Source of the DNA: Alloiococcus otitis ATCC 51267
GTDB lineage: Bacteria > Bacillota > Bacilli > Lactobacillales > Carnobacteriaceae_A
Length of the DNA stretch: 64,000 nucleotides
Assembly: GCF_000315445.1 (NCBI RefSeq)
Contig: NZ_JH992958.1
Coordinates: 47,625-111,624, forward strand
Reading direction: 5' to 3'
This document shows positions 1 through 64,000 of this stretch, piece after piece (position 1 is the first letter of the stretch; each line of letters opens with the position of its first letter). The notes below the pieces were generated by a model, which saw only the letters and a list, made by a program, of their open reading frames with translations, ran no database searches and was not told the DNA's origin. The translations under genes were made by a program, and so were the position numbers.

Positions 1-1
1 A

Positions 2-214
2 AACTCCTTTATTGCTCAGTAATTGTCGCGTTATTGCTCCAGAACTCCTTTATCGCTCACCGATTGTCGCGTTATTGCACCCAAACTCCTTTATTGCTCA
101 GTAATTGTCGCGTTATTACGCCAAAACTCCTTTATCGCTCACCGATTGTCGCGTTCTTGCTCCAGAACTCCTTTATTGCTCAGCAATTGTCGCGTTTCAA
201 ATCCAAAACTTCCC
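2..214. repeat. 41-bp tandem repeat array, five copies plus a partial sixth
   Basis: The word AACTCCTTT recurs at 2, 43, 84, 125 and 166, and AACTTCC at 207, an exact 41-bp period. Alternate units differ consistently (TTATTGCTCAG versus TTATCGCTCACCG), so the higher-order period is 82 bp. Each unit contains ATTGTCGCGTT. On the minus strand every unit carries AAAGGAGTT, which resembles a ribosome binding site but is followed by no start codon or sustained frame. The array may continue upstream of the window. Open frames crossing it are by-products of the repeat. Confidence 0.93.
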
Positions 215-451
215 AATTCTGAATTATTCTCTAGTTTCAACTTTGAAAGTACCAGTATCTAGATTCTCATATAACGTTTGTTGTTTGAGAGATCCAGTAA
301 ATACCTTATACTTAAGCCTAAATTTGATAATAACGATCGTTTTAAAAGACCCAGTCCCCTGTGGCAACTGAGTTGTCGCCTGTCCACAAGCCGACAAATA
401 ATGAACCAGGATACACCAATACCAACTTTTCAGTTTAAAACTCTCCAAATA
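215..451. other. Intergenic stretch with no recognisable gene
   Basis: This AT-rich stretch lies between the 41-bp repeats and the terminator of the cadD-like gene. Short open frames exist on both strands, but none has a convincing ribosome site or protein-like composition. I see no RNA gene. Confidence 0.6.
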
Positions 452-484
452 AAAACGAGCCACAGATCCTTCTGCGGCTCGTTT
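452..484 (-). terminator. Rho-independent terminator of the cadD-like gene
   Basis: The stem AAACGAGCC / GGCTCGTTT encloses a short loop and is followed on the minus strand by a run of T. It lies just after the stop codon of the cadD-like gene. Confidence 0.8.
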
Positions 485-510
485 CTACTATCTAGCTATA
501 TTCAATTGAG

Positions 511-1131
511 CTAAACGATCATGCTTATCAATTTTTGCAAAGTTCCAGCCTCAAACATAATGTAGAATCCAAGTATGACAAGGACAACCGGGACTATGAC
601 TCGTTCGTATTTTTCAACTGTTTGAGAGATAAAGGGGGCCTCAGACAATTTTTGGCTAAGCTCGCAAAGGATAACAATTCCGATAACAAAAACGAAGAGG
701 GCGACCACTATTTCCTGCCAGGCTAAGGAAGCAAAGTAAGGCAGGTAGACTCCCAAATTGTCCCCACCAGAAGAAATAGTGAGGAGGGTTACGGTCCAAA
801 AAACTTGGCGAGACGGGTTTTGCTCTAGCTGGTCAATTAAAGACTCATCCACCTCATCATCTTCTTCTCCCTGAATGGCAAGGCGGATTCCTAAGAAGAT
901 CGGAATCAAACCCAACAAACCCACTAGCCAATCTTCAGGAAGAAAGTTGACCACATAGGCTGCAAGCAAGCTGACCCCTACTAAGATCCCGGTCCCCAGG
1001 TACTGGCCGGCATAAATGACAGCCTTGTGCTGGTTGCCGGAAACTTGGGCAAAGATTAGAGTCAAAATAACCAGGTAATCGATGCTGGTTGCTACAAAAA
1101 CTCCCGCTGCCGATACGATAGTCTGGAACAT
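511..1131 (-). CDS. cadD: CadD-family cadmium/cation resistance transporter
   Basis: A 206-residue integral membrane protein of the CadD family (PF03596 type), whose members export cadmium or related cations and were first known from staphylococci. Length and architecture fit: about five or six hydrophobic segments (roughly residues 5-25, 38-60, 67-85, 110-130, 136-156 and 178-198) with an acidic loop (EGEEDDEVDE) near residue 88. The start ATG is supported by AAAGGAG about 11 bases upstream. It appears monocistronic, with its own terminator downstream and sbcC behind it. No ArsR/CadC-type regulator is next to it, so the true substrate (cadmium or another cation) is inferred from family only. 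Confidence 0.82.
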   Translation of the reverse strand: MFQTIVSAAGVFVATSIDYLVILTLIFAQVSGNQHKAVIYAGQYLGTGILVGVSLLAAYVVNFLPEDWLVGLLGLIPIFLGIRLAIQGEEDDEVDESLIDQLEQNPSRQVFWTVTLLTISSGGDNLGVYLPYFASLAWQEIVVALFVFVIGIVILCELSQKLSEAPFISQTVEKYERVIVPVVLVILGFYIMFEAGTLQKLISMIV

Positions 1132-1271
1132 ATCTCAACAACTCCTTTGTCATAAATTCTAGCCTTTAGAACCAAAACCAACTGGCGATTTTCACCGAAG
1201 TAAGTCACACCAAAAGTGAGTGAGTTAATCTCGGCAGGGTTAAAAACACCAAACCCTTAAAAAGTGGAGAT

Positions 1272-4200
1272 TTAGACTTCAATTTCCACTTGACTGCCAG
1301 TTTGTTGGCGCTTGAGGACAATTTTAGAGGAAATACGGGCTTTAAGCTCTTCCACGTGGGAGATAATCCCAACCAACCGGCCAGTTTGGTTGAGTTCCAT
1401 TAAGACTTGGACTGCCTGGTCTAAGGAGTCGGGGTCCAAGGTGCCAAAGCCTTCATCCACAAAGAGGGTATCGACTTGGACACCACCCAATTGCCCTTGG
1501 ATGACATCACTTAAGCCCAGTGCCAAGGAAAGGGAGGCTTTGAACATTTCTCCACCAGACAAGGAAGAGACCGGTCGTTTCTTACCGGTAAATTGGTCGA
1601 AAACTTCTAGGTCTAACCCCTTGCCACCACTTCCCTTAAAGTTGTCCCGCTGTCGTTCTAGGTTAAAACGGCCACTGGTCATCTGGTCAAGGCGCTGGTT
1701 GGCGGCTTGTAAAATCTCATCAAAGTAGACCCCGAGGACATAACGTTCAAAGGAAATCCGGTTGGTCTCGGACGATTTACCACCTGCCAGGTCACTCAGG
1801 TCTCCATAAAGGCTAGCCGTCTTGTAAAGGTCTGCCTGTTCTTGGTAGTATTTTTGGATGTCTGCTAAGTGTGTTTTGTTGGCTTCTTTGCGAACATTGA
1901 CCTGGTCTCGTTGGCCTTGGAGCTCTACCTTCTGTCGACCCAGGTCTTCTTCCTGGGCTTTCGCCTCTTCTAAACTCAGCTGGTCTTCTGCTGGGGGCAG
2001 TTTGCCTTTAACGGTCTTCAAGGCTGAAGTCACTTCAATTTGTGCCTGCTTGTGTTGGTCAATTACATTTTTCCGCCGGTCCATTTCCTTGTCACTAACC
2101 AAGTATGCTTGGTAGTCGGTCCCCATTTCACTCTTAGCGACTAAGTCATTGAATTCTTGCGAATATTCCTGGAATTCTTCTTCCAGTTCTTCGATCCGGT
2201 TTTTTGTGTAATCAAGACTGGTTTGCTTTTGGGTCAGGTCTTGGTTGACTTGGACCTGATGAGCTTCCAAGTCTTTTTCCTTTTTCCGAATACCCTCTAT
2301 CTCAGTCGTGATGGTTTGAATTCTTTCTTCCACCTGACTTTTAGACTCCTGGGTCAGCTGATCTTGCAAGTTCTCCACTTCTTCTTTCAATTTGACTTGT
2401 TCGGCCTGGTCGCGGTCCAAGTTGGTTTTGATTTCCTGCAAGTCGGCCTGGAGAATTTCCGCTTCTTTTAATAAAGTTTCAACTTGCTTTCGCCAAGCTT
2501 CTTCTTGGGCAAGAGACTGGTTCAAGTCTGCTATTTGGTCAGCTGCTTTCTCAGCTTCCTGTTTCAATTTTTTCCGGTCTTTATGGGCCTGGTGGTGGGC
2601 TTCTTCCAAATCAGATTGGGGAACTTGGTAAGGTTTTAAAATTTTTGTCAGGGATTCTTGCAAATGGTTCAAATTGCTTTCTGCCTGGGTGAGGGCTGAT
2701 TGGGCCTGGTTTTTAGCTTCTTCACTTTTATCTAAGGCAGCCTTGGTCACTTCCCCCTGGTCGAAATGGGCCGGTGCTGGGTGGTGGGTGGACCCACAAA
2801 CCGGGCAGGGCTGGTCCTCTTCTAATTGGTCGGCTAAAAGGGCCGCTTGGTTGGCAAAGTAGGCCTGGCCAAGTTTGACATAAGCTTGGTCAGCCTGGTT
2901 ATAAGCCTCTTCTTTTGCCTTAACCTCTTCTTTGCTAGCTTCGATTTTCTTGGACTCTGCCAAGGCATTGGTCAAGTCTTTTTCCTTGCGGTCGGCATCC
3001 TGTCCTGCTTGGTCTAGCCTTATCTTTTTAGCTTCTACTTCCTTCAATTCGGTCCGCCATTTTGGCAATTGCGTCAACTTTTGGTCGAGCTCAGTCTTGG
3101 CAGCTTGACTTGCTTTTAATTTCTCCTGCTTGTCTTTTTCCTGGTTCCGGGCTTGGGCCTGGTTAGCTTTCAATGCCTCAACCTCTTTAAAACGCTGGGA
3201 CAAGTCTTCCCAAAGTCCCTTCTCTTTTTCCAATTGCTGGCGGTTTGCTTCCATTTTTGGGATAGCAGCAAGTTTTTCTTGGTGGGCTTGGATTTGGTTT
3301 TGGACCTGTTGTGCTTCCTTTTCCAAACCTGCTAACTTGCTGTCCAGTTTCTCTTTAGCTTGCTGGTTTTGGCTTAAGTTATCCTGGGTCTTGGCCCGTT
3401 TTTGGTCAACTTCCTGCAAGTTTTTAGCTTGATCAGCCTGGTCTAAACTCTTCTGGTAGGCTTTGATTTGGTCCTGAGCCTGGTCCAAATCTTTCTTTTG
3501 CTGGGAAAGTTGGTCTAGTTCTTGCCGGTGTTCAATGTACTTATCAAGTTGGTTCAAGTCCCCCTCTAATTTCTTAATAGCCTGGTCTAGGGCACCGACT
3601 TGGGCTTGGTCCCGGTCAATTTCCTGACTAAGACCCTCCATCATGCCAGTATAGTCTTTTTCTTTAACAGCCTGGCTGAGTTTAGGGTTTTTATCCCAAT
3701 CTGCCACTTGAATGGCGTCAACGACCTGGGCCAATTTAGTTTGGGAGTTGTCTAAGTCTGCCTCGTAGGACTTGTAGCGATCGGATAAGAGCTTTTCAAA
3801 GATCTGGAAAATATCCGTTTTAAAAATATTGCGGAAGATTGCCTCCTTGTCCTTACTACTTGCAGTTAAGAGTTTACGAAACTCCCCTTGAGGTAGCATA
3901 ACAATTTGCTTGAATTGGTCAGCTGTCAGCCCCAACAAGTTCTCCATTGCATCTTTAGCTTCAGATATCTTGGTCTCCCAGACCTGGCCATCCACCTTAA
4001 GGGAAAACTCCGCGTTCAACTGGACCCCATCCTTGGTCTTACCGGGGCCAGTCTGCTTGGGCTGACGGTAAACTTGGACTGTTTTTTCGCCCAGAGTAAA
4101 AGTCAATGACACGTAGCACAGCTGACTGCCATCTGCGTAGTCTGACTTAAGATTGCTGGCATCCCGGACCTGGCCACTGGCTGACCCATAGAGAGCGTAG

Positions 4201-4346
4201 GAGATAGCATCAAAGATAGTCGTTTTGCCAGACCCTGTTGGCCCAGTCAAAAGAAAAAGAGAGGCTTGGTTGAACTGGCTAAAATCAATAACAACCCTGT
4301 CCTTAAATGGACCAAAGGCACTCATGACTAATTGAACAGGTCTCAT
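1272..4346 (-). CDS. sbcC: Exonuclease SbcCD, ATPase subunit SbcC
   Basis: A 1024-residue SMC/Rad50-type ATPase that with SbcD forms the hairpin- and protein-blocked-end nuclease in the cytosol. Visible features: Walker A GPTGSGKTT at residues 35-43; two very long coiled-coil arms rich in K, E, Q and L; the zinc-hook CPVC (Cys514, Cys517) at the arm apex; the ABC signature SLSGGE near residue 929; and Walker B ending VDEGFGTLD with Asp964/Glu965. Length is normal for the family. The ATG directly follows the TAA of sbcD with no gap, so the two are translationally coupled. Glutamine and lysine content of the arms is very high, as usual for coiled coils. Confidence 0.96.
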   Translation of the reverse strand: MRPVQLVMSAFGPFKDRVVIDFSQFNQASLFLLTGPTGSGKTTIFDAISYALYGSASGQVRDASNLKSDYADGSQLCYVSLTFTLGEKTVQVYRQPKQTGPGKTKDGVQLNAEFSLKVDGQVWETKISEAKDAMENLLGLTADQFKQIVMLPQGEFRKLLTASSKDKEAIFRNIFKTDIFQIFEKLLSDRYKSYEADLDNSQTKLAQVVDAIQVADWDKNPKLSQAVKEKDYTGMMEGLSQEIDRDQAQVGALDQAIKKLEGDLNQLDKYIEHRQELDQLSQQKKDLDQAQDQIKAYQKSLDQADQAKNLQEVDQKRAKTQDNLSQNQQAKEKLDSKLAGLEKEAQQVQNQIQAHQEKLAAIPKMEANRQQLEKEKGLWEDLSQRFKEVEALKANQAQARNQEKDKQEKLKASQAAKTELDQKLTQLPKWRTELKEVEAKKIRLDQAGQDADRKEKDLTNALAESKKIEASKEEVKAKEEAYNQADQAYVKLGQAYFANQAALLADQLEEDQPCPVCGSTHHPAPAHFDQGEVTKAALDKSEEAKNQAQSALTQAESNLNHLQESLTKILKPYQVPQSDLEEAHHQAHKDRKKLKQEAEKAADQIADLNQSLAQEEAWRKQVETLLKEAEILQADLQEIKTNLDRDQAEQVKLKEEVENLQDQLTQESKSQVEERIQTITTEIEGIRKKEKDLEAHQVQVNQDLTQKQTSLDYTKNRIEELEEEFQEYSQEFNDLVAKSEMGTDYQAYLVSDKEMDRRKNVIDQHKQAQIEVTSALKTVKGKLPPAEDQLSLEEAKAQEEDLGRQKVELQGQRDQVNVRKEANKTHLADIQKYYQEQADLYKTASLYGDLSDLAGGKSSETNRISFERYVLGVYFDEILQAANQRLDQMTSGRFNLERQRDNFKGSGGKGLDLEVFDQFTGKKRPVSSLSGGEMFKASLSLALGLSDVIQGQLGGVQVDTLFVDEGFGTLDPDSLDQAVQVLMELNQTGRLVGIISHVEELKARISSKIVLKRQQTGSQVEIEV

Positions 4347-5513
4347 TTATTCGTCTCCTTCCTGGATTGCCTGGTTGGCCAGATTGGCAACTTCTTGGAC
4401 AATTTCCAACTGCTGGTCGGTCAGGGCTTGCCCCCTGTAATTTTGGAAAAATTGCTGGAAGAGGTCGTCAATAGCCAATTGTCGCATGTCGCTGACATCT
4501 TGACCCCTTGCAGGATCGACTTGTCTTCCTTTTAAATTGACATAATCGATCCCCATGGCATTGGGATATTTTTTGCGCAAACGGGACATGGCATCCATGA
4601 TATAAGCCGGGTCTTCCAGGTCAAAAAAGATATAGTCGTCAGACTGGCCCTGGATCAAGTCGTCAAAAGTCCCGCGCAAAACCCGCATGTCCCGGTCTGG
4701 GATGAGGTCTCGGGTTTCAAGCTTCAAGACCGGGTCCCGGTCCTGGTCGATATCCAAAATAACCACTTGCTTGTGGTGGTTGACTTCAGATTTGGAGTAC
4801 TTGAGCAAGGAGCCACTGTAGCGAATGGACTCCCGTTTAACCTGTTGTGGGCCGTGCAAGTGACCCAAGGCTACATAGTCAAAGTCGTCGAAAATAGAAG
4901 CATCCACATATTCAGTTGTCCCAATACTTAAGGGGCGTTCAGAGTCCGACTCTTCAATCGAATCCCGACTCTGGTTGACAACATAACCATGCATGGTTAG
5001 GATGTTAAAGGCATGAGGGTCAAAGTCAGGGCCTTGGACAATCTGGTCAACCTGAACTTGGATGGCTTCTTCCAGATTTTTAATCTGGTCTTCCATGTCC
5101 AATTCTTGCCGGACCCAAATATGGTCCGCAAAGGGCATGAGGTAGACATGAACCCCGCCCAAGTCAACCATCTTAGTCTTGGGCTTAAATGTTCCTTCTA
5201 TATAAACATCATTTAGCTTGAACAAACCATTCCCAAATTCCAATCGTTCATTGCTGTCGTGGTTGCCCGCAATCATCAAGATAGGGATCTTCACTTCAGC
5301 CATCATCCGGTTGAGGAAGTCATTAAAGGCTAACACTGCTTGTTTAGGCGGAACCCCCCGGTCGTAGAGATCGCCTGCCATCAAAAGAGCATCAATTTTC
5401 TCTTCCTTTATGATTTCAATTAATTGGTCAAGCATGGCTATTTGGTCGTCCAGGAGGGAAAACTCATTGACAATCTTCCCTAGGTGCCAGTCCGCCGTAT
5501 GTAAAATCCGCAT
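4347..5513 (-). CDS. sbcD: Exonuclease SbcCD, nuclease subunit SbcD
   Basis: A 388-residue Mre11-type metallophosphoesterase and partner of SbcC. The five metal motifs are present: D8-x-H10, GDLYD (Asp48), GNHD (Asn84-His85-Asp86), MHG (His175) and GHLHG (His218/His220). The C-terminal capping region is complete, and total length is normal. The ATG is preceded by AAGGAG with good spacing. It is the first gene of a two-gene operon and ends immediately at the sbcC start. Confidence 0.96.
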   Translation of the reverse strand: MRILHTADWHLGKIVNEFSLLDDQIAMLDQLIEIIKEEKIDALLMAGDLYDRGVPPKQAVLAFNDFLNRMMAEVKIPILMIAGNHDSNERLEFGNGLFKLNDVYIEGTFKPKTKMVDLGGVHVYLMPFADHIWVRQELDMEDQIKNLEEAIQVQVDQIVQGPDFDPHAFNILTMHGYVVNQSRDSIEESDSERPLSIGTTEYVDASIFDDFDYVALGHLHGPQQVKRESIRYSGSLLKYSKSEVNHHKQVVILDIDQDRDPVLKLETRDLIPDRDMRVLRGTFDDLIQGQSDDYIFFDLEDPAYIMDAMSRLRKKYPNAMGIDYVNLKGRQVDPARGQDVSDMRQLAIDDLFQQFFQNYRGQALTDQQLEIVQEVANLANQAIQEGDE

Positions 5514-5558
5514 CTCTTCAACTCCTTACATCCATTTCTCTTGTTTGAAATTGCTTCT

Positions 5559-5586
5559 ATTATACCATGCTTTAAGGGTAGACCAA
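5559..5586 (-). promoter_or_regulatory. Probable sbcD promoter
   Basis: A perfect TATAAT -10 (5559-5564) sits 16 bp from a weak TTGGTC -35 (5581-5586) on the minus strand, about 45 bp upstream of the sbcD start. Confidence 0.6.
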
Positions 5587-5895
5587 TAATAAGAACCTAT
5601 GTTTGGTTTAAAAATTAAAGAATCCTATCGCCTCGGTTAAACCCTTCAAATTTTAACCAATTGCTAGTCGCTAACTTTGTCTTAGATTGGGTTTTTCTAT
5701 CGCACAACTTGGCCATCAAGCAACAAACTTATTCTCAAACGAGCACTTTTGCTCGAGACTTTTTAGTCGCTTTTCTTGAACGGAAGGCTAACTTTAAGAA
5801 ATCGGGTTCTGCTTCTTGAACCGAGTGTCTTCTTTAAGGCTATAATTTTTTTCTCAAATTATTCCCTTTATTTTAGAATTGTTATTGGCAAAAAT
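5587..5895. other. Intergenic region between serS and sbcD
   Basis: No gene is seen. Two small imperfect hairpins occur: CGAGC/GCTCG near 5739-5754 and GGGTTC/GAACC near 5801-5821. Neither has a T-run or a recognisable riboswitch motif. Confidence 0.5.
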
Positions 5896-5926
5896 ATAGC
5901 CCACCCATAGGCTATGGGTGGGCTAT
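5896..5926 (-). terminator. Terminator of serS
   Basis: The long near-perfect stem ATAGCCCACCCA / TGGGTGGGCTAT is followed on the minus strand by ATATTTTTG, directly after the serS stop codon. Confidence 0.9.
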
Positions 5927-5933
5927 TTAACTT

Positions 5934-7241
5934 CTATTTGACCTTTTTACCAAGGGCGTTTTCTTTGTTGATTTGGGTGATGCCACCCATGTAAGGGACC
6001 AGAACTTCTGGAATGTCAATTGACCCGTCCGCATTTTGATAGTTTTCCATAATCGCAGCAACTGTTCGCCCAACTGCCAGACCAGAACCGTTCAAGGTGT
6101 GGGCTAGGCGGACATTGCCATCCTCATCTCTCAAGCGGATCTTAGCCCGTCTAGCTTGGAAGTCGTAACAGTTAGAACATGAAGAAATTTCACGGTAGGT
6201 ATCTTGGGCCGGGAGCCAAACCTCTACATCATAAGTTTTAGTCGCAGAAAAGCCCATGTCCCCTGTACTCAAGACAATTCGGCGGTAAGGCAAGCCCAAT
6301 TTAGCCAGGATGTCTTCGGCATTTGCAGTCATTTCTTCTAACTGGTTAAATGAATCTTCTGGAGTAGAAATTCGGACCATCTCAACCTTATGGAACTGGT
6401 GCAAGCGGATCAAGCCCCGGGTGTCCCGGCCAGCTGAACCGGCTTCTGACCGGAAGCAGGGAGATAGGGCCGTTACCTTGAAAGGTAGGTCTGCCTTGTC
6501 CCAAATATTGTCTCCGAAGTAGTTGGTCAAGGGAACTTCAGCGGTTGGAATCAAGCTCATGCTGCGGTCATCAACATTATCCACCCGGTAGGTATCTTCG
6601 GTAAATTTAGGGTACTGACCAGTCCCGTACATGGCATTGTCATTGACCAAATAAGGGGTAATCATTTCTACATAACCATTCTCATGTTGCTGGGTGAGCA
6701 TAAAGTTATAAACTGCTCGCTCCAAGCGAGCCCCCAAGCCTACATAGTATAAGAAGCGAGAGCCGGCAACCCGGGCCCCATTCTCAAAGTCTAAAATTCC
6801 TAATTCTTCCCCTAACTCATAGTGGGCTTTAGGCTCAAAGTCAAACCTTGGATGATCGCCTTTACGGTGGATTTCCTCATTAGCATCTTCATCTTCGCCA
6901 ACTGGAATGCCTTCAGCCCCAATATTAGGAACCCGGGCCATGATTTCAAATTCAGCATCTTCTAATTCCCGGACTTGCTTTTCTTTGGCTTCAATTTCTT
7001 TTCCAAGGTCCCGCATTTCTTGGACTTGGTCGTCAGCGTCTTGACCCGCACGTTTTTGCTTGCCGATCTCTTCAGAAACGGTATTCCGTTTATTCCGCAG
7101 CTTGTCTAACTCAGCTACCAGATGAGTTCTTTGCGTGTAATAATCCAGGGCCTTTTGCAAGTCTTCCCGGCTAGTCCCGCGGGTCTGTAAATTTTGGGCG
7201 ACAGCTTCAAAATCATTTTTCAACTGCTTCATGTCAATCAT
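5934..7241 (-). CDS. serS: Seryl-tRNA synthetase
   Basis: Class II aminoacyl-tRNA synthetase charging tRNA-Ser, 435 residues from the chosen start. The N-terminal helical arm (about residues 30-100, charged coiled coil) is followed by the catalytic domain. Motif 2 shows [15 protein letters not shown], and motif 3 is GSGLAVGRT near the C-terminus. An upstream in-frame extension of 22 residues exists, but the start at MIDMKQLK is preferred because AGGAGAG lies at the right distance and family members begin there. Expression is controlled by the T-box leader just upstream. Confidence 0.97.
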
Positions 7242-7265
7242 TTTTGCCACTCTCCTAATCTTTTG

Positions 7266-7550
7266 TATAAAAAAACTGTTCCGCCATCCTAAAAGATGAC
7301 CAGACATCTTTTAGGGACGAAACAGTTTAATACCAATTCATTGCGCGGTACCACCCTACTATTTGAGTACAGCTATACCCAAACACTCAAACCATAACGG
7401 CGGCTACCGGAATGACTTAGTCAACTAGACTTACGTCTTCAATCTAAACAGGGGGATTCATGGAGGGTTACTGACCATTCGCATCCACCATGGCCTTTCT
7501 GTAAATAACCCATCCACTACTAGTCCTATATTTTTCAGAATATTTTGTTT
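7266..7550 (-). promoter_or_regulatory. Serine T-box riboswitch leader of serS
   Basis: A tRNA-responsive leader. The T-box AGGGTGGTACCGCG is at 7344-7357 (minus strand). A long terminator stem (7273-7328, AAACTGTT/AACAGTTT) ends in a T-run (7268-7275). Stem I can be drawn with TGGATGGGTTA pairing TAACCCTCCA, and the apical GGTGGATGCGA motif is present. The specifier position after GAA reads TCC (7454-7456), a serine codon, consistent with the downstream gene. Uncharged tRNA-Ser is predicted to stabilise the antiterminator. Confidence 0.92.
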
Positions 7551-7558
7551 GTGGATAA

Positions 7559-7587
7559 ACTCTACCACTTTAAAGGGATAAATGCAA
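7559..7587 (-). promoter_or_regulatory. Candidate serS promoter
   Basis: TTGCAT (-35, 7582-7587) and TAGAGT (-10, 7559-7564) are separated by 17 bp on the minus strand, just upstream of the T-box leader and inside the short dsdA-serS gap. Confidence 0.55.
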
Positions 7588-7599
7588 GCCCTTTATTTT

Positions 7600-8949
7600 T
7601 TATTTTTCGACACCTGCTTGGTAGAAGACTTTGCGGTCTTCTTCAGGAACCATTGATCCACCGGTTCCCCAGGCAATGTGGGTGGCATTATCCATGTTCA
7701 AGCCTTTGTCTTTAATGTATTTTTGCCCTTCTTCAGACTTGAAGAGGTAGGCAGGCCCCGATAGTCCAGCAGTTGCAGCGGGTTCAAGGAAAATCTCTTC
7801 TGTATCGTAAAGACGGGTCAAGTTATGGTTGGCTTCATCATCGGTTAAGGTGTAACCTCCGTCAAAGAAGTGTTCCATCACCTGTGACACAAATTGGGAA
7901 GTACGAGGCACAGCTAGCCCGTCCATGACGGTTTGACCATCGATCCCAAAGTCGCCGACGTGAACCCCGGAGAACTGACCGGTTAAAATACCGATTAGCA
8001 AGGAAGGAACATGGGTTGGTTCAGCAAAGAAGGCATTAACATTGTCGCCAAAAATGTGTTTAGCCCCAAAGGTAATGCCACCTGGAGAACCACCAACACC
8101 ACATGGTAACCATAAGAAGAGTGGGTGGTCATCATCCACTTTAATGCCGTCATCTTCTAGCTGTTTAGCCAGACGTTGAGCAGCTGTGGTGTAGCCCAAG
8201 TAGAGGTAGATGGAATCTTCATCATCGACAAAGTAAGAGTTAGGATCTGCTTCAGAAGCTCGACGTCCCTGGTTGACCGCTTCAGTAAAGTCAGTGTTGT
8301 GCTCAACCACTTCAGCTCCGTTTTTGCGCAAGAAGTCTTTTTTCCATTGTTTGGCATCAGAGGACATATGGACAATCGATTGGAAGCCAAATGCTGCGGC
8401 AGTGACCCCGACCGAAATACCAAGGTTACCGGTTGTCCCAACAACCACACTGTAATTACTGAAGGCATCTTTAAATTCATCTGAAGCAAATTTAGTATAG
8501 TCATCATCAAACCCGGACAATAGACCTTTTTCGATGGCTAACTCTTCAGCGTGGTGGATGACTTCATAGATAGCCCCACGAGCTTTGATAGTTCCAGCGA
8601 TTGGCAAGAGGTCATCCCGTTTGACGTACATATTACCAGCTATGTCAACATCGTAGCGTTTTTCCACATCTGCTTTAAAATTGTCAATTCGAGTGTAAGG
8701 ACCTTCGATAATGCCTTTTGTTTCCTTGGTGTCATCAAAAGCAATTTCAAACCATGGTGCAAAACGATCCCAACGGTCGGCTGCATCCTTAATGTCTTCG
8801 GCAGAGAATTGGACTTGGTCTTTTTCTGCTTCAAAGTTTCCTTTCTTGTCATTGACCCAGAAAACTGGTTTCCCATCCACAATGTCATGGATGTAGGGGT
8901 TTCCTTGGGTCCATTGTTCCACTGTTTTTCCGGCAATTTCCTTAGCCAT
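7600..8949 (-). CDS. dsdA: D-serine ammonia-lyase (D-serine dehydratase)
   Basis: A PLP enzyme of fold type II converting D-serine to pyruvate and ammonia, 449 residues. The Schiff-base lysine is Lys122 in AGTIKARG. The glycine-rich phosphate-binding loop GTTGNLGIS is at 171-179, and the LPCGVGGSPGG segment and C-terminal GTGGS match DsdA. Start: an ATG with GGAG ten bases upstream is preferred over an in-frame GTG nine bases earlier that overlaps that site. It is the distal gene of an operon with the upstream EIIC-like permease (80-bp gap). D-serine is abundant in urine, so the gene suggests life in or near the urinary tract (inference). Confidence 0.93.
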   Translation of the reverse strand: MAKEIAGKTVEQWTQGNPYIHDIVDGKPVFWVNDKKGNFEAEKDQVQFSAEDIKDAADRWDRFAPWFEIAFDDTKETKGIIEGPYTRIDNFKADVEKRYDVDIAGNMYVKRDDLLPIAGTIKARGAIYEVIHHAEELAIEKGLLSGFDDDYTKFASDEFKDAFSNYSVVVGTTGNLGISVGVTAAAFGFQSIVHMSSDAKQWKKDFLRKNGAEVVEHNTDFTEAVNQGRRASEADPNSYFVDDEDSIYLYLGYTTAAQRLAKQLEDDGIKVDDDHPLFLWLPCGVGGSPGGITFGAKHIFGDNVNAFFAEPTHVPSLLIGILTGQFSGVHVGDFGIDGQTVMDGLAVPRTSQFVSQVMEHFFDGGYTLTDDEANHNLTRLYDTEEIFLEPAATAGLSGPAYLFKSEEGQKYIKDKGLNMDNATHIAWGTGGSMVPEEDRKVFYQAGVEK

Positions 8950-9029
8950 AATTAACACACTCCTATTGATAAATTAGATAGTTAACTTTATTCAAAACGA
9001 AAGGGTAGTTTGATAGTGGTGTGACGAAC

Positions 9030-10061
9030 TTAAGAATTTTCACTCGCATTCAAATCAGCTGTTGTGGTAATTGGGAGGTGGCGGTTGTGCCAAATTTTAG
9101 CAACGATAAAGGCAACGACGGCTCCGATGACCACAGTGATCACGGCTGCTATTATAACTTGTTGAACGGGGTTATAGGCAAACATAACGGCCAAACCGGC
9201 AAATGGGGTTGCTGTACTGGAAGCCATGTTGTTCATCCCCATCAAGGCAACCACTGAACCGGATATGCCTCCGCCAATAATATTGGCTAGGTAGATGGGA
9301 AGCGGGTTGGCTGATGTCAGGTCAACCTGGGTCTTCGGCTCAACAAAAACAGACAAGCTTTCTCTCTTGCCACCCAAGTTGAGCTGGCTGTACATGACCA
9401 AGTTGATAAAGGATGATGACCAAATGGCCATGGTGGTCGCCGCCATTGGGAGACCGGTCAGTTGGAGCATAGCAGACAGTGCCATGGACGAAATTGGGGA
9501 AGAGCCCACAACTGCCATAATGCCACCAACGACAAAGCCCATCACTGCTGGGGCACTTTCAGCGCTGGCTGCAATAGCCCGACCAATATTGGATAGGAGG
9601 GCTGTGACTACCGGGTCACTGATCAAGGCCAGTCCTCTTGATAAGGGAGCTAAGAACAAGATCATTACCAAGAGGTCAACGCCTTCTGGAATTTTGTCTT
9701 CAATCAACTTCACTAAGTAAGACATGACATAGCCCACAACAAGACCTGGCAAAATCCCAAAGCCGTAGATGGAAGCCCCGATTAAAACCGCATTGACTGG
9801 AGAACCGCCAATTGCCATGATGACCAACAAAGCGGTGGCTGACCCACCCAATGAACCAGCGGCATCACCTAAATTTGTAAAAAACTCGATGCCGAAGACA
9901 TTCCCAACAAATGAACTCAGGAAGGCTTCGACCAAAAGAGTTGCCACCGAGGCATCCGCAAATGCACTCATGGTCTTCCGGCCATAGGGAGCCTTGAAGG
10001 TAAACAAAGTAAAGAAGGCCAGCACCAACAAGAGCAATACAATACCAATAACTAAATCCAC
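9030..10061 (-). CDS. PTS EIIC-type membrane protein, candidate D-serine permease
   Basis: A 343-residue polytopic membrane protein of the PTS_EIIC_2 kind (PF13303 type), about nine hydrophobic segments with conserved glycine- and proline-rich loops (VVGSSPISS, IGGSPVNA). No EIIA or EIIB domain is fused or adjacent, so transport may not be phosphorylating. Start GTG at 10059-10061 with AAGGAGG eight bases upstream. It is the first gene of the operon with dsdA, and a DauR-like regulator lies upstream, which makes D-serine or another D-amino acid a plausible substrate. That substrate assignment is inference. The family assignment rests on overall pattern, not a single catalytic motif. Confidence 0.72.
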   Translation of the reverse strand: MDLVIGIVLLLLVLAFFTLFTFKAPYGRKTMSAFADASVATLLVEAFLSSFVGNVFGIEFFTNLGDAAGSLGGSATALLVIMAIGGSPVNAVLIGASIYGFGILPGLVVGYVMSYLVKLIEDKIPEGVDLLVMILFLAPLSRGLALISDPVVTALLSNIGRAIAASAESAPAVMGFVVGGIMAVVGSSPISSMALSAMLQLTGLPMAATTMAIWSSSFINLVMYSQLNLGGKRESLSVFVEPKTQVDLTSANPLPIYLANIIGGGISGSVVALMGMNNMASSTATPFAGLAVMFAYNPVQQVIIAAVITVVIGAVVAFIVAKIWHNRHLPITTTADLNASENS

Positions 10062-10088
10062 CTAATTAGCCTCCTTTCTTTATCGTAT

Positions 10089-10107
10089 TGATAATAATTT
10101 ATTATCA
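10089..10107. promoter_or_regulatory. Palindromic operator candidate in the D-serine operon promoter
   Basis: A perfect inverted repeat: TGATAATAA, one central base, TTATTATCA. It lies just downstream of the predicted transcription start and 28 bp before the permease start codon. A related 14-bp palindrome GATAATTTATTATC occurs at 10327-10340. The likely ligand protein is the neighbouring DauR-like regulator (inference). Confidence 0.65.
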
Positions 10108-10117
10108 TCACAATAAT

Positions 10118-10146
10118 AGCTTACAACCACTTGAAAGCGCAGTCAA
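10118..10146 (-). promoter_or_regulatory. Promoter of the permease-dsdA operon
   Basis: On the minus strand, TTGACT (10141-10146) and TAAGCT (10118-10123) are spaced by 17 bp, followed immediately by the 19-bp palindrome. Confidence 0.6.
10131..10145 (+). promoter_or_regulatory. cre site (CcpA operator), full match to consensus
   Basis: TTGAAAGCGCAGTCA matches the degenerate consensus WTGNAANCGNWNNCW at every fixed position. It overlaps the -35 of the D-serine operon, so catabolite repression is expected. Confidence 0.8.
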
Positions 10147-10326
10147 GTTATCTATTGAACATATTTTGATGAATTTTATTGGCTCGCCATGAGAAAGCCT
10201 TTTAAATATTGTAATATTGAAGGTTTAGAAGATGAAATTTATCTTTTATCTCGGATGATTTGGCATCTAAACTGAAAATTACTGTTATCCTTTTCACTTA
10301 TTTTTTGCATTCTAACGGTGAGCGAG

Positions 10327-10340
10327 GATAATTTATTATC
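10327..10340. promoter_or_regulatory. Second palindromic operator candidate
   Basis: The palindrome GATAATTTATTATC (arms GATAAT/ATTATC) shares its core with the 19-bp palindrome 235 bp away. The pair could allow looping by a multimeric regulator (inference). The rest of 10147-10380 shows no gene. Confidence 0.5.
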
Positions 10341-10381
10341 AGGATAAGAATCTTAGTCACTGAAATTTATCGCACAAAAAA

Positions 10382-10412
10382 GAGCATGGACCCCATCTTA
10401 AGGTCCATGCTC
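10382..10412 (-). terminator. Terminator of the DauR-like regulator gene
   Basis: The stem GAGCATGGACC / GGTCCATGCTC is followed on the minus strand by TTTTTTG. Confidence 0.92.
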
Positions 10413-10434
10413 AAAACAGTAACTGACACTGCCA

Positions 10435-11118
10435 TTAGTTCATTTTTTCTTTTTGAATTTTAGTCCTGTAGCGGTAAATGGTGGGTTCAGAAACCCCCAG
10501 AAGGTCTGCCACCTCGGTAACTGCTCCCTTCAGTTGGAAAATATTTTTCTCTTCTAAAACTTTAACAATATCCAGCCTTGCTTCCTGGGTCAGGGTCAAG
10601 TTATCGGTTTGTAAGTCCACACCAATGAATTGTTTGATGGTATCCTTGACACTTTCTGATAGGATTTCAGTGAAATCGTCTTCCGCTGGTTGAGCTTCTA
10701 AACTTTCAGTCTGCAATTCACCCGGCAGCAAGGACAGGTTGAGGTCTTTTAAAATGGCATTGGCCAAGTCCACCCGGCCAGAATAGTCTAGGTTAAAACA
10801 TAACATACCTTCAATAGCTTGATTATCTTCGTCCATAATAAAAAAGGTCGACCCCTGCAATCGCTTATTATCCTTGGTAACGGTCTTGTAGTGGGTCACA
10901 TAGTGCCGCTCAAGGTAAACTTTGGACTCGATTAATTCCAAGGCAAATTTGGTTAAAGGGGAATCCTCGGTTCTGCCACTAATATGGCCGTTAATAATCG
11001 TGTCGATATAAGTCTTATCCTCATTGATCACATGAAAAACAATTTCGTAGTGGTCCCCCAAAATGCGGCTCAAAAATTCAATCAATGACCTTATTTGTTT
11101 GATACGGTTGGCGTCCAT
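10435..11118 (-). CDS. DauR/YheO-like transcriptional regulator
   Basis: A 227-residue cytosolic regulator with an N-terminal PAS-like YheO domain (about residues 1-120; HVINEDKTYIDTIINGHISGR and the FIMDEDNQAIEGMLCFNLD strand region) and a C-terminal helix-turn-helix (about 170-225, EVADLLGVSEPTIYRYRTKI). This is the arrangement of DauR, the regulator of D-arginine use, and its relatives. It is monocistronic, with its own terminator, and directly upstream of the permease-dsdA operon in the same orientation, so it probably senses D-serine or a product. Start ATG with AAGGGAG upstream. Confidence 0.82.
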   Translation of the reverse strand: MDANRIKQIRSLIEFLSRILGDHYEIVFHVINEDKTYIDTIINGHISGRTEDSPLTKFALELIESKVYLERHYVTHYKTVTKDNKRLQGSTFFIMDEDNQAIEGMLCFNLDYSGRVDLANAILKDLNLSLLPGELQTESLEAQPAEDDFTEILSESVKDTIKQFIGVDLQTDNLTLTQEARLDIVKVLEEKNIFQLKGAVTEVADLLGVSEPTIYRYRTKIQKEKMN

Positions 11119-11548
11119 TGGTTTCTACTCCCTTAAAATAATATCCTTACTTCCAACAATCCAGATCTGCAAATTTCGACCTATTGGCTTTGTTTGATCA
11201 AAAATACCAGTCCACCTCTCTTCCAATTTGTATTTATGTACTGGCAAGGCTGAAGATTGACAGCGGTTTCAATACCTTGTCTTTCGCAACAGCCAGTGGC
11301 CCCACGACTATCTTTTGTGAAAGCACTTTAAGATATCACTTTCATTATATGAAAAGCCAAGATTAAATACAAGTGGCAAAATAAGTTTGACGAGGCCATT
11401 AGCTACAAGCATCTTAGCTTCCAGCCCGGAACAAGTTTTAGATGTCTTATTAATTTTTAATATAAGGAATGCTCCATTCCTTGATTTTTGACTAAAAGTC
11501 TGTCTTTCTCTTGCCTGAAGCGTTATCCTATGATTAGATGATAGGTGT
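11119..11548. other. Divergent intergenic region between the DauR-like gene and phn
   Basis: No gene is supported. It contains the regulator promoter on the minus strand (TTGTAT at 11367-11372, 17 bp, TATAAT at 11344-11349), which implies a leader of about 220 bases, and an imperfect GAAAG...CTTTC inverted repeat near 11319-11344. Confidence 0.55.
11344..11372 (-). promoter_or_regulatory. Promoter of the DauR-like regulator gene
   Basis: A perfect TATAAT with a TTGTAT -35 at 17-bp spacing on the minus strand. Confidence 0.6.
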
Positions 11549-11602
11549 TTTACTTAAACTTTACACTAAATTGACTGGAAGTCTACATGTCCCTTGTATA
11601 AT
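11549..11602 (+). promoter_or_regulatory. PhoP-type box and promoter of the phn operon
   Basis: Four hexamers at exact 11-bp steps: TTTACT (11549), TTTACA (11560), TTGACT (11571) and TCTACA (11582). A perfect TATAAT -10 begins at 11597, 15 bases after the start of the last hexamer. This is the layout of PhoP-activated promoters in Bacillus (TTAACA-like direct repeats, 11-bp period). There is no usable -35 at normal spacing, as expected for activator dependence. Confidence 0.82.
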
Positions 11603-11632
11603 AAGGCCAGTATTTATGAAGGAGTGAATATT

Positions 11633-12562
11633 TTGGAAAAAATGATGCAGAAATTTTGTCTAATGTCGGCCACTACACTAGCTTTAGTCGGGTGTAACAA
11701 CGAAGGTGATACAGAATCAGCTGAAGGTGGCGACACTTCTCCTGAGACCTTACAAGTTCAGTTTGTCCCAACCAACAACGATGGTTCAATGGAAGCTATG
11801 GCTGAACCTTTTGAAGACTACCTGTCTGAAAAATTAGATAGAGAAGTTAACGTGACACTGGCGACTGACTTTTCTACCATTGTCCAAGCCATGGGGTCAG
11901 ACCAAGTTGACTTGGGGATCATGCCACCAGCTGCCTATGTCCAAGCTCGAGACATGGGAGCGGCTGAAGCTGTCTTGTCCTCAGAACTGGAAGCTTATGA
12001 CCGTGAAACTGGAGAACCGCTTGAAGGGGAAACAACCCCATCTTTCAAAGGAGAAGTTCTCGTTAAAGCAGACAGCGACTTGCAGAACTTAGAGGACTTG
12101 GCTGGGGCTAACATCGCTACCTTGTCTCCTTCTTCTGCTGCTGGTTACATCTATCCTGTTGCTGAAATGAACGAAGCAGGTATCGACCTCAGTGATATCA
12201 CCTTCACCACTGTTAACGACATTCCTTCTCAACTAACTGCTGTCCTCAACGGCCAACAAGATGCTGCTTTTGTCTTTGAAGGAGCCCGCTACGTTTTCCA
12301 AGATGCTGTCGGTGACAACGATTTAGTTGAAGATTTGCGTGTCCTTTACCTGACTGAAGGTGACATTCCAAACGACGCCATCGCTGTTCAACCTGACATG
12401 GACCAAGACTTAAAAGACCAAATCGCTGAGGCTTTCAGACAAATGCCTGAAGACGAAACCGGTCAAGAAGTCATGGGCTTATGGGGCCACCAAGACTACA
12501 CTGAACCCGATGAAGAAGCCTACGATACCCTAAACCAATACACTGAACTGGCTGCTGATTAA
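11633..12562 (+). CDS. phnD: Phosphonate/phosphate-ester ABC transporter, substrate-binding lipoprotein PhnD-like
   Basis: A 309-residue lipoprotein of the PhnD family, which delivers phosphonates, phosphite or phosphate esters to the PhnC/PhnE importer. The signal peptide ends at the lipobox LVGC (Cys21). The body carries the PhnD signature stretch around DLGIMPPAAYVQARDMG and a hinge region ATLSPSSAAGYIYP that contacts the phosphonate group in relatives. Start TTG at 11633 is chosen because AAGGAG lies eight bases upstream; a frame open further upstream crosses the -10 box and is not real. First gene of phnD-phnC-phnE-phnE-phosphatase. Confidence 0.9.
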   Translation: MEKMMQKFCLMSATTLALVGCNNEGDTESAEGGDTSPETLQVQFVPTNNDGSMEAMAEPFEDYLSEKLDREVNVTLATDFSTIVQAMGSDQVDLGIMPPAAYVQARDMGAAEAVLSSELEAYDRETGEPLEGETTPSFKGEVLVKADSDLQNLEDLAGANIATLSPSSAAGYIYPVAEMNEAGIDLSDITFTTVNDIPSQLTAVLNGQQDAAFVFEGARYVFQDAVGDNDLVEDLRVLYLTEGDIPNDAIAVQPDMDQDLKDQIAEAFRQMPEDETGQEVMGLWGHQDYTEPDEEAYDTLNQYTELAAD

Positions 12563-12621
12563 GCTTGCAGTCCGTTCATCTTGTCCTGTTCGTTTTCGAG
12601 TCATGTATAGGAGAGAGATAG

Positions 12622-13389
12622 ATGATTGAATTTAAAAATGCCCGCATTGTTTACAGCAACGGAACTGTCGGCTTGAACAATGTCAACCTCAAAATTGATA
12701 AGGGGGAATTTATCGCCATTATCGGACTTTCTGGTGCCGGCAAGTCCACCCTCCTGCGGTCCATTAACCGCCTGATCGACCTCACTGAAGGTGAAATTTT
12801 TATCGACAACAAGTCCATTACCCAGGCCAAGCCTAAAGAATTACGCCACATGCGCCGGAATATCGGTATGATCTTCCAACACTTCAACCTGGTTAGAAGA
12901 AACACGGTCCAAAAAAATGTCCTCTCTGGTCGTCTGGGCTACTACAGCAATTGGGAATCCTTGATTGGTAAATTTTCCAAAGAAGACTACCAAAAAGTTG
13001 AACAAGCTCTAGACCAAGTCCGGCTGGGTGACAAGTTGAAAACCCGGTCCGGTGACTTATCAGGTGGTCAACAGCAGCGGGTCTCCATTGCCCGGACTTT
13101 GGTTCAAGAAGCTGACATTATCTTAGCAGATGAACCTGTTGCTTCCCTGGACCCCATTACCTCTAAGTCTGTTATGGATGACATCCGGACCATTAATCGT
13201 GACTTAAACAAGACTGTGTTAGTCAACATTCACTCCATTGACCTTGCCCGGGAATACGCCGACCGCGTTATTGGGATGCGAAGTGGGGAGATTGTCTTTG
13301 ACGGTCCAACCGAAGAAGCCACCGACCAGCGATTAGGTGAAATTTACGGACAAGATATCTTCTCCGACCAAGACAAGAGGGAGGCATAG
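12622..13389 (+). CDS. phnC: Phosphonate ABC transporter ATP-binding protein PhnC
   Basis: A 255-residue ABC ATPase. Walker A GLSGAGKST is at 35-43, the Q-loop is at IFQHFNL, the signature LSGGQQQR is near residue 146, and Walker B ILADEP is followed by ASLDP and the switch His in VNIHSID. It supplies energy to the PhnE permeases. Start ATG has AGGAGAG eight bases upstream. It lies 59 bp after phnD and is followed two bases later by phnE. Confidence 0.93.
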   Translation: MIEFKNARIVYSNGTVGLNNVNLKIDKGEFIAIIGLSGAGKSTLLRSINRLIDLTEGEIFIDNKSITQAKPKELRHMRRNIGMIFQHFNLVRRNTVQKNVLSGRLGYYSNWESLIGKFSKEDYQKVEQALDQVRLGDKLKTRSGDLSGGQQQRVSIARTLVQEADIILADEPVASLDPITSKSVMDDIRTINRDLNKTVLVNIHSIDLAREYADRVIGMRSGEIVFDGPTEEATDQRLGEIYGQDIFSDQDKREA

Positions 13390-13391
13390 GC

Positions 13392-14171
13392 TTGAAATTA
13401 AAAGATACCATTCACGACAAGCTACCCCAAAAGCTCCTCATATTGGTCATTATCCTCCTCCTCTTCTTCATGTCGGCCCAAGCTATAAACTCTTCTTGGT
13501 CAGATGTCTTTTCTGACCAGTCTTACTTAGTCAACTTTCTAAACGGCTTTGCCCGACCTGACTTCTCCTACATCCCTGACCTCTTGGTTCCGATTTTGGA
13601 AACCCTGGCCATGTCGCTTGCTGGGACCTTTTTTGGTGTCATCCTAGCCATCCCTGCAGCTTTTTTAGGGACTGAAATTGTGACCAAAAACAAGCTGGTT
13701 ACCTTCATCTTCCGGACCTTCTACTCCCTTGTCCGGACTATTCCTAACCTTCTTTTGGGGGCAATCTTTGTAACCATCATTGGGATTGGGTCTTTCACTG
13801 GGGTTGTAACCATCACCATCTTTACCTTTGGGATTGTCTCCCAGTGGCTTTATGCAGCAATCGAAAACATTGACCTGGGCCCCTTGGAATCTGATGAAGC
13901 TGTTGGGGCAACCCGCTTTCAAATTGCCCTTAACTCCGTTTGGCCCCAAGTAGAATTTTTGGTCTGGTCCTACAGCCTTTTTGCCTTTGAGATCAATGTC
14001 CGAGCTTCTGCCGTCTTAGGATACGTTGGAGCGGGTGGGATTGGAACCATGCTGAATGCCCAAATGAGCCTCCTCCGCTATGACCGGGTAGCCGTCATTA
14101 TCCTCTTTATCCTGCTCATGGTTGTGATCATTGACTGGATCACCGGCTTAATTGAGAAGGAGATGGCCTAA
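13392..14171 (+). CDS. phnE: Phosphonate ABC transporter permease PhnE (first copy)
   Basis: A 259-residue inner-membrane permease with about five or six transmembrane segments and the coupling-helix EAVGATRFQIALNSVWPQ around residues 165-182. TTG start at 13392, supported by GGGAGG overlapping the end of phnC. It pairs with the next gene to form a heterodimeric channel, the usual PhnE1-PhnE2 arrangement in Firmicutes. Confidence 0.92.
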   Translation: MKLKDTIHDKLPQKLLILVIILLLFFMSAQAINSSWSDVFSDQSYLVNFLNGFARPDFSYIPDLLVPILETLAMSLAGTFFGVILAIPAAFLGTEIVTKNKLVTFIFRTFYSLVRTIPNLLLGAIFVTIIGIGSFTGVVTITIFTFGIVSQWLYAAIENIDLGPLESDEAVGATRFQIALNSVWPQVEFLVWSYSLFAFEINVRASAVLGYVGAGGIGTMLNAQMSLLRYDRVAVIILFILLMVVIIDWITGLIEKEMA

Positions 14172-14954
14172 ATGAGTCAAAAAAGATTAAAATTCGATAC
14201 CAAAAAATTCTTCTTTATTATCTTAATCCTGGTTATCCTCTCCATGCTGGCCCTGGACTATTCCAACCTGAGTCAGTTTTCTTTGGATAACCTAGTTTCG
14301 ACCTTTATTGGTCTGACCAGTCCGGAATGGGCTTATATCTATACGGGGACGGGTGAATCCTTAATCCCACTAATGGTCGAAACCATCGCCATTGCCTTTT
14401 ACGGAACCATCATCGGGTCACTCATCTCCATCCCCTTTATCCTACTTAGTTCCAATATTATCTGGGGCCAAAATAGCTTTGTCCCAAAAGTAGGCCGATT
14501 TTTGTTAGATATCTTGCGAGCTATCCCTACCTTGATTTATGGTTTAATCTTCGTTATTGTGGTCGGTCCCGGACCCTTTGCCGGTGCCCTGGCCCTGGGT
14601 CTGCAACTAGTTGGAACCTTGTCCAAGCAAGTTGCGGAGGCCATGGATGCCATTGACTCAACACCCATTGAAGGCTTGGAATCTTCTGGCTCAACTAGCT
14701 TCCAAACCTTCCAATACGCTATCCTGCCACAGACCATCAGTCCTGCCTTCACTTATATTATGATCAACTTCGAAATTTCCATCCGGTCCGCTACCACACT
14801 CGGTTTGGTTGGGGCTGGTGGGATCGGGGCCCCTATTATCTTCGCTTTACAAGCCCGTAACTGGCCCCGGGTCTCCATTATACTCCTGGCCATCATTATC
14901 ATTGTCTTGATCTTTGACCAACTGTCTTCCTTGATCCGGAAAAAATTAGGATAA
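14172..14954 (+). CDS. phnE2: Phosphonate ABC transporter permease PhnE (second copy)
   Basis: A 260-residue permease homologous to its upstream neighbour. The coupling segment is EGLESSGSTSFQTFQYAILPQ, and the C-terminal GLVGAGGIGAPI closely parallels GYVGAGGIGTML of the first copy. The ATG directly follows the TAA of phnE, so the two are co-translated. Confidence 0.92.
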   Translation: MSQKRLKFDTKKFFFIILILVILSMLALDYSNLSQFSLDNLVSTFIGLTSPEWAYIYTGTGESLIPLMVETIAIAFYGTIIGSLISIPFILLSSNIIWGQNSFVPKVGRFLLDILRAIPTLIYGLIFVIVVGPGPFAGALALGLQLVGTLSKQVAEAMDAIDSTPIEGLESSGSTSFQTFQYAILPQTISPAFTYIMINFEISIRSATTLGLVGAGGIGAPIIFALQARNWPRVSIILLAIIIIVLIFDQLSSLIRKKLG

Positions 14955-14967
14955 GCTAGGTGAGCTT

Positions 14968-16287
14968 ATGCAACAAATTCAAATTTTATCTACGACCGAT
15001 GTACATGCTTATACCCAAGAAGGTTTAAACCAGGTGGTTGACTTTATCAACGATTCCAGCCTCCTAATTGACAATGGGGACTTCCTAACCGGGAGTCCCC
15101 AAGCTACTTTCCACTATATTCAGTCTGACCCTAGTCCCTTTGTTGAAGTGGCCAACCGCCTGGGCTATGACATTATGATCCCAGGCAACCATGACCTGGA
15201 CTATGGCCTAGACTGGTTAGTCACCCAAGTCCAGAAGCTAGAGGCCACTTATATTTGTGCTAATCTCTTTGACAGTGAAGGTGAGCGAATCTTCCCCCCT
15301 TATGCCATCAAGACGGTCCAAGGGGGGAAAGTTGGGGTTATTGGCCTCTTAACCGGTGGCTACAGCCAAATCGCCCGGCCAGAAGTGCGCCATCAAACCT
15401 TGGTGGGAGATGCCCTGGAAGCAGTCGACCAATGGCTGGACGAACTTGCTAGTCAAGTTGACTTAGTCCTAGTAGCCTACCACGGTGGCTTTAGCCTGGA
15501 CCCCATGACAGGCCACCGCTACAATTACCCTAACTTGGAAGACCAGGCCGGGGAAATCCTGGCGGCTTATCCCCAGATTGACGGCCTTATTGCCGGCCAC
15601 CAGCACTTCACCAATGCTGGGATCACTCCTTCTGGCACAAGCTATGTCCAGCCAGGAACTCGGGGCCGCTACTTGGGCTACCAGTCCTTTAATATTAAAA
15701 GCGATTGGCCGAAGCAAGCTCCGGGTAGGACTAGTGAAGAAGGAAAAGTCGATGACCGTCCCGCCAATTCAAGTCACAGAAAAGCTAAGCCAGTTGGAAG
15801 CAATCCCCTACCTTTCGGAAAAAATACTGGTCAAAAACAAGTCACTGCCGACCAGGCCAAGCTAGTAACCTTACAAGCCGACGAAGCTGAGACGACCGAC
15901 CCAAACTATGAAGTCTGGTTGGGAACTTCCCTCCAGGGACAAGACTTAATCGACTTTATCACACATAACTTTCAAGCCGACCTCTACTTTTTAGACTTTC
16001 CAGAGAACTTGACCTACCGAGACCTCAGCCACTACCTGGATGTGGTCATCCCCCTTAAAAGTTACGCCTTCAAGGGATGGGAAATTAAAAAATACAGCAA
16101 AAAATTGGCCCTACCCGCTTCCAGCAAGGACCAAGTCAACCTGGAAGCAGAGGCCCGACACCGCTTAGATGACCAAAAAACCTACCAAGTCCTGGCTTCG
16201 GGTGAGATCAACCTACCCCAAGCCCGCCTAGTTACTCCACATGTCTACAATTTATTTGACAACTTTATGTTATGGCATAAGCGGTAA
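14968..16287 (+). CDS. Cytosolic 5'-nucleotidase/cyclic phosphodiesterase-like metallophosphatase
   Basis: A 439-residue UshA/CpdB-type protein without a signal peptide, so cytosolic. Calcineurin-like metal motifs: TTDVHAY (Asp10, His12), DNGDFLTG, GNHDLDYG, the histidine segment VAYHGGFSLD and AGHQHFTN. A C-terminal 5'-nucleotidase-like domain follows, joined by a charged, degenerate linker (about 245-300). It is the last gene of the phn operon, 13 bp after the second phnE, with AGGTGA before the ATG. It probably releases phosphate from the ester imported by PhnDCEE. No C-P lyase or phosphonatase is nearby, so the import substrate may be a phosphate ester rather than a phosphonate (inference). 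Confidence 0.85.
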   Translation: MQQIQILSTTDVHAYTQEGLNQVVDFINDSSLLIDNGDFLTGSPQATFHYIQSDPSPFVEVANRLGYDIMIPGNHDLDYGLDWLVTQVQKLEATYICANLFDSEGERIFPPYAIKTVQGGKVGVIGLLTGGYSQIARPEVRHQTLVGDALEAVDQWLDELASQVDLVLVAYHGGFSLDPMTGHRYNYPNLEDQAGEILAAYPQIDGLIAGHQHFTNAGITPSGTSYVQPGTRGRYLGYQSFNIKSDWPKQAPGRTSEEGKVDDRPANSSHRKAKPVGSNPLPFGKNTGQKQVTADQAKLVTLQADEAETTDPNYEVWLGTSLQGQDLIDFITHNFQADLYFLDFPENLTYRDLSHYLDVVIPLKSYAFKGWEIKKYSKKLALPASSKDQVNLEAEARHRLDDQKTYQVLASGEINLPQARLVTPHVYNLFDNFMLWHKR

Positions 16288-16310
16288 ATTGACAGTACTA
16301 AAAACACTGA

Positions 16311-16346
16311 AAGCCCCGAAGTTTCAATGGAGAAGCTTTGGGGCTA
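16311..16346 (+). terminator. Terminator of the phn operon
   Basis: The stem AGCCCCGAAG / CTTTGGGGCT (one G-U pair) is followed by ATTATATTT. Confidence 0.75.
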
Positions 16347-16741
16347 TTATATTTAGCAAATATTTTACTGATCCATTTATATACCACTGGAAAAGTAGTC
16401 TATAAGCTCAAACCAAGTACCCCTCTTCGAAAGTCCCCCAACATTTTCTCAAAATTGTTCTACCAAGAGATAAATATTACATTTAGATTAAATTACTTTA
16501 GTTATATTATCTTAAAACATTTTCCCCTTTACATTCTCAAAATGGATACCTGGTTGGAGTGGCTACCTTCATTTTGGTATGGGATAAGGCTTTAGCCATG
16601 GTCTGGGGTTTAAAATCTAACAAATTTTTCAGATATATTGGTATCCATTCATATTTTTGGTAAAATAGATTACATTGATATAAAATCACAATTTTACATT
16701 TTCTTTACATATAAGACAAATCCAGTAAGGAGCCAGTACTT
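16347..16741. other. Intergenic region before the YesL-like gene
   Basis: No gene is seen. A plus-strand promoter can be proposed: TTGGTA (16657-16662), 16 bp, TATAAA (16679-16684). Two TTTACA words 11 bp apart (16693, 16704) follow it, but without a further repeat pair or a suitable -10, so they are not called a PhoP box. Confidence 0.5.
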
Positions 16742-17410
16742 TTGAGAAATTTTAATCAATCTGAGCCTTTTACTTTTTTTAACCAGATTTTCCGCTTTAG
16801 TGTCAAAAGCAATTTGATCTGGTCCCTCTTCAACCTCCCAGTCTTCCTCTTTATCATTTTACAGATCTTTGCCAGGGACTTTACCGCAGCCATCCTGTCC
16901 ACCATCCTCTTGCTTTTCTCCTTACCCCTCCTTGTTTTCCCAGCCACAGCCAGCCTCTTTGCCTTGATCCGGGACTTTATTGTCAACGAGGAAGAAGACC
17001 AGCTCATGAACCGCTACCTAGGGTATTTTAAGGGCAATTACTTGCGGAACTTTGCGGACGGCCTCCTCTTTAATGTAGCGATGGGCTTGTTGGCCTCCTT
17101 TTATACCTTTATCTCATCCCTCTCCATTGTCCTCAACCTTCTCATCATACTTGCCGGACTCCTCTTCTTAATCTTGACTTGCAACTACCTCATCTTTGCG
17201 AGTTATGGCTACAATATTGGCGAAGCCATAGCAAGTGCCGTCCAACTAATCTTTTCCGACTACAAGATCCCCCTCTACCAATTGATAGCCCTAGTCATTT
17301 TCCTATTAGTAGCTCACTACATTCCGATTTTACTGCCCTTCTTTGCCGTCTCCCTCTTTATCTGCGCCCTAATCCTTATCATACATTACCGGCTGGGGCA
17401 GGATTCTTGA
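16742..17410 (+). CDS. YesL-like (DUF624) membrane protein
   Basis: A 222-residue integral membrane protein with about five or six hydrophobic segments, an N-terminal FFNQIFRFSVKSNLIW amphipathic stretch and a central FKGNYLRNFADGLLFN motif, typical of DUF624/YesL proteins often coded near sugar ABC transporters. Function is unknown. TTG start at 16742 with GTAAGGAG nine bases upstream. Monocistronic, with a strong terminator after it. A second YesL-like protein lies at 44564-45202. Confidence 0.72.
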   Translation: MRNFNQSEPFTFFNQIFRFSVKSNLIWSLFNLPVFLFIILQIFARDFTAAILSTILLLFSLPLLVFPATASLFALIRDFIVNEEEDQLMNRYLGYFKGNYLRNFADGLLFNVAMGLLASFYTFISSLSIVLNLLIILAGLLFLILTCNYLIFASYGYNIGEAIASAVQLIFSDYKIPLYQLIALVIFLLVAHYIPILLPFFAVSLFICALILIIHYRLGQDS

Positions 17411-17424
17411 TTCAAATAAGACTA

Positions 17425-17463
17425 AAACACCCCAGCTCTTGACAGACAGGAGCTGGGGTGTTT
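17425..17463 (+). terminator. Bidirectional terminator
   Basis: The perfect stem AAACACCCCAGCTC / GAGCTGGGGTGTTT lies between the convergent YesL-like gene and the pseudogene, with T-rich flanks on both sides. Confidence 0.9.
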
Positions 17464-17508
17464 GTTAGCCTCTTCATTTAAATCTATGAAAGCGATAGGT
17501 AGCAACCC

Positions 17509-17977
17509 CTACCAAATTTCATCCTCGAACGGGTCGTCTTCTTCCCCTTCCAGTCCGTCTTCCAGGAGGTCGATCTCCGTGTCGATTTTAACGATCAGGT
17601 CTTCGATAACCTGGCGAAAGTCTTCCAATTGCTTGATGGCTTCCTTGATCTTGCCTTGGACCATATAGTCGGTAAAAAAATGTCCAGCCAAAGGCCCCAA
17701 ATATTGTCAGACAGGGTGTCACTAACCGTCTCCGGTAAGACCATGTCCACATCGGCCAGCTCTTGGCGCAAATGGTCAACTGCATAATATCTGTAATCTC
17801 CTCATTGGCCACTTTGATTCTTTGCCGCTTAACCCAGGAGACCATAAAGTCGCCGCCAAACATATCCTAATTGCCCCAAAACTTAGCCTTGCCCAAGGTA
17901 TCAGCAGCTGAGTCAATCTGGTCTAAAACGTCAACCGCTGCATCCCTAGCTTCCTCTAATTCAATTAACCGGTCCAT
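17509..17977 (-). pseudogene. Decayed gene for a small coiled-coil protein of unknown function
   Basis: A good ribosome site (AAGGAGG) and an ATG at 17977 start a frame MDRLIELEEARDAAVDVLD... that meets an in-frame TAG at 17867-17869 (GGC AAT TAG GAT where W is expected before DMFGGDF). The frame continues, shifts near 17785-17800 into HLRQELADVDMVLPETVSD, then shifts again at a seven-A run (17677-17683 region) into FFTDYMVQGKIKEAIKQLED and ends at 17509. The repaired protein would be about 155 residues: two charged helical regions around a DMFGGDF core, a pattern seen in uncharacterised Lactobacillales proteins. One nonsense and two frameshift lesions make it a pseudogene. Confidence 0.82.
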
Positions 17978-18003
17978 GGCTGTCAACCTCCTTATTTGTT
18001 CAT

Positions 18004-18009
18004 ATTATA
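18004..18009 (-). promoter_or_regulatory. -10 element of the pseudogene
   Basis: A perfect TATAAT lies on the minus strand 26 bp before the old ATG. No clear -35 is seen. Confidence 0.4.
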
Positions 18010-18048
18010 CCTTGTTTTGGCCCAAAAAGGACCAGAAACGTCATGAAT

Positions 18049-19338
18049 TTACAAGAAATCTTCTGCGGTAAAAACTTCCCCGGGCTCAACTTGGAAAGTG
18101 TCCAGTCCTTCACCCTCTAAAGCCTGGCGGAACTTGTCAGGTTCAAAAGTGTGCCAAGCAAGAGTCTTTTTAGCCCCGATAGCCTGGGCAATTCCCAACA
18201 AGTCCGCCTTAGTGGCATGACCGCTCACCCCAAAATTTTGAAAGCTGAAGCCCTTGTCCTGTAAAAAAGTCTGAAGCTGGTCAAAGTGGCTGTCAAAGTC
18301 CCCAAGGGGTTCACCATTTAAGTGGAGGTAGGTCCCAGGCAAAGACAAGTCTTCCAGTCGTGATAAATGGGCAAAACTGTTTTGCAGGACATACTGGTTG
18401 GGCTCGGCCTTGATATTATCCCAAAAAACTGTCCCAGATCTTGCCGTTCCGTCTTCAGGCAAAACCAGCAAACTCTCTTCCGGGAAAAAAGCTGCGATAA
18501 GCTTGGCATAAGGCTCTTCCCAGACAATTTGCCGGTTAGCCTGGGTGGCCACTTGGTTTAACTGGCGCAAGCGGTCAACATTGCGAGGATAGGGGTTGAT
18601 GACCAAGAAATCATCCTGGTTTAAGGCTTGGTCAAAGGCTTTTAACATGACTGCTTCTGAGTCAAAGCCTTCCTTATCCTCGTCAAAGCTAAAAGCTGTT
18701 CCTTCCATCAAAAGCAGGTCCGGCTGAAACTCACGGGCCAAGTCCACCATCTGGTCGGTCAAGTCTGGCTGGTAGCCAGATCGGCGGAGGTCACCGGAGT
18801 GGAGAACCTTAAAGCCGGAAGCCTGGATAAATACAGCAGAAGCCCCTACCACATCATGGTCAACTGGGAACAATTGCAAGTGGAGGTCATCGTCCAGGGT
18901 CACAAGCTCCCCTGGATCAAGCGGGATAACTTGGGCTGAAATTCCTTCTTCCTCTCCCACTTCCACTAAAGTTTGAAGCAGGCGGTAGGAGTCCCGGGAT
19001 AGGTAGATTCGGGCAGAAGCCGGAAGAAATTTCAAAGCCCCCATATGGTCGATATGCAGGTGGGAAATGGCTATAAGCAAGGGCTTGTCCCGGTCTGCTT
19101 GAAAGGGTTGGATGTTTGGAGAGTGCTCCAGTTGGTTGACTTCAAAGACATGATGGAGTTTGGGCAGGGCCTGCTGGTTGATTTCCCGCTCTAGGTCAGA
19201 CCAGTCCGGCCGGTCGTCGGCAGGCTGGCCCGCACTCAGGCCAAAGTCCATAAAAAACCGAACCCGGTCGGTATTGATCTCCAAAATATTGCCCCCAATG
19301 GTATCGATCCCACTGTGGATAATAAACTCTTGACTCAT
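18049..19338 (-). CDS. MBL-fold (RNase J/beta-CASP-like) hydrolase
   Basis: A 429-residue cytosolic metallo-beta-lactamase-fold protein. The metal motif SHLHIDHMG gives His93, His95, Asp97 and His98. Further ligand candidates are HSGDLRRSG (about 175-183) and the C-terminal GHATKADLL and WHTFEPDKF. The arrangement, with a 150-residue insertion between the two halves, resembles the beta-CASP group (RNase J-like nucleases), but it is shorter than RNase J (about 555 residues) and lacks the long C-terminal domain. Substrate unknown; RNA processing or an ester hydrolase are both possible. ATG with AAGGAG upstream; monocistronic. Confidence 0.75.
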   Translation of the reverse strand: MSQEFIIHSGIDTIGGNILEINTDRVRFFMDFGLSAGQPADDRPDWSDLEREINQQALPKLHHVFEVNQLEHSPNIQPFQADRDKPLLIAISHLHIDHMGALKFLPASARIYLSRDSYRLLQTLVEVGEEEGISAQVIPLDPGELVTLDDDLHLQLFPVDHDVVGASAVFIQASGFKVLHSGDLRRSGYQPDLTDQMVDLAREFQPDLLLMEGTAFSFDEDKEGFDSEAVMLKAFDQALNQDDFLVINPYPRNVDRLRQLNQVATQANRQIVWEEPYAKLIAAFFPEESLLVLPEDGTARSGTVFWDNIKAEPNQYVLQNSFAHLSRLEDLSLPGTYLHLNGEPLGDFDSHFDQLQTFLQDKGFSFQNFGVSGHATKADLLGIAQAIGAKKTLAWHTFEPDKFRQALEGEGLDTFQVEPGEVFTAEDFL

Positions 19339-19428
19339 TTTGCCACTCCTTGTTTCGTTTTCTTGGGTCGTTGCTTTAGATTTGACTAGTCAATCAAGCA
19401 TGAACAGACCCATTCTTCATTATGTACT

Positions 19429-19458
19429 GAAAGAGACGACTGGCCAGCCGCCTCTTTC
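19429..19458 (-). terminator. Hairpin at the end of the ugp operon
   Basis: The stem GAAAGAG-CG-CTGG / CCAG-CG-CTCTTTC has wobble pairs on the minus strand and follows the ugpB stop. No T-run follows, so it may be a 3' stabilising stem rather than a strong terminator. Confidence 0.5.
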
Positions 19459-19472
19459 CTAGCCTGGTCGTG

Positions 19473-20867
19473 TTAGTTCAAAATTTGTTCGGTTTGCTCT
19501 TGCAAGCTGTCTAGAGCATCTTGTGGTGCCACCCCGTTGACCGAAACTTCTTCCATGGCAGTAACCATGTTGTTGCGAAACTCGCCATAACCTTCAAAGG
19601 TCGGGGAAGACATACCGTAGCTGAGCATCTGGGTTGGTGCTTCGTATTCTGGGTTTTCTTCCAGGTAATTTTGGTAAAGGTCTGAGTTGATGGCTTCTTC
19701 TCGGACTGGAACATAACCAGTATCAATAGCCCATTGAGCTGCATTTTCAGGTTCCAGGAGGAAGGAAAGATAAGCAACGAAGCCTGCTTGCTCTTCCTCA
19801 GAAGCTGAGCTAAACAAGCCCAAGTCGTTACCAGCAAAAAAGGTTAATTCGGTGTCATTGAAGGTTGGAATTGGAGCAGTTGACCAATTAATCCCTTCCG
19901 CAGCAGGGGCGACGTGGGTGGTCCCTGCAGAAGATCCGATGTAAAGGGCTGAGGCACCGTTGCCGAAAGGTCCTGACATAAAGCCGTCTTCACCAGCTGT
20001 TCGAGCCTGGCCATCTTCTAACATGCCTTGGATCAATTCTAAGGCTTCAACCGCTTCAGGGCCATTCAAGTCAACAGTACCAGAGTCTGGGTCAACAAAG
20101 TCCGACCCGTTTTGCCGGGCCATGGTTTCCCACTCCATTTCAAAGCTGTTTTCAAATCCCATGGCGTAGGCATCGTCTCCAGCTTCAATCATTTGGTCTG
20201 CTAAGTCTAATACTTGGTCCCAAGTTTCTGGCACCTCTACCCCATATTCATCTAAGATATCTTGGTTATAAAACATAATCCGGGTCGACTTGGAAAATGG
20301 CATGGCGTAACGTTCCCCGTCAAATGTTCCGCTTTCCAAAAAGCCAGGGTAAATGTCATCAATGGCTTCCTGGTCCAAGCCATTGGAAGTCAAGAAGTCA
20401 TCAGTTAGGGGGACGATCAAGTCATTGCTAGCCCATTCTGGGACATCGGTTGGGGTAAGCTGGGCCATGGTCGGGAGTTCATCGGAAACGGCTGCTGCTG
20501 TGACGGACTGGTTCAAGTCCCCATATTCCCCTTGGCTTTGCTCATTGACAAAGTATTGGTCTTGGGACGCGTTAAATTCATCGGTTAAGGCCGTTAAAGC
20601 CTCCTGGTGGGGGCCATTCATGGCATGCCAGAAGGTAATTTCAACAGTCTCCCCATTTGAAGCTTGGTCGTCTGATCCTTCTTGGTCTGATGCTTCACCG
20701 CTAGTCTCTTCACTTGAAGCTTCTTCACCATTTGACGGGGCATTCTCTTCTTGGGTCTGGTTATCTTGACCTTCCTGGTTATCTTGACCATTGTCCCCAC
20801 AAGCTGCTAGGACAAAACCAGCTAACAATAGGGTTCCCAATTTAGGCCATTTGGATTTGATTGTCAT
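19473..20867 (-). CDS. ugpB: Glycerol-3-phosphate-type ABC transporter binding lipoprotein UgpB
   Basis: A 464-residue CUT1-family extracellular binding protein. The lipobox LAAC (Cys23) is followed by an acidic, Q/E/S-rich linker of about 45 residues, then the binding fold beginning EITFWHAMNGPHQEAL, which resembles UgpB proteins that bind glycerol-3-phosphate and its diesters. It is the last gene of ugpC-ugpA-ugpE-ugpB, 170 bp after ugpE. The ribosome site before its ATG is weak (TGAG). Binding specificity is inferred from the family and from the local phosphate-scavenging context. Confidence 0.82.
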   Translation of the reverse strand: MTIKSKWPKLGTLLLAGFVLAACGDNGQDNQEGQDNQTQEENAPSNGEEASSEETSGEASDQEGSDDQASNGETVEITFWHAMNGPHQEALTALTDEFNASQDQYFVNEQSQGEYGDLNQSVTAAAVSDELPTMAQLTPTDVPEWASNDLIVPLTDDFLTSNGLDQEAIDDIYPGFLESGTFDGERYAMPFSKSTRIMFYNQDILDEYGVEVPETWDQVLDLADQMIEAGDDAYAMGFENSFEMEWETMARQNGSDFVDPDSGTVDLNGPEAVEALELIQGMLEDGQARTAGEDGFMSGPFGNGASALYIGSSAGTTHVAPAAEGINWSTAPIPTFNDTELTFFAGNDLGLFSSASEEEQAGFVAYLSFLLEPENAAQWAIDTGYVPVREEAINSDLYQNYLEENPEYEAPTQMLSYGMSSPTFEGYGEFRNNMVTAMEEVSVNGVAPQDALDSLQEQTEQILN

Positions 20868-21036
20868 TTTTTCTCAAGCACTACTTTTAAAATTTAAACC
20901 TTTTACATCTGACTAGGCAACCGGGCAACAGCTTTTTGGGACCAACCACCTCCTTTAATGACTATTGGTCTACCCTTCAACTGGCAAGCTAACCGATGAA
21001 TTCTAGTTAATCAGCCAGAATAGCTTCAATCGTTAG
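20868..21036 (-). other. ugpE-ugpB spacer with an orphan ribosome binding site
   Basis: The minus strand carries AAAGGAGGTGG (about 20947-20957), a near-perfect Shine-Dalgarno, followed by TTG GTC CCA AAA AGC and a stop after ten codons. It is too far from the ugpB ATG to serve it. It may mark a tiny leader peptide or a remnant. Confidence 0.4.
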
Positions 21037-21886
21037 CTAACCTTTTACGCCAGTGCTGGCAATCCCTTTGATGATGTATTTTTGCAGGAATAAGTAGATC
21101 ACTATCATGGGCAGGACCACAATAGTAGCAGCCGCCATCAAGAGTTCATAATATGTTCCAGCTTCTGTAGTAAAGGCTTGGAGGCCTACTGGGAGGGGCC
21201 TTATGTCTGTTTCATTGGTGACGATCAAGGGCCACAAGAAGGCGTTCCAAGAGCCGATAATTTTTAAAATGGTCACCGCTACAATGGCTGACTTGGACAA
21301 GGGGACGACAACTTGCCAGAGGAATTTAAAGTCACTGCATCCATCAACCTTAGCAGCATAGTAGAGTTCATCCGGGACCGCTTCAAAGTTTTGCTTGAGC
21401 ATGAAGACGGAAAAAACAGAAGCCAAGAAGGGAATAATCATGGCCGCATAGGTATTGATCAGACCCATCCGGGACAGGGTGAGGTAGTTGGGGATCATCA
21501 AAAGCTCAAAGGGAACCATCATGGTGGCGATAAGAATAGTGAAGAGGACATTTTTAAAGTAGAAGTTCATCCGGGAAAAAGCAAAAGCTGCTAGGATGGT
21601 AAAGAGGAGTTCCCCTGCCGTTGACAGGCTGGTAATGACCACCGAGTTAAGGAAGTAACGGCCAAAGGGGGCTACTTCCATGGCCCTGACATAGTTTTCA
21701 AATTGCAGGCTTTCTGGTAGCCAAACGGGCGGTTGGGCCACAGCTTCAGCTGGGGTTTTCAAAGAAGTAGACACCATCCAAAAGAAGGGCAAGATCATGG
21801 TAATAGCTCCCAAAATAAGGATGGCATAGGCGACTATTTTTAAAATTTTAACCTGGCTGGTTGTTTTTTTCTTTTGCCATTTTCAT
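21037..21886 (-). CDS. ugpE: Glycerol-3-phosphate ABC transporter permease UgpE, apparent frameshift near the start
   Basis: A MalG/UgpE-type permease with about six transmembrane segments and the coupling loop YYAAKVDGCSDFKFLWQVVVPL. The normal start ATG (21884-21886, with a second in-frame ATG at 21880) has AAAGGTGATG before it, but that frame stops after 12 codons. Removing one A from the seven-A run at 21864-21870 joins it to the long frame, giving MKMAKEKTTSQVKILK... and a family-length protein of about 282 residues. As read, only a shorter frame from an unsupported TTG at 21813 is open, lacking the first transmembrane segment. This may be a real mutation, phase variation, slippage or a sequencing error. 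Confidence 0.8.
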
Positions 21887-21894
21887 CACCTTTC

Positions 21895-22782
21895 TTAGTA
21901 GTGAACATAGCGCTTGTTAACCCACATCTGCAGTAGTGTAAAGACAAGGATGATCAAGAACAAGATGATCCCTGCAGCCGAGGCAATCGCATACTGGTTT
22001 TCTTCATAGAATTTTTGGAAGATGTAAAAGACCATGGTCATGGCAGAATTAGCTGGTCCCGGCCGGCCGTTAAAGAGGGAGTAGACCTCGTCAAAAACCT
22101 TGAAACTGTTAATGACCCCCATAACGGAAACTAGGAAGGTCGTTGGTCCCAATAAGGGCAAGGTAATATTGGTAAAACGCTGCCAAGGACCAGCCCCATC
22201 AATTTTGGCTGCCTGGTAGTAAGACTCATTGATATTGTTCAGACCAACCAGGAAAATAATAATATTGAAGCCGAGCCCCTTCCAAATCGACATAATCACC
22301 ATGGCCAAGAGGGCATAGTCTGGATTGTTCAAAAACTCAATGGGCCCAATATTCAAAAGGCCTAAAAAATAGTTTACTAGACCGTAATTGGTGTGGTAGA
22401 GCCAGCGCCAAACAATAGATACAGCGACAGTCGAGGTGACAAAAGGAAGGAAGTAGATGGACCGGAAGAAGCCTGACAGCAAATCAATGGAATTGAGCAA
22501 GATGGCAATCCCCAAGGAAATAAGGATGGAGAGGGGGACCACTCCCAAAACAAAGATAAAGGTGTTTCGGATGGCTGACAAAAATTGAGGGTCTTGGAAG
22601 AGTTCAATGAAGGGATCGATCCCGTACTCCTTCACTTCCTGGGTGTAGAAGTTGAAGTCAGCGTAAAAACTCATTTCAAAGGACTTGAAAATTGGGTAGA
22701 GGTTAAAGGTGCCGATAATCACTAACATGGGCAGGAGGTACAAAAAGGTCTTGCCAGTGGACTTCCAAGTGGGTTTTTGCAT
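21895..22782 (-). CDS. ugpA: Glycerol-3-phosphate ABC transporter permease UgpA
   Basis: A 295-residue MalF/UgpA-type permease. About six transmembrane segments, a first segment at residues 12-33 and the coupling loop YYQAAKIDGAGPWQRFTNITLPLL around 190-210. ATG immediately follows the ugpC stop, with GGGGAGGGTGAG as ribosome site. Partner of UgpE; the UgpA stop TAA overlaps the ugpE ribosome site region. Confidence 0.9.
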   Translation of the reverse strand: MQKPTWKSTGKTFLYLLPMLVIIGTFNLYPIFKSFEMSFYADFNFYTQEVKEYGIDPFIELFQDPQFLSAIRNTFIFVLGVVPLSILISLGIAILLNSIDLLSGFFRSIYFLPFVTSTVAVSIVWRWLYHTNYGLVNYFLGLLNIGPIEFLNNPDYALLAMVIMSIWKGLGFNIIIFLVGLNNINESYYQAAKIDGAGPWQRFTNITLPLLGPTTFLVSVMGVINSFKVFDEVYSLFNGRPGPANSAMTMVFYIFQKFYEENQYAIASAAGIILFLIILVFTLLQMWVNKRYVHY

Positions 22783-22783
22783 C

Positions 22784-23830
22784 TTAACTCACCCTCCCCG
22801 AAACTTGCGTCAAAGTCTGATCCGCCCGGTTGAAGCAGTGGACAGCTTCAGGGCTTGCCACTAGTCTCAGAACTTGACCTTCTTCTGGATGAAAGGCTAG
22901 GTTGGTGGCTAAGACCCCTTGGCCGTCCTTGTCAATATGTACGGTGGTGTCTTTACCGACTCGCTCAACCAAAGTCACCCTACCTTCTAAGAGGTAGTCA
23001 TCTGATTCAGTTGCGACTAAATCTTCAGACCGGACACCCACTTCTGCAATCTCAGTAATGGGCAGGTCCAACTTGTCGGCAAAGCGGGGACTAACCTGGT
23101 CTATGGCCAGGATATTTATGACAGGGGTGCCGATAAACTGGGCCACAAACTTATTGGCTGGTTTGGCATACAAATCGACCGGGTTCGCGTACTGCTGGAT
23201 AGCTCCAGCATTTAAAACCATGACCTGGTCGGAAATACTTAGGGCTTCTTCTTGGTCATGGGTAACAAAGATAGTCGTAATCCCTGTTTCTTGTTGGATC
23301 CGTCTGATTTCTTCCCGCATTTCAATCCGCAACCTAGCATCCAGGTTAGAAAGGGGCTCATCCATGAGGAGAACGGAAGGCTTTTTAGCCAAGGCCCGGG
23401 CAATGGCTACCCGCTGCTGCTGGCCCCCAGACAATTGCTTGGGCTTCTTGTCTAGCTGGTCTTCAATTTGAACTAATTTAGCCAGGTCTGTAGCCCGGGT
23501 TTGCCTTTCAGCTTTGGAAACCTTGGCCATCTTCAAGGGGAACATGATATTCTCCAGAACCGTCAAGTGTGGGTAGAGGGCATAGTTTTGAAAGACCATG
23601 CCGACCTTACGCTTGACCGCATCCAGTTTGGTTACCTTCTTATCCCCAAAGTAGATATCCCCCTGGGTAGGAAAGGTCAAGCCAGAGATTAGCATAAGGG
23701 TGGTAGACTTCCCGCAACCAGACGGTCCCAGGATGGACACCAATTTCCCTTCTGGAATGACAAAGTTAATATCCTTCAAAACTGTTTTATCGTCAAAAGT
23801 CATCTCAATATTTTGGAACTTCACCTGCAA
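22784..23830 (-). CDS. ugpC: Sugar/glycerol-phosphate ABC transporter ATP-binding protein UgpC
   Basis: A 348-residue CUT1-type ATPase with an ABC domain plus a C-terminal OB-like regulatory domain. Walker A GPSGCGKST, signature LSGGQQQRVAIARA, Walker B LLMDEPLSNLD and switch VTHDQEEAL. First gene of the ugp operon. The start is placed at TTG 23830 because AGAGGTGAT lies at proper distance; an in-frame GTG three codons earlier falls inside that ribosome site. The ATPase may also serve other CUT1 importers, but two more ATPases of this type are coded in the window (28521-29537, 51171-52328). Confidence 0.9.
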   Translation of the reverse strand: MQVKFQNIEMTFDDKTVLKDINFVIPEGKLVSILGPSGCGKSTTLMLISGLTFPTQGDIYFGDKKVTKLDAVKRKVGMVFQNYALYPHLTVLENIMFPLKMAKVSKAERQTRATDLAKLVQIEDQLDKKPKQLSGGQQQRVAIARALAKKPSVLLMDEPLSNLDARLRIEMREEIRRIQQETGITTIFVTHDQEEALSISDQVMVLNAGAIQQYANPVDLYAKPANKFVAQFIGTPVINILAIDQVSPRFADKLDLPITEIAEVGVRSEDLVATESDDYLLEGRVTLVERVGKDTTVHIDKDGQGVLATNLAFHPEEGQVLRLVASPEAVHCFNRADQTLTQVSGRVS

Positions 23831-23895
23831 GAAGATCACCTCTTTAAATATTCCTGGCTCTTTGCCAGTATTTTAGTTTCTCATGCTTTCGTTAA

Positions 23896-23940
23896 AACCA
23901 GTCACATATTTGGGTAAAATTTGTGTAAATTGGAGTCAAG
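23896..23940 (-). promoter_or_regulatory. Weak PhoP-box-like repeats upstream of the ugp operon
   Basis: On the minus strand, CTTGAC (23940), TTTACA (23929), TTTACC (23918) and TTTAAC (23896) fall on an 11-bp grid with one poor position (ATGTGA at 23907). A possible -10, TAAAAT at 23870-23875, does not keep the spacing seen at the phn promoter. Regulation by PhoP is possible, not shown. Confidence 0.4.
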
Positions 23941-24068
23941 GGTGAGTTGATTTATCAAGCCCAACCAAAAACATGTTTTGCTTTAAAAATCGAAAAAGCC
24001 GTGGCAAGAAGTTTTTAGCCAGCATAAAGTTCGAGTTTCTCTAGACTTTTCTCATTTCCCCATGACAA

Positions 24069-24098
24069 AAACCCTGCACCGGGTTTGGTACAGGGTTC
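24069..24098 (-). terminator. Terminator after the PP2C-like gene
   Basis: The stem AACCCTGTACC / GGTGCAGGGTT is followed by TTTTG on the minus strand. Confidence 0.88.
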
Positions 24099-24127
24099 TC
24101 TTTTCCTAACATAGCTAGGATTCATTT

Positions 24128-24943
24128 TTAAACGACAAACTGGATATAAGACCGGTCATCAAAAGAATAATTGCCTGGGTCAATCCCTTTAGTCGAAGGA
24201 TTTTCATGCAGACAGTGGGGGTCTTTTTCATTGACCTGTTCTAGGTAGTCTTCCGTAGTTTGAAAGTCTTCCTTTAAGTCAGGATAGCCATCAGATGCTA
24301 GGGTCACTAGGTCTCCTTCTTCTACATCAATTTCCGTAATCAGACTAGACGGGATTGGGTCACCATTTAAAACGGAATAGCCAAAGGGAACTTCCCGGTT
24401 CATAAACCGAGTTGTCTCTAAAATGTAGGGTAGGATCTCTTTCCTAGCTACTTCTTCACCATTTTCGTATAGGTCTTGACCCTGGTCTTTCCGGACAGCT
24501 GTAATGAAAGACCGCAAGTCAGCCAAGATATCATCCATCTTCTTAGGGGACTCATATATTTTATCATTGACCCGGACCTGGCAATCACCTATGATATAGA
24601 CTTTTTGAACCGCCTTTAGGTAAATAGCCATGACAGCTTGTAAACCATAGCGTCTTTTGTCCTTGGAAAAAGGAACATTCTGGTAAAACTCGTCATAGTC
24701 TTGGTTAATAGATTCAATAACCTGGTCTAAAGATTCAATTGTCTTTAAGTTTTTTAAACTGCAGAGAATAATTTGGCTCGCAATCCGCCCAGTTTTCTGC
24801 CCTTGATAGGTAAAATCTGATTTAGAAGTGACGCCATCGATCACAGCTAGAGCTTGGTCAGAAGTAAAAATAGCATCTTCACATAACTTTTGGTCTGGTC
24901 TTTTTCCTTTGAGAAATTTTTTGATTAACTTAATAATGATCAC
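24128..24943 (-). CDS. PP2C-like (PPM-fold) protein
   Basis: A 271-residue protein resembling a PP2C-type phosphatase. Metal-site-like segments: EDAIFTSDQALAVIDGVTS near the start (Asp and the DG pair), VYIIGDCQVRVND in the middle, LVTLASDGYPDL near residue 220, and the terminal SFDDRSYIQF. It likely removes phosphate from a protein or small molecule in the cytosol. The GTG at 24943 overlaps the upstream gene by 14 bp and lies inside the only ribosome-like site (GAGGTGATC), so the true start is uncertain; no in-frame ATG follows in the first 90 residues' leading part. Last gene of the run from 32785. Confidence 0.65.
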   Translation of the reverse strand: MIIIKLIKKFLKGKRPDQKLCEDAIFTSDQALAVIDGVTSKSDFTYQGQKTGRIASQIILCSLKNLKTIESLDQVIESINQDYDEFYQNVPFSKDKRRYGLQAVMAIYLKAVQKVYIIGDCQVRVNDKIYESPKKMDDILADLRSFITAVRKDQGQDLYENGEEVARKEILPYILETTRFMNREVPFGYSVLNGDPIPSSLITEIDVEEGDLVTLASDGYPDLKEDFQTTEDYLEQVNEKDPHCLHENPSTKGIDPGNYSFDDRSYIQFVV

Positions 24944-25607
24944 CTCGCTTAGATAAATCAGTATGGTAGGCTAACATATCATTAAAAATAACAAATTCAG
25001 GCTGGCTCACTCTTATCGTTAAATCCCCGTCTTGGACTTGCTTGTTCATTTTGGCTTTAAATGCTGCAAAATCAGCTTTTTCTTCCTGGTTAAAAGGTCG
25101 GTTGGTATAAGCTAAGGTAATATGAAAAGTGTAAGTATCTAAATCATTACGATCAACTTGAGTCTCTTCTACTAAAGCTTTGCGATATTCATATAAATTT
25201 TTAAAGCTATCTTTATCATAGGGTTCTAGCCTAAAGCGAAAAGCTGAAAATTCAGCAATTTTCATTTTTATTGGACCTGAAAATGGAACCTGATCTACCT
25301 TCTCTTTCAATATAGGATCAATTTGAGCAAAAGCTTGGTCAGGTAAATAGGAGGGCCAAACCTCTTGCCCCCTATCAATATCCCGGATCAGGCTTAGAAT
25401 GGTCATGTGCAAGGATGAGATGGGTAGGAAAGATAACTTGGCTGCATAGTCTTGCTTTTTTAGTGCTGACTGAATTGATTTAGCCAAATGGATAACATCT
25501 GGGTCGTCCAAAGTCAAGTCCAAGTATTCTATGACAGTATTGCCGTAATAATCAATAGCATTTCCCTCCCTGTCAAACTTATTAGGGTCAATTATACTGT
25601 TTATAGT
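24930..25607 (-). CDS. 2H phosphoesterase superfamily protein (2'-5' RNA ligase-like)
   Basis: About 225 residues, with the two hallmark HxT motifs: SSLHMTIL and YTFHITLAY, roughly 105 residues apart, as in LigT/DUF1868-type 2H phosphoesterases, which act on cyclic or 2'-5' phosphodiesters. Start uncertain: TTG at 25607 has AGAAGAG nine bases upstream; ATG codons at 25616 and 25619 directly abut that site. It overlaps the PP2C-like gene by 14 bp, and the pairing with it and with the glycerophosphodiesterase upstream suggests processing of a phosphodiester. Substrate unknown. Confidence 0.75.
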   Translation of the reverse strand, partial: TINSIIDPNKFDREGNAIDYYGNTVIEYLDLTLDDPDVIHLAKSIQSALKKQDYAAKLSFLPISSLHMTILSLIRDIDRGQEVWPSYLPDQAFAQIDPILKEKVDQVPFSGPIKMKIAEFSAFRFRLEPYDKDSFKNLYEYRKALVEETQVDRNDLDTYTFHITLAYTNRPFNQEEKADFAAFKAKMNKQVQDGDLTIRVSQPEFVIFNDMLAYHTDLSKRGDHY

Positions 25608-25702
25608 CAATAGCATCATCTCTTCTATAAAAATCTCAATAACTCCCAAACAGAACTCAACAAAATTAATTCTGGAAGAGTGTCCAACAGCTTACGATAA
25701 TA

Positions 25703-25744
25703 AACCAGGACCAACTTATCGGTTATCATAAGTTGATCCTGGTT
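25703..25744 (-). terminator. Strong hairpin between the glycerophosphodiesterase and 2H genes
   Basis: The 17-bp stem AACCAGGA-CAACTTAT / ATAAGTTG-TCCTGGTT has one wobble and is followed by TTATTAT on the minus strand. It may attenuate or terminate transcription before the 2H gene. No gene is seen in 25650-25884. Confidence 0.6.
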
Positions 25745-25884
25745 AGAATTGAGGATATCCCTCTTATATTTATCCAACACCAAGGTCAGCTGAAGTATAA
25801 CCATACTATTTCAGTTCCCCGGCTCTTTTATTCCTATCAGATAATAGTGAATGATAAAAGAAATTGGATTGTTAAGATTAGAGC

Positions 25885-26745
25885 CTAATTGTTGGCTGAC
25901 CGGTAGCTAAACAATTGTTCAGGCCAATCAGTTTGAATAATTCGAGCACCCATACTGGTTAGTTTACCCCAAACCTTGTCTGGTGAATCAAAGAGAGCGA
26001 CGTGGTCATCCAAGCCAGCATAGAGGTCCTTGGTATCATTAACCTGTATGGTGTTAATTTGACTAATCCAACCCTTTTCATCCTGTAATTGCTGGATTAA
26101 GTCTGCCCCGTACAAGTCATCTTCTGGACTAGAGGCCAAAATTTCGACACCAATAATGTTAATATTCTCAGCCTGGACTAATAAGTTTAACTCCTCTTTT
26201 GTGCTGACAATACCCATGTACATGTATTTTTCAGGGTGGTTAGATAACTTGTCTAAGTCATCTTGGGTTACTTCACTTTTCAGAAGAAAACGCTTCTTGT
26301 GGGTATCTGCAAATTGGTCTAAAAATTCTAAAAATTCTGGCCAATAGTTCCAAGACTTGTCAAATTGTAGGATAAGGTCTTGAGGGCTATCAATGATAAG
26401 CTCTTTTAAGCTTTCAAGACTTCGGGTCGTCCGACTCCCAAAAGCATTAATCAGTTTATGGGTCTCTAATTCTTCGAAGGTCAAGTCACGAATATCAAAG
26501 TCTTCGCCAAACAATTGCTGTTCTTGTCCTGGGTGGAAAGGCAAGTAAACCCCATCCGCTGTCGCCACAATATCAAGCTCGGCAATTTCACAACCGCTAA
26601 GTTTAGACAGTTGCATGGCTTGGGAAGAATTTTCAATGACATTCCCACCCCAGCGACCCCGGTGGTTGGCTATTAAAAAGGAATTGTCCTGCAAATAACG
26701 GTCTAATAGTTCCCGATAGTTTTGAAAATCAACTGTTTTGTTCAT
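25885..26745 (-). CDS. Glycerophosphodiester phosphodiesterase-like protein
   Basis: A 286-residue cytosolic GDPD-fold protein that hydrolyses glycerophosphodiesters to glycerol-3-phosphate and an alcohol. Catalytic and metal residues: HRGRWGG (His28, Arg29), EN at 39-40, the ELD pair (Glu56, Asp58) and FHPG (His71, second catalytic histidine). No signal peptide, so the diester must be imported first, which fits its place behind the permease gene (17-bp overlap with it). The C-terminal half is divergent from classical GlpQ. Together with the ABC transporter it forms an import-and-cleave unit. Confidence 0.85.
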   Translation of the reverse strand: MNKTVDFQNYRELLDRYLQDNSFLIANHRGRWGGNVIENSSQAMQLSKLSGCEIAELDIVATADGVYLPFHPGQEQQLFGEDFDIRDLTFEELETHKLINAFGSRTTRSLESLKELIIDSPQDLILQFDKSWNYWPEFLEFLDQFADTHKKRFLLKSEVTQDDLDKLSNHPEKYMYMGIVSTKEELNLLVQAENINIIGVEILASSPEDDLYGADLIQQLQDEKGWISQINTIQVNDTKDLYAGLDDHVALFDSPDKVWGKLTSMGARIIQTDWPEQLFSYRSANN

Positions 26746-28516
26746 TAATTAACACAGCTCCACTTTGAGATTTGCTCTTCAATCTGAACTTACCTTTAAT
26801 ACCAGTAAAGAGGCTAGAAATCTTACTCATACCACCGAAGTATACTAACCAAACAACTAGAGCGTTAATGATAATCAAGATAACGGAGTAGACTAAGTTC
26901 AGCGCGATACTATCAGTTGCGTACTCACTGGACAAGTTATTTCTAATCACAATACCTAAAGTTGGGTTCAATGGGTGGTATAAGAAAGCTGACAAGTCGA
27001 AGTCATCCAGCTTACCGTTGAAGTTTAGGGCGAAGAGAGCAAGTACTGTTGGTAAGATAAGGGGTAAAATAACCTTGAAGAATGTATACATTTTCTTCGC
27101 ACCTAAAATAGTTGCTGCCTCTTCTAAACTATCATCAACAGTGTAGAATGCCGATTTAGTAAACCGTAGTGTGTTTGGAATAGAAACCACAATATAGCCA
27201 ATTAACATAATCATGGTTGTTCCTGTTAAGACTTGATTGAAGACAACAGTTTTAGGTTGATTATAGTAGAGGATCATACCTAAGGCAAAGAGGACACTCG
27301 GTAATAGCCATGGAATATGTAGTAAGTATTCCAGTACGGTCCCCCATTTACTTTTTGTTTTATATATGAGGCGGGCTGCATAGATGGTAATAACTGCAAC
27401 AACAGTCGCACTGAGGAAAGAATAGATGACCGAGGTTACAAATGGACGGTAAGCAGTTGAATCACTTAGGATTCTACCGTAGTTTTCTAGGGTAAAACCA
27501 CTAAAGGATAGAGTTCCTTCTGCAATTGATTGGTAGTCCATGAATGAGAACAAGATAACTGTTACAAATGGAAGAAGGTGGGCTAAGGCAAAAACATAAG
27601 CAGTAATGTGAGCCAAAACATTAGTTGCTGGGTTGTTAATCTTCATTTTTTTCTGTTTGACCTTCGTTTTAGAAACAGAAGCAAAGTTAGAATTCCGTTC
27701 AGTACGTTGAATCACATAAAGAACGATGATTTGGAAGACACCTAAGAACAAGGATAAGAGGGCTGCTAGCATGCGTGAGTTCGGTCTATTAGCAAAGGTC
27801 AAAATCAAGGGCATAATGGCATCATAGTCTTGACCACCTACAATCAGGGGAGCAGAGAAAGCTCCAACCCCTTGTTGGAAAAGTAAAATCACACAGGTAT
27901 TAATCACTGGACGTAACTGAGGTAAAACAACATCTTTTAGAATTTCCCATTGGCTAGCACCCAAGTTTCTGGCTGCTTCAATGGTTGAGTAATCGATGGA
28001 ACGAACAGCGTTTCTGAAGAAAATCATATAGTTAATTGTACAACCGAAAGTCATAACGACGATAACAGCTGCATAACCGCTAAACCAATTCGGATCTATG
28101 TTTGGATTGATTTGACTAAGTAGTTGAGTTGCAATTCCGTTAGGACCGTAGACGAACATGTAGCCGTTGTTAATCAACAACCCACCAAAAACGAGCGGAA
28201 TCATGTAGACAACTGTTAAAAACTTAGAACCTTTAACATCAAAGTATTCGATAAACAAAACTTGTAAAATACCGACAATAGAACAAGTGATCGGCAAGAG
28301 AAGTCCGATCATAAATGAGTTCCTTAAACCTGTCATGGCCCGGTCACTTTGAATGATGCTAGAGAAACCATCAATAGTAAATGAACCATCTGGGAAGAAA
28401 GTACTCTTCAACACTTCCCAGTTGGGGAGAATTAGGAATGCAAAAATAAACCAGACTAAAACAGCAATAGCAAAGATATTGAATATCTTATATAAATCAA
28501 ACTTGTTTTCCTTCAT
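26729..28516 (-). CDS. Fused two-domain ABC permease (FbpB/AfuB type)
   Basis: A 595-residue permease with two tandem MetI-like domains (about residues 60-275 and 330-570), each with a coupling motif: EAARNLGASQWEILKDVVLP and EEAATILGAKKMYTFFKVIL. This fused form is typical of FbpB/AfuB-type importers. Members of this family were first called iron transporters, but AfuABC of Actinobacillus imports hexose phosphates. The downstream glycerophosphodiesterase and the PhoP-type promoter favour an organophosphate substrate. ATG four bases after the ATPase stop. Confidence 0.88.
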   Translation of the reverse strand: MKENKFDLYKIFNIFAIAVLVWFIFAFLILPNWEVLKSTFFPDGSFTIDGFSSIIQSDRAMTGLRNSFMIGLLLPITCSIVGILQVLFIEYFDVKGSKFLTVVYMIPLVFGGLLINNGYMFVYGPNGIATQLLSQINPNIDPNWFSGYAAVIVVMTFGCTINYMIFFRNAVRSIDYSTIEAARNLGASQWEILKDVVLPQLRPVINTCVILLFQQGVGAFSAPLIVGGQDYDAIMPLILTFANRPNSRMLAALLSLFLGVFQIIVLYVIQRTERNSNFASVSKTKVKQKKMKINNPATNVLAHITAYVFALAHLLPFVTVILFSFMDYQSIAEGTLSFSGFTLENYGRILSDSTAYRPFVTSVIYSFLSATVVAVITIYAARLIYKTKSKWGTVLEYLLHIPWLLPSVLFALGMILYYNQPKTVVFNQVLTGTTMIMLIGYIVVSIPNTLRFTKSAFYTVDDSLEEAATILGAKKMYTFFKVILPLILPTVLALFALNFNGKLDDFDLSAFLYHPLNPTLGIVIRNNLSSEYATDSIALNLVYSVILIIINALVVWLVYFGGMSKISSLFTGIKGKFRLKSKSQSGAVLINEQNS

Positions 28517-28520
28517 GGTA

Positions 28521-29537
28521 TTAATCCCCCTTAAATTTCATAATGTGCTTAGGATCAATATATAGCTTAACCTGAGTGCCTTCCTCCATGGGTTTTTCGG
28601 AACTGACTTTTTGGTAAACAACAAGCTCGAGGTCATATTCTTCACTGTAGAAAATATAGTCGATATACTTACCGTAAAAATCGATATGGCGTAATTCTGC
28701 ACTAAAGCCATGTTCAGCATTAGCATCAAGAATCTGAATCCGTTCCGTTCTCACATAGAAGGAATCGTATTGGCTGGCTATATCTGGTGAAATTTGAGCC
28801 ACTAAACGTTTGGTCAACTTGTTAGAGTCACCAATAAAGGTACATACAAACTCAGTTGCAGGGTTGTAATAAACATCATATGGTGTCCCAACTTGCTCAA
28901 CGCCTCTATTATTAAAGATAGCAATTTGATCCGATAAGGTGAGGGCTTCTTCTTGGTCGTGGGTGACGTAAAGTGTAGTCAAGCCAGTTTTAGCCTGGAT
29001 GGATTTGATTTCATGACGTAAACTTTTACGTAATTTTGCATCCAAGTTAGATAAAGGTTCATCCATGGCCAAGACTTGTGGTTCTTTAGCAAGCGACCGA
29101 GTAATGGCTACCCTTTGTTGTTGTCCCCCAGAGAGTTCAGATACGTTTTTTTGTAACTGTTGCTGGTTCAAGTCAACCATTTCAGCCATTTCTTGGACCT
29201 TTCTCTCAATGACAGTCTTACTTGCCTTTTCAGTTTTTAAACCAAAGGCAATATTTTCGTAAGCAGTCATGGTTGGGAAAAGGGCATAGTTTTGGAAAAT
29301 CATCCCAATCCCCCGTTTCTCAACGGGCAAGTCATTCACAACTTGCCCACTGATTTTAATATCGCCGGATGAGTGTTGAATAAAGCCAACAATCGCTCTT
29401 AACATAGTACTTTTACCAGATCCAGATGGACCTAGGAAGGTAAAAAAGTCACCCTTGTTGATTTCAAGATTCACATGGTCGAGCGCTGTAAAGTCACCGT
29501 ATTTAATTTGAACATCTTCTAAACTAATCATGCTCAT
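28521..29537 (-). CDS. ABC transporter ATP-binding protein (FbpC/AfuC/PotA type)
   Basis: A 338-residue ATPase. Walker A GPSGSGKST, signature LSGGQQQRVAITRS, Walker B LAMDEPLSNLD and switch YVTHDQEEAL, followed by a C-terminal regulatory TOBE-like domain (about 240-338). ATG with GGAGGTGG upstream. It follows the disrupted binding-protein gene by 30 bp and precedes the fused permease by 4 bp, so its natural promoter is now separated from it by the IS21-family insertion. Confidence 0.9.
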   Translation of the reverse strand: MSMISLEDVQIKYGDFTALDHVNLEINKGDFFTFLGPSGSGKSTMLRAIVGFIQHSSGDIKISGQVVNDLPVEKRGIGMIFQNYALFPTMTAYENIAFGLKTEKASKTVIERKVQEMAEMVDLNQQQLQKNVSELSGGQQQRVAITRSLAKEPQVLAMDEPLSNLDAKLRKSLRHEIKSIQAKTGLTTLYVTHDQEEALTLSDQIAIFNNRGVEQVGTPYDVYYNPATEFVCTFIGDSNKLTKRLVAQISPDIASQYDSFYVRTERIQILDANAEHGFSAELRHIDFYGKYIDYIFYSEEYDLELVVYQKVSSEKPMEEGTQVKLYIDPKHIMKFKGD

Positions 29538-29567
29538 GTATATCCACCTCCAAATGAATTGATTATC

Positions 29568-30491
29568 TTATAAGATATTTAGTTCGACGTATTCAATCCA
29601 CTCGTCTAGGTGGTCACCAACCCAATCATAGTCTAGGTCGACTGGTGTGGTATTTTCCATAATTTCATTTAAGCGTTCATCGACACTATCAGAAGCATTT
29701 GCATTAACTGGGACTTGACCGTGTTCCTCTGCAAAAGCAGCCATGACTTCTTCTGAACCAAACCAGTCAATAAATTCTTGTTCGACTGTGTTATCTTCAC
29801 CGTCATTAATAATACCAATTTGTTCAGTGGTTTGGATAACTCCTGGGTCGAGGTCAAGAACTCCAATATTAACATCATATTCTTGTTCAAAATTGGTAAC
29901 GTTCCCCATAAAAGTGAAGGAGTATGGAACTTCACCTGAAACGAAATCTGGCATCCAAGTTTCAGGACCACCTTCTGGCATAGTGACACCATTTTCGAAG
30001 TATTGAGCAACGTTGTCTAGGCCTTCCTGGGTTACGCCCATTTCTTGGCTATCATCTCTATGTTCAATAAGGTTAATGTACATAACCGCCGAGTTGGTAG
30101 CCCCACCTAAGGCATTTGGCACAAAGTATCTGTTTTCATATTGAGGATCATTGTAGAAGTCATTCCAGTGAGTAGGCAATTCACTTTCGTCCACTTCATC
30201 TTCGTTGTAAATCGCAAAAACTCTGGCGTAATCAACTGGAGCGTAAAGGTCATCATCACGAGTTGGAACGTCTTCAGCAATTTCGTCTTTCCAGGCTGGA
30301 GCGTGAGATTCTAATAATTCTTCATCAGCAATTTCTTGGAAGCTAAATTCATTAAGACCAAAGACAATGTCAGCAGTAGTAGATTGACCTTCTGCCAGTA
30401 ATCGGTTGGTCAAGTCTGGCCCGCCCAATTGTACGAACTCAATGTCAAAACCCGCTTCAGCAGCTCTTTCCTTGAAGAACTCATCCCGGCC
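29568..30491 (-). pseudogene. C-terminal part of an ABC binding-protein gene interrupted by IS21
   Basis: Encodes the mature part of an FbpA/AfuA-type binding protein (from GRDEFFKERAAEAGFDIEFVQLGG to the stop). The upstream part lies beyond the IS at 32643-32785. Joining the flanks and removing one copy of the 5-bp duplication gives an uninterrupted frame (SNASSEGRDEFFKE) and a 353-residue protein. Any reading frame that starts inside the IS end lacks a signal peptide, so the product cannot be exported as a lipoprotein. Confidence 0.93.
30487..30491. repeat. Target-site duplication, left copy
   Basis: CGGCC, repeated at 32643-32647 on the other side of the element. Confidence 0.92.
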
Positions 30492-30517
30492 TGTCAAGGG
30501 CAGTTTAAAATTGTAGG
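30492..30517 (+). repeat. IS21 terminal inverted repeat, istB end
   Basis: Begins TGTCAAGGGCAG. Read outward on the minus strand it ends in TTGACA, a perfect -35 hexamer at the very tip of the element. Confidence 0.9.
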
Positions 30518-30577
30518 TTTTCGGCAAGATAAAAATGTAGGTTTTTGGCAATTCAATTGTAGGTAATCGGTAGTTTT

Positions 30578-31306
30578 TTATTTCATTCGGTATGATTTTC
30601 CAGTGATCTTGAATACCTTCACGTGATGTACCAGACGGTCAAGTATCGCTGCCGCAATCTCTGAGTTCTGAAATAATTCCCCCCAACGGGATAACACAAT
30701 GTTGGTTGTTATGACAGTTGAATTCTTTTCATACCGCATCGTCATTAGTTGAAAGAATAAGTCTGCTTCAATCTTTTGAATAGGTAAGTAGCCAATCTCA
30801 TCAATGATAAGCAAGTCATAACGTGCATAACGTTTTAATACGCGCTCTTCTGTCCCTTTTTCAAAAGCTGAACGAAGACGTAAAAGTAATTCATGACAAC
30901 TAATAAACAATGTACGATAGCCTTGGTGGCAAGCTTCAATCCCTAAGGCAATTACCAGGTGGGTCTTACCCACACCTGGATTACCAATAAATACAAGGTT
31001 TTCTTTCTTTTCCATAAAAGCCATATGTTTGAGGTCAATGATTTCGTTTTTATTAATACTTGGTTGGAAATCAAAGTCAAACTCCTCTAAAGAAGTTCTT
31101 TTGGGGAAATGAGCGCGCTTAATCACACGTTCAATCTTTTGGTTCTTTTGATAGTGTAGTTCTTGGTTTGTCAGTTCTAATAGAGCCTCAGTTAAAGAAA
31201 TTTCATTTTTGTTTGCGACATCGATATAATTGGGCACATATTCTCGCATATGGTTTAAATTGAGTTCTTCTAGATTATATAAGAGTTTTTGATAAGCGCT
31301 ACTCAT
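30578..31306 (-). CDS. istB: IS21-family helper ATPase IstB
   Basis: A 242-residue AAA+ ATPase related to DnaA/DnaC that assists the IstA transposase in target selection. Walker A GNPGVGKT at 108-115, Walker B LLIIDEIGYL near 170, and the sensor region ITTNIVLSRWGE. Start ATG at 31306 is supported by GGAGGAG; it overlaps istA by 8 bases (ATGAGTAG), the usual translational coupling of the family. Confidence 0.95.
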   Translation of the reverse strand: MSSAYQKLLYNLEELNLNHMREYVPNYIDVANKNEISLTEALLELTNQELHYQKNQKIERVIKRAHFPKRTSLEEFDFDFQPSINKNEIIDLKHMAFMEKKENLVFIGNPGVGKTHLVIALGIEACHQGYRTLFISCHELLLRLRSAFEKGTEERVLKRYARYDLLIIDEIGYLPIQKIEADLFFQLMTMRYEKNSTVITTNIVLSRWGELFQNSEIAAAILDRLVHHVKVFKITGKSYRMK

Positions 31307-32537
31307 TCGTTGGCTCCTCCAAAAAGTCATACTGTTTTAAACTATTTTCAATATAGGACTGAATATCATCTTCATCCTTATGACTTAGGACATCAGATTT
31401 TAGAATTTGAACCATATCATCATAGTTATAATTCAATGGTTTCTCCGTTAATAAGTGCGAACGGATGCGTTCTCCGTTATAATAGATGTGCACGTGCGAT
31501 TCGTTATCGGAAAGGGCTAATTCAACTTCTTTTCCAATATAACGAGGATCTACCGAGTACCTACATTTGCGGAACAGAACCATCGCTTCCTTTGTGACTT
31601 TACGGCAAATAGAGTCATTGAAATATGGCGTTAATAGGTTTTCTGGTAGCTCATGTAGGTGCTCTTTTTCTTTATCCTTCCATAGGAAATAGGGTGTTTC
31701 TCCTGTAGCTTGAGACACTTCCCGATTAAGGTCGTGGCAAAGCATATCTACGATGTGGATAAGGTCTGTACTATCATGGAATTCATGATTATAGACACGT
31801 AATCGTTCAACTGTTCGGGCAAGTGCTTCCACACTTCCTTTTGTTTGAGGGCGAAATGGACGGCAGACCATCGTTCTAAACCCTGCATCTTTACTAAATG
31901 CATAGAATCGTTCATTCAATTGTACTTTTGAAAACTGAGTTCTTGATTGATCGACAACTGTTTTCATATTATCAAACCAAATTTCTTCTGGAACGCCACC
32001 GGTATGTTTAAAAGCCTCATTTAAACACTGAAATAATGTATCTTGTTTGCGGTCAAACGTCAGTGTTATAAACTTCATTTTTGAAAATGGCAATACATAG
32101 AGAAAAATATTAAAGCAAATAATTTCTCCTTGTTCACTGATAAGATGTATGTTTTCTTTCCAATCAACTTGAGCAGAAAGACCCGGCGTATGTTCAACAC
32201 GGATCGTCGCTTTCTTGACTCGCTCTTTCTTTAACTCACGACAGTAAGTTTTTACCAAACTATAGCTGCCATCAAAACCTTTCTTCTCAATAAATCGGAA
32301 GATACTATAGGCACTACAGTGGCCTTCTAGCTTTTCGTGAATCATGTTTTTAAACGGATCCAGTTTGCTTCCACGTTTCTTACGAGGAGAGGTTGAGCTT
32401 TCTCCTTTCAATGCTTCATGATAGGCTGCCTTAACCGTGCGGTAATCGCACCCAAATTGTTGAGCTAAAGCAGAAAAATTAGGTTTAATACCGTCTATCA
32501 TATATTTTTTCACTCCTTCTCGAATATCTCTTCTCAT
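31299..32537 (-). CDS. istA: IS21-family transposase IstA
   Basis: A 412-residue transposase with an N-terminal helix-turn-helix (FSALAQQFGCDYRTVKAAY, about 21-39) and an RNase H-fold catalytic core whose triad candidates are Asp125 (AQVDWKE), Asp189 (WFDNMKT) and Glu237 (GSVEALAR). Start ATG preceded by GGAGG. Reading frame intact. Confidence 0.95.
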   Translation of the reverse strand: MRRDIREGVKKYMIDGIKPNFSALAQQFGCDYRTVKAAYHEALKGESSTSPRKKRGSKLDPFKNMIHEKLEGHCSAYSIFRFIEKKGFDGSYSLVKTYCRELKKERVKKATIRVEHTPGLSAQVDWKENIHLISEQGEIICFNIFLYVLPFSKMKFITLTFDRKQDTLFQCLNEAFKHTGGVPEEIWFDNMKTVVDQSRTQFSKVQLNERFYAFSKDAGFRTMVCRPFRPQTKGSVEALARTVERLRVYNHEFHDSTDLIHIVDMLCHDLNREVSQATGETPYFLWKDKEKEHLHELPENLLTPYFNDSICRKVTKEAMVLFRKCRYSVDPRYIGKEVELALSDNESHVHIYYNGERIRSHLLTEKPLNYNYDDMVQILKSDVLSHKDEDDIQSYIENSLKQYDFLEEPTNE

Positions 32538-32616
32538 CCCAATACCTCCATTTCTAAAGGGATAAGAAGAGTATATAAAAAATGTAGGAAAACCAACAAT
32601 TTTAAATTGCCGTTTT

Positions 32617-32642
32617 CCTACATTTTATAGCTGCCGTTTACA
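32617..32642 (-). repeat. IS21 terminal inverted repeat, istA end
   Basis: Begins TGTAAACGGCAGC and is followed inward by TATAAA, a -10-like hexamer reading into istA. Confidence 0.9.
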
Positions 32643-32647
32643 CGGCC
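32643..32647. repeat. Target-site duplication, right copy
   Basis: CGGCC, matching 30487-30491. Confidence 0.92.
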
Positions 32648-32785
32648 TTCACTGGAAGCATTAGAGTAAATAACGAGCTGTTTGTCTTCTCTACTCTCCT
32701 CAGCTGAATCTCCAGACCCATTGTTACATGCTCCTAGTAGAAGCAAACTTCCAGAAAGCATGGCGAACTTAGCGATTTTCTTCAT
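32643..32785 (-). pseudogene. N-terminal part of the IS21-interrupted ABC binding-protein gene
   Basis: Begins at ATG 32785 after AGGAGAAGGAG and encodes a lipoprotein signal with lipobox LGAC (Cys20), a short acidic linker and the first strand QLVIYSNASSEG. The reading frame resumes at 30491 on the far side of the element. It is the promoter-proximal gene of the Afu-like operon. Confidence 0.93.
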
Positions 32786-32849
32786 AATCAAAAAACTCCT
32801 TCTCCTATAAATATTTCCCTTTTTTAGGTAATATGTAATACCATGACCT

Positions 32850-32903
32850 ATAATATCAAGCGTATGTTTATTTCTTGTATGGAGTATGTGTAGTATATGT
32901 AAA
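32850..32903 (-). promoter_or_regulatory. PhoP-type box and promoter of the Afu-like organophosphate operon
   Basis: On the minus strand, four hexamers start at exact 11-bp steps: TTTACA (32903), TACACA (32892), CATACA (32881) and TAAACA (32870). The -10 TATTAT starts at 32855, 15 bases after the last hexamer starts, the same geometry as at phn. No normal -35 is present. Confidence 0.7.
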
Positions 32904-32949
32904 TATTGTTAATTAAATGTATGCATGTAAAGTAGAAAAATATACAAAA

Positions 32950-32992
32950 AATTTCCCTTCAAAGATACAATAAGGTATCTCTAAAAGGAAAT
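32950..32992 (-). terminator. Terminator of the hexuronate operon
   Basis: The stem AATTTCC-TT / AAGGGAAATT encloses an inner repeat (AGATAC/GTATCT) and is followed by TTTTTTG on the minus strand, after the dctM-like stop. Confidence 0.8.
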
Positions 32993-33012
32993 TGTAATTA
33001 TTTTTAACAATA

Positions 33013-34332
33013 CTACAGCAATCCTGCTAACCTAGGTAGAAATAGAGACAGTTCTGGTAAAAATGTCATCAGTATTAATAGTACTACCATTCCAATTAAA
33101 TAAGGTAGTAGGGGCTTAAATACCTTCTCAATAGATACCTTACTTATCCCACAAGCTACAAATAATACAGACCCTACCGGAGGAGTCATAGTACCTATAC
33201 ACATAGCTAATATTAATACAATACCGAAGTGAACTGGGTGCATTCCCAAATTAGTTGCTATAGGAAGGAAAATGGGGGTAAAAATAAGGATTGCTGGAGT
33301 TATATCCATAAAAGTTCCTACAATTAATAAGATAGCTATCATGATAAGATAGATCAATATAGTATTATTCGTTAGTCCTAGTAGAGCCTGACTAATAGCA
33401 CCAGGTATTCCAGAATAGGCCATTATCCATGACATAGCAGAGGAAGCAGAAATCAATAACAACACCATACCACTTGTTCTTGCACTATCTATAATTATAT
33501 TTTTGAATGACTCCCAATTTAAGCTACCATAAATAATTGATAAAATAGTACAATATAATACAGATATGCCGGCCCCTTCAGTCGCTGTAAAAATTCCAGA
33601 AACAATACCTCCTACGACTACTACAATCATCCCTAAACTTGGCAATGCGTCTAAAGTAGCTCTTAAACGCTCCTTATTTGAAATATGTTGTTTAACCTTA
33701 TAGTTTCTCTTCTTAGCATAAAAATATGCAATCAACATAGTTATAATCCCCATTAAAATTCCAGGAACATAGCCAGCAAGGAATAAGGCTGATACGGATA
33801 CCCCTCCGGAAATAGCAGAGTAAACGATAATTGAACCAGAAGGTGGGATCAGTAAGCCAGAAGAAGCCGAGGCAATGTTAACACTCGTTGAAAACGCTGG
33901 ATCATATCCCTCATCTTTTTGAATTGGACTTAATGTTCCCCCAATAGCTGAAGAAGCGGCAACAGCTGATCCGGATAAAGCTCCAAACAACATATTTCCT
34001 AACACATTGGTATGAACTAATGACCCAGGTATTTTACCCGTAAAAGCATTAGAAAAATTCACTAGTCTCCTTGCTATACCCCCGTTATTCATAATATTTC
34101 CGGCTAATATAAATAATGGAACGGCCAGTAATGAGAAACTTTCTATTCCTGTATACATTCTTTGAACGGTAATAAATACTATTTGCTCCAAAGGTAATAA
34201 AACTAAGCCAGTCATTATAGTTGAAGCTATGATCCCTATTGAGATGGGCACACCAATAGCCAACAATATAAAAAATGAAACAAATAAAACAAGTGCTGGT
34301 AATAGAGAATCCAATTTAATTATCCTCCCCAC
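33013..34332 (-). CDS. TRAP transporter large permease subunit (DctM type)
   Basis: A 439-residue membrane protein of the DctM/TRAP-C family with about 12 hydrophobic segments and characteristic glycine-rich loops (FGALSGSAVAASSAIGGTL; PPSGSIIVYSA; FMDITPAILIFTPIF). It carries out cation-coupled uptake together with DctQ and the binding protein. It overlaps dctQ by 17 bp. Last gene of the hexuronate operon, so glucuronate or galacturonate is the likely substrate (inference). Codon use is more AT-rich than in the uxu genes. Confidence 0.93.
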   Translation of the reverse strand: MGRIIKLDSLLPALVLFVSFFILLAIGVPISIGIIASTIMTGLVLLPLEQIVFITVQRMYTGIESFSLLAVPLFILAGNIMNNGGIARRLVNFSNAFTGKIPGSLVHTNVLGNMLFGALSGSAVAASSAIGGTLSPIQKDEGYDPAFSTSVNIASASSGLLIPPSGSIIVYSAISGGVSVSALFLAGYVPGILMGIITMLIAYFYAKKRNYKVKQHISNKERLRATLDALPSLGMIVVVVGGIVSGIFTATEGAGISVLYCTILSIIYGSLNWESFKNIIIDSARTSGMVLLLISASSAMSWIMAYSGIPGAISQALLGLTNNTILIYLIMIAILLIVGTFMDITPAILIFTPIFLPIATNLGMHPVHFGIVLILAMCIGTMTPPVGSVLFVACGISKVSIEKVFKPLLPYLIGMVVLLILMTFLPELSLFLPRLAGLL

Positions 34333-34825
34333 TTGATTGATTTAATACAATATCTTCGTAGATATTTGCACATTGTATAATCGAAATTAAAATACCTGAA
34401 ATAGGACCGACTCCATACACTAATGATCTAGGTATAGCTAGTATGGGTGAGCGAACTCCAGTAACGCTAAGTGAAATTTGAAACCCACCCACTACTAAGA
34501 CAAGGAAAACTACTATTAAGCAAACTAAGTCAATTAAAACGGATAACCATTTATTTTGATTTGATTTTAAATAATTTTGTAAAATTGTTAAGGACATATG
34601 TTCTCTGGTCCCAAAAACATAAGCTGCTCCGATAAACCCAGTCCATATCATTACATATCTGATCAACTCTTGGGTCCAATCTGATGGATTATTCATAACA
34701 TATCTCATAAACACCTGATAGATTGTCAAAATAGCCATTCCCGATAATAAGATCGCAGCTATATAACCTAGTAAATTTTGTGCGTACCTTTTTAAACTTA
34801 ATATTGCTGAACCCATCATATTCAC
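34316..34825 (-). CDS. TRAP transporter small permease subunit (DctQ type)
   Basis: A 169-residue protein with four transmembrane segments (about 18-40, 52-72, 95-117, 130-155) and the DctQ hallmark WTQELIRYVMIWTGFIGAAY with TREHM after it. Works with the large permease. It lies 21 bp after the binding-protein gene. Confidence 0.92.
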   Translation of the reverse strand: MNMMGSAILSLKRYAQNLLGYIAAILLSGMAILTIYQVFMRYVMNNPSDWTQELIRYVMIWTGFIGAAYVFGTREHMSLTILQNYLKSNQNKWLSVLIDLVCLIVVFLVLVVGGFQISLSVTGVRSPILAIPRSLVYGVGPISGILISIIQCANIYEDIVLNQSSGEDN

Positions 34826-34846
34826 TCCCTTTCAAAATAATTCTGT

Positions 34847-35863
34847 TTAATTATTTCGTATAATATCCACTACCTGCTCTATTCCTGGATCCATAGCTAC
34901 ATAGGAATCAATAATGTGTTCTGTTTTTTCCTGAAAAGGTTTAATATCTATATCTTCATAAAATTCTACATCCATCTCATTTTTCGCCATATTAATAGCT
35001 TCCTCAACTTCTTTATCCCATAAATCATAAAATTCTTCAGTGATCTCTTCTGCCACCTCTAGAAACATTTCTTGGTCTTGAAGGTCTAGCCTTTCCCATA
35101 GTTGCTCATTAACTACTAAAACATCAGGTATACGAGCATGTTGGGTATAGGAATAAGCTTTGGCAACTTCACCATGGTATCCATTTGTCAAAGATATCTC
35201 ATTATTCTCTGTACCATCGATCAAACCAGATTGAAGAGAAGGATATACTTCACCATACTCCATAGCAATTGGGGTACCACCCATAGCCGTAACCATCTCC
35301 ATTTGGGCACTCAATTCTTGCACACGAATATTTAACCCGGACAAATCTTCTGGTTTAAGTATTGGTGTATCCTTGGTATAAAAAGACCGTTGACCAGCCG
35401 TAAAGTATGTGAGGGTAATAAAGCCATTGCCTTCTTCCATAAAAAATTCTTTCATAGCATCAGAATTCATCACAGTCTTAAAATGTTCCTCGCTTTCAAA
35501 GAGGAAGGGTAAGCCAAATGCCTCATATCCCATACTGTAATCAGACATTTGAGGTGCAGCTACCTTGACGATATCTAAGACTCCAGCTTGCATTTGTTCC
35601 AACATTAAAGGCTCACTACCTAATTGCCCGTTAGGATAGATAATTATTCGTATTCTGCCATTACTTCTATCTTGGATTTCAGTTCTGAATTTGTCTAATG
35701 CCGTATGAACAGGGTGGTCTTCATTCATATTATGACCTAATCTTAAGACTAAGGGATCATCTACACTAGCTTCTGAACTATCATTTAAAGCCTTTCCATT
35801 GGTGCAACCTATTAAAATAAAGCAACAAAATAATAGAATATAAACTATCTTTTTAAACGACAT
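34847..35863 (-). CDS. TRAP transporter substrate-binding lipoprotein (DctP type)
   Basis: A 338-residue DctP/UehA-type protein anchored as a lipoprotein (lipobox LIGC, Cys20). Conserved family elements: LRLGHNMNEDHPVH, YPNGQLGSE, the carboxylate-binding arginine in LNIRVQE (about residue 165) and SLQSGLIDGTENN. That arginine recognises acid sugars in relatives, which agrees with a uronate ligand. Placed 15 bp after the GH31 gene. Confidence 0.92.
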   Translation of the reverse strand: MSFKKIVYILLFCCFILIGCTNGKALNDSSEASVDDPLVLRLGHNMNEDHPVHTALDKFRTEIQDRSNGRIRIIIYPNGQLGSEPLMLEQMQAGVLDIVKVAAPQMSDYSMGYEAFGLPFLFESEEHFKTVMNSDAMKEFFMEEGNGFITLTYFTAGQRSFYTKDTPILKPEDLSGLNIRVQELSAQMEMVTAMGGTPIAMEYGEVYPSLQSGLIDGTENNEISLTNGYHGEVAKAYSYTQHARIPDVLVVNEQLWERLDLQDQEMFLEVAEEITEEFYDLWDKEVEEAINMAKNEMDVEFYEDIDIKPFQEKTEHIIDSYVAMDPGIEQVVDIIRNN

Positions 35864-35878
35864 TCTTCTCCCTCCAAA

Positions 35879-38380
35879 CTACATTCCTATTAAATCGTTT
35901 TCAATAAAATCAATAATAACCTCATAGTTTTTTCTTTGATTTGGATATTTAATCATCACAGATTTAGTATCGTGATTGTATCGCCAACCTATTGAAGCTT
36001 TAGCGAATTCTTTATTATTTAATATATGAGGTAACATTTGATCATCAATCGCTACACTGTAAGCAGATTTTTCAGGTTTTACAACATCTAAGATTATATT
36101 TTCTATTGGGGATTTATAGTTCCCTTCCTTTTTAAATCTGACTATCGTTTTAGATCCCACTTCTACATTTATACTTGTATTTAAGTAATCTCCCTTTGTA
36201 TAGTTATAAGTTGTCCCATCATCTTCATATAATTTAAATTCTGTATCTTTATCTGGAGTTATTATTAACTTCAAATCTTTTACTCTATCTTCATGTAGGT
36301 CATTAATTTTATTAATAGCTATGGGAATAATGGAACCACCTTTTATAAACAATGGGATCGAACTAATATCCACTTCTAATGAAATGTTCTGGCCTCCAGA
36401 ATATTTCTTACGTGAATAATAATCGTAAAAAACTTCTCCTTCAGGAAGGTAGATACTTTTTTCTGTTTGACCTTTGTCAACAACATTAGCTACTAGTAAG
36501 CCATCTCCTAACATAAAATTGACGTCCTCATCATAGGAATTGACATCATCTTGAAAGGCGCTTACAAAAGCTTCTACAATTGGCAGACCAGTACGATGTG
36601 CTCTTTCCATCAAACTATAAAAATATGGCACTAATTGATACCTGAATTGCATAGCTTCTTTTATTATGGGAAGGTATTCTTCAAACATCCAAGGTTCAGT
36701 AACGGTATTGTCAAAATTGGTAGAATGAATTGAAAACCTAGGCTGAAAGATTCCATGCTGTATCCATCTAACTAGTAATTCAGCTTCTGGAGCTGGACCG
36801 TAAAAGCCAGCGATGTCACACCCATTATTTGCCACGCCGGATAGGCCCATACCTAAAATAGTTGAAATATTATATTTTAATGTTTTCCAGTCCGTATAAT
36901 TATCACCAGCCCAGGTTTGTGCAAACCTTTGAATGCCACTTTGGCCTCCTCTACATACAATAAATGGTCGTTGATCTTGATAAATTTCATTAATGGCCTC
37001 TTCAGTAATTTGACACATAATATTGGCCATAACGGGTCTTGCTTTTTCTATTTTAGCTCCTTTGCCTTCAAATGATACTTTGCTGTCATCATCAATAATA
37101 CCGTCATATTCACAATTATCATTCCATATTGAAGTTGTTCCCTTTTTAAGAATGTTCTCTTTCAACATTTCTTTCCAATTATCTCTGGCTGACTTTTTCG
37201 TAAAATCGACATAGGCTCCTGGTCCTCCCCACCAACTTGCTACACTTGGTTGGCTTGAAGTGCTATTCTGTACAAACATATCTTTATTTTTCATTTCCTC
37301 AAACAAAGGGTGTTCTAGTAAAATTCCAGGTTTTACGTTAGGAGAAACGCTTACATTTTTTTCGTTTATAATTTCAAAAAAGTGTTCAGGATCGCTAAAC
37401 CTGTCTTTGTTCCATTCGAAAACACATCTTTTTAGTCCATTTTTAGTTTCTATATTGGAATAACCGGAAGATAATTGGAAACCATCAATAGGAATATCAT
37501 GTTCTTTCGTGGTTTTAACAAATTCTTCAATTGAGTCATCAGCATTTTTTGGAAGTTCAGCATAATACATTGATGACCCCAAGTAACCAAGAGCATACTT
37601 AGGAAGTAAAGTCGATTTACCAGTTAAATCTGTATAACGCTCAATAACTTCTCTGACTTTAGGTCCAGCAATTAAGAATAAATCAATATCTCCTCCATCC
37701 GTTCGATATCTATTTTGAGCTGGCCAATAATTACTATGAGATTGGCCAACATTAAATTCAGATCTATAAGTACCATGATAATAATATCCTACTGCCTTTT
37801 TATGATTTTCATTCAATTTAATATAAAAGGGAATGTGTTTGTATAAAGGATTCCGTTTAATAGGGTTATATCCCATTGCATCTGTTTGACCTATTAAGAT
37901 TAAATCTTCGTACTTGTCTAACTTGCCAGTTGTTTCACCAAAGCCATAAAAGTGGTCCCCGTCAAATATTTCATGTGTATGTGATCGTCTATTATTATTA
38001 TCTTTTACATAAGCTAGTTGGGGTATGTCGCGGTGAATCATAGTATTATCTTCATCTTTAACTTCTATAATAAAAGGCGATTTCCATATTTTAACAGTCA
38101 ATTTATTTCCAGTAATTAGATAGTACCCTTTGACTTCAGTCAATGTTGATTCAGCGCATTCAATTCTATTACGACTTTTTCCCATAAAATTGTCCATATC
38201 ATCATCCCAAGCTGTAGTGACAAGGCTATATGATTCTTCCACAAAGTCTTGATCAAAACCAGCTCGGATTCTGATAATATCATCAGTTAAAAACCAGAGT
38301 CTTAATTGAATAGAATTGGTGGTTATTTTGTAGTAAGACTCCATCTTTTCAACAAGTTTGACATCTTTACATATATCCAT
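35879..38380 (-). CDS. Glycoside hydrolase family 31 enzyme
   Basis: An 833-residue alpha-glycosidase of GH31: an N-terminal beta-sandwich, a (beta/alpha)8 barrel from about residue 262, and C-terminal beta domains. The nucleophile candidate is Asp421 in SIWNDNCEYD, and the acid/base candidate is Asp493 in QTWAGDN. There is no signal peptide, so it acts in the cytosol on an imported disaccharide. The nucleophile loop differs from classical alpha-glucosidases (WxDMNEP). It overlaps kdgK by 14 bp and is co-transcribed with hexuronate genes, which suggests release of a uronic acid from an alpha-linked oligosaccharide (inference). Visibly AT-richer than uxuA-kdgK. Confidence 0.88.
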   Translation of the reverse strand: MDICKDVKLVEKMESYYKITTNSIQLRLWFLTDDIIRIRAGFDQDFVEESYSLVTTAWDDDMDNFMGKSRNRIECAESTLTEVKGYYLITGNKLTVKIWKSPFIIEVKDEDNTMIHRDIPQLAYVKDNNNRRSHTHEIFDGDHFYGFGETTGKLDKYEDLILIGQTDAMGYNPIKRNPLYKHIPFYIKLNENHKKAVGYYYHGTYRSEFNVGQSHSNYWPAQNRYRTDGGDIDLFLIAGPKVREVIERYTDLTGKSTLLPKYALGYLGSSMYYAELPKNADDSIEEFVKTTKEHDIPIDGFQLSSGYSNIETKNGLKRCVFEWNKDRFSDPEHFFEIINEKNVSVSPNVKPGILLEHPLFEEMKNKDMFVQNSTSSQPSVASWWGGPGAYVDFTKKSARDNWKEMLKENILKKGTTSIWNDNCEYDGIIDDDSKVSFEGKGAKIEKARPVMANIMCQITEEAINEIYQDQRPFIVCRGGQSGIQRFAQTWAGDNYTDWKTLKYNISTILGMGLSGVANNGCDIAGFYGPAPEAELLVRWIQHGIFQPRFSIHSTNFDNTVTEPWMFEEYLPIIKEAMQFRYQLVPYFYSLMERAHRTGLPIVEAFVSAFQDDVNSYDEDVNFMLGDGLLVANVVDKGQTEKSIYLPEGEVFYDYYSRKKYSGGQNISLEVDISSIPLFIKGGSIIPIAINKINDLHEDRVKDLKLIITPDKDTEFKLYEDDGTTYNYTKGDYLNTSINVEVGSKTIVRFKKEGNYKSPIENIILDVVKPEKSAYSVAIDDQMLPHILNNKEFAKASIGWRYNHDTKSVMIKYPNQRKNYEVIIDFIENDLIGM

Positions 38381-39323
38381 CCTGTCTCCCCTCTTTCATA
38401 TAAGCGAGTAATTCTGCTTCACTGGGCAAGCCTTCGTTATCTCCAGGGTTTTGGACTTGGAGGGACCCGATGGCATTGCCAATCTGGACGGCTTGGGCTA
38501 GGCTTTGGCCAGTTAAGAGGCCATGAAGGACACCGGTGGCAAAACCGTCCCCTGCTCCAACACTATCTACAACATGGTCTACCTGGTAACCTAGGATAAA
38601 TTGGCTTGGCTGACCTTGTTCAAACAAGCTAGCTCCTTCAGCCCCATTTTTTACCACGACGGCCTGGACTCCCTGGTCAAAATAAAAGTCAGCAATAGCT
38701 TGACCATCTCGACTGCCAGTAAGAACTGCTGCTTCATCAATACCTGGCAGGACAATATCAGCCAAGGAGGCAAGCTGGTTTAAGGTCTCAACCATGAGGG
38801 CTTGGCTTTCCCACATGGCAGGGCGAATATTTGGGTCAAAGGTCACCAAAATACCTTGGTCTCTTGCTTCTTTCATCAAATGAAAGCTAATTTCCCGGAT
38901 CTGAGGGTTGATGGCTGGAGGAATGCCAGTTACATGGAAAATCTTCATATCTTTAAAGTTCAGTTGAATATCTTCTTTTTGCAAATGGGTAAAGGCAGAG
39001 TGAGATCGGTAGTAAAGGGTCTTGGGATCTCCTTCTGCCACCTTGTTTTTAAACATTATCCCGGTAGGACCTAGCTTAGACTGAGAGATATATTGGCTGG
39101 CTACTCCCATGGCTTGTAACATCTGGATGATATAGTCGCCAAAGGGGTCTTGGCCAACTTGTGAGATATAGGCTGGCCGGTGGTTGAGTCGAGACAAGCC
39201 AATTGCCACATTCAATTCAGCTCCAGCCAGTGATTTAGTAAATTTATTAACAATACTGAGTGGGCCCAAGTCCTCGGCCGTAAATAAGACCAAGGCCTCA
39301 CCCAAAAGTGTGATTTCTGCCAT
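38367..39323 (-). CDS. kdgK: 2-dehydro-3-deoxygluconate kinase
   Basis: A 318-residue PfkB/ribokinase-family sugar kinase phosphorylating KDG to KDPG with ATP. Motifs: AGAELNVAIGLSRL near the start, the catalytic DSVGAGDGFATGVLHGLL near residue 255 (Asp as base), and the NPGDNEGLPS tail. Directly follows kdgA and overlaps the GH31 gene, so it belongs to the hexuronate operon. Confidence 0.93.
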   Translation of the reverse strand: MAEITLLGEALVLFTAEDLGPLSIVNKFTKSLAGAELNVAIGLSRLNHRPAYISQVGQDPFGDYIIQMLQAMGVASQYISQSKLGPTGIMFKNKVAEGDPKTLYYRSHSAFTHLQKEDIQLNFKDMKIFHVTGIPPAINPQIREISFHLMKEARDQGILVTFDPNIRPAMWESQALMVETLNQLASLADIVLPGIDEAAVLTGSRDGQAIADFYFDQGVQAVVVKNGAEGASLFEQGQPSQFILGYQVDHVVDSVGAGDGFATGVLHGLLTGQSLAQAVQIGNAIGSLQVQNPGDNEGLPSEAELLAYMKEGRQDGYM

Positions 39324-39324
39324 C

Positions 39325-39963
39325 CTAATACCCTCTAACTTCTTTTAACTTAGCCACAAAGCGACTGGCATTAATAGTAATATCGTCTTGGCCCTGAGCA
39401 TTTTTGGTTAAAGCACTGCCGACTCCTACCGCCCAGGCACCTGCCTTGTACCAGTCTTCGATATTGTCTAGATCCACACCGCCAGAGGGCATCATTTCCA
39501 CATTGGGGAGGGGACCGTGGACATCCTGGATGAATTTAGGACCGAGTAAACCGCCAGGAAACAGTTTAACCACGTCCACTCCCGCTCTTAAGGCAGTCAC
39601 TATCTCATTGACTGAAGCACATCCCGGCAGATAAGGAGTGGTATAGAGGTTACATACTTCGGCAATTGCCGGGTCAAAATGGGGACTAACCACGAACTGG
39701 GCTCCTTTTTGAATAGCTAGGCTGGCCGTTTGCGCATCCAAGACCGTACCTGCTCCTACTAGCATGTCAGTGTCTTGGTTAGCTTGGACAAGGCTGGCAA
39801 TGGCTCTGTCAGCTTCCGGAGTGGTAAAGGTGACTTCGATATTTTTAATCCCAGCTTGAAAGGCCGCTTGGGAAATCGACACAGCATGGTCCTGGTCTTT
39901 CCCCCGAACTACCGCAAAAATATAATGGTCATGCAATCGCTTTAAGACCTTCATTTTTTTCAT
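39325..39963 (-). CDS. kdgA: 2-dehydro-3-deoxyphosphogluconate aldolase
   Basis: A 212-residue class I KDPG aldolase splitting KDPG into pyruvate and glyceraldehyde-3-phosphate. Glu43 in IEVTFTTPE and the Schiff-base lysine Lys133 in VVKLFPGG are in place, along with GAGTVLD and the phosphate-binding PSGGV. One base before kdgK. Confidence 0.95.
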   Translation of the reverse strand: MKKMKVLKRLHDHYIFAVVRGKDQDHAVSISQAAFQAGIKNIEVTFTTPEADRAIASLVQANQDTDMLVGAGTVLDAQTASLAIQKGAQFVVSPHFDPAIAEVCNLYTTPYLPGCASVNEIVTALRAGVDVVKLFPGGLLGPKFIQDVHGPLPNVEMMPSGGVDLDNIEDWYKAGAWAVGVGSALTKNAQGQDDITINASRFVAKLKEVRGY

Positions 39964-39993
39964 ATTTCTACCTCCTATAAATCAAGTATCGTC

Positions 39994-40845
39994 TTAGACA
40001 CCGGAATAAGCAGAAAAGCCTCCGTCAATGGCAATGATAACCCCATTTACAAAGCTAGCGGCAGTTTCATCCGCTAAGAATAAGATGCCACCAACCAGCT
40101 CTTCTGCCTTGCCAAACCGTCCCATTGGGGTATTGTTAATAATTTTCTCCCCTCTTGGGCTTAGGGTCTCGTGGTCTGCTTCAAACAATAAGTCAATATT
40201 TTGCTTGGAGACCAAAAAGCCAGGAGCGATGGCATTACACCGGATACCCACCTTGGAAAAGTGGACAGCTAGCCACTGGGTCAAGTTTGAAATAGCAGCC
40301 TTGGCTCCGGAATAAGCAGGAATCTTGGTCAAAGGGGTCAAGGCATTCATGGAAGAGATATTGATAATGTTAGCTCCTGGACGGCCAATCATCTCCTTGG
40401 CAAAGACCTGGGTGGGAAGTAAGGTGCCCAAGAAGTTTAAGTTAAAAACAAATTCAATCCCTGTCTCTTCTAGGTTGAAGAAGGACTTAACCTCCTTGTC
40501 AAGGTCTTCAGAGTGGAATTCATTGTCGGTGGTTGCCTTAGGATTGTTTCCCCCAGCCCCATTAATCAAAATATCACAAGGGCCAAAATCAGCCTTGATT
40601 TGTTCATTGACTGCTTTAAGCGACTCCTTTTCTAAAACATTGCATTCGTAGGCTTTAGCCTGGTTAGGATTGTTTTGGTTGATTTTATCTGCCACACTTT
40701 GAGCGGCTTCTCGGTTGAGGTCTAGGAGGGCAACATTGGCCCCTAGTTGGGCAAAGGCTTCCGAAAAAGTAGAGACCAAAACACCACCTGCCCCTGTTAA
40801 AACAACTGTCTTACCGGTAAAATCATGTTTGCCAAATTTTGACAT
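39994..40845 (-). CDS. uxuB: D-mannonate oxidoreductase (fructuronate reductase), SDR type
   Basis: A 283-residue short-chain dehydrogenase interconverting fructuronate and mannonate with NAD. Cofactor loop TGAGGVLVS near residues 17-25, NGAGG in the fourth strand, the catalytic serine in IINISSMNA, and Tyr-x-x-x-Lys in AYSGAKAAI. This SDR form replaces the long-chain UxuB of enterobacteria in many Firmicutes. Position between uxuA and kdgA supports the role. Confidence 0.9.
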   Translation of the reverse strand: MSKFGKHDFTGKTVVLTGAGGVLVSTFSEAFAQLGANVALLDLNREAAQSVADKINQNNPNQAKAYECNVLEKESLKAVNEQIKADFGPCDILINGAGGNNPKATTDNEFHSEDLDKEVKSFFNLEETGIEFVFNLNFLGTLLPTQVFAKEMIGRPGANIINISSMNALTPLTKIPAYSGAKAAISNLTQWLAVHFSKVGIRCNAIAPGFLVSKQNIDLLFEADHETLSPRGEKIINNTPMGRFGKAEELVGGILFLADETAASFVNGVIIAIDGGFSAYSGV

Positions 40846-40848
40846 TGC

Positions 40849-41934
40849 TTATTCTCCTTTCAATTTGGGCGTGTCGAAATGAGGATTCTTGCCAAGAGCT
40901 TTCATATTTGCTTCATATAAACCATTTAAGTAAGTCGCACCCAAAGCCCGATCATAAAGACCATAGCCAGGTGTTTCCACCTGGTCATGCCATATTTGCC
41001 GGCCATGGTCTGGTCGGAGAGGGCCAGTCCAACCGTAGTCTACCAGTAGCTTAATAATAGCGTTCATATCAATACTGCCGGCTTCAGACAGGTGGGCAGT
41101 TTCTTGAAAGCCCCATGATCCAACAGCCACATTCCGCATGTGCATAAAGTTAATCCGGTCGCGTTTCAGGGCATATTCGGTAATTGCTGCAACATCGTTT
41201 TTTTCACTAGAGGCATATGACCCTACACACATGGTTATCCCATTGTATTTTGAGTCGTAAAGGTCCAGGAACCGTTTGACCGCATCGAGGTCAACGATAA
41301 TCCGGGGCAGGCCAAAAATGTCATAAGGGGGGTCGTCCGGGTGAATGGCCATTTTAACCTGGGCTTCTTCTGCCACAGGGATAATTTCCTTGATAAAGTA
41401 AGCTAAGTTATCCCATAAGTCTTCCTTGCTGATTCCCTTGTAGTCATCCATGACCTCTTTTAAACCTTCCTTATCGTAAGACAGGTCCCATCCAGGTAAG
41501 GTAAGGTCGCCAGACAAGGGGTCCAAGTCTTCAATGTCTGCCTTAATCAAGGCTAGGGAATGGGACCCGTCCGGCAAGGGGTGGCTCAGGTCAGACCGGG
41601 TCCAGTCAAAGACTGGCATAAAGTTATAGCAGACAACCGGTATCCCTACCTGGCCGATGATGCGGATGGTTTCTTTGTAATTGGCGATGAGTTGGTCTCG
41701 GCTCTCCTTGCCAAGCTTAATATCTTCGTGGACAGGGACCGATTCAATACAGACCAATTCTAAACCAGCTGCTTCAACCTGGTCTTTAAGGGCCTGGATG
41801 GTCTCGGCCGGCCAAACCTCCCCTACTGAAATATCATAAACAGCTGACACAATCCCTTGCATACCTGGGATTTCCCTTATTTCTTGCAGGGAAACCGGGT
41901 CATCCGTCCCGTACCAGCGAAAGCTCATCTTCAT
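40849..41934 (-). CDS. uxuA: Mannonate dehydratase
   Basis: A 361-residue TIM-barrel enzyme dehydrating D-mannonate to KDG. The family start MKMSFRWYGTDDPVSL is used: ATG 41934 with AAGGGGAAG upstream, two bases from the uxaC stop. A 39-residue upstream extension overlapping uxaC is rejected. Conserved elements include MAIHPDDPP, CVGSYAS, FMHMRNV and RPDHGRQIW, with histidines and aspartates of the metal site. Confidence 0.95.
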   Translation of the reverse strand: MKMSFRWYGTDDPVSLQEIREIPGMQGIVSAVYDISVGEVWPAETIQALKDQVEAAGLELVCIESVPVHEDIKLGKESRDQLIANYKETIRIIGQVGIPVVCYNFMPVFDWTRSDLSHPLPDGSHSLALIKADIEDLDPLSGDLTLPGWDLSYDKEGLKEVMDDYKGISKEDLWDNLAYFIKEIIPVAEEAQVKMAIHPDDPPYDIFGLPRIIVDLDAVKRFLDLYDSKYNGITMCVGSYASSEKNDVAAITEYALKRDRINFMHMRNVAVGSWGFQETAHLSEAGSIDMNAIIKLLVDYGWTGPLRPDHGRQIWHDQVETPGYGLYDRALGATYLNGLYEANMKALGKNPHFDTPKLKGE

Positions 41935-41935
41935 A

Positions 41936-43339
41936 TTAGTCTTCCCCTTTCTCAAAGAAGTTCTTGGCATTCTTGTAGGCGATATCTTGGACGATAGCTC
42001 CTGCCCAGTCAAAGTCGGCTGGAATTTCCTCCTGGTCAATCCAAGTCCCAATGTAAGAGGATAGGATCCGTCTGAAGTAATCGTGGCGTGGGTAAGACAG
42101 GAAGGACCGTGAATCAGTCAGCATGCCGACAAAGTTTGAAAGCAGGCCTTGGTTGCCCAAAACCTCTAGCTGGTCTAAGATACCGGTCTTGCTGTCGGCA
42201 AACCACCAGGCTGCTCCAAATTGCAACTGGCTTTTAATGCCCTGGTCATTGGCCTGGAAGTTGGCTAGGGTATTAGCTAGGACCGTATTGTAAGCTGGGT
42301 TAAGGTTGTACCAGACCATCTTAGGCAAGTCGTTTCTTGCTTCCAGTTCATTTAAGAAGGCATTGAGGTTCTCAGCTAGCTTGCTTTGGGTCCCCATAGA
42401 GTCAAAGCCAGCATCCGGTCCAACTCGGTCAAAAAACTTGCTACTGTTATTCCTTAAGGCACCGAAGTGGATCTGGGTCACCAAACCATATTTCTTGTAG
42501 AGCCGGCAAAGTTCCAAAAGGAGGCCAGTTTGCCATTGGTCCACTTCAAGGTCGGTTAGGTCTTCTTGACGGCGGGCCTTGTCCAGTAGGGCATCCAAGT
42601 CAGCCTGACTTGGGTCTTCATAGACAATTTGTCCAAGAGACAAGTCACTGGCCCGAGCCCCAGCTTGAGCAAAGTATTTGATTCGAGCTTCAAGGGCTTG
42701 GCTAAAGTCGGCAAAACTTGTAATGGAGTGAGTGGCTACTTCCAGTTTGTTTAAAAAATCTGGGAATTCTGGATGAGAAACAAAGGCCTGGTCCGGTCTA
42801 AAAGTTGGATCTACTTGGACATGAAAAGTCGGATCATCTTTCAATTTTTGATGCCATTTTAAGTCATCCAAGGGGGAGTCAGTCGTTCCAATAAAGTCCA
42901 CCTTGGCCTGGTCGATCAATTTGCGGGGACTCAAGGACTGTTCTTCGATATAGTCATTCAGCTTGTGGTAAATATCCTGCCAATTTTTCCCATTTAAGTG
43001 GTCTTGAATGCCAAATACCTGGCTCAATTCCAAGTGGGTAAAGTGGAACAAGGGGTTGCCAATTGCCTGGCCCACGGTCTCCGCCCAGGCCTTAAATTTA
43101 GCTTCATTGGATGCCTGGCCGGTGATTTTATCCTCTGTCACCCCATTGGCCCGCATCAGCCGCCACTTGTAGTGGTCCCCTCCGAGCCAAAGGTCAACAA
43201 TATTGTCAAAAGGCTGGTCTTCATAAATTTCCTTGGGATCTAAGTGACAGTGAAAGTCATAAATAGGCAGGTCTTTAACTCTTTGGTAGAGTTCAAGACT
43301 GGCCTTATTTTGTAACATAAAATGATCATCCATAAACAT
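41936..43339 (-). CDS. uxaC: Glucuronate isomerase
   Basis: A 467-residue amidohydrolase-fold isomerase converting D-glucuronate to D-fructuronate (and galacturonate to tagaturonate). Motifs: YDFHCHLDPKEI near residue 27, the TDSPLDDL segment, TQIHFGALRNNS and FVGMLTDSRSFLSYPRH near the end. First gene of a nine-gene operon running to 33013. ATG preceded by AAGAGGG. Confidence 0.96.
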   Translation of the reverse strand: MFMDDHFMLQNKASLELYQRVKDLPIYDFHCHLDPKEIYEDQPFDNIVDLWLGGDHYKWRLMRANGVTEDKITGQASNEAKFKAWAETVGQAIGNPLFHFTHLELSQVFGIQDHLNGKNWQDIYHKLNDYIEEQSLSPRKLIDQAKVDFIGTTDSPLDDLKWHQKLKDDPTFHVQVDPTFRPDQAFVSHPEFPDFLNKLEVATHSITSFADFSQALEARIKYFAQAGARASDLSLGQIVYEDPSQADLDALLDKARRQEDLTDLEVDQWQTGLLLELCRLYKKYGLVTQIHFGALRNNSSKFFDRVGPDAGFDSMGTQSKLAENLNAFLNELEARNDLPKMVWYNLNPAYNTVLANTLANFQANDQGIKSQLQFGAAWWFADSKTGILDQLEVLGNQGLLSNFVGMLTDSRSFLSYPRHDYFRRILSSYIGTWIDQEEIPADFDWAGAIVQDIAYKNAKNFFEKGED

Positions 43340-43702
43340 GGTAAAGTCCCTCTTTCCTATCCATCATCTCGTCTAACTGAATCTTCTTTATTTTAGCTAG
43401 TTTACTTAGCTAGGGCAAAAGTTTGACTCTCAGCTTAGACATTTTATAAAACGCTTTCAATAGTCATTGTTTGCAAAAGCCAGCTTAAAAATGGCTTGTC
43501 TTTTTGTATAGGTCAGTCGTCTGATGTCTTACCTATATCATAGCCCCTCCTCTCCTTCCTGTCAATAACTTTCCTTTACTTAGCCAGAAGCTCTTTTTTA
43601 AATGCCCCTTTATCAAGCTTGCTTATGAACAAACCTGGAAGTATGGTATCATGGAGGGGTATAGACAGAGATGACGGTTAAAAAATACAGAGTGTGATAA
43701 AT
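43340..43702. promoter_or_regulatory. Divergent control region between uxaC and the FadR-type regulator
   Basis: No gene is seen. Inverted repeats: TATAGGT, 17 bases, ACCTATA (43506-43536) and TAGCTAG-TTTACTT-AGCTA (43394-43412). A TATAAA -10 candidate for uxaC overlaps the cre at 43446-43460. On the plus strand an extended -10, TG-G-TATCAT, lies at 43644-43652 before the regulator gene. Confidence 0.6.
43446..43460 (-). promoter_or_regulatory. cre-like site upstream of uxaC
   Basis: On the minus strand TTGAAAGCGTTTTAT matches the cre consensus at all but one fixed position. It overlaps the proposed -10, so CcpA repression is likely. Confidence 0.7.
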
Positions 43703-44389
43703 ATGACAAAAAATACAAAATCTTTGGTTGACCAAACCGCAGACAAGATCTTAGCCTACATGGCTGACCGGAAGCTAACGGTTGGTGACAAAATACCTAA
43801 CGAATACGACCTGGCAAAAGACTTAGAGGTCAGTCGCAGTACCATCCGGGAGGCTGTCCGGGTCTTGACCTCCAAAAATATCCTAGAAATCAGACGGGGA
43901 TTAGGAACCTTTGTCAGTAGCAAACGGGGAATAAGCGAAGACCCACTAGGCTTCTCCCTAGTTCCTGACACCTTAAAGTTGGTTCAAGACCTCTTTGAAG
44001 TTCGATCACTCTTGGAACCACGGATGACCCAGCTAGCTGCAGTCCATGCTAGCCAAGACGAAGTGGCCCAACTCAAGGAAATCAAAGAAAAAATTGAAGA
44101 CCAGGTAGAGACTTCGGGCCAGCTTCACTTCCAATATGACATGGATTTCCACTCCCTCATTGCCCAGGCTTCTGGTAACCTGGCCATGACTCAACTTATC
44201 CCCATCATTAACCAGTCCATCTGGTTGTACAATACCCAATCCTACAGCTCTGAAGCCATTAAGCGCGAAATGGTCATCTCCCACCAGGAAATTTTAGAGG
44301 CCATCCAAGATCAGAAGCCAGACCAAGCCTACCAGGCCATGGCCAACCATATCCAAAAAGTCCGGGAGAGCCTGGTTGACCTAGGATGA
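43703..44389 (+). CDS. FadR-subfamily GntR transcriptional regulator of hexuronate use
   Basis: A 228-residue regulator with an N-terminal GntR winged helix (about residues 8-75; IPNEYDLAKDLEVSRSTIREAVRVLTSKNILEIRRGLGTFV) and a C-terminal FCD ligand domain with metal-binding histidines (DMDFHSLIAQASGN and the later NHIQKV). ATG at 43703 is preferred to the GTG three codons upstream. Divergent from uxaC, a typical layout for an ExuR/UxuR-like repressor. Its ligand is presumably a uronate-pathway intermediate. Confidence 0.88.
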   Translation: MTKNTKSLVDQTADKILAYMADRKLTVGDKIPNEYDLAKDLEVSRSTIREAVRVLTSKNILEIRRGLGTFVSSKRGISEDPLGFSLVPDTLKLVQDLFEVRSLLEPRMTQLAAVHASQDEVAQLKEIKEKIEDQVETSGQLHFQYDMDFHSLIAQASGNLAMTQLIPIINQSIWLYNTQSYSSEAIKREMVISHQEILEAIQDQKPDQAYQAMANHIQKVRESLVDLG

Positions 44390-44410
44390 GAAGTTATTAA
44401 GATTTATATA

Positions 44411-44451
44411 AAGAAACCCCAAGTAAAAAGGGCTTTGCTTGGGGGTTCTTA
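44411..44451 (+). terminator. Terminator of the FadR-type regulator gene
   Basis: The stem AAGAA-CCCCAAG / CTTGGGG-TTCTT is followed by ATCTT; the T-run is weak. Confidence 0.65.
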
Positions 44452-44563
44452 TCTTCTGCCTTATTTAGGGAGAGTTAGCTGAATAAGACAGTCTAAAAAG
44501 GGAAGCGAGCAATTTGAATCCGGTCCTTACTGTTTGACAACCCTTCATTTCTAAGCTTATAGC

Positions 44564-45202
44564 TTATTCGTGGCTATTAATAAAGTTACTGAAGTAAGAC
44601 CGGATAGAGAAACCGTTTAAGAGGCGACCAACAAGGTAATCAAATAAAATGAGACCAATGATGGGAGCAAAGACCACGAGAAGGGGCGACACTGTCCATA
44701 AAACCAGAGTTAAAGCCACATGGATAACGGCTACAATCAAGAATTCTAGTAAGTGGCTGAGGACAATAAACATACTATTTTTGACTTGTTCTTTAATAGA
44801 AATATGGGAGTAGTCGTTTGCTACGACACTATAAGTTGTCATAATCCAAAACCAAGCCAGGATCATGGCGATGGTTAAGTAGAATAGCAGGTAGGTGACA
44901 AAACCACTTGTTCTACTGAGGAACAAGTAATTCGTGATCAAGACGACTAGTAAACATGTAGCAGCTAGGCTGATTAAATAGTAGTCCTTTAGCTTGTCAA
45001 AAAATAGGGCATAATACCTTGACCCTAAGGCCAGTTGTCCCCGCAAGTTGTCTTTCTTCATTAAGTGAATTTGCTGGATTGCGGTGACACAGGCCGGGAT
45101 AAAGGAAAACAGGACTAAGCCCACTAGCACACTCGTAATCCAGAGAAGAGATAGGTACATAATAAAATAGATCCAAGTAAAAGCTTGTCTTACTTTTGTC
45201 AT
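44564..45202 (-). CDS. YesL-like (DUF624) membrane protein
   Basis: A 212-residue membrane protein with about five hydrophobic segments, related in pattern to the YesL-like protein at 16742 (short N-terminal amphipathic stretch, F-x-SF-x-P turn, YYLISL central helix, C-terminal SFSIRSYFSNFI). Function unknown; the family frequently sits in CUT1 sugar-transport operons, as here. Last gene of the Lpl-like operon, 15 bp after the MATE gene. Confidence 0.65.
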   Translation of the reverse strand: MTKVRQAFTWIYFIMYLSLLWITSVLVGLVLFSFIPACVTAIQQIHLMKKDNLRGQLALGSRYYALFFDKLKDYYLISLAATCLLVVLITNYLFLSRTSGFVTYLLFYLTIAMILAWFWIMTTYSVVANDYSHISIKEQVKNSMFIVLSHLLEFLIVAVIHVALTLVLWTVSPLLVVFAPIIGLILFDYLVGRLLNGFSIRSYFSNFINSHE

Positions 45203-45217
45203 CCAAGTATCTCCTTT

Positions 45218-46540
45218 CTAAAGCCATTTCTTCTGCCGCCATCTTTGGTAAAACAAGACAGCCCGAACCAACTCATCTAAAGCGAAGATAATGTAGATTA
45301 CAAATACCCCAGACTTAGCGTAACCGGCCAGTAAAGCTAGGGGAACAGTTAGCAAGACCTTGGTCACGATACCAGCATAGACAGGGTATTGAACATCTCC
45401 CGGCACCTGCAAAATAGCAATCAATATTTCATTCGCTACCCTTCCCAAATCATAAATAATGCAAATCCAGAGTAAGTTTTGGACAGTTTGGTGGACAAAG
45501 GAATCTTGGGTAAAAATTGGGATCAATACTGGGCCAAGAAGGGCTAGAGTTAAGGATATGAGAATGGAGGCTAGACCATAGCGGTGGACAATGTGGAGGC
45601 CAAAGTTTTTAGCCCGGTCTACCTTGTCTTGGCGGAGCAACTTGCCAATTTGAACTTGCAAGGCTTGGCCACCAGCCACAGCTACCGTGAAGGCAATAGC
45701 CGTAATGGTATCCGTATAAACCTTGGACGCAATGGCAATAGACCCCATGGAGGCAATGACCCCCATAATAATAGTTTGGACTAAATTGTAAACCACATTT
45801 TCCATACCAGAAGGGATCCCCAAAGACAAAATTTCTTTAACATAATCCCACGACTCCACACTTTTGTTAAAAATATTGCGCCAGACATTTGGCAATTGCC
45901 CAAAAGCCGTTATAAAGCCAATGACCAGCCCCACAATGCGGGCTAGGACTGTAAAAATTCCAATCCCAATCAAGGCCCTGGTTCCCTCAAAAATATTCGT
46001 ATAGACCACAAAGCCGTTCCCCAAAATAATGAGAAGGGTATTGATAATAGAAATAGCCATGGAGGCCTTGACTTTTTCAAAACTGCGCAAGAGAGCGGCT
46101 AGACTGGCAAACAAGCCTTGTGTAATGAGGCTAATGCTGACGATATTCAAATAAACATGGGCCAGGTCAATGATGCCCTCTGGTGTTTGCATCAGTCGTA
46201 AAATGGGGTGGCCAAAAATCCAAATAATAGCGATGATCAAAGTAGCTAAGCCGATATTGAGGACCACTGTTTGTTTAAAAATAGATTGAATGGGGCCAAG
46301 TTGGTCGGGGTCAGCTAAACGGAGCATCAATATGGTAGACCCTAAAGTGATAATCCCCATGGCCATTGTCCCAATACTCATAACTTGGTCCGCAATCCCA
46401 GTGGCAGCGACTGCCCGGTCAGCCACTTGCGACATGAGGAAAACATTGACATTGCCGATTAACATCAGAAAGATTTGCTCAATCAAAAGGGGGTAAAGGA
46501 GATGCCGGTATTCCCGGTCTAGAGCTTTAAAGGATGTCAT
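45218..46540 (-). CDS. MATE-family efflux transporter
   Basis: A 440-residue, 12-helix membrane protein of the MATE family. Two homologous halves each begin with an inter-helix stretch of the GxADQVM / GQALQVQIGKLL kind. Such proteins export cationic compounds in exchange for sodium or protons. Its ATG overlaps the preceding phosphoesterase gene by 14 bp, so it is translationally coupled. Efflux in a nutrient-import operon is unusual: it may export the non-phosphate part of the substrate (inference). Confidence 0.87.
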   Translation of the reverse strand: MTSFKALDREYRHLLYPLLIEQIFLMLIGNVNVFLMSQVADRAVAATGIADQVMSIGTMAMGIITLGSTILMLRLADPDQLGPIQSIFKQTVVLNIGLATLIIAIIWIFGHPILRLMQTPEGIIDLAHVYLNIVSISLITQGLFASLAALLRSFEKVKASMAISIINTLLIILGNGFVVYTNIFEGTRALIGIGIFTVLARIVGLVIGFITAFGQLPNVWRNIFNKSVESWDYVKEILSLGIPSGMENVVYNLVQTIIMGVIASMGSIAIASKVYTDTITAIAFTVAVAGGQALQVQIGKLLRQDKVDRAKNFGLHIVHRYGLASILISLTLALLGPVLIPIFTQDSFVHQTVQNLLWICIIYDLGRVANEILIAILQVPGDVQYPVYAGIVTKVLLTVPLALLAGYAKSGVFVIYIIFALDELVRAVLFYQRWRQKKWL

Positions 46541-47417
46541 CGGCTAAGATCCGCTCAGTTGACACTGTGTTATCATTTTCGTCCAGAGTGATCAAGCGAA
46601 CACCCCGGGCCTCATCTCCATAAGTGTCATAGCCAGACACCTGGCCATAAAGGCAATGAATGCCGCAATAAATGCCATCAAAATTATTATCATGGTCGTG
46701 TCCAGCAAAGACCCCCCAAATATTTCCAGCTTCTACAAGTTGGGTGAAGAGACCGGAATTCAAGTCAGGTGAACAAATTTCATGGTCCCCTTCATTAAAG
46801 TGGCCTTCAATAATATGATGACCAGCCTCCTTGTATTCTGGTAGGGGAATGTGGAGGAAAAGCAAGTTGTTCATGGCTGGGTCAGGATAGTCTTGAGCCA
46901 CTTGGCGGAACCAGGCTACCTGGTCAAAAGAAACCCAGTCATAGGTTCCATAATCTATCTTGGGGTAGTCACCAGAGTCGATAACATAAATAACCGTTTT
47001 GACAGCCTCTTGGTCAGACCCATAGATTTCCAGCAGGCAGGACTCCCGGCTGTCCATGACTTGAATTTGTTTTTTGGGTGCATGGTTGACTTGGGCGTCA
47101 GCTTCAATATATTTCCTTACGGCATCCCGGGAAATCGCCCCCTCACTATCATGGTTGCCCAAAGTAGTGATAAGGGGAGTCGACTGGCCATGAAAACAGT
47201 CTAAAAAGCTTTGCAAGCTCTCCAACTGCTTGTTGACTCCCTCAGACCAAGTAATGTCTCCCGTGTGGACAACCAAATCAACTTGATACCTGTCCAAGGC
47301 AGTCTTAACTAAGTCTAGGGTCTTTTGACTAGCCTCTGACAAGGGAGAGTCGCCAATATGGGTATCGGTGATTTGCATAATGGTAAAAGAACCGTCTGAA
47401 TTGTAGCTTAGTGTCAT
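46527..47417 (-). CDS. Calcineurin-like metallophosphoesterase
   Basis: A 296-residue cytosolic phosphoesterase. Motifs: ITDTHIGD (Asp-x-His), HTGDITW, GNHDSEG, LHIPLPEY and AGHDHDNN with the final histidine pair. Related to purple acid/Icc-type phosphodiesterases. No signal peptide. It lies nine bases after an ABC permease gene, so it probably cleaves phosphate from the imported substrate. Exact bond and substrate unknown. Confidence 0.85.
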   Translation of the reverse strand: MTLSYNSDGSFTIMQITDTHIGDSPLSEASQKTLDLVKTALDRYQVDLVVHTGDITWSEGVNKQLESLQSFLDCFHGQSTPLITTLGNHDSEGAISRDAVRKYIEADAQVNHAPKKQIQVMDSRESCLLEIYGSDQEAVKTVIYVIDSGDYPKIDYGTYDWVSFDQVAWFRQVAQDYPDPAMNNLLFLHIPLPEYKEAGHHIIEGHFNEGDHEICSPDLNSGLFTQLVEAGNIWGVFAGHDHDNNFDGIYCGIHCLYGQVSGYDTYGDEARGVRLITLDENDNTVSTERILADDIL

Positions 47418-47425
47418 AAGAACTC

Positions 47426-48322
47426 CTATTCCTTAACAGAACCAATTGTTATCCCTTCAACAAAATAGCGTTGAATGAAAGGATATAAAATGACAATCGG
47501 TAAGATCACAACAATAATGGTAGCCATTTGCAAGGACTGACCAGTGATTTCAACCGCATCCAATTGCTGGTAAACGTTAGCCCCACCCCGCAAGAGAATA
47601 TCCGACAAACCCTGTTGCCGGGTCAGCATATCTTGTAAGATAGTGGCGAGGGGTTTAAGGGACTCAGACCGAACATAGAAGGTCCCAGCAAACCAGTCAT
47701 TCCAGTGACCGACTGCGGTAAATAAACTGATGGTGGCAATTGTTGGCTTACTCATTGGGATAACCAAACGCAAGAAGATATTAAACTCGCTCATACCATC
47801 AATCCGGGCCGCTTCAAAGACTGACATAGGCAGCTGCTGGAAAGATGATCGCAGAAGTAAAATATTAGTCACACTGTATAGGGAAGGTAGAATATAGACC
47901 CATATGGTTTCCGTTAAATTCAAGGTGGACAGGACCATGTAGTAAGGAACTTCCCCTCCCTTAAAGAGCATGGTAAAGAAGATAAAGAAGGTAATGGTGC
48001 CTTTAAAGGGAAGATCAGGAATGGACAAGGCCCAGGCTGTCATAGCCATGAGGAAAACACCGACCACAGTACCCAGGACGGTTCGAAAAACCGATATGCC
48101 AAGACCGGTGACTAAGTTCTGCTCTTTAAAAACTTCCTGGAAGTTCTCTAATGAAAACTGCCGGGGGATAAACCAGATGCCACCCGTTGCAGCATCCCGG
48201 CCACTGTTAAAAGCTAAGGCTAAAATATGTAAAAAAGGTAAAATAATACTTAAACACAAGAGTACAACAATCAGATGAAATAAAAAGTTGTTAAAGCGGT
48301 TATGCTTGGTTACGCCAGGCAT
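47426..48322 (-). CDS. ABC permease, LplC/YtcP type
   Basis: A 298-residue CUT1 permease with six hydrophobic segments and the coupling loop FEAARIDGMSEFNIFLRLVIPMSKP near residue 185. The start is placed at ATG 48322 (MPGVTKHN) because AGGAGA is correctly spaced there. The C-terminal FVEGITIGSVKE is typical of LplC/YtcP proteins. Partner of the LplB-like permease. Confidence 0.9.
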   Translation of the reverse strand: MPGVTKHNRFNNFLFHLIVVLLCLSIILPFLHILALAFNSGRDAATGGIWFIPRQFSLENFQEVFKEQNLVTGLGISVFRTVLGTVVGVFLMAMTAWALSIPDLPFKGTITFFIFFTMLFKGGEVPYYMVLSTLNLTETIWVYILPSLYSVTNILLLRSSFQQLPMSVFEAARIDGMSEFNIFLRLVIPMSKPTIATISLFTAVGHWNDWFAGTFYVRSESLKPLATILQDMLTRQQGLSDILLRGGANVYQQLDAVEITGQSLQMATIIVVILPIVILYPFIQRYFVEGITIGSVKE

Positions 48323-48426
48323 CTTGCATTCTCCTAACTTCATTTAAACTGTAGTTATAAAGGGAAGGCTCCCAATACTCAAAAGATTGGGAACCAACCT
48401 TATAACCTGGTTACATAAACTGAATT

Positions 48427-50133
48427 TTAGTAGAAAATGACTTCGCCTTGGTCTTCTTTTTCTTTCAAAAACTCAGTAAATTCTTCAATATTAGCATTTT
48501 CTAACTGGCTACGCATCTGGTCAATAATGTCTTGGGCTTCTTCATCACTGTTAGCGTAGTAAGCCTTTTGGATATCTTCTTCCCAAGTATCCAAGGCAGT
48601 AGTTAGGGTGTCGTCGCCATCTTCAAACTCAAACAAGTAGGCTCTTGGGGTTAAACCGTCGATAACTTCCTTGTTGTCGTAGCGTTCATCATAGTTATAG
48701 AAGTCAATAATGTCTCTTGCCGCTTGTTCGCTGACGTCATCTCGTTGACTTTCGCCCCAAGCTGCTTCACCAAATTGCTCCAGGTTGTTCATATCAGTCC
48801 AAGCTAGGTGTTCGCCCCAATAACCCCCCACACCGCGGAAACCTTCTTGTTTAGCTGCTTCTGGGTCTTCATCTGCTAGCTGGAGCATTTCTTCTTTGAC
48901 AACTGGCTTACCGTCTTCATCTAGGTCGTAGTGCTCACCTTCCAAGCCGTACATGTAAAGGCGTTTCCCTTCTTCAGAAGCCATCCAGTCCGCAAATTGG
49001 ACGATTTCTTCAGGGTTTTCTGTTGTCGATGGAACGGCCCAACCAGCATAACCTGACTTGTAAGGCATGACCATGTGGTTGCTACCATCTGCCCGGTTGA
49101 TCGGCCCAAGTGGCACATAAGATCCATCTGATAATTCTGGTCGGTAATTGTGGACATCGGCTACAACAGCGAAGGATCCATTGGTGACCCCTTCATTGGC
49201 CCGGGTTTCTTCCATGGTGAAGAATTCTGGGTGCATCAAACCTTGGTCCAATAAGCGGCGGACAAATTCTACTCTTTGTTCAGCATAATCTGTCATGGAC
49301 TCGTGAAGGATATTCCCTTGGTCATCTTTCATAAATTTCTCGTTAGACGGACCACTCCAGACCAAGTCATTGTATGGCCATGGTCGGTCTGACCCACCCC
49401 AAACAGTCGGGCCAAGTGGGGTGACTGGGCTTCCGTTGTCATCGGTATAGTCGCCATCTTTGATGTCATTCAAGAGGTCTTCTAACTCTTCAGAAGTATT
49501 GACTTCCAAGGGGTCAATGCCCAAGTCTTCGGCGATGTCTTTACGGATATAGGTCCCACCAATTTCCTTTTGGCCTGGATCAGCGGGCTCTTGGTCGATG
49601 GCCATATGGACGAGGTAGGTCGCTCCATCATGGTCATCCCGCATCATAATGTTTTCACGGGTATCCCGTGGCAGGTAGCCATCTTCAAAGTATTTACCGT
49701 AGATCTCACCTGATTGCAGCTCTTCAGAAATATCATGGAACATACCTTCATTGGAAGCCTGCAAAAGCATGGGGAATTCTGGTCGACCGGAGTCATTAAG
49801 GTAAAAAGCGATGAAGTCAGGCAGGTCTCCTGCTGCCAAACCAGAAGCCAGGGCCGCTTGGGAGTCTTCATTGGTCACTGCTTCGATTTCCAAAGTGATG
49901 CCAGTTCGCTCTTTAATATAGTCAGCAATTTCTGGAGACATGGTGCCGGCCCCAGCATCGTTAGCTGACTGGAAGACTAGACCAGTAATGGTCCGGTCAG
50001 CAATCCAAGTGTCCGGTGCATCAGCTGGTTTTTCAGCCGATTGGTTGTTTGCTTCCGAATCATTCCCACAAGCCATTAGGAGGAGGGAAGTGGTTAAGAC
50101 GACACTTGCTTTTAGCATGGATTTCATTTTCAT
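48427..50133 (-). CDS. ABC substrate-binding lipoprotein, LplA type
   Basis: A 568-residue lipoprotein (lipobox LMAC, Cys22), longer than ordinary sugar-binding proteins, as usual for the LplA/YtcQ group that binds complex oligosaccharides. Acidic overall. The mature part begins after an N/S/E-rich linker; aromatic motifs (GYAGWAVP, GGYWGEHLAWTD) are typical of glycan-binding clefts. Placed between the two permease genes. Substrate unknown; the neighbouring phosphoesterases point to a phosphorylated glycan or phosphodiester (inference). Confidence 0.87.
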   Translation of the reverse strand: MKMKSMLKASVVLTTSLLLMACGNDSEANNQSAEKPADAPDTWIADRTITGLVFQSANDAGAGTMSPEIADYIKERTGITLEIEAVTNEDSQAALASGLAAGDLPDFIAFYLNDSGRPEFPMLLQASNEGMFHDISEELQSGEIYGKYFEDGYLPRDTRENIMMRDDHDGATYLVHMAIDQEPADPGQKEIGGTYIRKDIAEDLGIDPLEVNTSEELEDLLNDIKDGDYTDDNGSPVTPLGPTVWGGSDRPWPYNDLVWSGPSNEKFMKDDQGNILHESMTDYAEQRVEFVRRLLDQGLMHPEFFTMEETRANEGVTNGSFAVVADVHNYRPELSDGSYVPLGPINRADGSNHMVMPYKSGYAGWAVPSTTENPEEIVQFADWMASEEGKRLYMYGLEGEHYDLDEDGKPVVKEEMLQLADEDPEAAKQEGFRGVGGYWGEHLAWTDMNNLEQFGEAAWGESQRDDVSEQAARDIIDFYNYDERYDNKEVIDGLTPRAYLFEFEDGDDTLTTALDTWEEDIQKAYYANSDEEAQDIIDQMRSQLENANIEEFTEFLKEKEDQGEVIFY

Positions 50134-50170
50134 TGGTTTTCCTTCTTTCTTTTATAGAGTCCTCGTGTTT

Positions 50171-51184
50171 TTACCAAAGCGCATGTTCACTGTATTTATC
50201 TGCAACTTTGTTGACGATAATGGTTAGGATGAGACCTGCCCCACCTTGGAGGAGGCCGATCGCAGTAGCGGGCCCGTATTGAGCACGCTCTAGACCAGTT
50301 TTGACGATATAAGTATCAATTGTTTCGGAAACAGCATAGTTACCCGGGTTTTGCATAAGGTAGACCTGTTCAAAACCAGCATTTAATATGCCACTGAGCG
50401 ACAAAATAAAGAGGATAATGATGGTACCTAAAATGCCAGGTAGGGTAACGTGGAGAGTTTGCTTCCAACGGTTGGCCCCGTCAATGGCAGCCGCCTCATA
50501 CAAGGCCGGGGAAATGCCCATAATGGCCGCAAAGTAGATAATGGAGTCCCAACCAATGTTTTTCCAAATGTAGGACCCTAAGATAGCTGGATAGAAGAAG
50601 GAATTCTCCATCATCCAGAAAGTTTCCCCGTCAGCCAAGCCCAGGTTTTCAAGTAGAACGTTGAAGAGGCCCGTATCAGGAGCAAAGATCCGGTTCATCA
50701 TCCCAATGACAATGACCCAGGAAACAAAGTAAGGGAGGTAGGAAATACTTTGGTAGAGTCCCCTGGTTTTTTCGGCTTTAATCTCATTAAAGATCAAGGC
50801 CAAGATAATAGGGAAAGGCAGGTAGACAAATAATTTAATAGCTGAAATAATCAAGGTATTTCGCAAGAACATCATGGTTTCTGGATTGTTAAAGAAGTCC
50901 CTAAAGTATTTCAAACCGACAAAACCAGTCCCGTACATGCCACTGGAAAAGGAAAATTCACGGAAGGCTAAAACAACCCCCGTCATTGGCCAGTAAGCAA
51001 AGATGATAAAGAAGATAATGGCTGGTAGGAGCATCATGTAAAAAGTCCCATATTTTTTCCAAGTTTGCTTGAGAGTCGGCTTGTGTGGCTTAAAATTGGG
51101 ATCCTGGTCTCCCTGGTCAACCTCCCGCTCTTGCTTGCGCCAAAAAGCTAGGGACCGGGGCAGGCGTAATCTAGACCGTTCCAT
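50171..51184 (-). CDS. ABC permease, LplB type
   Basis: A 337-residue CUT1 permease with a long N-terminal cytosolic extension (about 45 residues, basic) before six transmembrane segments, and the coupling loop YEAAAIDGANRWKQTLHVTLPG near 225-250. ATG overlaps the ATPase gene by 14 bp and has GAGGAGGTG upstream. Confidence 0.9.
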   Translation of the reverse strand: MERSRLRLPRSLAFWRKQEREVDQGDQDPNFKPHKPTLKQTWKKYGTFYMMLLPAIIFFIIFAYWPMTGVVLAFREFSFSSGMYGTGFVGLKYFRDFFNNPETMMFLRNTLIISAIKLFVYLPFPIILALIFNEIKAEKTRGLYQSISYLPYFVSWVIVIGMMNRIFAPDTGLFNVLLENLGLADGETFWMMENSFFYPAILGSYIWKNIGWDSIIYFAAIMGISPALYEAAAIDGANRWKQTLHVTLPGILGTIIILFILSLSGILNAGFEQVYLMQNPGNYAVSETIDTYIVKTGLERAQYGPATAIGLLQGGAGLILTIIVNKVADKYSEHALW

Positions 51185-52328
51185 CTGCTTTCACCTCCTC
51201 AGCCAGTAAGCTGTTGTAAGTCCCATGGCCAGGGACCTCGATGCGGGAACCATCATCAGCATTAAAAAAGTGGAGGAAGCCCTGGTCTAAGACGAGATAG
51301 AGGGCTTCTTTAACCCTAAAGGTGTCTAGGGTAGACTTTTTGGCAATAATCGACTGGTCAAAAACACTAAAGTGGAGCAAGCTTTCACTGCCCAACATTT
51401 CAGCTAAGTCCAGGGGCAAGAGCAAGGCATGCTGGTCTTCGGGGTGGTCCTTGTAGACGTTAATATTTTCAGGCCGAATACCAATGACAATTTCTTGACC
51501 CTCATAGCCCATTTGGCTAATTTGCTGGGCCAGGTCCGGTGAAATGGGCAGGTCTTCATCCCCAACATGGACACGGTTTTTGGAGACTTGGGCTTGGATA
51601 AAGTTCATGGCCGGGGCCCCCATAAAGCTAGCCACAAATTGGTTGGCTGGTTTTAAGTAGATGGCTCTCGGGCTACCCACTTGTTGAATTTTACCTTGGT
51701 TCATGACCACGATCCGGTCCGCCATGGTCATGGCCTCCACCTGGTCGTGGGTGACGTAGATGGTTGTATTCGACAAGTTGCGAGACAATTGGCTAATTTC
51801 TGCCCGAGTTTGGACCCTTAATTTTGCATCCAGGTTGGATAGGGGCTCATCCATCAAGAAGACTTTAGGCTGGCGGACAATGGCCCGACCGAGGGCAACC
51901 CGCTGCCGTTGCCCCCCTGACAATTCCTTGGGCAAGCGGTCCAAGTAGTCCCGCATATCAATCATATCGGCCGCATCTTTGACCCGGCTCTCAATTTTGG
52001 ACTTGGCTTCTTTTTTCATCTTGAGGCCAAAGCTCATATTATCCTTGACCGACATTTGGGGGTAGAGGGCATAATTTTGGAAAACCATGGCGATATCCCG
52101 GTCTTTGGGAGCCTTGTCATTGACCAGTTCCCCTTCAATATGTATCTCCCCTGACGTAATATCCTCTAGACCTGCAATCATCCGCAAGGTGGTCGACTTG
52201 CCACACCCAGATGGCCCGACAAAGACAACAAACTCACCCTTTTCAATCGTTAAATTCATGTCTTCAACCGCATGCTCTCCTTGGACATAGTCTTTATAGA
52301 GATGCTTAATTTCAATACCAGTCAACAT
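51171..52328 (-). CDS. ABC transporter ATP-binding protein, MsmK/UgpC type
   Basis: A 385-residue ATPase. Walker A GPSGCGKST, signature LSGGQRQRVALGRA, Walker B FLMDEPLSNLD and switch YVTHDQVEAM, followed by a long C-terminal TOBE-type regulatory domain. First gene of the transcript controlled by the PhoP-type promoter just upstream. LplABC systems often borrow a genome-wide ATPase, so a dedicated one here is notable. Confidence 0.92.
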   Translation of the reverse strand: MLTGIEIKHLYKDYVQGEHAVEDMNLTIEKGEFVVFVGPSGCGKSTTLRMIAGLEDITSGEIHIEGELVNDKAPKDRDIAMVFQNYALYPQMSVKDNMSFGLKMKKEAKSKIESRVKDAADMIDMRDYLDRLPKELSGGQRQRVALGRAIVRQPKVFLMDEPLSNLDAKLRVQTRAEISQLSRNLSNTTIYVTHDQVEAMTMADRIVVMNQGKIQQVGSPRAIYLKPANQFVASFMGAPAMNFIQAQVSKNRVHVGDEDLPISPDLAQQISQMGYEGQEIVIGIRPENINVYKDHPEDQHALLLPLDLAEMLGSESLLHFSVFDQSIIAKKSTLDTFRVKEALYLVLDQGFLHFFNADDGSRIEVPGHGTYNSLLAEEVKADGTV

Positions 52329-52364
52329 GACACTTCCTTTTGCACTAATTTGGTTCCAATACGT

Positions 52365-52418
52365 ATGATACAGGCGGTTTATTAATATTTTGTAGATCCT
52401 GTGTAAAATTTACATAAA
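52365..52418 (-). promoter_or_regulatory. PhoP-type box and promoter of the Lpl-like operon
   Basis: On the minus strand, hexamers TTTATG (52418), TTTACA (52407), TCTACA (52396) and TTAATA (52385) keep an exact 11-bp period. The -10 TATCAT starts at 52370, 15 bases after the last hexamer starts, as at the phn and Afu-like promoters. Confidence 0.72.
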
Positions 52419-52423
52419 AAGAA

Positions 52424-52443
52424 CCACCGCTTATGAGCAGTGG
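52424..52443 (-). terminator. Terminator after the HisK-like PHP gene
   Basis: The stem CCACTGCT / AGCGGTGG (minus strand, one wobble) is followed by TTCTTTTTATG. It separates the PHP genes from the Lpl-like operon. Confidence 0.82.
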
Positions 52444-52458
52444 CTAAGTTAGTGATGA

Positions 52459-53232
52459 TCATATTTTGACCTCATGGGCTTGTTGGTTGAGAAATACCGA
52501 TACTTTTTCGACTCCGTGGCTTTTTAAGATTTGCTTAGAATCCTCAAAATTGAGGCAAAGATCACAAGCTTGGTGGGCATCTGAGCCTAAAGAAAACCGC
52601 CGTCCTCCCAAACTCTGAAAGAGGTCGATGGCATAGTCATATAATTCTTTATTACCGTAGCGGTAGATGCTCTTGGAGTTTAATTCAAAGGCCATATCCG
52701 CCTCAATAACCGCCTGAAAGATAGGGATGATAAGGGACTCATAAGGCTTTAGGTCTGAGACTTGGAGGTCATGGATGCGGAGCCCATAATCAAAATGGCA
52801 AAAAATATTGGCCTGGGGAAAAGTCTTTACAGCATCTAGTAAATTGATAAAGTACTCCTCAATGGGGTCATCAACCTGGTCCTTGATGGCCTCGTCCATG
52901 TAGTCATAGTGGCCGTTTTGGTGGCAAGACAAAAGGATAGCATCAAAGTCATAGGTGTCTAAGACTTTCGCAATAGCTTTGGTGTGACTGGCCAAAAAAC
53001 CAACTTCTACCCCTAAAAGCAAGTCTAACCCAGCCTGTTTAAAGGCAGCTTGCCTGGCCAGAATTTGATCAAAATCCGGAACATGGTCGGGATAAGTATC
53101 AAAATAGGGGTTGTGGTATTCTAGGTGGTCGGTAAAGATTAGATAATGGTCAGCCTGGTCCATATAACTTCCCATCGACGCTTGACTGTCAAAGGAAAGC
53201 TGACAGTGGCAGTGGGTATCAAATAATTCCAT
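52459..53232 (-). CDS. PHP-family phosphoesterase (histidinol-phosphatase-like)
   Basis: A 257-residue PHP-fold metalloenzyme. Metal motifs: DTHCHCQLSFDS at the N-terminus, FTDHLEYH, GVEVGFL, LSCHQNGH, FCHFDYGLR and the terminal SLGSDAHQ. It resembles HisK-type histidinol phosphatases, but there are no histidine biosynthesis genes nearby, so another phosphoester is likely. Start ATG 53232 (MELFDTH) has AAGGAAG; a longer frame upstream overlaps the next gene's stop and is rejected. Confidence 0.83.
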   Translation of the reverse strand: MELFDTHCHCQLSFDSQASMGSYMDQADHYLIFTDHLEYHNPYFDTYPDHVPDFDQILARQAAFKQAGLDLLLGVEVGFLASHTKAIAKVLDTYDFDAILLSCHQNGHYDYMDEAIKDQVDDPIEEYFINLLDAVKTFPQANIFCHFDYGLRIHDLQVSDLKPYESLIIPIFQAVIEADMAFELNSKSIYRYGNKELYDYAIDLFQSLGGRRFSLGSDAHQACDLCLNFEDSKQILKSHGVEKVSVFLNQQAHEVKI

Positions 53233-53263
53233 CCTAACTTCCTTTCCTTGGGGCCTTCTCTCA

Positions 53264-54274
53264 CTATTCGGCAATATAAATAGGGTTGCCAATAACGACT
53301 TTCACTTGGTCTTGGCCCCGGTATTGGCCTAAAACTTCATAGCGCAAGTAGCCAGCTTCCAAAGCCTCACCTAAATCAAGCTTAATGCGGGTGGGTGCCT
53401 TTAATGATTCGATTGTGTCTGAAACAAGGACTTGCCTTCGGTTATTCCAAACCACCACTTGCAAGTCTCTCAAGTCAAAAGCTTGGAGGGCTGGCAGGCT
53501 AGTTGGACAAAGTTCTAGGTCTAGGCAGCCCCCTTGGATTGTTTCGAGACTGACTTGGTCTCCAATGTGGACGGTCTGGTGAGCAGTATCAATTTGGAAG
53601 TGTACTTCCGGACCCAAACTGATATAAAAGGCCCCCTTAGCCAAGGCCGATTTAAAATTATCTTCTGTTAGACTTGCTTCATCCACTTCAAGATAGGTGA
53701 CCCCCATATTTTCCTGGTCACTGTCTGGACCGTGCCAGTCTCTTCCGGTTGAAGCAGCAACTTGATAACCCTGGTCTAACTTATCTAACCAGTAGTCATA
53801 GGCTGCCTGGCTTTCCAACTTTTCCTGGGGCCGGTTACTGTTCCAGACTTCGATGTAATCCACTAAATGAAAATCCTGGACTTGGAAATCCCAGTGGCAA
53901 CCCGTACAAATCGGACTACCCATATCAAAGGGGTGGGCAATGCCAACAAGACCGCCCGCCTCTTTAACCTCTTGCATATAGGAATCGATGGTATCAATCT
54001 TGGCCTGGCGCCAATCCACGTCGTAACTCGCATCGTGAACAAGCATGTGGCCATAAAAGGTGGTCCACTCCATCCCTCTCAAGACTAGTAAGCCTTCTTG
54101 GTTCAGTAAATGCTTCTCCTTCATTTCCCCATAAGGGGCGCTGGTATTGTGGTCGGTAATAATCAAACCACGGTAGCCAAAGTCTAAGGCTGCCTGGATC
54201 AAGTCTTCTGGCGAAAAAATCCCATCGCTATGGTGGGTGTGAGTGTGGACTTCAACTGGAAAACTATGCTTCAT
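53264..54274 (-). CDS. CehA/McbA-family PHP-domain metallohydrolase
   Basis: A 336-residue PHP-domain protein: VHTHTHHSDGIF, ITDHNTSAP, GMEWTTFYGHM, GIAHPFDMG and STGRDWHGP form the metal site, followed by a C-terminal beta domain (about 230-336). CehA/McbA relatives hydrolyse phospho- or carbamate esters. Start ATG 54274, overlapping the upstream gene by 11 bp. It is expressed with the small upstream gene and the second PHP gene, immediately before an ABC importer. Confidence 0.82.
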   Translation of the reverse strand: MKHSFPVEVHTHTHHSDGIFSPEDLIQAALDFGYRGLIITDHNTSAPYGEMKEKHLLNQEGLLVLRGMEWTTFYGHMLVHDASYDVDWRQAKIDTIDSYMQEVKEAGGLVGIAHPFDMGSPICTGCHWDFQVQDFHLVDYIEVWNSNRPQEKLESQAAYDYWLDKLDQGYQVAASTGRDWHGPDSDQENMGVTYLEVDEASLTEDNFKSALAKGAFYISLGPEVHFQIDTAHQTVHIGDQVSLETIQGGCLDLELCPTSLPALQAFDLRDLQVVVWNNRRQVLVSDTIESLKAPTRIKLDLGEALEAGYLRYEVLGQYRGQDQVKVVIGNPIYIAE

Positions 54275-54722
54275 GGTGGCCCTCAATTCTAAGACTAGCG
54301 CTTAATGCTTTACTGGCTATACAATGGCAGTTCAACTGGGCTTCCCACTGGCCTGACAAATGGTCTACTGGCCAAAAGCCCAAGGAAGCATCCTCCCTGG
54401 AAATAAGGATCTTTTGGTCTTTGGACTTGTTGTGGTAGCCGCCAAGGTAGTGACCATCCTTAGCTAAAGAGAGGGTTATGAAGTTATCGACCGGCAAAAA
54501 ATCCTCTAACCTAGTCCGGTCCCTAGCTCCTTGAGTCAAGGAATACTTAAGGATAGCTTCTTTCACCTGGTCTTGGGCCACTTGGTCTGAACTTTGACCC
54601 GGGCTATAAGTAAAGTTGATTTGCAAGAAGTTAAAAGCCTCTTCAATGGTAAAATTTAGTTTGATATTAGTTTGGGTGTCCCTTCCGGATAAGCGGAAGT
54701 CTTTGTCTAGTAGAACTTGCAT
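54264..54722 (-). CDS. Protein of unknown function, first gene of the PHP operon
   Basis: A 152-residue soluble protein that I do not recognise. It looks like an all-beta domain (RLSGRDTQTNIKLNFTIEE..., DFLPVDNFITLSLAKDGHYLGGYHNK, GQWEAQLNCHCI), resembling small carbohydrate-binding or accessory domains fused to CehA-type PHP proteins elsewhere. Start ATG 54722 with AAGGAGGG; the 19 residues upstream are not counted. It overlaps the CehA-like gene by 11 bp, so the two products probably work together. Confidence 0.7.
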   Translation of the reverse strand: MQVLLDKDFRLSGRDTQTNIKLNFTIEEAFNFLQINFTYSPGQSSDQVAQDQVKEAILKYSLTQGARDRTRLEDFLPVDNFITLSLAKDGHYLGGYHNKSKDQKILISREDASLGFWPVDHLSGQWEAQLNCHCIASKALSASLRIEGHHEA

Positions 54723-54872
54723 ATGTCCCCCTCCTTTAAAAGCTAATATCAGTCTACTGAGGCTGGGTAAGATGAACAAGCATGATCAAGGAAACTTTAC
54801 ATAGTTGATAGAAAGTTAACATTTGAATAATAAAAGCTTCTATCTAAAAAATCCCCAATAAAGAAGACAAAA

Positions 54873-54894
54873 AGGCAACTTTAAACAGTTGCCT
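54873..54894 (-). terminator. Terminator of the chr gene pair
   Basis: The perfect stem AGGCAACT / AGTTGCCT is followed by TTTTTG on the minus strand. Confidence 0.88.
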
Positions 54895-54970
54895 CAAAAA
54901 CAAATATTACCATATTGATCGCAAATACAGATAAATGATACGTCTATAAATAAGGTGATCTCAGCATTAT

Positions 54971-55534
54971 TCAAACGATCGAAAAAACGATGCCACCTAT
55001 TATGCCAGATAAAATAATAGTCTGGATAGTTGATAGTCTAATTTTCCGTAAGCCATAGAGGGCTAATAGAAAAATTGCTAGGTTAATCAAGTTAAGATCA
55101 GATAATGTGACGTCAAAAGAGGAGCTACTAAAGAGGGCTGTCATAAAGATAGTAACACCAGCTGAAGCTATTAAAGCAACCACTGCCGGTCTTAATCCTT
55201 CAATCGCTCCCTGGAAAAGTGAGAGGTTGCGGTATTTAAAGTAAATATAGGCCAGAACCATCACAATAAATAATGACGGGAGAACTACACCTACTGTTGC
55301 TACAATCCCTCCTGTAATTCCAGCGACATTATTACCAGCAGCTGTTGCAGCATTGATGGCAATAGGGCCGGGGGTCATTTCCGACAAAGTGAGAACATCG
55401 ACAAATTCTTCCAGAGTCAACCAGGATAAATCTTGAACAAGTTCCTCCTCAATTAGAGGTAAAACGGCTAAGCCACCACCGAAACTTAAGGCACCAATTT
55501 TCATAAAGGTGATTAAAAGTTGCCAATAGATCAT
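54971..55534 (-). CDS. Chromate transporter half-protein (CHR domain)
   Basis: A 187-residue single-domain CHR protein with six hydrophobic segments and the CHR signature FGGGLAVLPLIEEE and MTPGPIAINAATAAG. It acts as a pair with the preceding gene (bidomain ChrA is split into two in many Firmicutes). Actual physiological substrate is uncertain; sulfate-like anions are possible, and a sulfatase cluster follows. Overlaps its partner by 4 bp. AT-rich. Confidence 0.88.
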   Translation of the reverse strand: MIYWQLLITFMKIGALSFGGGLAVLPLIEEELVQDLSWLTLEEFVDVLTLSEMTPGPIAINAATAAGNNVAGITGGIVATVGVVLPSLFIVMVLAYIYFKYRNLSLFQGAIEGLRPAVVALIASAGVTIFMTALFSSSSFDVTLSDLNLINLAIFLLALYGLRKIRLSTIQTIILSGIIGGIVFSIV

Positions 55535-56094
55535 TTTTGACCTCCTTTACCATGAACCAGGCTGGTAATAATGCCAACGCTAGCGGCAAAAATTAATATA
55601 TAAAGTATATTGACCTGGAAAATAATAGCAGCGACTAAAGCTAGTACCATTACAATAATTTGGATAACATTACGACGGATAACTATTTGTTTAGCCATAT
55701 TATAAACGGCGTTAACAATGATAGCGGCTATTCCACCGGCCATACCTAGAAGGATATTATTGATCAAGACATTATCCCGAATAAAAAAATAAATATAGGA
55801 AATTAAAGTCATAATAACTAGTGGTGGAAGGACAGTTCCTATAGTAGAAACTAAGGCTCCTAAAACACCATCTTTTTGGTAGCCAATTAAGATGGCAGTG
55901 TTAACTGCAATAGGGCCAGGAGCAGATTGACCTAGAGCAACTAAGTCTAGCATCTCTTCCTCGTCAATCCAATGAAGTTTATCGACAAATTGCTCTTGCA
56001 TCAGAGGGACGATACTGTAGCCACCTCCAAAGCTAAAAGCACTAAGGGTAAAGGTCGATTTAAATAGAGTCCAGTATTCTTTTGCGTCAAGCAT
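55531..56094 (-). CDS. Chromate transporter half-protein (CHR domain)
   Basis: A 187-residue CHR protein, first of the pair. Signature FGGGYSIVPLMQEQ and SAPGPIAVNTAILIG. The two halves are equal in length but only moderately similar, the usual antiparallel heterodimer. ATG at 56094. Confidence 0.88.
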   Translation of the reverse strand: MLDAKEYWTLFKSTFTLSAFSFGGGYSIVPLMQEQFVDKLHWIDEEEMLDLVALGQSAPGPIAVNTAILIGYQKDGVLGALVSTIGTVLPPLVIMTLISYIYFFIRDNVLINNILLGMAGGIAAIIVNAVYNMAKQIVIRRNVIQIIVMVLALVAAIIFQVNILYILIFAASVGIITSLVHGKGGQK

Positions 56095-56167
56095 TATCTG
56101 CCTCTTTTCTAATTTTCCAGTTTTATATAACAGTATGTATATTTATTTAACATTGTTAACATTAAAG

Positions 56168-56197
56168 ATTGCCCTCGCCAGAATGGCAAGGGCAATC
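56168..56197 (-). terminator. Terminator of the PTS-sulfatase operon
   Basis: The stem ATTGCCCT-GCCA / TGGC-AGGGCAAT lies just after the formylglycine-enzyme stop. A short T-rich tail (CTTTAATG) follows on the minus strand. Confidence 0.72.
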
Positions 56198-56223
56198 AGA
56201 CTTATTGGCATATATTTTATGCC

Positions 56224-57069
56224 CTATTCTTTAATGCATCTAAAACTAAGATGACTACTAGTGGATTCGTTATCCACTCCATTCCGACCAGCAACTCTAT
56301 ACCGATTGCAGTAGCAAGAATGACATAGAAAAGATCCACCGCGAATAGCATATTCTCCTACTAACTTATTTTTATTAACTAAAAACTCATTGCTGTTGAA
56401 ATCTTCAAACAATGTGTAGCGTGGATTTCGACACCATTCCCAAACATTCCCAATAACTTGGTAGAGTCCCCAGTTATTGGGTTCATAATTGTAAACTGGT
56501 GCTGTAGCTAAATAGCCATCATCTAAGCTATTAACTTCTGGAAACTTACCTTGCCAAGTATTAGCATGATAAGTATTATCTTCAGTTAAAGAATCGCCCC
56601 AAGGAAATTCACTTGTTGTGCCTGCTCTAGCTGCATATTCCCACTCCGCTTCTGTAGGTAGATGGGTCTCAGACCAGTCACAATAAGCCAAGGCATCTTT
56701 TAAGGATACATGAACAACTGGGTGATCCCATAAATTATTTAAGTTGCTTTTTGGTCCATAAGGATGAGCCCAGTCTGCACCAGGAACGAGAAACCACCAA
56801 GGTGTCCCCAAAACGTGTTGAGCCTTGCTTTTTTCTTCTTCATCTAGTAACTTACCAAAAACGAACGAACAACCCTTTTGCTCTGCTGTTGTGACATAAC
56901 CAGTATCATCAATAAATTCTTTAAATTCCCTATTTGTTATTGGAGTATCAGCAATTTCAAAGTTTGGCACATTAACGATAGTTGAAGGACCTTCGTAATC
57001 TTCAGGAAAGCCTTTATTGTCATCTGTACCCATTCGAAATTCTCCGCCAGTAATAGATACTAACTTCAC
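56224..57069 (-). CDS. Formylglycine-generating enzyme (SUMF1/FGE family)
   Basis: A 281-residue copper-dependent oxidase that converts the active-site cysteine of Cys-type sulfatases to formylglycine. Family start FRMGTDD, LPTEAEWEYAARAGT in the middle and the active-site region GGSFLCHSCYCNRYRVAGR near the C-terminus. Cys249 and Cys254 align with the two essential cysteines. The serine normally between them is Cys252 here, and the following TPDSS segment is changed to NESTSS. GTG start overlaps the sulfatase stop by one base. Its neighbour is a CxPxR sulfatase, the expected client. Confidence 0.9.
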   Translation of the reverse strand: MKLVSITGGEFRMGTDDNKGFPEDYEGPSTIVNVPNFEIADTPITNREFKEFIDDTGYVTTAEQKGCSFVFGKLLDEEEKSKAQHVLGTPWWFLVPGADWAHPYGPKSNLNNLWDHPVVHVSLKDALAYCDWSETHLPTEAEWEYAARAGTTSEFPWGDSLTEDNTYHANTWQGKFPEVNSLDDGYLATAPVYNYEPNNWGLYQVIGNVWEWCRNPRYTLFEDFNSNEFLVNKNKLVGEYAIRGGSFLCHSCYCNRYRVAGRNGVDNESTSSHLSFRCIKE

Positions 57070-58529
57070 TATTGGTCCCCCTTATTTAAAGTAGACACAA
57101 TTTTATCAAGAGAAACTTGTCTAAGTTCACCATCTTGAACAAATCCTTCTTCTCTTCCCTCAAGCGCTTTGATTAATTTACCTATTAATTCTTTAACAAT
57201 CGGTTGATATTTTTCCTGATCTATCAAGTTATTTTTTTCATTTGGATCATTCACCATATCAAATAGTTGATATTCATCCCTAACCGAAAACCAAATTAAC
57301 TTCCAACGATCAGTTAAAATATACTGACTTGAATCTTCACCAAGACTATGTTCCCCGTGGAATTCTGTTCTCCAGCCTTCATAGTTACCAAACAGCAGCT
57401 GCTTAACACTTTTTCCGTCAGTTTCTACTGACTCTCCGGTAGCCAAATCAATCAGCGATGGGAATATGTCTTGAATTTTAACCAGTTGTCTGACCGTCTG
57501 ATTTTTAGCCGCTATTAAGTTGCCAGGATCATAGATAAACGAAGGAATATGGACACTGCCCTGGTATGGATAACCCTTTCGCAATAAATAGTGTTCTCCC
57601 AATTGATCTCCATGGTCAGAAACAAACCAAAAAATTGTATTTTTATCAAAGCGAAACTCTTTTAGAGCAATCAAAAAACGATTGATCTGATTATCAATAT
57701 GGCTAATCAACCCTAAGTAGCCAGCTAGCATTCTTTTTTGGTCATAGGCTTTTAACTTGCCCCGTTTCGCTGTAATATCAGGAATTCCGTCTTCAACTGT
57801 TTCCCAGTTTCCAATGTGTAAGTCGATATCATCTGGTAAACGATCCATATACATATTAAAATAATATTCTGGCGGATTATAGGGTGCATGTGGTTTTTCA
57901 AAAGACATTTTCAAGAAAAATGGAACAGTAGGGTCTCGTCTTTCTAAAAACTTAATAGATTCTGACACGGTCCAATTCGTTACATGGTATTTTTCATGAT
58001 AAGGCCAAGGTCGAGCATCCCATGAATTACAGTTCAGTCCATCATCAATCATATCAGCATCGTGGCCTAAACTTTCTTTTAAAAACCGAACGTAGTCACT
58101 AGCATACTCAAATTGTTGTCCGTAAGGTTTATCATATTTACGATCAACATGTAAATACCCATCATGCAAAACTACATGGTCAAAGCCAAGACGGTTCCTT
58201 GCTGGATACACGTGCATTTTGCCAATGCACTCGGTTTGGTAGCCTAGTTTGCTAAAAGTTCGAGGTAGGGTATTAGAAAAATGCCACGGCACCTCATCTT
58301 CATACCCCACTCTCCCTGAATTTTCTTGGTCAAGCCCAGACAGTAAGGCTGCACGTGCTGGTACACAAGATGGTACCGGAGAATATGCATTTACAAAGTT
58401 ATAGCCTTGAGAAGCCATCATATCCAAAGTTGGCGTACTTACAAATTTTTCGTTACTATTTAAAGATAAAGAATCTGCTCGCATTTGGTCGACAACAATT
58501 AAAACAACATTAGGGCGGTCTGTCTCCAT
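57069..58529 (-). CDS. Cys-type sulfatase
   Basis: A 486-residue alkaline-phosphatase-fold sulfatase. Metal Asp pair region VVDQMRAD, the modification motif CVPARAALLSG (Cys55 to be formylglycine), and the later FVSDHGDQLGEH with metal Asp/His. No signal peptide: it acts in the cytosol, presumably on a sulfated sugar phosphate brought in by the PTS. Start ATG 58529 chosen over GTG five codons earlier because GGAGGAG is well placed. Downstream of PTS IIC/IID and followed by its activator. Confidence 0.93.
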   Translation of the reverse strand: METDRPNVVLIVVDQMRADSLSLNSNEKFVSTPTLDMMASQGYNFVNAYSPVPSCVPARAALLSGLDQENSGRVGYEDEVPWHFSNTLPRTFSKLGYQTECIGKMHVYPARNRLGFDHVVLHDGYLHVDRKYDKPYGQQFEYASDYVRFLKESLGHDADMIDDGLNCNSWDARPWPYHEKYHVTNWTVSESIKFLERRDPTVPFFLKMSFEKPHAPYNPPEYYFNMYMDRLPDDIDLHIGNWETVEDGIPDITAKRGKLKAYDQKRMLAGYLGLISHIDNQINRFLIALKEFRFDKNTIFWFVSDHGDQLGEHYLLRKGYPYQGSVHIPSFIYDPGNLIAAKNQTVRQLVKIQDIFPSLIDLATGESVETDGKSVKQLLFGNYEGWRTEFHGEHSLGEDSSQYILTDRWKLIWFSVRDEYQLFDMVNDPNEKNNLIDQEKYQPIVKELIGKLIKALEGREEGFVQDGELRQVSLDKIVSTLNKGDQ

Positions 58530-58565
58530 TTCATTCTCCTCCACTAGAGAGTTTATTATTATGAA

Positions 58566-59390
58566 CTAACCCATCACATCTAAAAATCCAACTGCATATA
58601 AAATTATAGACAGAAATAGGAAGATCCAAATAACTTTAGTTGAGTTCAACTTATCTCTGCCTAAAAGCCAATAAGCTAAAGCAACCAAAGCAATTGGCAC
58701 CAAAGCTGGTAAAATTTGATCAAGCATGTCTGCTTGAATATCTACCACAGCTTCACCAATATTTAGTTCAAATGGAACTTCTACATTAACAACAGTCGGC
58801 ACAAGGCCACCTACAACAAATACACCTAAAAGTGTTGCTGCTTCAGTTAAGTTGCTAAGCAAACCTTGCATGTTGGTTAGTAATTTTTCACCTTGTCTAA
58901 ATGCAAACGGCAATTGATAATATCTCATAACAGCAATAGCAACAGCTACTATTAGCCAAATTATAACACCTAAAGGATTCCCTTCTAAACCCATATAGGC
59001 TGCTAAGGCGCCAAAAATTGCTGGCAATACTGAACCGAATAGAGAATCTCCCACTGCAGCAAATGGGCCCATTAAACTTGTTTTTACTGCGGCGACAGCT
59101 TCTTTAGAGTCTTTACCGTCTTTTTCCTGTAAGGCCAAATCCATTCCCAATATTAGAGCATTCATAAAAGGACTAGTATTGAAAAACTGCATTTCCGTTT
59201 TAAGAATATCTTTAATATCTTCATCTTCATCGTATAGTTTTCTAACTGCTGGTGAAATGGCATTAGTATATGCCACATTCATCATTCTTTCGTAATTCCA
59301 ACCAAGTTGCGCTCCAAAGAGATATCGCAGACTGATTCTTTTTAAATCTTTTTTGCTTAACTTATTTTGTGTTTCTTTAGAGTTCGTCAT
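58566..59390 (-). CDS. PTS mannose-family EIID component
   Basis: A 274-residue EIID of the mannose/sorbose class: N-terminal SLRYLFGAQLGWNYERM, central MGPFAAVGDSLFGSVLPAIFGAL and C-terminal hydrophobic helices. Forms the membrane channel with EIIC. The gene overlaps EIIC by 14 bp and has AAAGGAG upstream. No EIIA or EIIB gene accompanies it in this window. Confidence 0.93.
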   Translation of the reverse strand: MTNSKETQNKLSKKDLKRISLRYLFGAQLGWNYERMMNVAYTNAISPAVRKLYDEDEDIKDILKTEMQFFNTSPFMNALILGMDLALQEKDGKDSKEAVAAVKTSLMGPFAAVGDSLFGSVLPAIFGALAAYMGLEGNPLGVIIWLIVAVAIAVMRYYQLPFAFRQGEKLLTNMQGLLSNLTEAATLLGVFVVGGLVPTVVNVEVPFELNIGEAVVDIQADMLDQILPALVPIALVALAYWLLGRDKLNSTKVIWIFLFLSIILYAVGFLDVMG

Positions 59391-60201
59391 CTAAAATCTC
59401 TCCTTTCCCGACATCTACTTGTGCAGATGAAGTTTGTGCCACTTGGTTATTATCATTTGATTCATCATTATTTTGTAAAACCATATAATAAATAAATGCT
59501 GCTGCAAATCCTGCAACTGCAACTCCCATTAGTGGTAATTGGAAATAAGCAGCTAATAAGTAACCAATAAGTAAGAAACCAAAAAATCGTTTAACCGGTA
59601 AGTATTGAAGCAGTATTCCAATACCAACAACTGGTAAAACCGCACCTGCCACTTCAAGGCCACCCATTAACCAATCTGGTACATAATTCAGTATAAGATT
59701 AACAATATTATTACCAAATACTAGTGAAAGAGCAACTGGAATAGCTCTAGACAAAGCCATAGGTATCAAACTCAGCCAGGAATAGACCACTATTTTGTCA
59801 AATTCCATTTTATCTATAATAGTATCTACCCTGTGCGAGAAATAAACCCCACAAAAACGAGCTAAAATATCTAGTTGAACCATAAGTAAACCGACTGGAA
59901 CAGATACCCCAACAGCAAATTCCACACCACCATCAGCAACAACTGCTAATGCGGTACCAATAATGGCCCCAGTAGCGAAGTCTGGTATCGTAGCTCCACC
60001 AAATGTTCCTACACCAAGAACCATTAATTGCAGAGTCGCTCCAACCAATAGTCCAGTAGTTAAATCACCCATTATTAAACCTGCAAAAAATCCTGCAATC
60101 ACTGGTCTACTTAATTGCAAGCCTGCAATATACGGATCTATACCGCCCAATACTGCTAAAAGTGTCAGCAAAATAATTTGCAATGTAGAAATATCCTGCA
60201 T
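59377..60201 (-). CDS. PTS mannose-family EIIC component
   Basis: A 274-residue EIIC: eight or so hydrophobic segments with the GPGIDP-like LGGIDPYIAGLQLSRPVIAG start and ATLQLMVLGVGTFGGATIPD. With EIID it moves a sugar whose phosphorylation must come from IIA/IIB proteins encoded elsewhere or lost. First gene of the PTS-sulfatase operon; ATG with AAAGGAGGA. Confidence 0.93.
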   Translation of the reverse strand: MQDISTLQIILLTLLAVLGGIDPYIAGLQLSRPVIAGFFAGLIMGDLTTGLLVGATLQLMVLGVGTFGGATIPDFATGAIIGTALAVVADGGVEFAVGVSVPVGLLMVQLDILARFCGVYFSHRVDTIIDKMEFDKIVVYSWLSLIPMALSRAIPVALSLVFGNNIVNLILNYVPDWLMGGLEVAGAVLPVVGIGILLQYLPVKRFFGFLLIGYLLAAYFQLPLMGVAVAGFAAAFIYYMVLQNNDESNDNNQVAQTSSAQVDVGKGEILDDEL

Positions 60202-60592
60202 TTTATATCCTCCTTTAACCCATCATAATTGGTCGAACCATTCTTTACATTCGAAAATTGTTAGCCTCCTTTCTATCTTTTTGAAACAAGACTCACTGTA
60301 AATTGGTAATTCCTAAGATGTTCTCATTTCTACCCTCCTTTATTTAGAATATATAAACCAAAAGCATCTTTTGCTAAAATATAATATTGGTTTCATAATG
60401 TTCGTTTCTCTCGAAATTCCACCTCCAGACTCAAGATAATATCTTCTCACAATAAAACAATAGTAAACACTATTACTAACTTATAAAACCCTTTTCAAGT
60501 ATATAATACTACAATTACGATAGTTATGTAAACGTTTTATAGGTTCTTTTAACAAAAATCAACTATATTACTCATAAATTGAAAATATAACT
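60202..60592 (-). promoter_or_regulatory. Long leader and promoter of the PTS-sulfatase operon
   Basis: Minus-strand promoter TTTACA (60527-60532), 18 bp, TATTAT (60503-60508), overlapping the cre at 60526-60540. The leader of about 290 bases carries three ribosome-like sites (AAAGGAGGG near 60342, AAAGGAGG near 60264, AAAGGAGGA near 60211). The first is followed by ATG AGA ACA TCT TAG and the second by no usable frame. These may be remnants of lost upstream genes. Confidence 0.55.
60526..60540 (+). promoter_or_regulatory. cre-like site over the PTS-sulfatase promoter
   Basis: ATGTAAACGTTTTAT matches the cre consensus except one position, and overlaps the -35 hexamer. Confidence 0.7.
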
Positions 60593-60620
60593 AGTAGGGT
60601 AACTCAAAAGTTACCCTACT
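60593..60620 (-). terminator. Terminator of the fumarate-reductase-like gene
   Basis: The perfect stem AGTAGGGTAACT / AGTTACCCTACT may act in both directions. A stretch without genes continues to 60725. Confidence 0.8.
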
Positions 60621-60725
60621 AAAATCACTGACTGCTATAATCTATTTTTGACTCTTAATAAAGCAAATTTATTCTTCATTCAAAATATATTTAGATATGT
60701 TCCTTAATGTTTAGTCTAGCCACTA

Positions 60726-62513
60726 CTACTGACTCACCTGCTGGCCGGCAATCCGACCAAAGACGATAATATCTGCAATGGCATTGCCACCAAGCCGGTT
60801 AGACCCGTGGGTAGACCCGGTTAACTCACCGGCCGCATACAAGCCTTCAATGATTTCCCCGTCTTCATCCAAGACATGGGTGTCCACATCGGTTAAGAGT
60901 CCGCCCATGGTGTGGTGGACCGATGGAGCCCCTTGTTGGATGTAGAAGGGTGCTTCCTCAATTGGTGCCAGTCCTGCCCGGTGGTTAAAGTCTGGGTCTT
61001 CACCAGATTCAGCGTATTCGTTGATAGTTTCAATGGTTTCCATGAAGTTGTCGACATCAAGGTCAAAGAATTCGGCTGCTTCTTCCAGGGTATCGGCTTC
61101 AATGACAAAGCCTTGGTCTTGTAATTTTTCGAATTCATCCCCGTGGAGTTCCATATTACGGGTTTCCTCATTAAGCTGGCTGTCCCAAACTTGGTAGGCT
61201 ACTTCACCGGTCTGTTCCATAATGGCGTCAGAAATGACGTCTCGTCGTTCCAACTCTTCAACGAACCGGTCACCTTCCTTGTTGACCAAGGCTGCCCCGT
61301 CAAAACGAGTATCCGCAAAGAGGGAGATTTCGCCGGTCTCAGGGTTGGAAATTGGGTAGGTTTGGATACTTTCCATATTGGTTAAGCCTGCCCCAACTTC
61401 CTGGGCCATGGTAATCCCGTCCCCGGTAGAGCCTGGGCTGTTGGTTGACCCAAACCGGTCGTCATAATCTTCGTTGGCATCCTTGCGCATCTCAACATTA
61501 GCCCCAAAACCACCAGTAGTTAAAATAACTCCTTTTTCGGCATTAAAGGTAACGTCTTGACTCTGGTTTTCCGCTATGACACCCACAATGCGGCCGTCTT
61601 CTTCAATGAGTTCCTTAGCTTCTGTGTCGGTGAAAGTAGCGATTCCTAATTCCTCAGCCTTGGCTTCGAATTTTTCGATAATTTCAGCCCCGGACTGACC
61701 TTCTGGAATCAAGGCCCGTTCAAAGCTGTGACCGCCGAATTGAAAGAGCTGGTCGTCGTAGAATTCGACCTGGATGTCATCCCGCAACCATTCTGCAGCA
61801 TCCAGTACATTGTCAGCTAAAGTCTGGACCATCTCTGGATCGCCTAGGTGGTCGCCCCCTTCTAAGGTGTCTTGGACAAAGATTTCTTTGGAATCCCCTT
61901 CAATGCCCAAGTCTTCTTGAACCCAGTTGTTGGGGACGTTCATTTCCCCACCAGAGATTAAGGTGTTACCACCCATGACGGGCATTTTCTCAACGATGGC
62001 CACCTCTAAACCAGATTCGGCAGCTTCCACCGCAGCAGAAAAGCCGGCTCCACCACCGCCAACAACCACGGCATCAAAGTTATACTCTTCTTGGAGGTCA
62101 CTTTGGGCTTGGTCGCTAGTCTCACCACCAGCTCCAAGGGTGACTCCTGCTTGCTCGGCTGCCTCTTCAACCGCATCCTTCAAGCCCTGGCTGGTCTGGG
62201 AGGCCCCGCTGACATTGTCTAGGTCCGTTGAATTCTGGGCCACAATTTCATCGGCCAGGTCATTAAAGACTGGGTCTGACAAGGAATCCTGCTCGTTCTC
62301 TTCTAGGACTTCAATGGCTTCGATATCGTCACCATTAAAGGTGACTTCCACTACAATTTCCCCGTGGTTACCCATCCCGGTCCCTTGGTAGATCTCCGAA
62401 CCTTCACTAGTCTCTGCCGTCTCATTTTCGGACGCTTCCTGGTCCTGGCAAGCATACAAGTTCAAGGCTAGGACGCTGGACAATAGAATGGTCCACTTCG
62501 ACATCTGCTTCAT
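60726..62513 (-). CDS. Flavinylated fumarate-reductase-like surface lipoprotein (FMN-bind plus FAD domains)
   Basis: A 595-residue lipoprotein (lipobox LYAC, Cys22) with an FMN-binding domain (about 40-125) carrying the flavinylation motif D99-x-x-S-G-A-S105, followed by a FAD-binding flavocytochrome-c-type reductase domain (VVVGGGGAGFSAA near 150; HTMGGLLTD and GSTHGSNRLGGNAIAD near the end). Such proteins accept electrons outside the cell and reduce fumarate, urocanate or similar compounds. RFVEELERRD resembles the active-site region of the family. ATG 62513 with AAGGAGTG. No ApbE flavin transferase or EET genes are in the window. Confidence 0.9.
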   Translation of the reverse strand: MKQMSKWTILLSSVLALNLYACQDQEASENETAETSEGSEIYQGTGMGNHGEIVVEVTFNGDDIEAIEVLEENEQDSLSDPVFNDLADEIVAQNSTDLDNVSGASQTSQGLKDAVEEAAEQAGVTLGAGGETSDQAQSDLQEEYNFDAVVVGGGGAGFSAAVEAAESGLEVAIVEKMPVMGGNTLISGGEMNVPNNWVQEDLGIEGDSKEIFVQDTLEGGDHLGDPEMVQTLADNVLDAAEWLRDDIQVEFYDDQLFQFGGHSFERALIPEGQSGAEIIEKFEAKAEELGIATFTDTEAKELIEEDGRIVGVIAENQSQDVTFNAEKGVILTTGGFGANVEMRKDANEDYDDRFGSTNSPGSTGDGITMAQEVGAGLTNMESIQTYPISNPETGEISLFADTRFDGAALVNKEGDRFVEELERRDVISDAIMEQTGEVAYQVWDSQLNEETRNMELHGDEFEKLQDQGFVIEADTLEEAAEFFDLDVDNFMETIETINEYAESGEDPDFNHRAGLAPIEEAPFYIQQGAPSVHHTMGGLLTDVDTHVLDEDGEIIEGLYAAGELTGSTHGSNRLGGNAIADIIVFGRIAGQQVSQ

Positions 62514-62799
62514 TTGCCACACTCCTTATGTTACTTTATTCACAAATTTGATAATAAAGTTGGACTGGTCAAAAATTATTAGGCACTTTCTTTTTTCGAA
62601 AATACTTTAGTTATAATAAGTAAAACGCTTCATCAGTATAAAGACTTTTCCTTGTCAACCCCCCTCATAAATATTATTTATATGTTTGTCCATTCACATT
62701 ATACTGGTTGCAAGAGAAGGCTGTCAATTCCCAGTCTAAAAATCTAGCCGGATTCTTCGCCTTCAATTCATGTCAGCCCCATCCCGACAAAAGCCAAAA
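62514..62799. other. Intergenic region upstream of the flavoprotein gene
   Basis: No gene is seen. On the minus strand there are AT-rich promoter-like words (TTGACC, TATAAC) without a convincing pair. Confidence 0.4.
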
Positions 62800-62833
62800 A
62801 AGCCCATCCAGTTACCAGTAACTGAATGGGCTT
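62800..62833 (-). terminator. Terminator of the LPXTG protein gene
   Basis: The stem AAGCCCAT-CAGTTAC / GTAACTG-ATGGGCTT is followed by TTTTTTGG on the minus strand. Confidence 0.92.
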
Positions 62834-62875
62834 CATGGCATTGGACTAGTGACGCTTTGAGTCTAACTCACTGGC

Positions 62876-64000
62876 CTAGTCTTCTTTGTCTTCTTTTTTG
62901 AACTTTTGAATGCCGAGTCCTGAAAGAAGGGCTGACAAACCAAGAGCTCCCAGAGCCCAAGCTGATGTGGCAGTGTCAGGTAAGGTATCTTGGTCTTTGG
63001 AATCTTTAGCCTGACTTGCTGAATCAGTTTGAGGGTTTTGGCTTGTTGCTTTCTGACTTGTAGCTTTTTCGCCTTTAGCCTGTTTAAGCAAGTAGTCAAG
63101 GGCCTTGTTGTCTTTGACCTGGCTAGCTTCTTTGGAGCCAGTGTCCTTGCTTGGAACTACTGGGGAAGTTTTGTCAGATTTGACTGGCTTGACGCTAGCT
63201 TTTGGAGTCTCTTGACTATCCACTGGATCGCTAGGATCTTGGCCTTCTTGGTCATCTGAGTCAGCTTGTGGGTCTTCGCTTTCTGCTGAGTCATCAGGTT
63301 TAGGTCCTAAGTCGTCAGAGTCTGGAGCTTGGCCACTTTCATCTGGATCTTTACCATCGTTATCTTGGTCAGGATCTTGGTCTGGGCTAGGACTGGTTGG
63401 AGCTTCTTCCTCGTAATCGATATTCCACTCGAAGTCTGGGGCTAGGAAGTCATAGACCGAGTCCACCGAACTTTCCCCTTCAATGGTTGGGTAGTCTGTG
63501 TCTTCTTCGTAGTCGATATTCCACTCGAAGTCTGGGGCTAGGAAGTCATAGACTGAATCCACTGAAGTTTCCCCTTCGATGGTTGGGTAGTCTTTGTCAT
63601 CTTCGTCGTCAATATTCCACTCAAAGACTGGGGCTAAGAAGTCATAGACCGAGTCAACGGAACTTTCCCCTTCGATAGTTGGATAGTCTGTGTCTTCTTC
63701 ATAGTCGATGTTCCACTCAAAGTCTGGAGCTAGGAAGTCATAGACCCAATCAACAGAGAGTTCTCCTTCAATGGTTGGGTAGTCTGTTCCTTCTTCGTCG
63801 TCAATGTTCCACTCGAAGTCTGGTGCTAGGAAGTCGTAGACCGAGTCCACCGAACTTTCCCCTTCGATGGTTGGATAGTCTGTTTCTTCTTCGTAATCGA
63901 TGTTCCACTCAAAGACCGGTGCCAAGAAGTCATAGACCGAATCAACGGAGAGTTCTCCTTCGATGGTTGGGTAGTCTTCGTCGTCTGTTTGACCAGCTGG
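62876..64000 (-). CDS. LPXTG-anchored surface protein with acidic 32-residue repeats (5' end beyond window)
   Basis: The C-terminal 375 or so residues are visible; the gene runs off the window edge in frame. The sorting signal is LPDTA followed by a hydrophobic stretch and a charged tail (FKKEDKED), so sortase A should anchor it. Before it lies a 170-residue D/S/P/Q-rich wall-spanning region. The distal part consists of 32-residue (96-bp) units of the type APDFEWNIDYEEDTDYPTIEGESS-, about six visible, differing at only a few positions. The repeats are very acidic and contain aromatic residues at fixed places. Probable adhesin or coat protein; ligand unknown. Confidence 0.92.
   Translation of the reverse strand, partial: PAGQTDDEDYPTIEGELSVDSVYDFLAPVFEWNIDYEEETDYPTIEGESSVDSVYDFLAPDFEWNIDDEEGTDYPTIEGELSVDWVYDFLAPDFEWNIDYEEDTDYPTIEGESSVDSVYDFLAPVFEWNIDDEDDKDYPTIEGETSVDSVYDFLAPDFEWNIDYEEDTDYPTIEGESSVDSVYDFLAPDFEWNIDYEEEAPTSPSPDQDPDQDNDGKDPDESGQAPDSDDLGPKPDDSAESEDPQADSDDQEGQDPSDPVDSQETPKASVKPVKSDKTSPVVPSKDTGSKEASQVKDNKALDYLLKQAKGEKATSQKATSQNPQTDSASQAKDSKDQDTLPDTATSAWALGALGLSALLSGLGIQKFKKEDKED
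63420..64000 (-). repeat. 96-bp in-frame tandem repeats
   Basis: About six near-identical units of 96 bp encode the 32-residue module. The high DNA identity implies recent expansion or recombination, and copy number may vary between strains. The array continues past the window end. Confidence 0.92.

Follow-up and report, generated by a model that had tools for sequence, protein, structure and literature searches.

The box and the interrupted operon

The 64,000-nucleotide stretch of Alloiococcus otitis ATCC 51267 that was analyzed here (the window) carries on its minus strand an ABC transporter operon that is interrupted by an insertion sequence and preceded by an array of repeated hexamers (Table 1). 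Read on the minus strand, the array is TTTACA-tatac-TACACA-tactc-CATACA-agaaa-TAAACA-tacgcttga-TATTAT, in which four head-to-tail hexamers recur with a period of exactly 11 bp. The hexamer starts and 11-bp steps given in a first-pass annotation of this DNA were exact on re-reading, and so was the 15-base distance that it gave from the last hexamer start to TATTAT. The first hexamer is followed by three that differ from TT(A/T/C)ACA at one or two positions. The sequence 17 bases before TATTAT is ACAAGA, with no -35-like hexamer, and none was seen at this distance from the -10 at any of the three boxes of this kind in the window; the sigma-70 scan of the window did not use this TATTAT. Between the upstream TRAP operon and the box lies a terminator-like hairpin, a class of match that the scan yields no more often in the window than in shuffles, so that chance-level occurrence is expected.

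The first gene behind the box, encoding a substrate-binding protein (SBP), is split about 48 codons in by an IS21-family element flanked by a 5-bp duplication, GGCCG (32643–32647 and 30487–30491). The reading frames downstream of the element are open, and relatives have intact SBP genes (L108:6690–7766 is one). Because the SBP gene is split, the operon is probably non-functional in this strain. Just inside the promoter-facing end of the element the sequence folds into a highly stable hairpin with a U tract behind it. The pattern scanner for terminators did not list this hairpin; judging from the fold, a transcript from the box probably ends there. The insertion and the hairpin together would leave the box promoter with only a short message to drive, and it is probably an orphan in this strain. 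Elsewhere in the genome, C1:220328–220393 encodes, at 86% identity, the 22-residue peptide translated from the end of the IS21 element, which suggests that another copy of the element, or of its end, is probably present.

Table 1. Features of the locus and related sites (window positions; C4 denotes another contig of the genome)
Feature	Position	Strand	Basis or remark
Box and -10 before phn operon	11549..11602	plus	geometry and genome pattern search
PP2C-like protein	24128..24943	minus	found too in boxed operon L151
2H-phosphodiesterase-like protein	24930..25649	minus	
GDPD-family glycerophosphodiesterase	25885..26745	minus	no signal peptide
Fused double permease	26729..28516	minus	PhnU2/AfuB-like
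ABC ATPase	28521..29537	minus	PhnT2/UgpC-like, below equivalog cut-offs
SBP gene, 3' piece	29568..30491	minus	SBP_bac_8/SBP_bac_6; no signal peptide
IS21-family insertion	30492..32642	minus	operon orientation; ends read by eye
istB	30578-31330		within IS21 element
istA	31299-32537		within IS21 element
Terminator-like hairpin with U tract	32576..32629	minus	-21.9 kcal/mol, z -8.5
SBP gene, 5' piece	32643..32785	minus	lipoprotein signal and first residues, up to IS21
-10 hexamer TATTAT	32855-32850	minus	9 bases past last repeat
Putative PhoP-type box, four hexamers	32865..32903	minus	N5 between hexamers; sequence, genome pattern search, matrix
Hexamer 1, TTTACA	32903-32898	minus	
Hexamer 2, TACACA	32892-32887	minus	
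Hexamer 3, CATACA	32881-32876	minus	
Hexamer 4, TAAACA	32870-32865	minus	
Terminator-like hairpin before the box	32950..32993	minus	consensus match
Metallophosphoesterase	46527-47417		within UgpC/LplBC-like operon
Box and -10 before UgpC/LplBC-like operon	52365..52418	minus	geometry and genome pattern search
PhoB/PhoP-like response regulator gene	C4:118188-118904		beside pnpS/phoR and pstSCAB-phoU
pst box	C4:120740-120793		before pstS-pstC-pstA-pstB-phoU; strict pattern search

The same architecture in the genome and in relatives

Two further operons of the window stand behind the same arrangement. The box of the phn operon (PhnD-like SBP, PhnC, PhnE, PhnE and a 5'-nucleotidase-like protein) reads TTTACT/TTTACA/TTGACT/TCTACA, 9 bases, TATAAT, and that of the Lpl/Ugp-like operon reads TTTATG/TTTACA/TCTACA/TTAATA, 9 bases, TATCAT, confirming the identical geometry previously claimed for these sites and extending it to the 9-base gap. 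The span from 11549 to 52418 has the makings of a phosphorus-scavenging neighborhood, containing the phn operon with its 5'-nucleotidase-like enzyme, two more ugp/lpl-like operons, the GDPD-linked transporter and a metallophosphoesterase.

When the 1.8-Mb genome was searched for four TNNACA hexamers followed by N9 and TATNAT with up to 3 mismatches, four matches were obtained and none in the reversed control; this strict pattern was written after the pst site had surfaced in a looser three-hexamer scan, but it is definable from the three window boxes alone. The matches are the three window boxes and the promoter of pstSCAB-phoU, directly behind phoP-pnpS/phoR, which puts the site in front of genes of this genome whose role in phosphate uptake is not in doubt. 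A genome scan of this kind had been proposed in the first-pass annotation, and its sole extra match, at the pst operon beside phoPR, is the opposite of hits at random positions with no enrichment near phosphate genes. The PhoP/PhoR pair occupies C4:118188–120709; its kinase passes the PnpS cut-off and its regulator is PhoB/YycF-like, below the equivalog cut-offs. Looser patterns (three hexamers with 2 mismatches, or four TTHAYA) did not discriminate, their matches in the whole genome being about as frequent as those of the reversed controls. The genome-wide test consisted of pattern searches, and matrices were applied to the window and to selected stretches. With leave-one-out matrices each window box ranked third, behind the two window boxes used in training, and the pst box ranked first in its own stretch.

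The family sample comprised 27 genomes including that of the window, and a PstS model found loci in 25 of them. At 23 of these 25 loci the highest score on either strand of the whole locus fell on a gene-strand box of this architecture. The gap was fixed at 9 bases in that run, but when gaps of 8, 9 or 10 had been permitted before, with 8 and 10 penalized, 9 was chosen at the pst sites. The first base of the box mostly lies ~100–113 bases before the pstS start. Scores ranged from 13.2 to 29.5, against shuffled loci of which 95% fell below 12.3 and the highest reached 14.3; position, not score, is what supports the two or three lowest-scoring sites. No such box was the best site at pstS in the remaining two genomes, G012 (a short contig piece) and G017. 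A matrix built from 18 pst promoters of other genomes gave the three window boxes scores of 30.0, 26.3 and 22.1, ranks 1–3 in the window; it excludes the sites of this genome, but its training sites were located with a matrix of this genome's four boxes, and its independence is thus one of sequence, not of method. In the same scan, the next scores belonged to register-shifted copies of the boxes (13.6 and 11.9), no unrelated place exceeded 10.9, and the maximum over 16 shuffled strands was 14.6.

Beyond this genome, a pattern scan of the family with up to 3 mismatches gave 20 matches, of which 11 lie at pstS and 2 at ugpC; the other 7 are about the number predicted by the reversed control, which gave 6 over all 27 genomes. 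The sites before a ugpC-type ATPase gene occur in two relatives (L110 in G025:C9 and L123 in G024:C3), and in G025 a complete ugpCAEB-like operon follows the box. No published work on PhoP or pstS in Aerococcus emerged from a literature search.

Two other places in the genome were noted. A fifth site of this architecture, at C5:159680–159733 on the minus strand (L050, L112), scores 22.5 with the relatives' pst matrix and stands directly before a GT4 glycosyltransferase gene whose best matches, below cut-off, are glycolipid synthases; it hints at phosphate-controlled remodeling of membrane lipids. Just left of the window, C2:39892–46923 on the minus strand (L044) encodes a 2343-residue protein with purple-acid-phosphatase, metallophosphatase and Rib domains. 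In-phase TTTACA-like hexamers lie upstream of this surface protein (C2:47005–47043), and their distance to TATAAT breaks the 9-base rule, leaving them as a candidate only.

The transporter and its likely substrate

The first-pass annotation had re-labeled this supposed iron-type transporter as phosphorus-scavenging, in agreement with its glycerophosphodiesterase. That agreement is borne out at orthologous loci, where a GDPD is linked to the transporter in 13 of the 19 examined (this genome, L063, L106–L109, L149–L151, L155, L157, L158 and L160, as against L152–L154, L156, L159 and L161). No signal peptide was seen in the two GDPD proteins translated, the window copy and an orthologue, as would befit the cytosolic enzyme linked to a Ugp-like importer. 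In several loci a DUF218 protein accompanies the transporter as well. The window GDPD (25885–26745, minus strand) reads HP where its orthologues and the family have HD, which may affect its activity.

Among solved structures, a profile built from six orthologous SBPs matched a 2-aminoethylphosphonate-type SBP (4r6y), YfuA, the pyridoxal-phosphate SBP P5PA (6wce) and several ferric SBPs; an AlphaFold prediction for the SBP, based on two aligned sequences, reached a pLDDT of only 31, too low for use. The resemblance to ferric SBPs is one reason to consider that the box is indeed a Pho promoter but that the transporter imports iron or mainly serves carbon supply, Pho control being incidental. Most orthologous operons, moreover, are without a box, and that of L106 has a palindrome like the operator of another regulator. 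Set against this, the iron-binding tyrosine pair of FbpA/HitA-type proteins is absent at the aligned position of the window SBP, where the tyrosine stretch of ferric SBPs meets non-tyrosine residues (one relative, L063, has YY near it), and there is the GDPD linkage. AfuA itself, for which iron binding had at one time been predicted, is a binding protein for hexose and heptose phosphates, and AfuABC is a sugar-phosphate importer (PMC4546632). On balance we regard an iron or carbon role as unlikely. Given the GDPD linkage and an SBP without the iron-type tyrosine pair, the transporter likely imports organophosphates, and glycerophosphodiesters are perhaps the best guess for its substrate.

How far Pho control extends among orthologues was judged from their promoters. 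Outside this genome only two orthologous loci have a clear box. L137/L151 has three in-phase TTTACA, with a gap of 8, ahead of an SBP-ATPase-permease-GDPD-PP2C operon. L063/L134 also has three in-phase TTTACA, but these point toward a divergent DUF218 gene, and a partial array faces the SBP gene; the promoter sequence of L063 (Aerococcaceae bacterium DSM 111176) is the same as that of L134 (G058), which the search placed in another family of the same order. L131 has a weak box, and at the other orthologous loci the box is very weak or missing. Pho control of this transporter thus appears to be lineage-specific, not general, and since the box is not a general feature of these loci it was probably gained in few lineages or lost often. 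In L106 (~5310–5370, G004) the orthologous operon follows an MgtC-family gene, and the promoter region of that gene has, in place of a Pho box, the palindrome AATCGGTTCCGATT, which suggests another regulator.

The re-labeling as phosphorus-scavenging is therefore supported by the box, the GDPD linkage and the missing tyrosines, with the qualifications that Pho control seems to be lineage-specific and that the operon is probably non-functional here. A close functional parallel is E. coli ugpBAEC-ugpQ, a Pho-controlled ABC importer operon with a cytosolic glycerophosphodiesterase. By analogy, the simplest reading is that the lipoprotein SBP, the ATPase and the fused permease would import organophosphates that the cytosolic GDPD then hydrolyzes. 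The two systems share a Pho-type promoter, an ABC importer and a cytosolic GDPD in one operon, but the SBP and fused permease here come from another subfamily (PhnS/AfuA-like), and the window copy is broken by IS21. Both Ugp and UgpQ are members of the Pho regulon in E. coli (PMC4415409). The SBP of AfuABC and the SBP P5PA (6wce) are likewise related to ferric SBPs; AfuA and P5PA bind phosphate esters, a type of substrate that can only be surmised for the window SBP, and they differ from it in that here a GDPD is linked and the SBP is a Gram-positive lipoprotein.

A probable Pho-regulon promoter, probably cut off from its operon

The sequence at 32850–32903 is very probably a PhoP-type activator site, an already known kind of promoter. 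The core site of B. subtilis PhoP is TT(A/T/C)ACA-N4-6-TT(A/T/C)ACA (Liu and Hulett 1998, as quoted in PMC12404567). The present box matches the B. subtilis boxes in its TT(N)ACA-type direct repeats, 5-base spacers, 11-bp period and position ahead of pst or phosphorus-scavenging genes, and the family array departs from them in always having four repeats, a fixed 9-base gap to the -10 and a degenerate third repeat. In E. coli, the PhoB pho box consists of two 11-nt direct repeat units (PMC4415409), bound there head to tail by a regulator of the OmpR/PhoB family; the unit length and direct repetition are shared, but the core sequence is another (CTGTCAT in E. coli). Under phosphate limitation, the regulator encoded at C4:118188–118904 would occupy all four head-to-tail repeats along a single face of the DNA and, with the last repeat 9 bases upstream, would recruit RNA polymerase to a -10 that has no -35.

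The repeats could also be read as a WalR/VicR box for cell-wall regulation. The WalR recognition motif, TGTWAH-N5-TGTWAH, is the reverse complement of a TTWACA array, the two motifs being near mirror images, and the genome has a VicR-like regulator at C2:277148. Direction, however, tells against this reading, as the four genome sites and the 23 pst sites all read TTTACA toward the gene, and so do the four repeats at a fixed 9-base gap from the -10 and the location of the sites at pst, phn and ugp-like genes, not at cell-wall genes. With orientation and target genes that fit Pho and place the site outside the WalR class, we rejected a WalR/VicR box as very improbable. Still less credible is a chance array of TTTACA-like hexamers, rejected despite the AT-rich intergenic setting and the uninformative looser patterns, because the full architecture gave four genome matches against none, the relatives' matrix gave 30.0 against a shuffled maximum of 14.6, and the same box recurs at pstS in 23 of 25 genomes of the family, in line with the first-pass view that the shared geometry makes chance unlikely.

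That the site is a real phosphate-starvation switch is very probable, since the same four-repeat design stands at the phosphate-uptake genes of this bacterium and of nearly all its relatives. We consider it highly likely, taking the evidence as a whole, that the locus is a Pho-regulon promoter, originally of an organophosphate-type importer, now cut off by IS21. More tentatively, and perhaps rather less likely than otherwise, the transporter may be a Pho-controlled AfuA/PhnS-type importer that takes in glycerophosphodiesters whole (derived from teichoic acids or from phospholipid head groups), their phosphorus then being freed by the operon's cytosolic GDPD. It would in that case be a counterpart of Ugp that arose independently in Lactobacillales-type bacteria and joined the Pho regulon on separate occasions in a few genera.

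To the earlier annotation, which lacked the pst site, the analysis adds that anchor, the family-wide architecture, indications that Pho control of this GDPD-linked, organophosphate-type transporter is confined to certain lineages, and the probable orphan status of the promoter. The iron-type reading is corrected, the sequence evidence supporting a place for the "iron-like" transporter in the phosphorus-scavenging program, and a testable substrate class is named for which intact orthologues exist. The locus offers an example of a regulated promoter probably severed from its operon by IS21. Comparison of relatives in a little-studied family has yielded a rigid Pho promoter design (four 11-bp repeats, a 9-base gap and a -10) that is specific enough for calling members of the regulon from sequence.
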